From positions 1-37,567 of the forward strand of contig MHAR01000020.1 in assembly GCA_001803045.1 (NCBI GenBank): a DNA stretch of 37,567 nucleotides, given 5' to 3'. The position numbers were made by a program, and so were the translations under genes. A model generated the notes under the pieces. That model saw only the letters and a list, made by a program, of their open reading frames with translations, was not told the origin of the DNA and made no database searches. Below are positions 1 through 37,567 of this stretch, piece by piece. Each line of letters starts with the position of its first letter. Position 1 is the first letter of the stretch. The stretch comes from Ignavibacteria bacterium RIFOXYB12_FULL_35_14. GTDB taxonomy: Bacteria > Bacteroidota > Ignavibacteria > Ignavibacteriales > Ignavibacteriaceae.

Positions 1-78
1 GTGCCGCTTTTGATGAACTGGAAAATCTCAAAGCTTGCTTTGCTATGAAGTTCTAAATAATTAAACATAAATATATTT

Positions 79-1593
79 TTGCGTAACGTGAGTTACATAA
101 TAAATAAAATTTTGCCTAGTCTTACAAAAGAAAATGAAAAACAAACAGCCATATTAGTGCGATTGAATAAAACTGCCGACATGTTTAGTAATATTTTAAA
201 ATCAATGAATGTTGATCATTTTAATATATCGGGTTTTGATTTATTTCGTAGAAAAGCTATTAAAAATATCGTTGCGTTTTTGGGTTGTATTGAAAATGAA
301 CTTGATAGAGTATCTTGGTATAGAATGTTCAATATTTTTGGTAAAATCCCCACATTAAAAGAATCAAGACATTTTGTGAATTCTTTGTTTGACATTGGCC
401 TTTATCCTGCTGATTATTTATTAAATAAAAATAACGCAAGATTTACGCTGGAAGATTTTCTTAAATTATTTCAAAACGAAAGGCTCGTAATATTTGATAC
501 AGAAACTACTGGATTAAATACACAGAAAGATGATATAATTCAAATAGCTGCTGTTGAAATAATAAAAGGAGAGATTGGGGTTACTTTTGAAGTATTCATT
601 AAAACTGATAAAGATTTAGCCGAAAGCGAAAATATTCATCATATTTCTAAAGAATTTCTTATTTCGAATGGAATCGATGCGAGAGAAGGTCTATCTAGGT
701 TTAATCATTTTGTTAATGGAGACGTTTTAATTGCTCATAATTTAGAATATGATTGGAAAATATTGCAATCAAATTCTGCACGTAATGGATTTGACCTTCA
801 AGCTAATAACCCTAAAATCAAGTTTGATACCTTGGAGATCTCTCGTAAACTATATCCCAAACTAAATTCTTATAAATTGATAGATTTAATTTCTTCGTTA
901 AAATTACAAGGAGTTAATTCCCATAATGCTTTAGAAGATGTTCTCGCTACAGCTAATTTAACTAGACATTTAGCCATAGAATCTGAAAAAAGAATTACTC
1001 CACAAAAGGAATTTTCAGAAAAAAACAAAAAAATACTCCAAATATTTTATGATAATTTCTTTCCCATTTGGAATAAATGGAAAGCTCAGATTAATCAACA
1101 AACCAGTTTTACAATTATTATTAACGATTTTCTCGATTATTTAAAAAACACTTTAAATTATTCGATTGACACAGATGACGCATATTATTTATCTAAGTTA
1201 TTAAGACATATGCAGGTTAAATGTGGTTATAAAAGTTTATTCGATTTACTGAAATATCACGTTATTGACTATAAATTATACAAAGAAGCTGATTTGATCA
1301 TTGGAGATGAAAAAATTGTTATTTCGACAGTTCACAAAGGAAAAGGTTTAGAATTTGAAAATGTAATAGTTCCTGAGTGTGTTAATGATGTATATCCATC
1401 GTGGGCATCTAACACAATTGAAGAAAAGGAAGAAGATAGTAGAACATTTTATGTTGCGCTTTCACGAGCGATGAAGCGGTTAATTCTAACATATCACACA
1501 ATTTCAATCAATAAATATGGTAAAACATTTCCTAGAAGTAGAACTTATTTTCTTGATTGTATAGAAAAACATTTACATAAAATTAATGTATAA
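79..1593 (+). CDS. Truncated UvrD-like helicase with embedded DEDDh 3'-5' exonuclease
   Basis: The 504-residue reading opens at a TTG with no convincing ribosome site. Residues 20-70 (AILVRLNKTADMF onward) resemble the motif IV region of UvrD/PcrA helicases. Residues 135-300 form a DnaQ/PolC-like DEDDh exonuclease: D140 and E142 in FDTETTGL, D225 in AHNLEYD, and H282 with D287 in SHNALED. Residues 413-465 return to helicase sequence: STVHKGKGLEFENV (motif V) and RTFYVALSRA (motif VI). The Walker A and DEXQ half is absent, so this reading alone cannot be an ATP-driven helicase, although all exonuclease residues are present. An in-frame TAA at 58-60 blocks extension upstream. Either the 5' half lies in another frame upstream of the window, making this a broken gene, or the exonuclease portion is still expressed. 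The domain identity is clear; whether it is functional is not. Confidence 0.65.
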   Translation: MRNVSYIINKILPSLTKENEKQTAILVRLNKTADMFSNILKSMNVDHFNISGFDLFRRKAIKNIVAFLGCIENELDRVSWYRMFNIFGKIPTLKESRHFVNSLFDIGLYPADYLLNKNNARFTLEDFLKLFQNERLVIFDTETTGLNTQKDDIIQIAAVEIIKGEIGVTFEVFIKTDKDLAESENIHHISKEFLISNGIDAREGLSRFNHFVNGDVLIAHNLEYDWKILQSNSARNGFDLQANNPKIKFDTLEISRKLYPKLNSYKLIDLISSLKLQGVNSHNALEDVLATANLTRHLAIESEKRITPQKEFSEKNKKILQIFYDNFFPIWNKWKAQINQQTSFTIIINDFLDYLKNTLNYSIDTDDAYYLSKLLRHMQVKCGYKSLFDLLKYHVIDYKLYKEADLIIGDEKIVISTVHKGKGLEFENVIVPECVNDVYPSWASNTIEEKEEDSRTFYVALSRAMKRLILTYHTISINKYGKTFPRSRTYFLDCIEKHLHKINV

Positions 1594-1832
1594 GCTAGTG
1601 GCTAACAGGTTCTTTAAGGCGAAAGTGTTTTCACACTCTGTATTTGTGTAATTATTGGTTTATTTGTTCCGTGTGAAGTTAGTTATGTAAAGTGGTTCTA
1701 TAAAATAAATTTTTTAACAAATACGGGCATTAGCTTTTTATGCGACATCGCAGTTCTGGGGCACCACTTATCGGCAACGTCATTAGTAAGAATTTGAAAC
1801 GCGTTAATTATAAAAATTTTATAGATTTATGA
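1594..1832. other. Intergenic stretch with hairpins and possible attC-like edges
   Basis: I see no gene here. The stretch begins with GCTAACAGGTTCTTTAAGGCG (from about 1602) and closes with CGGCAACGTCATTAG (ending at 1791). The ends are loosely complementary, like the outer boxes of an integron attC site. Inside are a short hairpin AGTGT-TTTC-ACACT near 1625-1638 and a perfect small inverted repeat TGCGA-CA-TCGCA near 1740-1751. The core-site match (GTTRRRY) is poor, so an attC assignment is only a suggestion. A dispersed intergenic repeat is an equally good reading. Confidence 0.25.
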
Positions 1833-4307
1833 TTGGTCAGGAATGTGTTTAAGAAAAAAGAATTAAATAAAAATTGGGTATTTTCATTATCAGATTCTTC
1901 TTATACCACTTCTATAATTCCACATGAAGAAATCAAATCCGGAAAGCAATTTCCAGCCGAAGTACCAGGGACAATTCACACTGATTTATTAAACAATAGG
2001 CTTATCGAAGATCCGTTTTATTCCGATAATGAATTAAGATTGAATTGGATTTCTGAATGCGATTGGGTTTATCAAACCAAATTTGATTTTAATAAAGACA
2101 CTAATAATAACATTGATCTTGTTTTTGAAGGCTTAGACACAATTTGTGAAATATATTTAAATGGAACCAAGCTTGGCGGTTCTGATAATATGTTTATTAC
2201 CTATAAGTATAATGTTAAAGATATTTTAAAGATTTCAGATAATACTCTGAAGGTAATTATTAAATCTCCAGTACGCTATGCTTGCCAACAGGAAAAAAAA
2301 TATGGAAAACTTCCCGTTGCACTCAACTCTAGCAGAGTATATATAAGGAAAGCGCAGTATTCTTTCGGTTGGGATTGGGGACCTTCTTTTCCTACTACAG
2401 GCATTTGGCGTAAAGTGTATTTAGAGGAGTGGACCAATGCAAAAATTGAAAGTGTAACTTTTAATACAAGTAAACTCGGTAAGAATTATGCTCAAGTAGA
2501 AGTCGATGTTAGAATCACAAATAGTCAATCTAATAATATATCGCTTCTACTTTCTTTGTCGGACGGAAAAAATATTTATGAAAAGAAAATTCCAATTCAA
2601 CGATTAAATAATTATAAGACTAATTTTAGAATTAAAGATCCGAAATTATGGTGGCCCAATGAGGAAGGTGATCAAAACTTATACCTACTACATGTCAAGA
2701 TAATTGATAATAAAAATTTAGTTGTTGATGAAATGGTTAGAAATGTTGGAATTAGAAAAATTGAATTAATACTTCAGGATAAAAAAGGCTCGACATTTAA
2801 ATTTCGAGTGAATCATAAAGATATCTATTGTAAAGGAGTGAACTGGATACCGGCGGATTCATTTCTTCCACGCGTTACTCACAAAAAATATTCAGAGTTA
2901 CTTAATTACGCCAAGTCAGCAAATATGAACATTGTAAGAGTATGGGGTGGCGGTGTTTATGAGGCTGATGAATTTTATGACATCTGCGATCATTTAGGCT
3001 TATTAGTTTGGCAGGATTTTATGTTTGCTTGCGGTTCTTATCCGGAGAATGATGAGTTCATAGCAAATGTAAGGGAAGAAGTAACTCAGAATGTTTTAAG
3101 ACTTCAGCACCATGCATGCCTTGCCCTTTGGTGCGGCAACAATGAAAACGAATGGATTTGGTTTCAGGAGCAGAAGACTTCCTATAAAAAAATGCCAGGG
3201 TACAAAATCTATCATAGTATTATCCATGTGATTTTAAAAAAGATTGATTCTGAACGCCCTTACTGGCCTTCTTCTCCTTTTGGAATTGATAACGATCCAA
3301 ATTCGTTCAATAGTGGGAATACCCATCAATGGAATATCTGGAGCAGGTGGATTGATTATACAGCTGTGAAAAACGACAGGAGTTTATTTGTTACTGAGTT
3401 TGGCTTTCAGGGGCCTGCTAATAAAGATACGTTAGAAAAATATTTGCCTGACGAGAACAGATCTATTAGCGATAATATATTCGAGTATCATAATAAACAA
3501 ATAGAAGGACCTGAAAGATTAATTAAATTTTTAAGCAGTCATCTTCCTGTCAACACAGAGTGGGACGATTTTTTGTATTTGACGCAATTGAATCAAGCTT
3601 TTGCTTTGAAAACATGTCTTGAGTATTGGCGAACAAATGGTAGAACAAACGGCAGTATTATTTGGCAAATAAATGACTGTTGGCCCGTAACCAGCTGGTC
3701 TATTATTGATTCCGAGATCAAACCAAAAATCGCTTATCATTTTGTGAAAGATGCATTCGCACCACAGTTATTATACTTTAAAGATGACGGAAGTAAGATT
3801 AAAATAATTTTACTTAACCAAGATGAAAACATAATCACAGGAAGAATGAGACTAACAGTGGTCGACATAGTCTCTGGGGAAATTGTAGAAGATAGCTCAT
3901 ACAATGTGAATTACGATAATATAAAACTTACAGAAATCAAATCAGTTTTTCGCAAGAACTTACCACATGATGAAAATTGGATATTGGCGGCAGTTTTATA
4001 TAATGAATCAAATGAAATAATTTGCAGAAATTATTATCTAACTAAACCATGGAAACATATAAAGTTAAAAAAGTCTGAAATAGAATTAGATATTGCAAAT
4101 AAAGATGAAGAATCAGAATTAATTGTAAAAAGTAACGGTGCTGCATTTTTCATAGATTTATATCATCCGCAATTAACTTTTTCAGATAGAGGATTTTTTA
4201 TCCTACCTGGTGAACAAATCAAATTAAAAATTCTTGGTAAACAAGTTAAACCAATAAAATTAAAGGATATTAAAATCTATTCGTTAAATAGTTATTTACA
4301 TAATTAA
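1833..4307 (+). CDS. GH2 beta-mannosidase
   Basis: This 824-residue protein has the usual length and order for a family 2 beta-mannosidase: a jelly-roll sugar-binding domain (about 1-200), immunoglobulin-like sandwich, (beta/alpha)8 barrel (about 310-600) and C-terminal sandwich domains. The acid/base glutamate is E438 in WCGNNENEW, and the nucleophile is E522 in FVTEFGFQ. The barrel also has VRVWGGGVYE and LLVWQDFMFACG, both typical of beta-mannosidases rather than beta-galactosidases. It should release terminal beta-mannose from manno-oligosaccharides or glycans. No signal peptide is visible, so it probably acts inside the cell on imported oligosaccharides. The start is uncertain: TTG at 1833 or the in-frame GTG at 1845, neither with a clear ribosome site. 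It heads a run of four same-strand genes concerned with carbohydrates. Confidence 0.88.
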   Translation: MVRNVFKKKELNKNWVFSLSDSSYTTSIIPHEEIKSGKQFPAEVPGTIHTDLLNNRLIEDPFYSDNELRLNWISECDWVYQTKFDFNKDTNNNIDLVFEGLDTICEIYLNGTKLGGSDNMFITYKYNVKDILKISDNTLKVIIKSPVRYACQQEKKYGKLPVALNSSRVYIRKAQYSFGWDWGPSFPTTGIWRKVYLEEWTNAKIESVTFNTSKLGKNYAQVEVDVRITNSQSNNISLLLSLSDGKNIYEKKIPIQRLNNYKTNFRIKDPKLWWPNEEGDQNLYLLHVKIIDNKNLVVDEMVRNVGIRKIELILQDKKGSTFKFRVNHKDIYCKGVNWIPADSFLPRVTHKKYSELLNYAKSANMNIVRVWGGGVYEADEFYDICDHLGLLVWQDFMFACGSYPENDEFIANVREEVTQNVLRLQHHACLALWCGNNENEWIWFQEQKTSYKKMPGYKIYHSIIHVILKKIDSERPYWPSSPFGIDNDPNSFNSGNTHQWNIWSRWIDYTAVKNDRSLFVTEFGFQGPANKDTLEKYLPDENRSISDNIFEYHNKQIEGPERLIKFLSSHLPVNTEWDDFLYLTQLNQAFALKTCLEYWRTNGRTNGSIIWQINDCWPVTSWSIIDSEIKPKIAYHFVKDAFAPQLLYFKDDGSKIKIILLNQDENIITGRMRLTVVDIVSGEIVEDSSYNVNYDNIKLTEIKSVFRKNLPHDENWILAAVLYNESNEIICRNYYLTKPWKHIKLKKSEIELDIANKDEESELIVKSNGAAFFIDLYHPQLTFSDRGFFILPGEQIKLKILGKQVKPIKLKDIKIYSLNSYLHN

Positions 4308-4343
4308 CCAAATGTTTATATAGAAGATCTACAGGGAGGAAAA

Positions 4344-5312
4344 ATGTTATATACAAAATTAGGTCGAAGTGGATTAAAGGTTAGTAGACTTTGTCTCGGC
4401 ACAATGAATTTTGGTGACATTACACCAGAAAAGGAAAGCAATGATATAATGAACCGTGCGCTTGAATTGGGGATTAATTTTTTTGATACTGCAAATGTTT
4501 ATGGCGGGAAAAAGGGAGAAGGTATCACCGAAAAAATTTTAGGAAAGTGGTTTCAGGAAAAGAGCGATCGAAGAGAAAACATTGTTCTTGCCACCAAGGT
4601 TTATGGTGAAATGGGAAGTGGTGTCAATGACAGGCACCTTTCGGCCTATCATATAAAAAAAGCTTGTGAGGATAGTCTGAAAAGATTAAAGACTGATCAC
4701 ATTGATTTGTATCAAATGCATCACATTCATAGAGATACTCCTTGGGATGAAATATGGCAGGCAATGGAGCAACTAATTGGTGAAGGTAAAATAATTTATG
4801 TGGGCAGCAGTAATTTTGCCGGATGGGATATCGCAACAGCAAATGAAGAAGCACGAAAAAGAAATTTACTTGGATTGATTAGTGAACAAAGCAAATACAA
4901 TCTCTTCAATCGGAAAATTGAAAGAGAGATGATCCCCGCCTGTAAATATTATGATGTCGGTATAATTCCCTGGAGCCCGCTCGAGGGAGGACTTCTTGGC
5001 GGTGTAATAAAAAATCGAAATGAGGGTCGAAGGAATTCTGAAGAAATTATTATTAAATTGAAAAACAACAGAGAACAAATTGAAAAATGGGAAAACTTTT
5101 GTGACGATATTGGAGAGGATCCAGCAAACGCTGCTCTGGCCTGGCTTTTAAATCAACCTGGAATTACTTCTCCAATAATAGGACCTAGAACTCTTCAACA
5201 ATTAGAGACTTCAATAAGAGCTTTAGAGATTAATTTTAATGAAGAATCTCTATCGAAATTAGATGCAATATTTCCCCCAGCAGGACAGTCTCCGCAGTAT
5301 TATGCATGGTAG
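4344..5312 (+). CDS. Aldo/keto reductase
   Basis: This 322-residue protein is a (beta/alpha)8-barrel NAD(P)H-dependent oxidoreductase of the AKR superfamily. The catalytic tetrad is visible: D48 and Y53 in FFDTANVYGG, K85 in LATKVYG and H126 in LYQMHHIH. The cofactor-binding end is VGSSNFAG (residues 153-160) and PIIGPRT near 275. A very strong ribosome site AGGGAGGA (4333-4340) sits a few bases before the ATG. The gene follows the beta-mannosidase by 36 bp and precedes the secreted protein gene by about 40 bp, which suggests one transcript. Within a sugar locus it may reduce or oxidise a released sugar, but the substrate cannot be read from the sequence. Confidence 0.9.
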   Translation: MLYTKLGRSGLKVSRLCLGTMNFGDITPEKESNDIMNRALELGINFFDTANVYGGKKGEGITEKILGKWFQEKSDRRENIVLATKVYGEMGSGVNDRHLSAYHIKKACEDSLKRLKTDHIDLYQMHHIHRDTPWDEIWQAMEQLIGEGKIIYVGSSNFAGWDIATANEEARKRNLLGLISEQSKYNLFNRKIEREMIPACKYYDVGIIPWSPLEGGLLGGVIKNRNEGRRNSEEIIIKLKNNREQIEKWENFCDDIGEDPANAALAWLLNQPGITSPIIGPRTLQQLETSIRALEINFNEESLSKLDAIFPPAGQSPQYYAW

Positions 5313-5351
5313 AAAAAATAAAATCTGGACAAAGTATAAGGCGTGTTTGTT

Positions 5352-8300
5352 ATGAAAAGATTTAGGCAAAATAAAATTCTTAAAATTATTTTTTGGTTAT
5401 TCTTTTCTTTTACTATAACAAATGCCCAACAAATTAGTATAAATCGAATAGAGCAAATGCCAAATATTCCATCTCCATATGAAATGAGAGACTGGGAAAA
5501 GGTAGCTAAAGGTTATGATAGCCTTGTTTTCGATATTAATCGAACGGGACAATATCTTCCACTGATTTGGATAAATAATAACTCTATTAATTATCCTGGA
5601 CATAGTAGTTTTGGTCTTCACACAGTTGTGGGTACTACATCTCCAGCTTCTGCAGAAGGTATAAATCTAATTCCTGCTACGGTTGGAGCATCTTTAATCG
5701 GCATCGATAAAAGTGATCAGAACGGAAATAACTGGGTATTGATGAGTGAAGAGTATTTTAATAAAGCAAATAATGCAAATGTTTATCTAAATCATCCAAC
5801 AGGCAGCAATTGGGATGATTGGTGGTATGATGTGATGCCAAATATATTTTTCTATCAACTATATGATCAGCATCCTCTTACCGGTGATTTTTCTAATCAA
5901 TTTTCGACGGTTGCCGATCAATGGCTGGCTGCTGTAAAATCGATGGGAGGGAGCACAACTCCTTGGCATATCCCAAATATGAATTACCGTGCATTTAATC
6001 TTATGACTATGACTCCGTTTTCATCCGGAGATCCCGACGAACCTGAAGCTGCTGGTGCTATCGCTTGGATACTTTACAATGCATATATGGAAACCAAAAA
6101 TGAAAAATACAGAATTGGTGCTGAATGGTGCATGGAATTTCTCAATTCTCTAACTTCAAATCCTTCATACGAATTACAACTAGTATATGGCACTTATACA
6201 GCAGCAAGAATGAATGCAGAATTAGGAACAACGTATAATATTTCAAAAATAATTAATTGGTGTTTTGATGTTGGGCCACTTCGTCAATGGGGTGCAATTC
6301 TTGGTAAATGGGGAGGTTATGACGTTAACGGTTTAATTGGTGAAGTGAATGGTTCAAATGATTACGCTTTTCTGATGAATACACTTGAGCAAGTAGGCGC
6401 GCTCGTTCCGTTAGTCCGTTATGATGACCGTTATGCGCGTGCAATCGGTAAGTGGGTTTTGAATGCTGCTAATTCTGCAAGATTGTTTTACACTAATTAT
6501 CTTCCGGATCAAAATCAAGATAGCGAAGAATGGGCCCAACAATACGATCCAAATTCTTATATCGGTCACGAAGCGATTCGGCAATCAAAATATGGTCAAA
6601 GTCCCTATGCAACCGGAGACGCAATAGACGGAAACTGGGGAGCGACAAATCTTGCGCTTTATGGTTCATCACACGTTGGAATATTAGGCGGAATCATTGA
6701 CACTACAAATGTTGAAAAAATTCTTCGGCTTGATCTTTTAAAAACTGACTATTTCCATAATCAGACTTATCCAACTTATCTCTTTTACAATCCTTACCTT
6801 GTAGAAAAGACAGTAGTGCTAAATGTTGGAACTGGAGTGCAAGATATATACGATGCGGTGACTAACACTATAATAAAAACTGCCGTTTCTGGAGAAACAC
6901 CTATAACAATTCTTACAGATGCAGCAGTGATAGCCGTTATTATTCCTTCGAACAGTACGATTACATACGAACTTTCTAAGGCATTGGTGAACGGAAGAGT
7001 AATTGACTATTCATCGGGGCAGAGTGTATCCAATTATCCTCCTAGAATAAAATCACTTGCATCGGATAAACAGTTATTGGTTTTAAATGATTCCTCAAAA
7101 GTTTATTGTACTGCGGAAGATCCAGATCTTGATACATTAGCTTACTGGTGGTCAGTTTCGGGTGGGTCTTTTACGGGAACTGGTTCTGTAATAAATTGGT
7201 ATGCACCATCAGTTCCGGGGGCATATATTATTAGATGTACTGTAGGCAGCAGTAATGGCGGAATGGTAACTGACTCCCTGATAATCGATGTTACTGAGTA
7301 CATAAATAATAATCCGACAATAAATAAAATTGAAGCACATCCAAGAAAAATTCATCTCGGTTCAAATACTGAAATTAAATGTTTTGCATCTGATTCTGAT
7401 GGAGATTCGCTAATCTACGGTTGGTCCGCAGCCTTTGGTACCTTATCGGGAATCGGTTCATCTGTCAACTGGACTGCACCACTTGGTGCCGATAATTACT
7501 ATATATTCTGTTCAGTAAATGATGGTCGAGGAGGAGAAGTGCTCGACAGTATTGGTGTTTCTGTCCGAGATACAACTATCAACCAGACAGGAGATCTTGT
7601 AGCTTTCTATCCTTTTAATGGCAATGCTAATGATGCAAGCGGGTTTAATAATAATGGGACAGTTTCCGGTGCTTCATTAACTACTGATCGCTGGGGAAAT
7701 GCGATGAGTGCATACACCTTCGATGGGATAAATGACAATATCCAAGTTTCAACTAGTTCAAGCTTAAATTTTCAGAATAGTGTGACGATTAATTTCTGGA
7801 TAAAGGTTGGAGAGTTTTACGATAGGGAAGCTTATCCTCTTTCTCACGGCAATTGGGAAAACCGATGGAAAGTATCAATTACAAATAAACATATCAGATG
7901 GACAGTCAAAACTAACATAAGGATAAAGGACCTTGATTCAGAAACCGAGTTGGTTAAAAATAATCTTTATAATGTTACTGTTCTTTATGATGGAAATGAT
8001 TATGAAATTTATATTAATGGTGAATTAGATGCATTTTCTTCTTTTTCTGGGTTGATACTTACAACACCGATCGATTTAATGATCGGACAAGTACTTCCCG
8101 GTAATATTCAGTACAATTTTAAAGGTGTCCTGGACGATATTAGAATTTACAATTATGCTTTATCCTACAGCAGTATTCAGTCTCTCTATGATTTTATGAC
8201 TGATATTGAAGATGAGCAAGAACTTGAACCACCAAAGAATTTTGGATTATCGCAAAACTTTCCTAATCCTTTTAACAATCAGACGAATATCGAATTTCAC

Positions 8301-8513
8301 CTCTCCAGTCAATCGAGTATAAAAATTGAAATATTTAATATCCTTGGTCAAAAAGTTAAGACATTAGTGGAAGAAGATAAATCACCTGGTTATTATACTG
8401 TACAATGGAATGGGAAAAATGATTTAGGCGATAAAGTGAATTCAGGAATTTATTTTATAAAATTCATCTCTGATAAATTTTCAGATATAAAGAAAATGAC
8501 ATTGCTGAAATGA
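5352..8513 (+). CDS. Secreted multidomain protein with Ig-like, LamG and T9SS sorting domains
   Basis: Translation probably starts at ATG 5352 (MKRFRQNKILKII), giving 1,049 residues. A GTG at 5343 is in frame, but the AAGG at 5338-5341 suits the ATG better. Domain order: signal peptide ending near NAQQ; a roughly 500-residue N-terminal region rich in Trp and Tyr with helical repeats (WDDWWYDVMPN, EYRIGAEWCMEF-like); two PKD/cadherin-like beta modules (about 560-750, each with W-x-A-P strands); a LamG/concanavalin-like module (about 755-960) starting GDLVAFYPFNGNANDASG; and a type A T9SS sorting domain with NFPNPFN and GIYFIKF at the end. The product is therefore probably exported by the type IX system and attached to or released from the surface. 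I do not recognise the N-terminal family. An (alpha/alpha) glycan-acting domain fits both its look and its place between sugar genes, but that is inference. Confidence 0.8.
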   Translation: MKRFRQNKILKIIFWLFFSFTITNAQQISINRIEQMPNIPSPYEMRDWEKVAKGYDSLVFDINRTGQYLPLIWINNNSINYPGHSSFGLHTVVGTTSPASAEGINLIPATVGASLIGIDKSDQNGNNWVLMSEEYFNKANNANVYLNHPTGSNWDDWWYDVMPNIFFYQLYDQHPLTGDFSNQFSTVADQWLAAVKSMGGSTTPWHIPNMNYRAFNLMTMTPFSSGDPDEPEAAGAIAWILYNAYMETKNEKYRIGAEWCMEFLNSLTSNPSYELQLVYGTYTAARMNAELGTTYNISKIINWCFDVGPLRQWGAILGKWGGYDVNGLIGEVNGSNDYAFLMNTLEQVGALVPLVRYDDRYARAIGKWVLNAANSARLFYTNYLPDQNQDSEEWAQQYDPNSYIGHEAIRQSKYGQSPYATGDAIDGNWGATNLALYGSSHVGILGGIIDTTNVEKILRLDLLKTDYFHNQTYPTYLFYNPYLVEKTVVLNVGTGVQDIYDAVTNTIIKTAVSGETPITILTDAAVIAVIIPSNSTITYELSKALVNGRVIDYSSGQSVSNYPPRIKSLASDKQLLVLNDSSKVYCTAEDPDLDTLAYWWSVSGGSFTGTGSVINWYAPSVPGAYIIRCTVGSSNGGMVTDSLIIDVTEYINNNPTINKIEAHPRKIHLGSNTEIKCFASDSDGDSLIYGWSAAFGTLSGIGSSVNWTAPLGADNYYIFCSVNDGRGGEVLDSIGVSVRDTTINQTGDLVAFYPFNGNANDASGFNNNGTVSGASLTTDRWGNAMSAYTFDGINDNIQVSTSSSLNFQNSVTINFWIKVGEFYDREAYPLSHGNWENRWKVSITNKHIRWTVKTNIRIKDLDSETELVKNNLYNVTVLYDGNDYEIYINGELDAFSSFSGLILTTPIDLMIGQVLPGNIQYNFKGVLDDIRIYNYALSYSSIQSLYDFMTDIEDEQELEPPKNFGLSQNFPNPFNNQTNIEFHLSSQSSIKIEIFNILGQKVKTLVEEDKSPGYYTVQWNGKNDLGDKVNSGIYFIKFISDKFSDIKKMTLLK

Positions 8514-8543
8514 GAAATTAATCACTTATACCAAATTTTAAAG

Positions 8544-11114
8544 ATGAATCATAAATATCCGTCAATCAATCTATTATTAGCTCTATTATTAATTTCATTT
8601 AATATAAATGAGCAAGATAAAAATTTACTCACTATTGAAAGCACGCGGGAAGTTGGACAAATAGAGGTTGGAAGCCCTTATGTTGGGATTGAAATTCACA
8701 AAAGTTTTCCTTTGTTGAATAGGATAAGTTTTTATTATCCGGTTGCCAACAGTATTGATATTAGTGAGGATTACTGGAAGCGTGAAAATTACAGAATTAT
8801 GTCTTTAGGATTGAAAGTGGGAGATTCACCAAAAAGATTTTTACAAAATCAGATTTATCAAGTCTCTCAGACACCATATTCTGTTTCCTTTATTGGAAAT
8901 GATTCCGAGAGTGAAATAAAAATCAGTTATGAGTTTTGCAAGAATGAACCAGCTATGGTGGTTACTTATGAAATAACTAATGCATCTGAGACTGAAAAAG
9001 AATATGAAGTATATACAAGATTAGAAACAACTCTAAGAACATGCCACACTTATAAAATTATTGACAGTGCATACACCGAATATCAAGAGAACGGATCAAT
9101 AATTAGGGTAAACTATCCATTTACAGAAACGGGTCATGCACAAATATTTGTTATGAATTTAGGGTTGAAACCATCAAGTTTTTCGACCAAAGAAGAAAAG
9201 AATAATGAATATAAAAACCTGGATGATTGGTGGTTGAACACTGACAGCCCGCTTCCAGAAAAAATAATTCAGAAAGAAAACCTCAACAAATCGGTTGCAG
9301 CATTCATTTATAAAAAACAATTAGCTCCAAAAACATCAATTAAAATTATCCAGATTGTAGGATCATCCTTAATTTCAGAAGCGAAAGAAAAGACAGATTT
9401 CTTGTTAAAAAATTATCAAAATGAAATCAATGAGTATAAAAATTATATCATAAAAGAATCTGTGGACAAAAATGAAATCATTACACGGGATGAAGATATT
9501 GATTTTACTTCGAGATGGTCAAAGGCGGTCTTGGCTACGAATGCCCATTATTTAAATGGACAAATTGTCCCTATGCCAGCTCAAGCAGAATACAATTTTT
9601 ATTTTACTCACGATGTATTGCTAACTGATTTAGCTGCTGTGAATTTCGACCTGGATAGAGTTAAAAATGATTTAAAATATATTATCAGTTTAGCAGATAC
9701 AGACAAGATAATTCCTCACGCATACTACTGGAAAGACACAACATATAAAACCGAATTTGCAGGAACGGAAAACTGGAATCACTTTTGGTTCACTCTTGTG
9801 TGTGCACGTTATCTGCGACATTCAGGTGACAGTAAATTTATAGAGCAACTTTATCCTTGTATCGAGCAAAGCATTAAGACTGCTTTGAAGAATAAAGGAG
9901 AAGACGATTTAATGTGGTCTTTCAGACCCGATTGGTGGGATATTGGTAACAATTATGGACCACGAGCATATATGACAATCTTGGCCATTCGAGCTTTGAG
10001 GGAGTTTAATTTTATTTCGTCTGTGTTGAATCGGGATATCGCTAACATACAGTTTTATGAGAATCTGGCTAATCGAATGAACAAAAAATTAATTGATTCA
10101 CTTTGGAATGTTGAATTGAATTACTTAACAAGTTATTATGAAGATGGAAAAGAAGATCGTCATATCTACATGGGATCTCTGTTAGCCTCACATTTTAACT
10201 TGATGGATGACGATAAAAATTTAAAGCTGATCACAACAGCAAAAGAAAAATTACTGGATGAAAAACTGGGCATATACACATTATATCCAATGGATCTGCA
10301 TTTGCTTATTGATTATATGAAATTCGCCGGTAATGAAGCCGGAGATCCCTATCATTATGCTAATGGGGGAATCTGGCCCCATGGGAATGCTTGGTACTCG
10401 CTCGCTTTAGTCAGTAACGGATTAAACAAGGATGCTTTTGAATTCATTAAAAAAACTATGACTTTGAATGGCATAATGAATAGCCCCAATGGACAGCCAG
10501 CTTTATACGAGTATAGAATAAGTGATAAAAACAATCCAGCCATTTATGGTAAGATTGATAAACCTCAATTTCTTTGGGCAGGCGGTTGGTACTTTTATAC
10601 TTTGTATAATTTATTCGGTCTGAGAGAAAATGAATGGAATATTTCATTTAGTCCATTCATTCCCGACGAAATGGATTCAGTTCAATTATCTGTTACTCTC
10701 AAAGGAGTTTCTATAACAGTTGATATTAAAGGAAAAGGAAATTCATTAGTTTCAATCTTATACGATGGAAAGGAAATTCCGTCCGCTATTGTGCCTGAGG
10801 ATATAAATCATTTTAAAAAGATTAACTTAAAATTAGGTGAAGCCAAAACACCATACTTGTTTTCTGCTAATGCATTGGTATTTTCTCCAACATATAATAG
10901 AGAGACAAAAACACTTGAATTTGATCTTGATTCTTTTGAATGGCATTTAATAGAACTGCAAATCATATCCCCAACGGCAAATCAAAATATTTCTATAAAT
11001 AACAATTTTATTAGCAGCGGGATCACAGAAGCAAAGAAAAATAATGTGTATGAAATAAATCTACAGCATGTTTCGAGTTTGAAGAAAAATCACTATATGA
11101 TAAAATTTAAATAA
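8544..11114 (+). CDS. Secreted (alpha/alpha)6-barrel glycosidase/phosphorylase-like protein
   Basis: This is an 856-residue protein with a hydrophobic leader (INLLLALLLISF) and no obvious lipobox. Residues 30-290 form a beta-sandwich-like region. Residues 320-720 look like the (alpha/alpha)6 barrel of the amylo-alpha-1,6-glucosidase/GH94/GH36-like clan: FYFTHDVLLTDLAA (a GDE-style acidic site), TENWNHFWFTL, SFRPDWWDIGNNYGPRAY and YANGGIWPHGNAWYS. A C-terminal beta domain follows (about 720-856). No T9SS tail is present, so the periplasm is the likely location. The start lies 30 bp after the preceding stop codon, in line with one operon. It probably cleaves or phosphorolyses an oligosaccharide made available by its neighbours. 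The family call is moderate and the exact activity is unknown. Confidence 0.6.
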   Translation: MNHKYPSINLLLALLLISFNINEQDKNLLTIESTREVGQIEVGSPYVGIEIHKSFPLLNRISFYYPVANSIDISEDYWKRENYRIMSLGLKVGDSPKRFLQNQIYQVSQTPYSVSFIGNDSESEIKISYEFCKNEPAMVVTYEITNASETEKEYEVYTRLETTLRTCHTYKIIDSAYTEYQENGSIIRVNYPFTETGHAQIFVMNLGLKPSSFSTKEEKNNEYKNLDDWWLNTDSPLPEKIIQKENLNKSVAAFIYKKQLAPKTSIKIIQIVGSSLISEAKEKTDFLLKNYQNEINEYKNYIIKESVDKNEIITRDEDIDFTSRWSKAVLATNAHYLNGQIVPMPAQAEYNFYFTHDVLLTDLAAVNFDLDRVKNDLKYIISLADTDKIIPHAYYWKDTTYKTEFAGTENWNHFWFTLVCARYLRHSGDSKFIEQLYPCIEQSIKTALKNKGEDDLMWSFRPDWWDIGNNYGPRAYMTILAIRALREFNFISSVLNRDIANIQFYENLANRMNKKLIDSLWNVELNYLTSYYEDGKEDRHIYMGSLLASHFNLMDDDKNLKLITTAKEKLLDEKLGIYTLYPMDLHLLIDYMKFAGNEAGDPYHYANGGIWPHGNAWYSLALVSNGLNKDAFEFIKKTMTLNGIMNSPNGQPALYEYRISDKNNPAIYGKIDKPQFLWAGGWYFYTLYNLFGLRENEWNISFSPFIPDEMDSVQLSVTLKGVSITVDIKGKGNSLVSILYDGKEIPSAIVPEDINHFKKINLKLGEAKTPYLFSANALVFSPTYNRETKTLEFDLDSFEWHLIELQIISPTANQNISINNNFISSGITEAKKNNVYEINLQHVSSLKKNHYMIKFK

Positions 11115-11415
11115 TTTATTTGCGCTTAATTGAAGAATTTATCCTGGATAATAATAGAATAGATGGGATTATTTTTTCAATGATAAGTCACTCCAGAACG
11201 CAGCCGATGATAAACATAAATTGACTGCTCATGATTAGTTAAGACTATGCCTCTTATACCTGAAATAATTCGGTGGTTAGACTTAATGAATTCCATTAAC
11301 TATTTTTAAAGTAAGTTTGATAAGACTTATTGCGATATGTGAGAATGCTTTGCTATGGATGCATTCTAATTTTCGTGCTTGTATAACAATCTAAGTTTTA
11401 ATTAAAAGGGTTTCT
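11115..11415. other. Intergenic region upstream of hsdR
   Basis: There is no gene in these 301 bases. The clearest structure is an inverted repeat AGAATGC (11342-11348) and GCATTCT (11361-11367), followed by AATTTTC. It lies about 50 bp before the hsdR start. It could be a weak terminator for the sugar genes or an operator for the restriction operon; the sequence does not decide. The stretch AAAAGGG at 11404-11410 is the hsdR ribosome site. Confidence 0.35.
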
Positions 11416-14181
11416 TTGTTAACACCCGAACAGCAAGCCAGAGCAAATATTGACAAACAGCTTGAACAATCAGGCTGGTTCGTTCAAGATTTTAAAGAGC
11501 TTAATCCTTCAGCTTCATTAGGAGTTGCTGTTAGGGAATATCCCACCGAAAGCGGTTCCGCAGATTACATTTTATTCGTTGATAGAAAGCCAATCGGAGT
11601 CATTGAGGCAAAAAGAGAAGGTATAACGTTGAGTGCTGTCCATGACCAGACTACTAGATACGCAGCCGATAAATTAAAATTCATCTTCAAAAAAGAAGAG
11701 CTTCCTTTTCAATACGAATCAACCGGAACAGAAACATATTTCACTGATGCACGGGATCCCGTTCCAAGGCAAAGAGAGATATTTAATTTTCACAAACCGG
11801 AAACTTTGTACGCTTGGATTAAACAGGAAAATTCACTTCGAGCAAGACTAAGATTGTTTCCACCACTAAATACCGATGGCTTAAGAGCATGTCAAAGCAT
11901 TGCAATAAAAAACCTTGAAGAATCTTTCGCCGATAATAGAGCAAGAGCTCTAATTCAAATGGCGACAGGTGCCGGAAAAACATACACTGCTATCACATCA
12001 GTTTATCGGTTGTTAAAATTTGCAAAAGCAAAACGGATTTTATTCTTAGTTGACACGAGAAATCTTGGTAAGCAAGCCGAACAGGAATTTCAAGCATACA
12101 AACCTAATGACGACAAGAGACTTTTCACCGAACTTTACAACGTGCAGCGTCTCCGTTCAAATTTTATTGATACCTCCACACATGTATGTATCAGTACTAT
12201 TCAGAGAATGTACTCCATCCTCAAAGGTAAGGAACTTGATGAATCTCTAGAAGATGATTCGCCGTATGAATCTAAAATCATTGATAAACCCGTTGATGTT
12301 GCTTACACGCCAAACGTTCCTATCAAAACATTCGATTTCATAATTATTGATGAATGCCACCGCTCAATTTATAATTTGTGGAAGCAAGTGCTTGATTACT
12401 TTGATGCTTTTATGATTGGACTTACCGCAACTCCCGATAAGCGAACCTTTGCATTTTTCCATGAAAATATTGTTAGCGAGTACACATTAAAGCAGTCAAT
12501 TGCGGACAGAGTAAATGTTGGATACGATGTTTACACAATTGAAACCGAGATCACTCAGCATGGTGCAAAAATTCAAGCAAAGCAATTTGTAGATCTCCGC
12601 AATAAAACGACAAGAAAGAAGGAGTGGAAGCAGCTTGATGATGAAGTTGTTTATGAAGCTAATCAACTTGATAAAGATATTGTAAATCCAAGCCAGATTC
12701 GAAACATAGTTCGCGAATACAAAAGAGTTCTGAAAGAAGGATTTTATCCCGAGCGAGGAAATGAATACGACGTCCCCAAAACATTGATCTTTGCAAAAAC
12801 TGACAGTCATGCGGAAGATATTGTTCACATTGTGCGTGAAGAGTTTGGGGAAGGAAATGATTTCTGTAAAAAGATAACCTACAATACGAAACCCGAAGAT
12901 CCCGAAGCGATTCTACAAAAATTCCGAACAGGATATTATCCTCGAATTGCAGTAACCGTTGATATGATTGCAACGGGCACCGATGTTAAACCGATTGAAG
13001 TGCTCATCTTTATGCGTGATGTTCGCTCACGTAATTATTTCCAGCAGATGATTGGTCGTGGAACAAGATCATTCAGTAAAGACGAGCTTGTCAAAGTTAC
13101 GCCAAGTGCAAAGCTGAACAAGGAAAGATTTTATATTATTGATGCTGTTGGTGTATTCAAATCAATTAAGGTTGATTATCCTATTGTAGATAAAAAGCCA
13201 ACCGTTCCTCTAAAGGATTTAATGAAAATGGTAATCCTGCAGCCGGATGAAGACAATCTTTCATCGCTCGCTACCCGGCTGTCAAAATTAGATAAACAAA
13301 TTTCCGATACTGACAGAGAAAAATTTAGAGAGCTCTCTGAAGGCAAAAGCATTACTGAAGTTGCAGTTAATCTTGCAAATGTTTACGATCCGGATGTGGT
13401 AGATAATAACGTAAGAAAAAAGTTCAATCTGTCAGAAACTGCAGAACCAACTGAAGATCAAATTCAATCGGTCATTCAACCATTCATTCAATCAGCCATC
13501 CGTCCATTCGACAATCCAAAGCTGCGTGATTTTATTGAAACTGTCCGTCAAAAAATTTATCAGATAATTGATGAAACAAATCCCGACAGAGTAACATTTT
13601 CCGGTTTCGACACTCAAGCAAAAGAAAACTCAGAAGAGATAATAAATAACTTCCGAAAGTTTATTGACGAGAATAAGAATGAAATAATTGCTTTGAAAAT
13701 CCTTTACTCGCAGCCGGAGCGACGAAAAGAATTGACTTACAATATGGTTAAGGATTTACGGGACGCTTTGCTTAACCCGCCGTATAATTTATCGATAGAT
13801 CAGGTTTGGAATGCATACCAGCATGTTGAACCTAAAGCCGTAAAACTCCGAACTCCCAAGGGAATGCTGACAGATATAATTTCTTTAATTAGGTTTGAGT
13901 TGAAAATTGATACAATGCTTGAACCTTACAGTGAAATTGTTAACCGCAGCTTCCGTGATTGGGTGTTTAGACGTAATGCCGGACCAGTACAGTTTACAAA
14001 TGAACAGATGGAATGGCTGAGAATGATAAAAGACCATGTTGTGTCTTCTGTAAGAATTGATAAAGATGATTTTGACAGAACACCGTTTGACCGTGAAGGT
14101 GGACTCGGAAAGTTTTATCAGATATTTGGTGAGCAGACAGAGAAAATACTTGCAGAAATTAATGCGGAATTAGCAGCTTGA
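11416..14181 (+). CDS. hsdR: Type I restriction enzyme, motor/nuclease subunit HsdR
   Basis: This 921-residue protein translocates and cuts DNA in a type I restriction complex. It starts at TTG 11416 behind AAAAGGG. The N-terminal nuclease has D50 and the E64-A-K66 motif (GSADYILF and GVIEAKREG). The SF2 motor follows: Walker A ATGAGKT (183-189), IIDECHR (DECH 312-315), TATP (337-340), and the arginine-finger motif QQMIGRGTR (543-551). The C-terminal third resembles the EcoEI-type HsdR tail that contacts the methylase, ending GGLGKFYQIFG and NAELAA. It opens an operon whose other type I parts are hsdS (16741) and hsdM (19175). The 3' end is followed at once by a palindromic repeat and a RAYT gene. 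A second, diverged copy of the last ~30 codons lies 700 bp downstream. Confidence 0.95.
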   Translation: MLTPEQQARANIDKQLEQSGWFVQDFKELNPSASLGVAVREYPTESGSADYILFVDRKPIGVIEAKREGITLSAVHDQTTRYAADKLKFIFKKEELPFQYESTGTETYFTDARDPVPRQREIFNFHKPETLYAWIKQENSLRARLRLFPPLNTDGLRACQSIAIKNLEESFADNRARALIQMATGAGKTYTAITSVYRLLKFAKAKRILFLVDTRNLGKQAEQEFQAYKPNDDKRLFTELYNVQRLRSNFIDTSTHVCISTIQRMYSILKGKELDESLEDDSPYESKIIDKPVDVAYTPNVPIKTFDFIIIDECHRSIYNLWKQVLDYFDAFMIGLTATPDKRTFAFFHENIVSEYTLKQSIADRVNVGYDVYTIETEITQHGAKIQAKQFVDLRNKTTRKKEWKQLDDEVVYEANQLDKDIVNPSQIRNIVREYKRVLKEGFYPERGNEYDVPKTLIFAKTDSHAEDIVHIVREEFGEGNDFCKKITYNTKPEDPEAILQKFRTGYYPRIAVTVDMIATGTDVKPIEVLIFMRDVRSRNYFQQMIGRGTRSFSKDELVKVTPSAKLNKERFYIIDAVGVFKSIKVDYPIVDKKPTVPLKDLMKMVILQPDEDNLSSLATRLSKLDKQISDTDREKFRELSEGKSITEVAVNLANVYDPDVVDNNVRKKFNLSETAEPTEDQIQSVIQPFIQSAIRPFDNPKLRDFIETVRQKIYQIIDETNPDRVTFSGFDTQAKENSEEIINNFRKFIDENKNEIIALKILYSQPERRKELTYNMVKDLRDALLNPPYNLSIDQVWNAYQHVEPKAVKLRTPKGMLTDIISLIRFELKIDTMLEPYSEIVNRSFRDWVFRRNAGPVQFTNEQMEWLRMIKDHVVSSVRIDKDDFDRTPFDREGGLGKFYQIFGEQTEKILAEINAELAA

Positions 14182-14190
14182 GGGAGAAGG

Positions 14191-14242
14191 AAAGATGACA
14201 TCTTTTCAAGCTCCACATAGCATTCAGAAAGATGTCATCTTT
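14191..14242. repeat. REP-like palindromic element, copy 1
   Basis: Two 15-base arms, AAAGATGACATCTTT (14191-14205) and AAAGATGTCATCTTT (14228-14242), are exact reverse complements of each other and are separated by 22 bases. Each arm is itself a palindrome around one central base. The element can fold as one 15-bp stem or as two small hairpins. It lies between the hsdR stop and the RAYT start, the usual place for a REP flanking its transposase. Confidence 0.9.
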
Positions 14243-14253
14243 ACATCTTAAAT

Positions 14254-14835
14254 ATGAAAAAGATAGATTACCACATACCGTTATACAAAGATCATCTCTA
14301 CCACGTTTATAATCGTGGTAATGGGAAAGAACAAATATTTTTTAATGAAGGAAACTATGATTACTTTTTAAGACAATATCATAAGTACACAGCAGATTTA
14401 TTGGACACCTTTGCTTATTGTTTATTATCAAATCACTTTCATTTGTTACTTCGTCCTAAAGTTAATGATCCAGATTTAATCAGTGAACAATTCAGAAAGT
14501 TTTTTATTGCCTACTCAATGGCTATCAATAAGCAGGAAAAAAGAAAAGGCAATTTATTTCAAAGAGCATTTAAGAGAAAAATTATTGAAGATGAAAAGTA
14601 CTTTTACTCGGCAGTATATTATATCCATTCCAATCCGGTTCATCATGGTTTTGTTAAGGATTTAACAACATATAGATTCAGTTCTTTTAATTCATTGGTA
14701 GGAAATAAAGAAACTAAGCTATGCAGAAATGAGGTAATGGAATGGTTTGGAGGGAAAAAGAATTTTATTGAGTTTCACACTGGAATAAAGAAAACTTATT
14801 TTAGTGATAATTATATAATTGAAGATGATAAGTGA
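14254..14835 (+). CDS. REP-associated tyrosine transposase (RAYT, Y1 family)
   Basis: This 193-residue protein belongs to the IS200/IS605-like Y1 transposase superfamily, in the REP-associated branch. It has HVYNRGN (residues 17-23), the HUH metal motif as HFH (61-63) in LLSNHFHLLLRP, and the late motif YYIHSNPVHHGF (122-133), which holds the likely catalytic tyrosine. Proteins of this kind cut single-stranded REP hairpins with a 5'-phosphotyrosine intermediate. Copies of the same palindrome stand 11 bp before and 9 bp after the gene. Three more lie in the same operon, so the substrate is probably that element. No clear ribosome site precedes ATG 14254, and expression may depend on readthrough from hsdR. 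The gene interrupts the hsdR-hsdS order and separates hsdR from a second hsdR-like tail. Confidence 0.9.
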   Translation: MKKIDYHIPLYKDHLYHVYNRGNGKEQIFFNEGNYDYFLRQYHKYTADLLDTFAYCLLSNHFHLLLRPKVNDPDLISEQFRKFFIAYSMAINKQEKRKGNLFQRAFKRKIIEDEKYFYSAVYYIHSNPVHHGFVKDLTTYRFSSFNSLVGNKETKLCRNEVMEWFGGKKNFIEFHTGIKKTYFSDNYIIEDDK

Positions 14836-14844
14836 GAAATGCAT

Positions 14845-14895
14845 AAAGATGACATCTTTTCACGTTTCAATTGCATACACAAAGATGTCATCTTT
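14845..14895. repeat. REP-like palindromic element, copy 2
   Basis: The arms AAAGATGACATCTTT (14845-14859) and AAAGATGTCATCTTT (14881-14895) are identical to those of copy 1. They flank a 21-base spacer that keeps the opening TCACGTT and an internal GCATACAC. The orientation matches copy 1. The element closes the RAYT unit and directly abuts the hsdR-like tail remnant. Confidence 0.9.
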
Positions 14896-14896
14896 G

Positions 14897-15007
14897 GCTG
14901 AACTGTCTCCATTCGTTGACGAAGGCGGACTAGGGAAATTCTATCAACTCTTTGGAGGAGATACAGAAAAAATTATTGAGGAATTAAATAAAGAATTAGC
15001 AGCATAA
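14897..15007 (+). pseudogene. Orphan 3' end of a second hsdR allele
   Basis: Starting right after the palindrome, the frame reads AELSPFVDEGGLGKFYQLFG and then closes with EELNKELAA and a stop. This matches the last ~30 residues of the intact HsdR upstream (REGGLGKFYQIFG and NAELAA), with roughly two thirds of bases identical. Extending the frame leftwards runs through the palindrome to an ATG at 14819 with unrelated sequence, so the 62-codon reading is not a genuine HsdR. The piece is most simply the leftover tail of an older or different hsdR whose body was lost or replaced. The divergence excludes a recent duplication of the present gene. Confidence 0.8.
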
Positions 15008-15031
15008 AAATTTTAAAGGAGAAAATTTAAG

Positions 15032-16057
15032 ATGGCTACATTAGAACAAGAAAATCAAAAGCGATCAGAGTTAGAAAAAAATCTCAGTGAATTAGCAGGC
15101 ATAACACCTGAATCACTAATTAAGAAAGCAGAATTGGGGACTGCATTATCTTTCGAAGATGGTCTACCTTACTTTAAGCGTACATTAAAGTTATTTAACG
15201 ATCTTAAAAATTCTAATCTTGATGGTATACCTTATAAAGCTATTAACCAACTGAATACGGTTGCAACTCAAGCAATAGGTGAGTTCAATAATATTAAAGG
15301 CTTCACTATCGAACAACATCCGCAAAACACAAAAGGGGAGAGAGACCAATTAATAAACACAATCCGGGATAGGTATGATAACTATTATGAGGTTTTAGCT
15401 CCACATATAGCGTACTCGATTAGAAAAGGAACAGATTTCGAAGCACTTGAAAGTCAAGCAAGAAACACACTAAAAGAATTAAAAGATAAAATTGTTGAGG
15501 AACAGAAGAAATCAAAGTTAGAATCAGATGGAATTTTAGACTCAATGCGTAAGGCTGCCGGTGAAGCCGGTGTATCGCAGAATGCAATTTATTTTAGTAT
15601 AGAAGCTGATGAGCATAAAAAAACAGCAGGAAATTGGCTAACTGCTACGAAATGGATGGCTTTCGCAACTATACTATTCGCAGTGTTGGCTACAATTGCT
15701 TTTTTTATTTTTACTAAGGATTTTACATTTGAACAAGCGCTCCAATTGACAGTTGCAAAAATTTTAGTTTTCTCCGTTTTCTATTATGCTACGGTATGGT
15801 GCGGAAAGAATTATCGTGCATATATTCATAATTATGTAGTGAACAAGCACAGACAAAATGGACTAAGTACCTTTCAAGCCTTTGTAAAAGCCACAGAAGA
15901 CCCAGCAATTAAAAATGCAGTATTGCTAAAGGCAACAGAAAGTATTTTTGGACTTACGAATAGTGGATTCATTTCTTCAGAATCTGAACAGTCCGGAAGC
16001 TCACAGATTCTTGAGATAATTAGGTCTGGTTTTGAATCAAAAGGTGGAAAAGGTTAA
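15032..16057 (+). CDS. Two-TM coiled-coil protein of the restriction operon, function unknown
   Basis: I do not recognise this 341-residue protein. Residues 1-190 are charged and mostly helical, with a coiled-coil opening (LEQENQKRSELEKNLSEL) and a Lys/Glu-rich stretch near 150-170. Two membrane segments follow: about 205-228 (WMAFATILFAVLATIAFFIF) and 236-256 (LTVAKILVFSVFYYATVW). A soluble tail of about 80 residues ends ESKGGKG. The gene has a strong AAAGGAG site (15015-15021) about 10 bases before the ATG. Its stop shares a base with the next start (TAATG), tying it to the hsdS-like head that follows. A membrane-anchored accessory or abortive effector of the restriction system is possible from context alone. 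No catalytic motif is visible. Confidence 0.6.
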   Translation: MATLEQENQKRSELEKNLSELAGITPESLIKKAELGTALSFEDGLPYFKRTLKLFNDLKNSNLDGIPYKAINQLNTVATQAIGEFNNIKGFTIEQHPQNTKGERDQLINTIRDRYDNYYEVLAPHIAYSIRKGTDFEALESQARNTLKELKDKIVEEQKKSKLESDGILDSMRKAAGEAGVSQNAIYFSIEADEHKKTAGNWLTATKWMAFATILFAVLATIAFFIFTKDFTFEQALQLTVAKILVFSVFYYATVWCGKNYRAYIHNYVVNKHRQNGLSTFQAFVKATEDPAIKNAVLLKATESIFGLTNSGFISSESEQSGSSQILEIIRSGFESKGGKG

Positions 16058-16116
16058 TGCATAATAACCTTCCTTTCAACTGGTCTCGCGTTAAATTTGG
16101 TGAAAGAGAATTATGA
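16057..16116 (+). pseudogene. Orphan 5' end of hsdS, now a 19-codon leader
   Basis: An ATG overlapping the previous stop (TAATG) opens a 19-codon reading MHNNLPFNWSRVKFGEREL. It parallels the start of the intact HsdS (SLPVNWFWVKLGD); 28 of 36 aligned bases match. Its TGA overlaps the ATG of the nuclease gene (ATGA at 16113-16116). The original operon evidently ran from the membrane protein straight into hsdS. A nuclease gene now sits behind the first 18 or so hsdS codons, and a complete hsdS with its own head follows. The remnant still forms a translationally coupled link between its neighbours, so it may serve as a leader peptide. Confidence 0.75.
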
Positions 16117-16748
16117 AAGAAGATATTCTAGAACAAGCCGTAAATGATTGGTTGCTTTCGCAACCCGGAACATTTACAAAGCATAATGTAAAGTTTAAAC
16201 CATCAAAAGATGATCCGAAATTTAAAGAAGGAACAGATGCTGTTAATTCAGATATTGATGTTCTGGCGATCCATAAAAAGAAAAAAGGTGTGAGCAGAGT
16301 TTCTGCAGCAAGCTGTAAATCTTGGCAAAATGGATTCAGCGTGGAGGGATGGTATACAAAACTCAAAGATCCAAATATTAAAGTCAATCGGAGAGAAGCA
16401 TGGCGGTATTTTAGGGAAATTGCTGTGAGAAAGTGGGGTAAGGCACTCGCAAAAAAGATATTTGAGGAAACCGGTTCGAAAAATTTTACTTATTATTTAG
16501 TTGTAACAAAATTAAATGGAAAAAACTTAAACAATAGTATATGGAAATTTGAAAACGATAAAGTGTTCTTAAACAATCTGAAATATGATTCAAAATCTAA
16601 AGTTAGAATTAGAATAATTACATTTAAGGAAATATTTACAGACCACTTTCAGAGATTAAAATTAAAAACCCTTGAAGCAACAGAACTTGGTAGACTGATT
16701 CAAATTGTTAAAGCTTCAGGTGTAAAATTGATGGGAATAGATGAATAA
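16113..16748 (+). CDS. Predicted PD-(D/E)XK-type nuclease inserted before hsdS
   Basis: This 211-residue protein has SDIDVLAIHKKKKG (about 46-59) followed by VSAASCKSWQNGF (about 63-75). That acidic strand, then a hydrophobic strand ending in a lysine, is the layout of restriction-endonuclease-like folds, with D49 the candidate metal ligand and K70 the candidate lysine. A cysteine stands where Glu/Gln is usual before the lysine, so activity is not assured. The C-terminal half is basic and helical with no further motif I recognise. The ATG overlaps the TGA of the hsdS-head remnant, and its own end overlaps the hsdS start by 8 bases (ATGAATAA), so translation is coupled on both sides. It may be an accessory nuclease or a mobile nuclease gene that invaded the hsdS head. 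Confidence 0.6.
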   Translation: MKEDILEQAVNDWLLSQPGTFTKHNVKFKPSKDDPKFKEGTDAVNSDIDVLAIHKKKKGVSRVSAASCKSWQNGFSVEGWYTKLKDPNIKVNRREAWRYFREIAVRKWGKALAKKIFEETGSKNFTYYLVVTKLNGKNLNNSIWKFENDKVFLNNLKYDSKSKVRIRIITFKEIFTDHFQRLKLKTLEATELGRLIQIVKASGVKLMGIDE

Positions 16749-18126
16749 AGATTATAGCCTTCCTGTAAACTGGTTCTGGGTTAAACTTGGTGATGTAGGT
16801 GAAGTCGTAGCGGGGGGAACTCCTTCAACAAAAGTGCATGAATATTTTGATGGTGAAATTGCCTGGATTACACCAGCTGATCTTACGGGATACAGAAATA
16901 AATATATTTCGAAAGGCAGAAGAAATATTTCGGAAGAAGGACTAAAAAATTCTTCAGCACGTTTAGTACCTAAAGATAGCATATTATTTTCATTCAGAGC
17001 TCCCATTGGTTACGTTGTTATTGCAGCTAATGAAATATCAACAAATCAAGGATTTAAGAATTTACTTCCAAATAAAAAGGTGGATAGTGAATTCGTTTAT
17101 TACTATCTGAAGTCTGCAAAGAGACTCGCAGAGGAGAATGCTTCAGGTACAACTTTTAAAGAAATATCAGCAAAGAATTTTTCAAGGCTTCCCATCCCAC
17201 TCCCGCCACTCCCCGAGCAGAAAAAAATTGTTGAGAAGATAGAAGAACTTTTCAGCCAATTGGACAGCGGAGTTGCTTCTCTTAAAAAAGCAAAAGAACA
17301 GTTGCGTATTTATCGGCAGAGCGTGCTGGCACATGCGTTAAGCGGGCGCTTGTTGCAAAAAGATGACATCTTTTCACATTCCGATAGCGTGCAGAAAGAT
17401 GTCATCTTTAGCGGGAAAGCAGCAGAACCACAATCAAATTATGCACCAATAAAGAGAGATGACATCTTTCACGAACGGGATAGCATTCCAAAAGATGTCA
17501 TCTCTAATGGTATCCAATTACCGGAAGGCCTGCCCGCCGAAGACTTGGCGAAGGCGGGTTGGAAATGGGTGAAGCTGGGTGAATTGATTTCACCTTCAAA
17601 AGAAAGATTTGAGCCTTTAGAAAATGATAATCAAAAATATATTGGGCTTGAACACATTGAAAAAGGGACAGGAAAGATTTTAGGAAATGAGAATTCTGAT
17701 ACAGTTAGAAGTACAAAAACAATTTTTAGCAAAGGAGACTTACTTTATGGAAAGCTGCGACCATATCTAAACAAAGTTACTATTGCTGAATTTAATGGTG
17801 TCTGCTCAACAGATATTCTAGTATTTAATAAGCGAGAGGGTTTATCAAATTCATTTTTAAAATACAGAATGCTAATGGAAGATTTTGTTAGTTATGCTCA
17901 AAACCATATGAGTGGAGTTCAACATCCAAGAATTAATTTTAAGTCTCTCTCAGAATATGATTTAATGTTGCCAAACTATAACCAACAAACCCAAATCGTA
18001 GAAGAAATAGAATCCCGCTTTGCGGGATCAGAAGCACTTGAAAAAGCGATAAATGATAGCTTAACAAAAGCAGAAACATTAAGACAAAGTATTTTGAAGA
18101 GAGCCTTTGAGGGGAAATTAGTTTAA
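16741..18126 (+). CDS. hsdS: Type I restriction specificity subunit HsdS with palindrome-encoded linker
   Basis: This 461-residue protein sets the DNA target of the methylase and restriction complexes. Target-recognition domain 1 spans about 1-150 (LPVNWFWVKLGDVG to FSRLPIPLPPLPEQ). The first conserved helix is about 158-205 (EQKKIVEKIEELFSQLD to AHALSGRLL). Domain 2 runs from about 274 to 405 (WKWVKLGEL to LMLPNYNQQTQ), and the second helix follows (LRQSILKRAFEGKLV at the end). The linker of about 68 residues is unusually long. Two copies of the REP-like palindrome encode residues 207-223 (KDDIFSHSDSVQKDVIF) and 239-255, both in the same frame. A third, unrelated palindrome encodes residues 264-273 and splits the LPEG-W motif. 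The gene has no strong ribosome site and begins inside the nuclease gene, so it is probably translated by coupling. Confidence 0.93.
   Translation: MNKDYSLPVNWFWVKLGDVGEVVAGGTPSTKVHEYFDGEIAWITPADLTGYRNKYISKGRRNISEEGLKNSSARLVPKDSILFSFRAPIGYVVIAANEISTNQGFKNLLPNKKVDSEFVYYYLKSAKRLAEENASGTTFKEISAKNFSRLPIPLPPLPEQKKIVEKIEELFSQLDSGVASLKKAKEQLRIYRQSVLAHALSGRLLQKDDIFSHSDSVQKDVIFSGKAAEPQSNYAPIKRDDIFHERDSIPKDVISNGIQLPEGLPAEDLAKAGWKWVKLGELISPSKERFEPLENDNQKYIGLEHIEKGTGKILGNENSDTVRSTKTIFSKGDLLYGKLRPYLNKVTIAEFNGVCSTDILVFNKREGLSNSFLKYRMLMEDFVSYAQNHMSGVQHPRINFKSLSEYDLMLPNYNQQTQIVEEIESRFAGSEALEKAINDSLTKAETLRQSILKRAFEGKLV
17359..17409. repeat. REP-like palindromic element, copy 3, inside hsdS
   Basis: The arms AAAGATGACATCTTT (17359-17373) and AAAGATGTCATCTTT (17395-17409) flank a 21-base spacer. 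The total of 51 bases is exactly 17 codons, read K-D-D-I-F at the left arm and K-D-V-I-F at the right, with no stop. The arms are identical to the copies around the RAYT gene. Confidence 0.9.
17455..17505. repeat. REP-like palindromic element, copy 4, inside hsdS, with compensated arms
   Basis: The left arm is AGAGATGACATCTTT (17455-17469) and the right arm AAAGATGTCATCTCT (17491-17505), with 21 bases between. Each arm differs from the consensus at one base, and the two changes are complementary, so the long 15-bp pairing is still perfect. The 51 bases again encode 17 residues in the same frame as copy 3. The two copies start 96 bases (32 codons) apart. Confidence 0.88.
17530..17559. repeat. 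30-bp palindromic insertion splitting the LPEG-W motif of hsdS
   Basis: CCCGCC (17533-17538) pairs with GGCGGG (17553-17558) around GAAGACTTGGCGAA. Removing 17530-17559 would join LPEG (260-263) to WKWVKLGEL (274 onward), the usual opening of a second recognition domain. The 10 extra residues LPAEDLAKAG therefore look like an in-frame insertion. The GC-rich bases contrast with the AT-rich surroundings. This is a different palindrome family from the GATGACATC element. Confidence 0.75.
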
Positions 18127-18127
18127 T

Positions 18128-18158
18128 TTCAACTACCGGGTATTTCTCGGTAGTTGAA
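18128..18158. terminator. Hairpin between hsdS and the RhuM-Fic gene
   Basis: TTCAACTACCG (18128-18138) and CGGTAGTTGAA (18148-18158) form a perfect 11-bp stem with a 9-base loop, two bases after the hsdS stop codon. No run of T follows, so it is not a classic Rho-independent terminator. It may act as an attenuator, an mRNA-stabilising hairpin, or another small palindromic element. Confidence 0.4.
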
Positions 18159-18177
18159 CTAAATATGATTAAATGAA

Positions 18178-19173
18178 ATGGAATCAAAAGGCGAAATTGT
18201 AATATATAGATCTCCCGAAGGTGAAACAGAACTTAGTGTTAATCTTAAGGAAGACACTGTTTGGTTAACTCCAACCCAAATGACAAAACTTTTTGAGAAA
18301 GCCCGGCCTACTATTTTAGAGCATATCAAAAATATTTATGAGGAAGCAGAACTTGATAGCACTTCAACTTGTCGGAAATTCCGACAAGTTCAAATTGAAG
18401 GAAATAGAAGTATAATACGCAATATTGACCATTATAATTTGGATGTAATTATCTCAGTCGGTTATAGAGTTAAATCAAAACGTGGTACCCAATTTCGTAT
18501 CTGGGCGAATAAAATTCTGAAAGAGTATCTTGTTAAAGGATATTCTTTAAATGAAAAAAGATTAAAAGAGCAAAGCGAAAAGGTAAAGGAGTTAGAAAAA
18601 TCTATTGAAGTTTTTAAGCGGGTAGCGGATAGTTTTCAGTTAAAGCAGGACGAATTTACAGGCATTTTAAAAGTAATTTCAGATTATACTTATGCACTCG
18701 ATATACTTGACCAATATGACCATCAAAAATTAAAATTGGGAAGAATTGAAAGAAAAGAAGAATATAAAATCAGTTATAAGGATTCTGCAAAACTAATAAC
18801 GAATCTTAAAAATAAATTTGGCGGTTCTGGATTATTCGGAAAAGAAAAGAACGAATCGTTCAGAAGTACAATCGGCACAATTTATCAGACATTCAATAAA
18901 AAAGAACTTTATCCAAGTCTCGAAGAAAAGGCAGCAATGCTTCTCTACCTTACGATAAAAAATCATTCCTTTATTGATGGTAACAAAAGAATAGGTGCTG
19001 CTTTATTTTTAATGTATCTGAGCAAAAACAGTTTTCTCTACGGAACTAGCGGCGAAAAAAGAATTGCCGATAATGCCTTAGTTGCACTATGTTTAATGAT
19101 AGCGGCAAGCAATCCGAAAGAAAAAGATATAATTGTGAAAGTAGTTGTAAACCTTATAAACAAAAATAACTGA
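18178..19173 (+). CDS. RhuM family protein with C-terminal Fic/Doc domain
   Basis: This 331-residue protein has a RhuM-type N-terminal half, with VWLTPTQMTKLFE (28-40), TCRKFRQVQIEG (64-75) and HYNLDVIISVGYRVKSKRGT (85-104). A coiled stretch spans about 120-160. The C-terminal Fic/Doc domain carries the catalytic motif HSFIDGNKR (263-271). Fic domains with this motif typically AMPylate or phosphorylate a target protein, and Doc members act as toxins. RhuM-Fic proteins are familiar passengers of type I restriction operons, where a protective or abortive role is suspected but not proven. The gene ends one base before the hsdM start, so expression is coupled to the methylase. Codons 63-71 are covered by a perfect 25-base palindrome. 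Confidence 0.88.
   Translation: MESKGEIVIYRSPEGETELSVNLKEDTVWLTPTQMTKLFEKARPTILEHIKNIYEEAELDSTSTCRKFRQVQIEGNRSIIRNIDHYNLDVIISVGYRVKSKRGTQFRIWANKILKEYLVKGYSLNEKRLKEQSEKVKELEKSIEVFKRVADSFQLKQDEFTGILKVISDYTYALDILDQYDHQKLKLGRIERKEEYKISYKDSAKLITNLKNKFGGSGLFGKEKNESFRSTIGTIYQTFNKKELYPSLEEKAAMLLYLTIKNHSFIDGNKRIGAALFLMYLSKNSFLYGTSGEKRIADNALVALCLMIAASNPKEKDIIVKVVVNLINKNN
18366..18390. repeat. Perfect 25-base palindrome inside the RhuM coding region
   Basis: AACTTGTCGGAA (18366-18377) and TTCCGACAAGTT (18379-18390) are exact reverse complements around a single A. The stretch encodes the family motif T-C-R-K-F-R-Q-V. Either the codons have been shaped into a palindrome or a palindromic element has settled where its translation suits the protein. 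It is distinct from the hsdS palindromes. Confidence 0.7.
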
Positions 19174-19174
19174 T

Positions 19175-20638
19175 ATGACAACAGCATCAATAGTCCAGCG
19201 CGTTTGGAATTACTGCAATACATTAAGAGACGATGGAGTTAGCTACGGCGATTATGTAGAACAGCTTACATATCTTCTCTTTCTCAAAATGGCGGATGAA
19301 TATTCTAAACCGCCATACAACAGAGATATTCAGATTCCTAAAAAACTCAATTGGGAAAGCTTACAAAATAAAAGCGGGGCAGAGCTTGAAGTTCATTATA
19401 TAAAAATCTTAAATGAGCTTGGTAAAGAAAAAGGAATGATAGGTGAAATATTCTTCAAATCACAAAATAAAATTCAGGATCCGGCAAAGCTTTACAAACT
19501 CATTCAATTGATTGATGATGAAAACTGGGTTGTGCTCGGCGCTGATGTTAAAGGTGATATTTATGAAGGTTTGCTGGAGAAAAATGCTGAGGATACAAAA
19601 TCTGGTGCGGGTCAATATTTTACTCCGCGCTCTCTGATAAAAGCGATGGTTGAATGCATTAGACCGGAACCAAAGAAAACCATTGCCGATCCAGCTTGTG
19701 GTACTGGTGGATTCTTTCTCGCCGCTTATGATTTTATTTCCGATGAAAAGAAATTCACATTGGATAAATCGGAAAAAGAGTTTCTTAAATTTAAAACTTT
19801 CCGCGGTTGGGAAATTGTGCCAAATGCAGCGCGGCTTTGTCTGATGAATTTGTACCTTCACAATATTGGCGATTTGAACAGCGAACCGCCGATTGAGAGA
19901 GCAGACAGTTTGCTTGCTTCGCCATCTCAAAAATTTGATTTTGTGTTGACAAATCCTCCATTTGGTAAGAAAAGCAGTATTACAATTTCAAACGAGGATG
20001 GGACCCAAAGTAAAGAAACTCTTACTTATGAAAGGCAGGATTTCTGGACAACGACATCTAACAAACAATTAAATTTTGTCCAGCATGTTCGCTCCATGTT
20101 AAAAGCAGATGGTAAAGCCGCAGTGGTTGTTCCGGATAATGTTTTATTCGAAGGCGGGGCAGGGGAAACCGTAAGAAAAGAATTGCTGAAAAGTACAGAC
20201 TTCCATACAATATTAAGATTACCGACAGGAATATTTTATGCTCAGGGAGTAAAAGCAAATGTAATTTTCTTTGATAACAAACCCGCAGCTAAAACTGCAT
20301 GGACAAAGGGTGTATGGATTTATGATCTTCGCACAAACATTCACTTCACATTAAAAACTCAACAAATGAAATATGTTGATTTGAAAGATTTTGTTGAGCG
20401 TTACAATCCAAATAACAGATTCAAGAGAAAAGAGACAGAGCGGTTTAAGAAATTTACTTACGATGAAATCATTGCAAGAGACAAAACCAATCTTGATATT
20501 TTTTGGCTAAAAGATGAGAGTCTTGGAGATATGGAAAACCTTCCTGCTCCGGATATCCTCGCATTGGAAATAATTGAAAATGTTGAAGCAGGACTTGCAA
20601 GTTTTAAAGAAATTGTTGAGGGATTAAATGGGAAGTGA
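19175..20638 (+). CDS. hsdM: Type I restriction-modification DNA adenine methylase HsdM
   Basis: This 487-residue N6-adenine methyltransferase subunit modifies the host site and forms the M2S core with HsdS. The N-terminal helical HsdM_N region spans about 1-135 (IVQRVWNYCNTLRDDGVSYG). The AdoMet site is ADPACGTGGFF (171-181), and the catalytic NPPF motif is 260-263. SGAGQYFTPR (143-152) and LPTGIFYAQGVKANVIFF (late in the domain) are typical of the family. It starts one base after the RhuM-Fic stop, without its own strong ribosome site. Placing hsdM last, behind hsdR and hsdS, is unusual compared with many operons where it is upstream of hsdS. A REP-like element follows 24 bp after the stop. 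Confidence 0.95.
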   Translation: MTTASIVQRVWNYCNTLRDDGVSYGDYVEQLTYLLFLKMADEYSKPPYNRDIQIPKKLNWESLQNKSGAELEVHYIKILNELGKEKGMIGEIFFKSQNKIQDPAKLYKLIQLIDDENWVVLGADVKGDIYEGLLEKNAEDTKSGAGQYFTPRSLIKAMVECIRPEPKKTIADPACGTGGFFLAAYDFISDEKKFTLDKSEKEFLKFKTFRGWEIVPNAARLCLMNLYLHNIGDLNSEPPIERADSLLASPSQKFDFVLTNPPFGKKSSITISNEDGTQSKETLTYERQDFWTTTSNKQLNFVQHVRSMLKADGKAAVVVPDNVLFEGGAGETVRKELLKSTDFHTILRLPTGIFYAQGVKANVIFFDNKPAAKTAWTKGVWIYDLRTNIHFTLKTQQMKYVDLKDFVERYNPNNRFKRKETERFKKFTYDEIIARDKTNLDIFWLKDESLGDMENLPAPDILALEIIENVEAGLASFKEIVEGLNGK

Positions 20639-20661
20639 TTGAAATAAAATTCCATCATAAG

Positions 20662-20713
20662 AAAGATGACATCTTTTCACGTTTTGAACTACATACTGAA
20701 AGATGTCATCTTT
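20662..20713. repeat. REP-like palindromic element, copy 5
   Basis: The arms AAAGATGACATCTTT (20662-20676) and AAAGATGTCATCTTT (20699-20713) flank a 22-base spacer beginning TCACGTT. The orientation is the same as copies 1-4. It lies between the convergent ends of hsdM and the dedA remnant, so it may also serve as a bidirectional transcript-end hairpin. Confidence 0.88.
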
Positions 20714-20724
20714 AAGCTGCAGCA

Positions 20725-20820
20725 TTACTTCTTCTTCAGAAACTTATGTCTTACAAATTCCGAGATTGCCGGGATGACTGAGATTACAACTATCACCACA
20801 ATCACTAACGAAAAGTTTTT
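20725..20820 (-). pseudogene. Orphan 3' end of a second dedA-like gene
   Basis: Read on the minus strand, the bases encode KNFSLVIVVIVVISVIPAIS followed by EFVRHKFLKKK and a stop. The intact DedA ends KNNFSWVIVVIIFLSILPGI followed by IEYIRHKMQKA, so this is a clear homologue of the last ~31 residues. It lies one base beyond the intact gene's stop, in a different frame. It is best explained as the surviving tail of a paralogue or replaced allele; the sequence differences show it is not a fresh duplication. Confidence 0.75.
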
Positions 20821-20821
20821 T

Positions 20822-21478
20822 CTACTCCTCCGGATTTAGTTTTGCTTTCTGCATTTTATGCCGAATGTATTCAATTATTCCCGGCAGGATTGACAGAAAG
20901 ATGATAACAACAATCACCCACGAGAAATTATTTTTCACAAAATCAAGATTACCGAAAAAGAAACCGCCGTAAATAAAGATTGCAACCCAGCCAATTCCAC
21001 CAACCACATTGTAGGTAATAAATTTTGAGTAAGTCATGCTGCCAACTCCTGCTACGAATGGTGCAAATGTTCTCACAATTGGAACAAACCTCGCTATGAT
21101 TATTGTTTTGCCGCCGTATTTCTCATAGAACTGATGGGTTTTATCAATATGCTCCTTCTTTAGAAAAGGTATTTTCCAATTGAATATTTTCATGCCGATG
21201 TAGTGTCCAATCCAATAATTAACCGTATCACCAAGCACTGCAGCTACAGATAAAATGAAAAACAAAAGATGAACGTTAAATGAACCCTTTGCTGCAAATG
21301 TACCTGCAGCGAAAAGCAGCGAATCTCCAGGTAAAAAAGGAGTGAACACAAAACCGGTTTCAGCAAAAATTACTGCAAATAAGATTGAATAGGTTAGTGT
21401 CCCATATTGCAAAATAAGTTCGTGTAAATGAACATCTAAGTGTAAAAATAGATCAATAAGTTTTGAAATATATTCCAT
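20822..21478 (-). CDS. DedA family membrane protein
   Basis: This 218-residue polytopic membrane protein has the DedA/SNARE-associated signatures. FTPFLPGDSLLFAAGTFAAKG (about 47-67, with the family's E-x-G and PG-D features), YEKYGGKTIIIARFVPIVRTFAPFVAG (about 118-144) and a final membrane helix are visible. Several bacterial DedA proteins recycle undecaprenyl phosphate or other lipid carriers across the inner membrane; which lipid applies here is unknown. The gene is convergent with the restriction operon. A second dedA-like tail follows its stop after a single base, which marks the edge of the rearranged region. The upstream gap of 165 bases to the symporter gene contains an imperfect inverted repeat. 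Confidence 0.92.
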   Translation of the reverse strand: MEYISKLIDLFLHLDVHLHELILQYGTLTYSILFAVIFAETGFVFTPFLPGDSLLFAAGTFAAKGSFNVHLLFFILSVAAVLGDTVNYWIGHYIGMKIFNWKIPFLKKEHIDKTHQFYEKYGGKTIIIARFVPIVRTFAPFVAGVGSMTYSKFITYNVVGGIGWVAIFIYGGFFFGNLDFVKNNFSWVIVVIIFLSILPGIIEYIRHKMQKAKLNPEE

Positions 21479-21523
21479 TATTCTTTCTTAGCGATTTAGC
21501 TCACGCAGAATGTTAAAATTTAT

Positions 21524-21591
21524 TTCTTAATCCTTTTCTTAATCTACATAAAAGATTTAACAACAAGTTAGATTAAGATTATGATTAAGAT
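21524..21591. repeat. Imperfect inverted repeat of CTTAATC units
   Basis: The left arm TTCTTAATCCTTTTCTTAATCT (21524-21545) pairs with 21570-21591 (AGATTAAGATTATGATTAAG onward), with mismatches mainly in the four-base middle. Further GATTAAG units follow to about 21597. It sits between the symporter's stop side and the dedA start, where it could end the symporter transcript or form part of the dedA leader. Confidence 0.5.
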
Positions 21592-21643
21592 TAAGAAAAA
21601 TTTCCAGTAATAACTGCGTACCGCTTGTTAGTGAATTAAAACT

Positions 21644-22978
21644 TTATTTATCAAGATTTCCTTGCCAGAGATATTCATCCGTTTCTTTAACAATAATTTT
21701 ATTTAAGAAAATCAAGGAAATCAAATTAGGTATTGCCATTAATGCATTTGTAATATCTGCAAAAGACCAAACGGCTTTAAGTGAAAGCACCGATCCTATC
21801 ATTACGAAACCAACCCAGATCCATCTGTATGGTTTGGTTATTTTAGTTCCGAACAAATACTCTGCCGCTTTTTCTCCATAGTATGACCAGCCTAAAATGG
21901 TTGAAAATACAAATGTTAGAAGACCTACCGTTAAAATAATTGGACCAATAATCGGTAAATCGGAAAAAGCTGCTTTGGTTAATGATGCTCCATTTAATCC
22001 ATTTATCCATTCATTGGAATTTACGATAACAATTCCAGTTAAAGCACAGACAATAACAGTATCCCAAAAAGTTCCTGTTGAGGAAACTAATGCCTGGCGG
22101 ACAGGATTTTTGGTTTGTGCTGCTGCCGCTACAATCGGAGCACTTCCTAGACCGGATTCATTAGAAAATAATCCTCGCGAAATTCCAAATCGAATTGCTT
22201 CTTTAACTCCTGCACCAACAAATCCGCCGAGCATAGCATGACCTGTGAAAGCACTTTCAAAAATTAATTTTATTGTGGCTGGGATTGAAGATACATTCAG
22301 AATTAATATTATTAAGCAGCCCAGCACATAAAAGATTGCCATGAAGGGAACAAGTCTTTCGCATACTTTTGCAATCGATTTAATTCCTCCAATGATTACG
22401 ATTGCGGTTAAAACAGTGAGAATAACTCCCGTTATCCATGGAGAAATTTGAAAGGTTTCATTTACTAAGTGAGAAATAGAATTTGCCTGGACCATGTTAC
22501 CAATTCCAAATGCAGTAACTGAAGTAAATGCAGCAAAAAGAATTGCAAGGAATTTGTTGTTCATACCTTTTTCTAAAACATACATTGGTCCGCCTGCCAT
22601 CAAACCATCTTTTGTTGTTACACGATATTTTACTGAAAGAAGAGCTTCAGAATATTTAGTTGCAATTCCAAAAACGCCGGTTAGCCACATCCATAAAACA
22701 GCTCCGGGACCACCGCTTGCAACGGCAGTGGCAACACCAACTATATTGCCGGTTCCAATAGTGGCGGCTAATGCTGTTGTCATTGCACCAAATTGGCTTA
22801 TATCTCCTTCACCTTCTTTATTTCTGCCGAAAGAAATTTTTATTGCCTTTCCTATAAATCGTTGAATGAATTTTAGACGAATAGTGAGAAAAATATGTGT
22901 ACCAAAAAGAAGTACAAGCAACGGAATTCCCCAAACCCAATCGCTTATTTGACCAAGTAGATTTTCAAAACCTTGCAT
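21644..22978 (-). CDS. AGCS family amino acid:sodium symporter
   Basis: This 444-residue inner-membrane transporter probably imports alanine or glycine with sodium. Family signatures include ATIGTGNIVGVATAVASGGPG (about 72-92), with the residues that line the substrate and sodium sites, and GLFSNESGLGSAPIVAAAAQ (about 269-288). About 10-11 hydrophobic segments are visible, and the length fits the family. ATG 22978 opens MQGFENLLGQISDWVWG, a normal N-terminus for this group. It lies upstream of dedA on the same strand with a 165-base gap, so co-transcription is possible but not clear. Confidence 0.92.
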   Translation of the reverse strand: MQGFENLLGQISDWVWGIPLLVLLFGTHIFLTIRLKFIQRFIGKAIKISFGRNKEGEGDISQFGAMTTALAATIGTGNIVGVATAVASGGPGAVLWMWLTGVFGIATKYSEALLSVKYRVTTKDGLMAGGPMYVLEKGMNNKFLAILFAAFTSVTAFGIGNMVQANSISHLVNETFQISPWITGVILTVLTAIVIIGGIKSIAKVCERLVPFMAIFYVLGCLIILILNVSSIPATIKLIFESAFTGHAMLGGFVGAGVKEAIRFGISRGLFSNESGLGSAPIVAAAAQTKNPVRQALVSSTGTFWDTVIVCALTGIVIVNSNEWINGLNGASLTKAAFSDLPIIGPIILTVGLLTFVFSTILGWSYYGEKAAEYLFGTKITKPYRWIWVGFVMIGSVLSLKAVWSFADITNALMAIPNLISLIFLNKIIVKETDEYLWQGNLDK

Positions 22979-23501
22979 AGAATAAAATTCTTATTGTGAT
23001 TTATTTTAGGGCAAAAGATAAACTTATTTTTCTAAAAAGAATAATGATTTGAAGTAGAATTAATACATTGTTTCATTTCTGCCCAAAACAAATTAACTCA
23101 CTTATTGTCGGGAAGTCAGTACATTTTTATCTCTTGACAGGACAATTAATTAAAAGTTAGCTAGGATGAGTTCGATATGATTTTAAAATGTTAAATATCT
23201 TCAGCCAAATGACAAATTCATCATAACCAAAAACATTTTAAACACCAATGCTTTTATCAATTAATAAGCAGCTCTCTTACACCGCATAAATTGTCGGTAG
23301 GATTTATTTCTTGATAATAGTAAAGAAATTTTCACAAGTAAGAAAATCTAAGATTGCACGTTTTATTATTGGTGTTGAGAAGAAAAAATATTTCCTTTAA
23401 TTCATTGAAAGCCGATCTTTCTTACTCACAACTATAGTTTTCAATGGCACATTTTATGTTAATCAAGTCTTATTTTTTAGAGAAGATTCATAGTTAATCC
23501 C
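22979..23501. other. Divergent intergenic region between symporter and nfnA
   Basis: These 523 AT-rich bases hold no gene I can support; all frames break quickly. The region must carry the promoters of the leftward symporter and the rightward nfnA. The only recognisable element is a weak sigma-54-like site at 23445-23459. A TTGACA near 23135 lacks a good partner -10 box. Confidence 0.4.
23445..23459 (+). promoter_or_regulatory. Weak sigma-54-like -24/-12 site upstream of nfnA
   Basis: TGGCACATTTTATGT has a perfect -24 box (TGGCAC) but ATGT where TTGC is expected. The predicted start near 23471 would give a leader of about 31 bases, the same as at the two better sites at 32189 and 33525. Confidence 0.3.
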
Positions 23502-24347
23502 ATGCCGCAAATCTTATCGGCAAAATTCATAGCACCGAATATTAAACGATTCGATATTTTATCCCCTAAAATTGCTCAAAGACGAAAACCGGGGCAGTTT
23601 GTAATCATAAGGATCGATGAAAGTGGGGAGCGCATTCCATTGACAATTGCAGATTCCAATAATGAAAATGGAACGATTACTATTATCGTGCAGGCTGTTG
23701 GGAGAACAACAATGGAACTGAACATGCTGGAAGCAGGTGATACTATTTTAGATGTCGTTGGTCCGCTCGGTAAACCTTCTGAAATAGAAAAATTTGGAAA
23801 TGCAGTAAGCATTGGAGGCGGTGTGGGAACTGCAATTGCATATCCTACTGCGGTAGCGCTCAAACAAGCTGGCAATCATACGATTTCTATAATCGGTGGA
23901 AGATCAAAAGAATTTGTGATTCTTGAAGATGAAATGAGAAATGTATGTGACGAAGTTTATGTAACCACTGATGATGGAAGCTATGGTAAAAAAGGATTTG
24001 TTACTGATCAATTAAAAGAATTAATTCTCCACAAGAAAATTGATTTTGTGTTAGCCATTGGGCCGATTCCAATGATGAAAGCCGTTGCTGAAGTTACCCG
24101 CGATAAAAATATTAAGACTGTTGTCAGTCTTAACCCAATTATGGTTGATGGAACAGGAATGTGCGGAGGATGCCGAGCAACTGTAGATAATAAAACCGTA
24201 TTCGTTTGTGTTGATGGACCCGAGTTCGATGCGCACAAAGTTGACTTTGAAACATTGGATAGAAGAAATCGCACTTATCTTATGGATGAGAAAATTTCTT
24301 TAGAAAAATTCCAATGTGAAAGTGAAAAACATTTTCAGCGGAAATGA
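23502..24347 (+). CDS. NfnA/SudB-type FAD- and 2Fe-2S-containing reductase subunit
   Basis: This 281-residue protein of the ferredoxin-NADP reductase superfamily matches the small subunit of NADH-dependent ferredoxin:NADP oxidoreductase, or of sulfide dehydrogenase. The FAD-binding barrel comprises about 1-100 (RKPGQFVIIRIDESGERIPL with the RIPLT flavin motif). The nucleotide domain begins SIGGGVGTAIAYP (about 103-115). The C-terminal 2Fe-2S site is MCGGCRATVDNKTVFVCVDGPEFDAH-like, with cysteines in GMCGGC and VFVCVDGP. With the next gene it would form a flavin-bifurcating cytoplasmic complex linking NADH, NADPH and ferredoxin. The partner gene starts 194 bp later, an unusually wide gap that is filled by hairpin repeats. 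Confidence 0.85.
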   Translation: MPQILSAKFIAPNIKRFDILSPKIAQRRKPGQFVIIRIDESGERIPLTIADSNNENGTITIIVQAVGRTTMELNMLEAGDTILDVVGPLGKPSEIEKFGNAVSIGGGVGTAIAYPTAVALKQAGNHTISIIGGRSKEFVILEDEMRNVCDEVYVTTDDGSYGKKGFVTDQLKELILHKKIDFVLAIGPIPMMKAVAEVTRDKNIKTVVSLNPIMVDGTGMCGGCRATVDNKTVFVCVDGPEFDAHKVDFETLDRRNRTYLMDEKISLEKFQCESEKHFQRK

Positions 24348-24393
24348 TTAATGAGCCCAGTAATCACACAGATTTTAAAGCTGAAAGAATATT

Positions 24394-24487
24394 GGACTAA
24401 AGTCCCTACAAGTTGTCGTATTTTTCTAACCCCAGCCTTAAGGTTGGGGTTAAACGACTGTCTACTCCAAAATGGGCTTTAGCCCAT
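24394..24487. repeat. Three successive palindromes between nfnA and nfnB
   Basis: GGACTAAAGTCC (24394-24405), an inverted repeat running from AACCCCAGCC to GGTTGGGGTT (24428-24451, one mismatch), and ATGGGCTTTAGCCCAT (24472-24487) follow one another. The outer two share the CTTTAG/CTAAAG theme. Together they look like a composite intergenic repeat that has separated two genes of one complex. The central GC-rich stem could also attenuate transcription into nfnB. Confidence 0.6.
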
Positions 24488-24541
24488 CAATAATAGAGTT
24501 TAGTTAGAATTTATATCAAATAATATTAATCACAAAACAAT

Positions 24542-25969
24542 ATGCTAACTAATAAAGAACGAATGAAAATTGCCCGGCAGGGAATGCCCCAACAAGAGGG
24601 AAGTACAAGAGTAAATAATTTCAGTGAAGTGAATCTTGGCTTTAGCGAAGAGCTTGCAAAGATGGAAGCATTAAGATGTTTGCAGTGTCCGAAACCAATT
24701 TGCATTGAAGGTTGTCCTGTAGGAATTAAAATTGGTGATTTCATTTCTTTAGTAGCTGAAGGAGATTTTCTTGGAGCGGCAGCAAAAGTAAAAGAAGATA
24801 ATTTGCTACCTGCCATTTGCGGCAGAGTTTGTCCGCAGGAAGAACAATGTGAAGTAAAGTGTGTAGTTGGTAAAAAAAGCGAACCTGTTGCAATTGGAAG
24901 ATTAGAGAGATTCGTTGCCGATTATGAGAGAGAACATGTTGGAATAAGAACTCCTGAAATAAAAACCAAAACGAACAAAAGAGTTGCCATTGTAGGAAGC
25001 GGACCTGCAGGTTTAAGCTGCGCCGGAGATTTGATTCAGCAAGGACATGATGTTACTGTTTTTGAAGCACTTCACGAACTTGGCGGAGTTTTAATTTATG
25101 GAATACCCGAATTTCGTCTGCCGAAAGAAATAGTTAAAGCTGAGATTGAATCGTTAAAAAAACTTGGTGTAGATTTTCAAAAAAATGTTGTAATTGGATT
25201 TATTGATACAGTTGACGAATTGCTCAAGAATGGATATGATGCTGTTTTTATTGCAGTCGGAGCAGGGCTGCCTTATTTCTTAAATATTCCTGGTGAAAAT
25301 TTAAATGGGGTCTATTCTTCAAATGAGTTCCTAACACGCGTTAATCTGATGAAAGCTTATCAATTTCCGGATTATGATACTCCGGTTTTCCATTGCAAAA
25401 ATAGTAAGGTTGCTGTCTTTGGCGGCGGCAATACTGCAATGGATGCAGTGAGAATTTCAAAAAGACTCGGTGCAGAGCATTCATATATTATCTACCGCCG
25501 ATCCGATGTAGAAATGCCTGCGAGAAAAGAAGAAATCCACCATGCAAAAGAAGAAGGAATAGAATTTATTTACTTAGCTAATCCGCTTGAGTTCTTAGGG
25601 ACAAAAGATGGTTGGCTGAAAGCAGTAAAACTTCAAAAAATGGAATTGGGTGAACCTGATAGTTCAGGAAGAAGAAGACCGGTTCCAATTTCAGGTTCGG
25701 AATACCAACTTGAGCTTGACATGGCAGTTATCGCAATTGGTAATGGATCGAATCCGATAATTCAAAAAACTACACCTGAACTTCAATTTAATAAGTGGGG
25801 CAACATTGTTGTCGATAATGCTACCATGAAAACTTCCAAAGAAGGGGTATTTGCCGGCGGAGATATTGTTACGGGCGGGGCTACAGTTATTCTTGCAATG
25901 GGTGCGGGACGTAAAGCAGCAGCGGCTATAAATCAATTTCTGAAGAATAAAAATTTAGAATTGCATTAG
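24542..25969 (+). CDS. NfnB/GltA-type NADPH-dependent oxidoreductase (glutamate synthase small-chain-like)
   Basis: This 475-residue flavoprotein has an N-terminal iron-sulfur domain with cysteines in LRCLQCPKPICIEGCPVGI (about 42-60) and CGRVCPQEEQCEVKCV (about 97-112). The FAD site VAIVGSGPAGLSCAGDL is near 150-165, and the NAD(P) site VAVFGGGNTAMDA near 290-302. The C-terminal GGDIVTGGATVI motif binds flavin. Homotetrameric GltA proteins and NfnB share this architecture. The neighbouring NfnA-type gene and the absence of a glutamate synthase large subunit in the window favour the Nfn reading (ferredoxin-NADPH-NADH electron bifurcation). The start ATG 24542 has no strong ribosome site. Confidence 0.85.
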   Translation: MLTNKERMKIARQGMPQQEGSTRVNNFSEVNLGFSEELAKMEALRCLQCPKPICIEGCPVGIKIGDFISLVAEGDFLGAAAKVKEDNLLPAICGRVCPQEEQCEVKCVVGKKSEPVAIGRLERFVADYEREHVGIRTPEIKTKTNKRVAIVGSGPAGLSCAGDLIQQGHDVTVFEALHELGGVLIYGIPEFRLPKEIVKAEIESLKKLGVDFQKNVVIGFIDTVDELLKNGYDAVFIAVGAGLPYFLNIPGENLNGVYSSNEFLTRVNLMKAYQFPDYDTPVFHCKNSKVAVFGGGNTAMDAVRISKRLGAEHSYIIYRRSDVEMPARKEEIHHAKEEGIEFIYLANPLEFLGTKDGWLKAVKLQKMELGEPDSSGRRRPVPISGSEYQLELDMAVIAIGNGSNPIIQKTTPELQFNKWGNIVVDNATMKTSKEGVFAGGDIVTGGATVILAMGAGRKAAAAINQFLKNKNLELH

Positions 25970-26033
25970 AATATTATTTTATGATATTTTGCGCACTTAA
26001 TTTTTCTGATCTTTTCACTTGAGGGTACATACA

Positions 26034-27395
26034 ATGATGAATTCATTCGGCAGAAAATTGAATCATATTTTCTGCATCACATTTTTAATACTAAATCCTA
26101 ATTTATTCTCTCAAGAATCTAAAGACACTCTAAACCTAACTCTTAATCAAGCAATAATGATAGCACTTGAGAAAAACTGGGATATTCAAATTGCTAATGA
26201 AGATGTTAAGAAAGCTGAAGAGCAAATAAACGAAGCGTATGCAAATGCTTTTCCAAGATTGGAATTCAGCGGAAGATACACTCGAAATATTAAATCTCCC
26301 GTTTTATTTATTCCGGGTAACACTCCATTTAATGAATCAGATCAAACACTAATGATTGAACTCGGTTCAAAAAACAGCTATGATCTGGGCTTTTCAGTAA
26401 GCCAGGTGATCTATAATCAAAAGGTAAACACTGCTATTCAAATTGCGAATGAATATTCCAATTATTCAAGGTATGGAGAAAAATCCACAAAGCAGCAGAT
26501 CATAAATTCTGTAAAGAAATCTTTTTATAATGTTTTACTGATGCAGGAACTTCTAGTAGTAAGTAATCAGAATTATGGAGTTGCAAAAGCTACTCTTCAA
26601 AATGTTTCAGCTTTATACAGGCAAGGTGTTGTGTCGGAATATGATTTGCTCAGGTCTGAAGTCCAAGTAGCAAATGTTCAACCAATGGTAATTCAAACGG
26701 AGAATAATTTAGAGTTGATGAAGAACTATTTGAAAAATTTGCTCGCTTTAGACCTTGAACAGCAAATTAAATTAATTGGAAAATTTACTTTTGAGGAAGT
26801 TCCATCAAATTTAATTGATCAGTACAGTACTGAGGCGATCGATAATAATCCGTTAATCAATCAATTAAAAGTCCAATCATCCTTGCTTGAAAAGAATATT
26901 ACGATTCAAAGATCAGATTACTTTCCAACTTTAGCTTTTTTTGGACAGTATCAATTTCAATCTCAGGACAATACTTTCAAGTTCAAGGAGTATAACTGGG
27001 CAAAAACATTTTTTGTTGGTTTGCAGCTATCATATACTTTATTTGATGGTTTCAGCCGCGGTGCAAGAATTGAACAAGCTGTAATCGATAAGCAAAAAGT
27101 TGATTTTTCACTTATGAAGTATGAGGAAACTCTCAAGATTCAAATACTCCAGGCAAAAATGAAAATGGAAGAAGCAAAAAAAAGAATTACAGCGCAAGAA
27201 AAAAGTTTGCAGCAAGCTGAGAAAGCCCTGAAGATTGCACAAAGCAGATATAAAAACGGAGTTGGTACTCAGCTTGAATTGATTGATACTCAAGCTGCGC
27301 TTACATTTGCAAAAACTAATTATGCTCAAGCTATTTACGATTACCTTATTGCAAAATCCGATTGGGAATATGCAGTCAGCTTAGAATCGTTTTGA
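26034..27395 (+). CDS. TolC-like outer-membrane efflux protein
   Basis: This outer-membrane factor has about 453 residues, exports substrates as the channel of a tripartite pump, and opens the efflux operon. ATG 26034 (followed by a second ATG) stands behind GAGGG; an in-frame TTG at 26019 is less likely. The signal peptide (LNHIFCITFLILNPNLFSQ) is cleaved near FSQES. Two outer-membrane-efflux repeats follow, each with long coiled helices: about 35-225 (LNQAIMIALEKNWDIQIA) and 260-450 (ALKIAQSRYKNGVGTQLELI). The adaptor gene starts 43 bp downstream. Confidence 0.9.
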   Translation: MMNSFGRKLNHIFCITFLILNPNLFSQESKDTLNLTLNQAIMIALEKNWDIQIANEDVKKAEEQINEAYANAFPRLEFSGRYTRNIKSPVLFIPGNTPFNESDQTLMIELGSKNSYDLGFSVSQVIYNQKVNTAIQIANEYSNYSRYGEKSTKQQIINSVKKSFYNVLLMQELLVVSNQNYGVAKATLQNVSALYRQGVVSEYDLLRSEVQVANVQPMVIQTENNLELMKNYLKNLLALDLEQQIKLIGKFTFEEVPSNLIDQYSTEAIDNNPLINQLKVQSSLLEKNITIQRSDYFPTLAFFGQYQFQSQDNTFKFKEYNWAKTFFVGLQLSYTLFDGFSRGARIEQAVIDKQKVDFSLMKYEETLKIQILQAKMKMEEAKKRITAQEKSLQQAEKALKIAQSRYKNGVGTQLELIDTQAALTFAKTNYAQAIYDYLIAKSDWEYAVSLESF

Positions 27396-27438
27396 TAATA
27401 ACAATTTAATAATCTCACAAAGGAGAATTATTCAACAA

Positions 27439-28491
27439 ATGAATATCATAACAAAAGCAATTTCAAATTTATTAGCTATTTCTTTGATAATGGTTTTAAT
27501 GTATGGATGTCAAAACAAATCGGAAGAAACGATAACTGTTAAAAACAGTGTAGAACTTGATACGGTTGCAGTTAATGCTGTTAAAGTCGAGTACAGAGAC
27601 ATAAAATCATCAAAAACATATACCGGTTCATTGGAAGGTGAAGAACAGGCTTATGTTGTGGCTAAAATATCCGAGAGAATAGTTGGTATCAAAGTTCGTG
27701 TTGGAGATACTGTTGAAAAAGGAAAATTGGTTGTTGAATTAGATAAAGTTGGAGCTGCATCTCAATATTATCAAGCAGAAGCAGGTTATTTAAATTCTAA
27801 GAAAGATTTAGAAAGAATGCAGGCGTTATACAGCGAAGGAGCTATCTCACAGCAAATGTTTGATGGCGCTCAAACAGCTTTCAATATTGCAAAAGCGAAT
27901 TATGAAGCCGCTAAAAGTCTTGTTGAACTAACCGCACCGATTTCGGGAGTAGTAGCAGAAATTAACAGTGAAGCCGGAGATCTAGCAATGCCGGGTATAC
28001 GAATAATCACTATTGCAAAAATCAATCGGTTAAAAGCAATCTTCAATGTTGGCGAACAGGATATTATGAGCCTGATGGTTAATCAACCGATTGAAATATT
28101 TTCAGAATTGAAACCGGAATTAGTGATGAGGGGAACAGTAATTCAAATCTCTAAATCGGCGGATGTTGCGTCAAGAACATTTGAAATAAAGGGATTGATC
28201 CCAAACAGCAATGACAAATGGTTTAAACCGGGAATGTTTTGTCGAGTAAGGATCATTTTGAAAAATCAAAAAGGTTCTTTAGCCGTTCCATCGCTAGCTA
28301 TAATCACAAATGACAACGACAGAGGTGTATTTATTATCAACGATGGTAAGGCTTATTTTAGAAAAGTGACTGAAGGCATAACAGAAGATACGCATACTGA
28401 AATACTAAATGGTTTAAAAGAAAATGAGAATGTGGTTACACTTGGTATGAATAATCTAAAAGATGGAATCCCTGTTAACGTTGTGAAATAA
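27439..28491 (+). CDS. RND efflux periplasmic adaptor (membrane fusion) lipoprotein
   Basis: This 350-residue adaptor bridges the inner-membrane RND pump and the outer-membrane channel. The leader ends in LMVLMYGC-like sequence, with C24 the likely lipid-modified residue. The biotinyl-lipoyl halves flank a short coiled hairpin (VVAKISERIVGIKVRVGDTV near 75-95; LTAPISGVVAEINSEAGD near 165-182). Barrel and membrane-proximal domains follow (WFKPGMFCRVRI near 260). AAAGGAG lies at 27420-27426 before ATG 27439. It sits between the channel and pump genes. Confidence 0.9.
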   Translation: MNIITKAISNLLAISLIMVLMYGCQNKSEETITVKNSVELDTVAVNAVKVEYRDIKSSKTYTGSLEGEEQAYVVAKISERIVGIKVRVGDTVEKGKLVVELDKVGAASQYYQAEAGYLNSKKDLERMQALYSEGAISQQMFDGAQTAFNIAKANYEAAKSLVELTAPISGVVAEINSEAGDLAMPGIRIITIAKINRLKAIFNVGEQDIMSLMVNQPIEIFSELKPELVMRGTVIQISKSADVASRTFEIKGLIPNSNDKWFKPGMFCRVRIILKNQKGSLAVPSLAIITNDNDRGVFIINDGKAYFRKVTEGITEDTHTEILNGLKENENVVTLGMNNLKDGIPVNVVK

Positions 28492-28540
28492 AGAACAAAA
28501 TTTTTCATTAAGTAATATACGAAACTCTTTAGGTAGATAA

Positions 28541-31500
28541 ATGAAATTAGCAGATGTATCGATTAGACGGCCCGTTTTTGCGACAATGATGATAATGGCA
28601 TTGGTTGTTTTAGGATTATTTTCTCTTGTTAAGCTTAACGTTGATCTATATCCTGATGTTGATATACCATTTGTTATCATTACAACAATTCTTCCGGGTG
28701 CTGGTCCCGAGCAAATCGAAACTGACGTAACAAAAAAAATTGAAGATGCAGTTAACCCTGTCGCTGGAGTTGATGAACTGCAATCATATTCGCAGGAAGG
28801 TGTATCAATAGTAGTTATCGCTTTCAAGCTTGAAGTCGATGGAAAAGTTGCAGCTCAAGATGTTCGTGAAAAAATTTCAGCTATAAGAGGTGAGCTTCCG
28901 CTTGAAATTGAAGATCCTATTATTCAAAGATATGATCCGGCAAGTTTTCCTATAATGTCACTAACTGTTTCAGGAAGTTTATCTGAAAAAGAAATAACTG
29001 AGCTTACAAAGACAAGCATTAAAAAAAGACTGGAAAACATTCCCGGTGTGGGTGCAGTGAATTTAGTAGGAGGTGCTGAGCGGGAAATTCAAATCGAAGT
29101 TGATGCTTCGAGATTAAGAGCATTTAATCTGTCCATTCAAGATGTGATTCAAAATGTTGGTGCCCAGAATGTGGAAATCCCCGGTGGAAATCTTACCGAA
29201 GGTTCGCGGCAAGTGCTTCTTCGTACCATGGGTAAATATAAAAATGTAGATGATTTTAATAAGGTAATTGTAGCAACCCCAAAAGGTAAACCCGTTTATT
29301 TATCCGATATTGCAAAAGTTGTAGACGGAGTTAAAGAACAAAAAAGTTTAACAAGAGTAAATGGAAATATTGCTGTTGGTCTTGATATTATTAAGCAATC
29401 AGGAAGCAACACAGTACGAGTTGCAACTGAAGTAAACAAGCAGATTGAAAAGTTAAAAAGCGAAATTCCTTCAAACATAAATATTTTTCTTGCCCAGGAT
29501 AACAGTGTATTTATAAAAGATTCGATCAATGATGTTTTGTTCGATATTCTTTATGGCGGTTTATTAGCCATTCTCGTCATTTATTTATTCCTTGCAAACT
29601 TCCGTGCTACAGTAATAAGTGCTCTCGCTCTTCCTTCTTCAATTATCGCAAGCTTCATAATTATGTACGCTCTAAATTTTACTCTTAACATGATGTCGTT
29701 GCTTGCACTTTCCCTTGCTGTTGGATTATTAATTGATGATGCAATAGTAGTGATTGAAAATATCTACCGGCACATGAGTCAGGGTGAAACTCCAATGGAA
29801 GCTGCAAAATCTGCCAGCCAGGAAATCGGATTGGCTGTAATGGCAACGACTTTTACAGTTGTAGCAGTATTTGTTCCGGTTGCATTTATGCCCGGAATAG
29901 TCGGAAGGTTTTTCTATCAATTTGGTATAACAATCTCAGTTGCAGTGTTAGTCTCTTTGTTTGTAGCATTCACGTTAACTCCAATGCTTTCATCACGATG
30001 GCTTAATAGGGAAGATGAGGCATTATCTAAAGAGGGAAATATTCTTCAGAAGATTCTTTATTATTTCAATCACTTCTTCGACATTCTAAATCAAAAATAT
30101 AGGACAGCACTTTCATGGTCTCTCAATCATAGAAAGACGATTGTCTTTGGAGCCATTTTCATATTTGTAATCAGCTTTTTCCTTATGGGAATGTTAGGAT
30201 CACAATTTTTCCCGGAGACAGACAGAAATGAATTTATGATTGAAGTGAAAGCCGCACCAGGCAGTTCACTTGAACAGACAAGTAATTTATGCACTCAAGT
30301 AGAAAATATTTTACGGGAGAGAAGAGAAATACAAACAGTGCTTACAACTATTGGATCTGGAAATAATCCGGTTACCACAGGAAATATCTTAGTAAAATTG
30401 ATCAATAAAAAAGAACGCAGTAAGAACGATAAGGAAATAATGGCTGAAATAAGAAGTCAGCTTAAATACGTGCCAGGCGGGGATTTCAGCTTTACTGTGC
30501 GCACAATGGGAGGAAATGATAAACCAATTTCGCTGAGTGTTAGAGGTGAAGACCTGAATAAATTATCTGAAATCGCTGAGAAAGTTGAAACGATAGTGAA
30601 ATCAACTAAGGGAGCAGTTGATGTTGAGAATAGCTTAGAGATATCTAAACCTGAAGTGCGGGTACAAATTGACAGAGAGAAAGCATCGGATTTAGGAGTT
30701 AATCCTTTTTTAATTGCTTCTTCAATTAGAGCCATGGTTGATGGTTATGTTGCTACGCAATTTCAAAAAGGCGATGAACAATATGACGTAAGAGTGCGGC
30801 TCCAGAAATCAGATCGTACAAAACTCGATGATATAAATTCTCTAACTTTTAAGAGTAGTAAAAAACGTCAAGACGGCAGAGAAATAATAATTCCTCTTGG
30901 AGATGTCGCATCAATTTTGGAGGGAACAGGACCTTCACAAATCAATAGATATGCTAAACAGAAAGAAATTAGAGTCGGCGCAAATTTATCGGCAAGACTT
31001 CTTGGTGAAGCGTTATCAGATATCAGAAAAAGAATTGCAGATATCAGCTTAGAACCGGGTTATTCAATTGAGGTCGTGGGCGAAGGACAACAACAAGAAG
31101 AATCATTCGCCAATATGTTGCTTTCGCTAATTCTTGCAATAGTATTTGTTTATATAGTTTTAGCGGCGCAATTTGATAGTTTTGTTTATCCATTTTCAAT
31201 CATGCTTGCCCTGCCAATGTCAATAATTGGAGCGGTGATTTTCTTGTTAATTTTTGGTAGCTCCATTTCTGTTATTTCCTTGATAGGAATAATTATGTTA
31301 ATGGGTTTGGTAACTAAGAACGGAATCTTATTAGTTGATTATACCAATGTATTGCGTGAGAAAGGTTTTTCTAGATTTGATGCTTTAATAAAGGCAGGCC
31401 CAACAAGATTACGTCCAATATTGATGACCACATTTGCCATGATTTTCGGAATGATGCCGGTTGCTTTAGCTCTGGGTGAAGGTTCTGAATTCAGATCACC

Positions 31501-31699
31501 AATGGGGCAAGCGGTGATTGGAGGATTGATTACTTCTACTTTGCTGACATTGTTCATAGTTCCAGTGGTTTATACTATTCTTGATGATCTTTCTATCAAT
31601 AAATTATTTGATCTCGTTAGTAAATTAAATTCATTAAGGAAAAAAAAGAAATCGTCACAAGTTACCGAAGAGATACGAAAGCCGCTTCTTGATAAATAA
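28541..31699 (+). CDS. RND multidrug efflux pump, HAE1/AcrB type
   Basis: This is a 1,052-residue inner-membrane proton-driven pump. The start MKLADVSIRRPVFATMMIMALVV is typical of the hydrophobe/amphiphile exporter family. Twelve membrane helices in two homologous halves are separated by two large periplasmic loops. The paired aspartates of the proton relay in TM4 are D399-D400 (LLIDDAIVVIENIYRH). The second half shows MLMGLVTKNGILLVDYTN, and the family signature PMSIIGAVIFLLIFG is near 890. The heavy-metal (CzcA) motif DFG is absent, so drugs, bile-like compounds or lipids are likelier cargo than metals. It follows the adaptor by 49 bp and is followed after 15 bp by a PG0541-like gene. Confidence 0.93.
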   Translation: MKLADVSIRRPVFATMMIMALVVLGLFSLVKLNVDLYPDVDIPFVIITTILPGAGPEQIETDVTKKIEDAVNPVAGVDELQSYSQEGVSIVVIAFKLEVDGKVAAQDVREKISAIRGELPLEIEDPIIQRYDPASFPIMSLTVSGSLSEKEITELTKTSIKKRLENIPGVGAVNLVGGAEREIQIEVDASRLRAFNLSIQDVIQNVGAQNVEIPGGNLTEGSRQVLLRTMGKYKNVDDFNKVIVATPKGKPVYLSDIAKVVDGVKEQKSLTRVNGNIAVGLDIIKQSGSNTVRVATEVNKQIEKLKSEIPSNINIFLAQDNSVFIKDSINDVLFDILYGGLLAILVIYLFLANFRATVISALALPSSIIASFIIMYALNFTLNMMSLLALSLAVGLLIDDAIVVIENIYRHMSQGETPMEAAKSASQEIGLAVMATTFTVVAVFVPVAFMPGIVGRFFYQFGITISVAVLVSLFVAFTLTPMLSSRWLNREDEALSKEGNILQKILYYFNHFFDILNQKYRTALSWSLNHRKTIVFGAIFIFVISFFLMGMLGSQFFPETDRNEFMIEVKAAPGSSLEQTSNLCTQVENILRERREIQTVLTTIGSGNNPVTTGNILVKLINKKERSKNDKEIMAEIRSQLKYVPGGDFSFTVRTMGGNDKPISLSVRGEDLNKLSEIAEKVETIVKSTKGAVDVENSLEISKPEVRVQIDREKASDLGVNPFLIASSIRAMVDGYVATQFQKGDEQYDVRVRLQKSDRTKLDDINSLTFKSSKKRQDGREIIIPLGDVASILEGTGPSQINRYAKQKEIRVGANLSARLLGEALSDIRKRIADISLEPGYSIEVVGEGQQQEESFANMLLSLILAIVFVYIVLAAQFDSFVYPFSIMLALPMSIIGAVIFLLIFGSSISVISLIGIIMLMGLVTKNGILLVDYTNVLREKGFSRFDALIKAGPTRLRPILMTTFAMIFGMMPVALALGEGSEFRSPMGQAVIGGLITSTLLTLFIVPVVYTILDDLSINKLFDLVSKLNSLRKKKKSSQVTEEIRKPLLDK

Positions 31700-31714
31700 T
31701 ACCTTGGAACAAAA

Positions 31715-32014
31715 ATGAAATTTGCATTTTTAGTGTATCATGATGTTCTTGACCAAAGAATTTCCAGTATTCTAAATGAATTTGGAATAGATTATTATAC
31801 TCACTGGGAGGAAGTAAAAGGTAAGGGTCATTCTACCGATGCGCATCTTGGCACAAGGCCATTTCCTGGTTATAACTGCGTCCGCATGATTGCTTTTGAA
31901 GATGAATCAAAATTACAGAAACTAATTGAGGCACTTGAACAGTTTAACAAGGAAGTGGAGCGAAAAGATGATCAGATTCGCCTTTTTCAGTTACCGCTAG
32001 AAAAGATCATTTAG
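31715..32014 (+). CDS. PG0541-like RND-transporter-associated small protein
   Basis: This 99-residue soluble protein fits the ferredoxin-like/P-II-like fold, with MKFAFLVYHDVLDQRISSIL at the start, the conserved G-K-G-x-S-T-D-A-H-L-G-T-R segment in the middle (about 37-49), and a closing helix/strand. Small proteins of this type are regularly found behind AcrB-like pumps in Bacteroidota and relatives. Their role is unknown; a sensor or regulator of the pump is a reasonable guess. The gene follows the pump by 15 bp and ends the operon. Confidence 0.8.
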   Translation: MKFAFLVYHDVLDQRISSILNEFGIDYYTHWEEVKGKGHSTDAHLGTRPFPGYNCVRMIAFEDESKLQKLIEALEQFNKEVERKDDQIRLFQLPLEKII

Positions 32015-32188
32015 ATTTTAATCAGTTCAGTAAGAAAATCTCTTATTTTAGAATTTCTTATTAGAGTGAGATACTTTTTCCTCTTCCAAAATTCCTTCCT
32101 TTCCTTCGTAAATATTACTTAATAATGGTTTAATTGTTAAGTTTTTTATTAAAAACGAACAAAAACAATTCAATCTAAGAAGAAACAA

Positions 32189-32203
32189 GTGGCACATTAC
32201 TTG
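32189..32203 (+). promoter_or_regulatory. Sigma-54-type promoter upstream of lipoprotein gene
   Basis: TGGCACATTACTTGT matches the -24/-12 consensus TGGCACGNNNNTTGC at all but the last -12 base and the optional G. The predicted transcript starts near 32215, 28 bases before ATG 32243. It overlaps a perfect inverted repeat AAACAAGT (32182-32189) and ACTTGTTT (32198-32205). Confidence 0.6.
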
Positions 32204-32242
32204 TTTTATTTAGGCAAAGATAATTAAGTAAAGAGCAGTAAT

Positions 32243-32635
32243 ATGAAAAAAAATCTTGCGATTTTGTTTATTTCTTTGTTTACATTTTGGGGTTGTTCTT
32301 CCGAATCAGAAACAAGTTTATCACTTAAAAATTTAGCTGCGGGTACAATATATTTAAATTTTAGAGGTGAGGTCGCCACGGTTCCGGCAGGCAGAACAGT
32401 AGTCCTCTCCGATTTGCCAAAGGGTACTTACGCATATGTAACAACTTACGCTGTCCCAGCAGGCACAACTACTAGTATTGCAATTGGTGAGTTGGAAGGA
32501 GAAATAATTGTAAAAGCCGGGTCAAAAATTCTTATTCTTTACTCGAGCACATTTTCGGAAGATACATATACTATATATGCATCTAAGACAAGTAATGATG
32601 ATTTAGATGATCCGGGCAATCCGTTATTCCCGTAA
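32243..32635 (+). CDS. Small predicted lipoprotein
   Basis: This 130-residue protein has a signal peptide MKKNLAILFISLFTFWGCSS in which C18 is the probable lipid-attachment cysteine. The mature part is beta-rich with Thr, Ser and Val runs (VPAGRTVVLSDLPKGTYAYV), resembling a small Ig- or DUF-type sandwich, and ends in an acidic tail (NDDLDDPGNPLFP). I do not recognise the family. It stands alone between the pump operon and the minus-strand genes. It has a sigma-54-like promoter and a clear terminator, so it is a single-gene unit. Confidence 0.7.
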   Translation: MKKNLAILFISLFTFWGCSSESETSLSLKNLAAGTIYLNFRGEVATVPAGRTVVLSDLPKGTYAYVTTYAVPAGTTTSIAIGELEGEIIVKAGSKILILYSSTFSEDTYTIYASKTSNDDLDDPGNPLFP

Positions 32636-32682
32636 TAATTTTTAAGTTTTTTCTTGCCTCCTTTCTGTTAATGATGATAAGT

Positions 32683-32714
32683 AAAACCTCCGGGCGAAAG
32701 TTCGGGGGTTTTTA
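32683..32714 (+). terminator. Rho-independent terminator after the lipoprotein gene
   Basis: AACCTCCGGG and a facing TTCGGGGGTT enclose a CGAAAG-type loop, and TTTTTATTTT follows. The stem is GC-rich with a T run, about 50 bases after the stop codon. Confidence 0.85.
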
Positions 32715-32907
32715 TTTTCAATGCATTTCATACTGGCAGAATTTATAATAAAAAGGGACTGAAAAGATTTCCATCCTGGCAAACCAAATAAAAATAAAAT
32801 TTTACTGTACAAGCATAATAATTCAAAAGCCGAAAGTTGTGCACACAATCATTAAAAGATTACCTGATACAAGATTTTCATGACTATTCCCATATTGATT
32901 TCGAGCG

Positions 32908-33468
32908 TTAAGTAAACATATCTTTATTAAATTCCTTATCATCAGTTATCTGACCTTCTTTAAAAAATAGTTTTCGCTTAATATTTCCTTTTTCATCATA
33001 GATTGTCCAATCGCCATCTTTCTTACCGGCTTTGAAATATCCAATCTCCCTAATCTTCCCATTTTCAAAATACCATGTCCATTTGCCTTCGGACAGGTTG
33101 TTTTCAAAATCACCCACTGACTCCAATTGTCCGCTAGGGTAATAGTAGCGCCACTGACCTTCATTTAAATTTTCTTTTATTTTTCCTTCCATTTCAACGG
33201 AGCCATTTAGCGAACTTATTTTAAATTCTCCATTCTTTTTACCATCTACAACTTCGTACTCTAGTATTTTCTTTGCTAAAGTATCCACAACTTTTCCTGA
33301 AAATAATCTATCTTTACCAAGAACAAAAAGCAAACCATCACGTTCCTCGACCTTTGTGGATTCGCTTTCTGTTGCACATCCATAACTATAAAGGATATTT
33401 AATGTGCTCAATACTCCAATTAGAATATAAGCCGCAATCAGTTTTTTAGAATAAATCCCTCTGTACAT
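32908..33468 (-). CDS. MORN-repeat (YwqK-like) envelope protein
   Basis: This protein has about 186 residues if ATG 33468 (MYRGIYSKK) is the start; that ATG follows GAGGG by 5 bases, and no ribosome site supports the longer reading to 33507. A hydrophobic leader ends LNILYSYGCATES, so membrane anchoring or lipidation at the cysteine is possible. The body has at least four repeats of about 22 residues with the pattern G-x-(W/Y)-x-x-Y-x-x-x-G (EGQWRYYYPSGQLESVGDF, EGKWTWYFENGKIREIGYF, DGDWTIYDEKGNIKRKLFF). Such MORN-like repeats are common in YwqK and related proteins and probably form extended beta-hairpin sheets. The function is not known. A sigma-54-like site lies 31 bases before its predicted leader. 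Confidence 0.75.
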   Translation of the reverse strand: MYRGIYSKKLIAAYILIGVLSTLNILYSYGCATESESTKVEERDGLLFVLGKDRLFSGKVVDTLAKKILEYEVVDGKKNGEFKISSLNGSVEMEGKIKENLNEGQWRYYYPSGQLESVGDFENNLSEGKWTWYFENGKIREIGYFKAGKKDGDWTIYDEKGNIKRKLFFKEGQITDDKEFNKDMFT

Positions 33469-33510
33469 AAAACCCTCAGTAATTAATGACAAGATAACAT
33501 CATCCATGGG

Positions 33511-33525
33511 ACAATGTATATGCCA
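33511..33525 (-). promoter_or_regulatory. Sigma-54-type promoter upstream of the MORN gene
   Basis: On the minus strand this reads TGGCATATACATTGT, a good -24 box (TGGCAT) with TTGT at the -12 place and exact spacing. The predicted start near 33499 leaves a 31-base leader before ATG 33468, which also favours that start codon. Confidence 0.5.
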
Positions 33526-33779
33526 TTAAAAAGATGCGAAATTAGAAATAATTAGATGTTTTTTATCTCACTTTGAGAGTAACCAAGAGGGGGTAATTAA
33601 AAAGAAACAGACAGCAAGCAAATCTAAATTAATCAATGTTTTTTAATAGCAATAGTATTGGCTGCGGAGAAAAAAATGTAGAAGAATTTTCCGAATTGAT
33701 TGTAAAGCTCTACGGTTATTCTGAATGCTTTTGTAAAATGAAGAGAAGCGAAATTTATCAGATCAAATCAGAACATTTT

Positions 33780-35444
33780 TTAGATAACTAAATGTTCTTT
33801 GTATTCACCAAAAACTCTGCGCATAGTATTACAAATCTCACCAACGCTTGCATAACTTTTTACTGCGGATAAAATATACGGCATTAAGTTGTCCGTTCCG
33901 TTAGCTGCTTTTTCAAGTTCCTTTAGTTTGGATTTAACTTCAGCATTATTGCGTTCAGCTTTGACTTTTTTCAAGAATTTAATCTGCTCTTCTTGAACAT
34001 TCCTATTAATTTTAAGCAATTCCTTTTGGTCTTCTTCCTTTATCTGAAATTTATTTACACCAACGACAATTTTATTTCTGGCTTCCAATTCCTTTTCAAA
34101 TTTATAAGCTGCGTTTTGTATTTCAGTCTGAACATATCCAGCCTCTATCGCTGAAACCATTCCGCCAATCTCATCAATTTTTTTAATGTATTCTTCTGCT
34201 TCTTTTTCAATTTGATCGGTTAGAGCTTCAATAAAATATGAACCTGCAAGAGGATCAATAGTATTTGTTACTCCGCTTTCATATCCGATAATTTGTTGAG
34301 TGCGAAGCGCTATTCGGACTGATTCTTCAGTGGGAAGTGATAACGCTTCATCTCTGGAATTTGTGTGGAGACTTTGTGTACCGCCTAAAACGGCAGCCAA
34401 TGCTTGTATGGTTACTCGAACAATATTATTATCAATTTGCTGAGCGGTAAGAGTCGATCCAGCAGTTTGAGAATGAAATCTTAACATCATTGATCGAGGA
34501 TCTTTCGCCTCAAATCTTTCCTTCATAATTTTTGCCCATAATCGCCGGGCTGCTCTGAATTTTGCCACCTCCTCAAAAAGATCATTGTGAGCATTAAAGA
34601 AAAAGGAAATTCTTTTAGAAAAATCATCCAAGTCTAAACCGGATTTAAGAGCAGCTTCAACATAGGCAATTCCATTAGCTAAGGTAAATCCAACTTCCTG
34701 CGCAGCAGTTGAACCGGCTTCACGAATGTGATATCCGGAAATTGAAATCGTATTCCATTTAGGAACTTCTTTAGCGCAATAAGAAAAAATATTGTTGATA
34801 AGCCGCATTGACGGCTTTGGAGGATAAATGTATGTACCTCTTGCGATGTACTCTTTTAGAATATCATTTTGAATTGTTCCACTAAGTTTTTCTTTAGGAA
34901 TATTTTGCTTCTCAGCAACTGCGATGTAAAGTGCAAGCAGAACTGATGCAGGAGCATTTATTGTCATTGAGGTTGATACTTTATCCAAAGGAATTTTATT
35001 AAATAAAATTTCCATATCAGCAAGAGTATCTATTGCAACCCCAACTTTTCCAACTTCACCAAACGCAATTGGATCATCACTATCATATCCGATCTGAGTA
35101 GGTAAATCGAAAGCTACTGATAATCCCATTTGACCTTGGTTGAGGAGGTATCTGTAGCGTTCATTGGATTCTTTTGCTGTACCGAATCCTGCATATTGCC
35201 GCATTGTCCAAAGCTTTCCACGATACATTGTCGGCTGAATCCCACGAGTGAAAGGATATTTACCAGGGAACCCTATTTTTGATTCGTAATTATCTTCTTC
35301 TGAGGATGATGGTCCATAAAGCGGATCTATCGGAGTGAATGATACAGTTGTAAACTCTTTCTGTCTTTCAGGATTTTTCTCAATAGTTTTTTTATAATCT
35401 GTATTTTCCCAGTTACTTATTAACTTACTTAAATCTTTTCCCAA
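33780..35444 (-). CDS. Acyl-CoA (methylmalonyl-CoA type) mutase large subunit
   Basis: This 554-residue protein is the catalytic TIM-barrel subunit of an adenosylcobalamin-dependent mutase. It starts at TTG 35444 behind AAAGGA. Signatures are [18 protein letters not shown] and [19 protein letters not shown] (about 57-99), [15 protein letters not shown] (about 109-123) and [16 protein letters not shown] (about 238-253), with [12 protein letters not shown] further on. The cobalamin-binding C-terminal domain (DxHxxG) is absent, so a separate small subunit is required and none is in the window. [12 protein letters not shown] and [19 protein letters not shown] occur in archaeal-type methylmalonyl-CoA mutases and in isobutyryl-CoA mutases, so the substrate is not settled. 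It is coupled to the CoA-transferase 14 bp upstream. Confidence 0.85.
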
Positions 35445-35458
35445 GTGATTATCCTTTC

Positions 35459-36784
35459 TTAAACCAACGCTTTTCGGAAATATGTTTCGGAGACGTGGCG
35501 ATCTAAATCCTCCTGGAAATCTGGGTGCGCAATGTCAATCAAAGATTTTGTGCGTTGTCGGATAGTTTTTCCATAAAGATCAGCAACTCCAAATTCGGTA
35601 ACGACATAATGAACATCTCCGCGGGTAGTGGTTACACCCGAACCTTCAGTTAGATATGGAACAATACGAGAGATTTTTCCATCTCTCGCAGTAGATGGAA
35701 TTCCAATAATCGGTTTACCATCTTTACTTCGAGCTGCCCCGCGAATGAAATCCAATTGCCCGCCAAAACCGCTGTAGAATTTCGGACCCATCGAATCGGC
35801 ACAGATTTGGCCCGTTAAATCAACTTGCAATGCTGAGTTAATTGCAACCATTTTGTCATTCTGGGCAATTATGAATGGATCGTTTGTATAATCTGAAGGA
35901 TGAAATTCCATTAACGGATTATTGTCGATAAAATCAAATAATTTTCTTGTACCTAGAACAAACGAAGCAACTATTTTTCCTTGATGTAAAGTTTTTCTTT
36001 CGTTTGTCAGAATTCCTTTTTCAACAAGCTTTATCACACCATCGGAAAACATTTCCGTATGAATTCCCAAATCTTGCTTATCATCTAAATAATGAAGCAC
36101 AGCGTCGGGAATATTTCCAATACCCATTTGCAGGGATGAACCATCTTCTATTAAGCCTGCAATGTTTTTACCGATATTTTCATATATATCTTTTTCATCA
36201 TCTGCTAATGTTGCATAATCTGTTCTGAGCTCTATCAATGGCTCATCAACTTCAACGCAATAATCAATTTTATCAATATGAATGAAAGAATTTCCTAAAG
36301 TTCGAGGTTGTTTCGGATTGATCTGTGCAATGATGATTTTTGCACATTCAGTTGCGGGTTTAGTGATTTCAATTCCCACACCAAAACTGCAAAATCCATA
36401 TTTGTCCGGCGGTGAAACATTAATCAACGCAACATCAATGGGGAGAATGTTACGATAAAATAAATTAGGGATTTCAGATAAAAAGATTGGAGTGAAATCG
36501 GCTCTTCCTTCATTTACTGCTTTTCTAACATTTCCTCCGATGAATAATGCATTATGCCTGAAATGTCCTTCGTATTCCGGATCCGAGTAAGGTGAAATTC
36601 CTAAAGTAAGAAGATGGATCATCTCAACATTTTGAAGCTCTTTGTATCTTTTAGTAAGCTCAACTAATAAAACTTCAGGGCTGGCAGCTCCGGGATGAAC
36701 ATAAACTCGTTGATTTGATTTGATAACGGATACTGCTTTTTCTGCCGAAACTAATTTGGTTTTATAATTTTCTATCCATTTCAT
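35459..36784 (-). CDS. Acetyl-CoA hydrolase/transferase family CoA-transferase
   Basis: This 441-residue protein belongs to the 4-hydroxybutyrate CoA-transferase/acetyl-CoA hydrolase family. Features are [12 protein letters not shown] (about 29-40), [20 protein letters not shown] (about 131-150), [11 protein letters not shown] (about 240-250, with the likely catalytic glutamate in HTE), and [20 protein letters not shown] (about 333-352). ATG 36784 follows AGGA by 6 bases. It moves CoA between acyl groups such as acetate, succinate, propionate or 4-hydroxybutyrate. As the first gene of a pair with an acyl-CoA mutase, a role in propionate/succinate interconversion is likely. The exact acyl pair cannot be read. 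Confidence 0.87.
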
Positions 36785-36858
36785 AGAGATTCCTAATCAT
36801 TTAAGTTCAAAAAGTAGTGCAGTTCAAAACATAGGATCATCAGCGATATTCATCATAA

Positions 36859-36873
36859 ATAATGTATATGCCA
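36859..36873 (-). promoter_or_regulatory. Weak sigma-54-like site upstream of the CoA-transferase operon
   Basis: On the minus strand TGGCATATACATTAT shares its first 13 bases with the site before the MORN gene but has TTAT at -12. The predicted leader would be about 63 bases. Confidence 0.2.
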
Positions 36874-37086
36874 CAGAATTATTTTTCTCACTGTAAAAAT
36901 ATGAACTATTTTATAAGGGAAAAAGCTTGAGAACAATAAACCACACCATTTCTGGCAAAGGGATTATTAATTTTTCTCAATTGTTAAAAAGAACTTTTCG
37001 TTTAAGTTGACTTATTGTTCTATACCTGCCTAAAATAAATCTCAGTTTTTGTATTATTATTTTATACATCATGGTGCAATTATGAG

Positions 37087-37278
37087 AAATAAGCTGATAA
37101 GGTTATGTTTCACTAGGATATATGTGGTTACTTAGGTTTCAGAAAAATTGAGTGAAACGAAAATCCGCCTATGGAGGAGAAATATGCTCTTGTGGATTAA
37201 ACATCTAAAGGTGCAAACCTTAGTAACAGACTATCCGTCAGCTGACGGATAAATCTCTTTAACCTTATCAGCTTATTT
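37087..37278. repeat. 192-bp unit with perfect 19-bp terminal inverted repeats
   Basis: AAATAAGCTGATAAGGTTA (37087-37105) is the exact reverse complement of TAACCTTATCAGCTTATTT (37260-37278). Inside lies an 18-base perfect palindrome ATCCGTCAGCTGACGGAT (37233-37250) and a short GGTGCAAACC hairpin. There is no coding capacity and no evident target duplication. A MITE-like element or a structured RNA are the two readings. Confidence 0.65.
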
Positions 37279-37320
37279 ACAAAAATTAAAAAGATAGACA
37301 TAATCCGCTGTTTAAAAGTT

Positions 37321-37428
37321 CTCCTGTCTTCCGCAAGCGATTTTCGTTGAAAAACCAACTCATTGAAAAATAATGACTTAACTTTTTTAAACTTGTTGTC
37401 TTGGGTGCTGTATTGCGGAAAACAGGAG
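37321..37428. repeat. 108-bp unit with 16-bp inverted repeats
   Basis: CTCCTGTCTTCCGCAA (37321-37336) pairs with TTGCGGAAAACAGGAG (37413-37428) with one mismatch. It lies 42 bases after the larger inverted-repeat unit and has no coding capacity. Confidence 0.5.
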
Positions 37429-37567
37429 TTGCCTAAACGGTTTCTCTGAGACTAATCTGAATCGCGAGAATCTGGGTTTATTTTTTGGTTCTACCGTTAA
37501 TAGTGTGAAAATAAGTTGAGTTTGCCGTTGAAGAAGAGAATGGCAATCCTCAGATTATCAAAATTTC

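What the first reader, a model, noticed from the sequence alone, without database searches (positions are those of the whole stretch)
20725..20900. dedA tail duplicated at the island's other edge
An orphan of ~31 codons homologous to the end of DedA lies one base after the intact dedA stop, in another frame and clearly diverged. It sits between dedA and palindrome copy 5. This is the third duplicated gene end in 7 kb, which points to repeated exchange at gene boundaries rather than chance.
Basis: partly seen in the sequence, partly recalled or inferred. Interest (0 to 1): 0.55.

Follow-up and report, generated by a model that had tools for sequence, protein, structure and literature searches.

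The report
Leftover end of a replaced gene
Beside a complete dedA membrane-protein gene lies the last seventh of a second dedA: it is most likely what is left of the bacterium's own copy, which a foreign dedA replaced in the same spot.

Summary
In detail: window 20725-20820 (minus) holds 31 codons plus a stop, homologous to the DedA C-terminus, one base after the intact dedA stop and in another frame. It is not a tandem duplication. The orphan is identical at 27/30 residues and 80% of 90 nt to the dedA of the only other genome held from the genus (G001), at the same locus beside the same symporter; the intact dedA tail is 60% identical to that gene over 90 nt. The symporter shows the orphan's level of divergence (79% per 90-nt window, 87% aa), while the intact DedA is 62% identical to G001's and up to 77% to those of other genera. 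So the orphan is the native gene's stump and the intact dedA the newcomer: displacement in situ with a scar. None of 61 relative loci scanned has a tandem dedA. The hsdR tail is a second, separate scar. Orphan gene ends were found at 2 of 46 gene ends here, 3 of 102 in six related type I restriction loci, 0 of 294 in control loci. This supports exchange at gene ends, but does not tie this scar to the island.

The parts
20725..20820 (-). Orphan: last 31 codons and stop of the native (displaced) dedA; no ATG in frame, presumably untranslated
   Evidence: 27/30 aa and 80% of 90 nt identical to G001 dedA; 17/30 aa to the intact dedA here
20821..20824 (-). Joint: stop codon TAG of the intact dedA plus one base; the native gene resumes in an A-run
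20822..21478 (-). Intact dedA (218 aa, DedA family), the newcomer at least from about codon 60 to its stop; the first 60 codons cannot be assigned
   Evidence: NCBIfam NF008102 E 1.3e-80; 62% aa to G001, 72-77% to the best twelve other DedAs; AU test p 0.009 against sisterhood with G001 dedA alone, p 0.0855 with L066 added
21479..21643 (.). Intergenic stretch 5' of dedA, not alignable with G001; holds a dispersed inverted repeat (21523-21598)
21644..22978 (-). Native sodium:alanine symporter gene, 87% aa to G001, the same neighbour as in G001
20662..20713 (.). Palindrome pair ('copy 5'): solo REP-like copy between hsdM and the stump
14191..14895 (+). REP-like pair, RAYT-like transposase gene (14254-14835), REP-like pair: the likely source of the palindromes
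   Evidence: NF047646, E 2.7e-18, 66 bits, below the curated 80; no Pfam match
14900..15007 (+). Second scar: orphan HsdR tail just after the right-hand palindrome; 91% aa to an HsdR tail of G012 and one of two of G087, 70% to the intact HsdR tail here
14076..14181 (+). Mismatched tail of the intact hsdR: identity with G029 HsdR is 92-100% aa in eight of nine body blocks (76% in one) and 68% in the last block
   Evidence: switch point read by eye from the alignment
16057..16116 (+). Possible hsdS head remnant (MHNNLPFNWSRVKFGEREL), seen by eye; a decayed look-alike follows the same upstream gene in G015
   Evidence: not reached at E 1e-3

Best explanation
The orphan is the surviving 3' end of the chromosome's own dedA. 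A dedA from another lineage replaced the native gene at its own place and in its own orientation. The import begins somewhere between the symporter stop and about codon 60 of dedA and runs through its own stop codon; one base later it is joined to the native gene, 31 codons before the native stop, so a dead native tail was left behind. Shown: the orphan is of the native type, the intact gene of another, the locus is the same, and no native body is found in the assembly. Inferred: recombination guided by similarity on the 5' side and joined at a few bases in an A-run on the 3' side (homology-facilitated illegitimate recombination). The stump probably does nothing; the imported DedA does the family's job (handling of membrane lipid carriers, recalled).
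For: Orphan 27/30 aa with G001 dedA, next best 20/30 (L066), intact dedA here 17/30. A 98-nt DNA match at 81.6% runs through the native stop. Orphan/native identity over 90 nt (80%) is like the neighbouring symporter (mean 78.7% of 90-nt windows); 14 of 17 changed codons are silent, so the stump was probably under selection for most of the time since the split. Intact tail against native: 60%. The symporter and seven further genes lie in the same order in G001 at 67-89% aa. The genome search finds three DedA places at E up to 1, none a native body. Tree of 57 proteins: G001 dedA in a starred group of eight (97/83) without the window's dedA; pairing with G001 alone rejected, p-AU 0.009.
Against: Window + G001 + L066 as one group is not rejected (p-AU 0.0855); the tree's bootstrap had not settled; the window's dedA has no close sister (best 77%), so the donor is unknown. 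Only one other genome of the genus is held, so 'native' rests on G001 with weaker support from L066. One conserved neighbour is also low, 67% aa (27439-28491), so low identity of dedA alone would prove little; the orphan carries the argument. The 5' joint cannot be placed: the intergenic DNA does not align, and residues 1-60 are 80% identical to G001, as they are in most relatives (70-85% in the best twelve). None of ten other relatives' 3' flanks printed begins with an A-run of six, so the microhomology is unproven.
Confidence: 0.82

Rival explanations
1. Old tandem paralogues: the ancestor had both dedA types side by side; G001 lost one, this genome lost all but the tail of the other.
For: Gives the same end state: one intact type beside the tail of the other.
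Against: None of 61 relative loci scanned holds a second dedA or dedA tail within the flanks held, up to 1.5 or 6 kb (three extra hits, E 0.11-0.4). The stump's changes are mostly silent, so the loss would have to be recent.
Confidence: 0.1
2. Gene-end replacement as by prophages that enter a gene and bring a new gene end (the e14/icd type, recalled): native dedA body, new tail from an element since deleted, native tail displaced.
For: Fits the order intact gene - displaced native tail, and is close to what the hsdR scar looks like.
Against: Most of the body is foreign too: residues 61-120 and 121-183 of the intact DedA are 52% and 57% identical to G001, the symporter 87%. No palindrome was found at the joint and there is no room for an element in the one base between.
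Confidence: 0.04
3. Tandem duplication of the gene end inside one lineage, later diverged (the plain reading of 'duplicated').
For: Position directly after the gene, same strand.
Against: The orphan matches G001's dedA (80% of 90 nt) far better than its supposed parent (60%). A decaying copy would not move towards another genome's gene.
Confidence: 0.02
4. Assembly artefact joining two strains.
For: The genome is a 95-contig assembly; reads are not available here.
Against: The foreign dedA has genus-type DNA on both sides (symporter; native tail), so a single false join would still leave a foreign dedA beside the native symporter in one of the strains.
Confidence: 0.04

Closest known systems
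Xenologous gene displacement in situ (concept recalled; the terms were seen only as counts in search listings)
   Same: A foreign homologue takes the place of the native gene with the neighbours unchanged.
   Different: Here the event left a readable stump of the native gene, so direction and one joint can be read from the sequence.
Homology-facilitated illegitimate recombination (HFIR; passages of PMC6382021)
   Same: RecA-dependent integration of DNA with large patches that do not match, as the passages describe it; that one end is anchored by similarity and the other joined at microhomology is recalled.
   Different: Described from transformation experiments; here only inferred from one A-run joint.
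REP-associated tyrosine transposases and their palindromes (passages of PMC2817692)
   Same: A small transposase-like gene between palindromes, solo palindromes nearby, and two copies of a related unit in genome G002, each with an in-frame stop in the transposase gene.
   Different: Palindromes are A+T-rich and I saw no GT(A/G)G head; the exact motif is at seven places in the genome; the unit is not at the dedA joint. I call it RAYT-like and do not file it as a REP system proper.

Membership tests
Xenologous gene displacement in situ | Gene at the locus is of another lineage than the gene the genus had there | tested here: met
   orphan 80%, intact tail 60% to G001 dedA over 90 nt; AU p 0.009 against pairing with G001 alone, but p 0.0855 for window + G001 + L066
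Xenologous gene displacement in situ | Same position and neighbours as the displaced gene | tested here: met
   symporter and seven further genes in order in G001 on one side; the other side differs between the two genomes
Xenologous gene displacement in situ | Supported place of the newcomer in another lineage | tested here: inconclusive
   best 77% (L062), no supported sister
Tandem gene duplication | The copies are each other's closest relatives | tested here: not met
   orphan closest to G001 dedA
HFIR | Microhomology of a few bases at one joint (recalled) | tested here: inconclusive
   A-run at the joint; the donor's 3' flank is unknown; none of ten other relatives' flanks begins with six A
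HFIR | RecA dependence | not testable with these tools
   needs experiment
RAYT / REP unit (window 14191-14895) | Transposase gene of the REP-associated family | tested here: inconclusive
   NF047646 E 2.7e-18, 66 bits, curated cut-off 80; no Pfam match
RAYT / REP unit (window 14191-14895) | Flanked by two palindromic repeats | tested here: met
   14191-14242 and 14845-14895
RAYT / REP unit (window 14191-14895) | GT(A/G)G head next to a GC-rich palindrome, usually more than 100 copies (abstract and passages) | tested here: not met
   A+T-rich palindrome, exact motif at seven places; heads looked for by eye only

The most novel reading that the evidence does not exclude
Gene ends are a traded commodity in these genomes. 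RAYT-like units (and perhaps GxxExxY units) travel with captured gene tails and enter homologous genes near their 3' end, so that the gene is completed by the incoming tail and its own tail is pushed to the far side. The hsdR scar here, hsdR scars in G012 and G029, and an alpha-2-macroglobulin tail that flanks two copies of the unit in G002, once without the gene body, would be instances. The dedA stump would be a member only in a wider sense.
Probability: 0.17. Interest if true: 0.62.

Novelty: new member of a known kind. Interest (0 to 1): 0.38.

Why it matters
In-place replacement of a gene by a distant homologue is, as far as I recall, mostly inferred from conflicting trees. Here the replaced gene left a stump that is still readable, which gives the direction of the event, suggests that it is recent compared with the split from G001, and gives one exact joint. 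The pattern of gene-end scars around type I restriction loci is a countable signature by which such events could be surveyed.

Tried and rejected
Tandem paralogues: I scanned 61 of the 122 dedA loci fetched outside this genome (L004-L027 and L042-L078; several are the same place fetched twice, and flanks are at most 1.5 or 6 kb); no second dedA. L028-L032 and L079-L134, more distant, were not given to that scan.

Prophage-like gene-end replacement at dedA: set aside because dedA from codon 61 on is foreign too. Native dedA body elsewhere in the assembly: not found.

Empty site of the island: not possible. The gene that follows dedA in G001 (a fructokinase by my recall) has only 22-25% matches in this genome.

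The idea that the hsdR orphan is simply the displaced tail of a G029-like hsdR did not hold cleanly: its DNA is 76% identical to the G029 tail but 86% to G012's, so hsdR is a mosaic of more than one source. The script ended in an error after printing its tables for five of six relatives; its dedA part was rerun, L186 was not.

Gene-end scan: of the eight stretches fetched six were given (not L186, L187), and L162/L163 of G002 were not given. I had seen the scars of L181, L183 and L184 before I chose the sets, so the contrast with the controls describes and does not test.

GxxExxY units as carriers of gene ends: of 30 loci 3 showed the pair of end motifs by my pattern, and 2 of those 3, both in hsdR, had a flanking duplication; the pattern was read off those same two, so this is no test. 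RAYT-like units: flanking direct repeats at 3 of 5 loci that have palindromes (window and the two of G002, which are copies of each other), none at L220 and L222; at L220 the palindromes form a cluster and the outermost ones were used, so that case is unfair; L223 has no palindrome.

A viral-contig search for the gene at 15032-16057 found nothing. Paper searches for displacement with remnants listed no paper that I recognised as describing such a stump; of two papers I saw passages, of the others the listing only.

My note gives rougher figures for hsdR.

Full report
What is there. Window 20822-21478 (minus) encodes a complete DedA-family protein of 218 residues (NCBIfam NF008102, E 1.3e-80). 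Its stop is followed by one base and then, in another frame, by 31 codons and a stop at 20820-20725 that match the DedA C-terminus: 17 of 30 residues, 54 of 90 bases against at most 42 in 20,000 shuffles. A search of the whole genome with the intact DedA finds three places at E up to 1: itself, a distant paralogue (26%), and the orphan. Beyond the orphan lie the palindrome pair 20662-20713 and the end of hsdM.

Which copy is native. The only other genome of the genus among those held in the family (80 searched) is G001. Its contig of 14,135 bases fits JACAFC010000148.1, Ignavibacteriaceae bacterium L.E.IG.6, in length and place. It has the same locus in the same order. Protein identities, from dedA outwards: dedA 62%, symporter 87%, FAD/NAD protein 89%, then 89%, 83%, 67%, 88%, 85% and 76%. 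The orphan and its stop align with the end of G001's dedA over 98 nt at 81.6%. Over 90 nt the orphan is 80% identical to G001's dedA, close to the mean of 78.7% (range 64-90%) for 90-nt windows of the symporter, while the intact dedA tail is 60% identical to G001's and 60% to the orphan. Of 31 codons compared 17 differ, 14 of them silently. As protein the orphan matches G001 at 27 of 30, L066 at 20, and the intact DedA and several others at 17. The orphan therefore diverged like the genus backbone and, it seems, under selection as part of a working gene. The intact gene did not.

Where the intact gene comes from. Its twelve best relatives are 72-77% identical; they include genomes of other genera of the family and assemblies named Melioribacter and Stygiobacter. 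In a tree of 57 proteins G001's dedA falls in a starred group of eight (97/83) that excludes the window's gene, which has no supported sister; the bootstrap had not settled. The AU test rejects window + G001 as a pair (p 0.009) but does not reject window + G001 + L066 (p 0.0855). A donor cannot be named.

Not a tandem repeat. In 61 relative loci no second dedA or dedA tail was found; three extra hits had E of 0.11 to 0.4. Among them the symporter lies beside dedA only in G001 (flanks of at most 1.5 or 6 kb). No native dedA body is found elsewhere in the assembly, so the native body was lost, not moved.

How it most likely happened. The left joint is exact: the imported stop TAG, one base, then the native frame in AAAAACTTTTC. 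The right joint cannot be placed: the 165 bases between dedA and the symporter do not align with G001 and hold a dispersed repeat with twelve matches in the genome, itself included (40 of 98 candidates scored); and residues 1-60 of DedA are 80% identical to G001, no less than in many relatives. Residues 61-183 are 52-57% identical to G001 and so are foreign. I infer recombination guided by similarity on the 5' side and joined at a few bases on the 3' side; events of this sort go by the name homology-facilitated illegitimate recombination (passages of PMC6382021; the microhomology part recalled). The stump has no ATG in frame; GTG codons occur from its sixth codon on. I take it to be untranslated; that was not tested.

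Is it part of a wider pattern? I scanned the first and last 35 residues of genes of at least 130 aa for orphan copies on the same strand within 2.5 kb at E up to 1e-3. The window has two in 46 ends, the hsdR tail and the dedA tail. Six related type I restriction loci have three in 102 ends (hsdR tail in G012 and in G029, hsdM head in G087). Thirteen dedA loci, three palindrome loci and the G001 contig have none in 294 ends; the only hits there were two of one pair of complete tandem genes. The sets were chosen after I had seen the scars of G012, G029 and G087, so the contrast is descriptive. The possible hsdS head at 16057 is below the threshold.

The hsdR scar differs from the dedA scar. The hsdR body is 92-100% identical in protein to G029's in eight of nine blocks (76% in one) and 68% in the last block; the orphan tail sits just after a palindrome - transposase gene - palindrome unit and matches tails of G012 and of one G087 locus at 91%. 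The transposase gene resembles REP-associated tyrosine transposases (66 bits against a curated 80), and relatives at 67-73% exist in three other genera. In G002 two copies of a related unit, 96.7% identical over 837 aligned bases, are each flanked by copies of the tail of an alpha-2-macroglobulin-like gene, in one case without the gene body. At dedA there is no palindrome between the intact gene and the stump, so I do not assign the dedA event to this unit or to the island.

Verdict. A foreign dedA displaced the native one in place and left its tail. The kind of event is known; the readable stump makes it a good example. Interest moderate.

Noticed in passing
window 17359-17409 and 17455-17505: Two REP-like palindrome pairs, one degenerate, lie inside the hsdS reading frame, read in frame, in the stretch between its two specificity halves.
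   Followed up: no
L162 (G002:C1:1796800-1805000) and L163 (G002:C1:1856000-1864500): Two near-identical RAYT-like units flanked by copies of the 3' end of an alpha-2-macroglobulin-like gene; in L163 the gene body is absent, as if the unit had carried the tail along.
   Followed up: partly
L181:5573-6347 and L183:4938-5690: A GxxExxY gene with GTCTGAACC...GGTTCAGAC ends sits after hsdR and is followed by a second copy of the last 15 codons of hsdR; the two copies differ at 1 of 46 bases in L181.
   Followed up: partly
L184:3892-4032 (minus): Orphan hsdM head of 47 codons, 96% identical to the window's hsdM, upstream of a Fic gene and a complete hsdM.
   Followed up: partly
window 15032-16057 and L168:3456-4487: A rare 341-aa protein with hydrophobic stretches (by eye), found in 2 of 391 genomes of the class, this one included; in G015 I saw no restriction genes around it, but a decayed hsdS-like head follows it (by eye).
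   Followed up: partly
window 21523-21598: Inverted repeat with CTTAATCTTAATC units, dispersed in this and related genomes.
   Followed up: no
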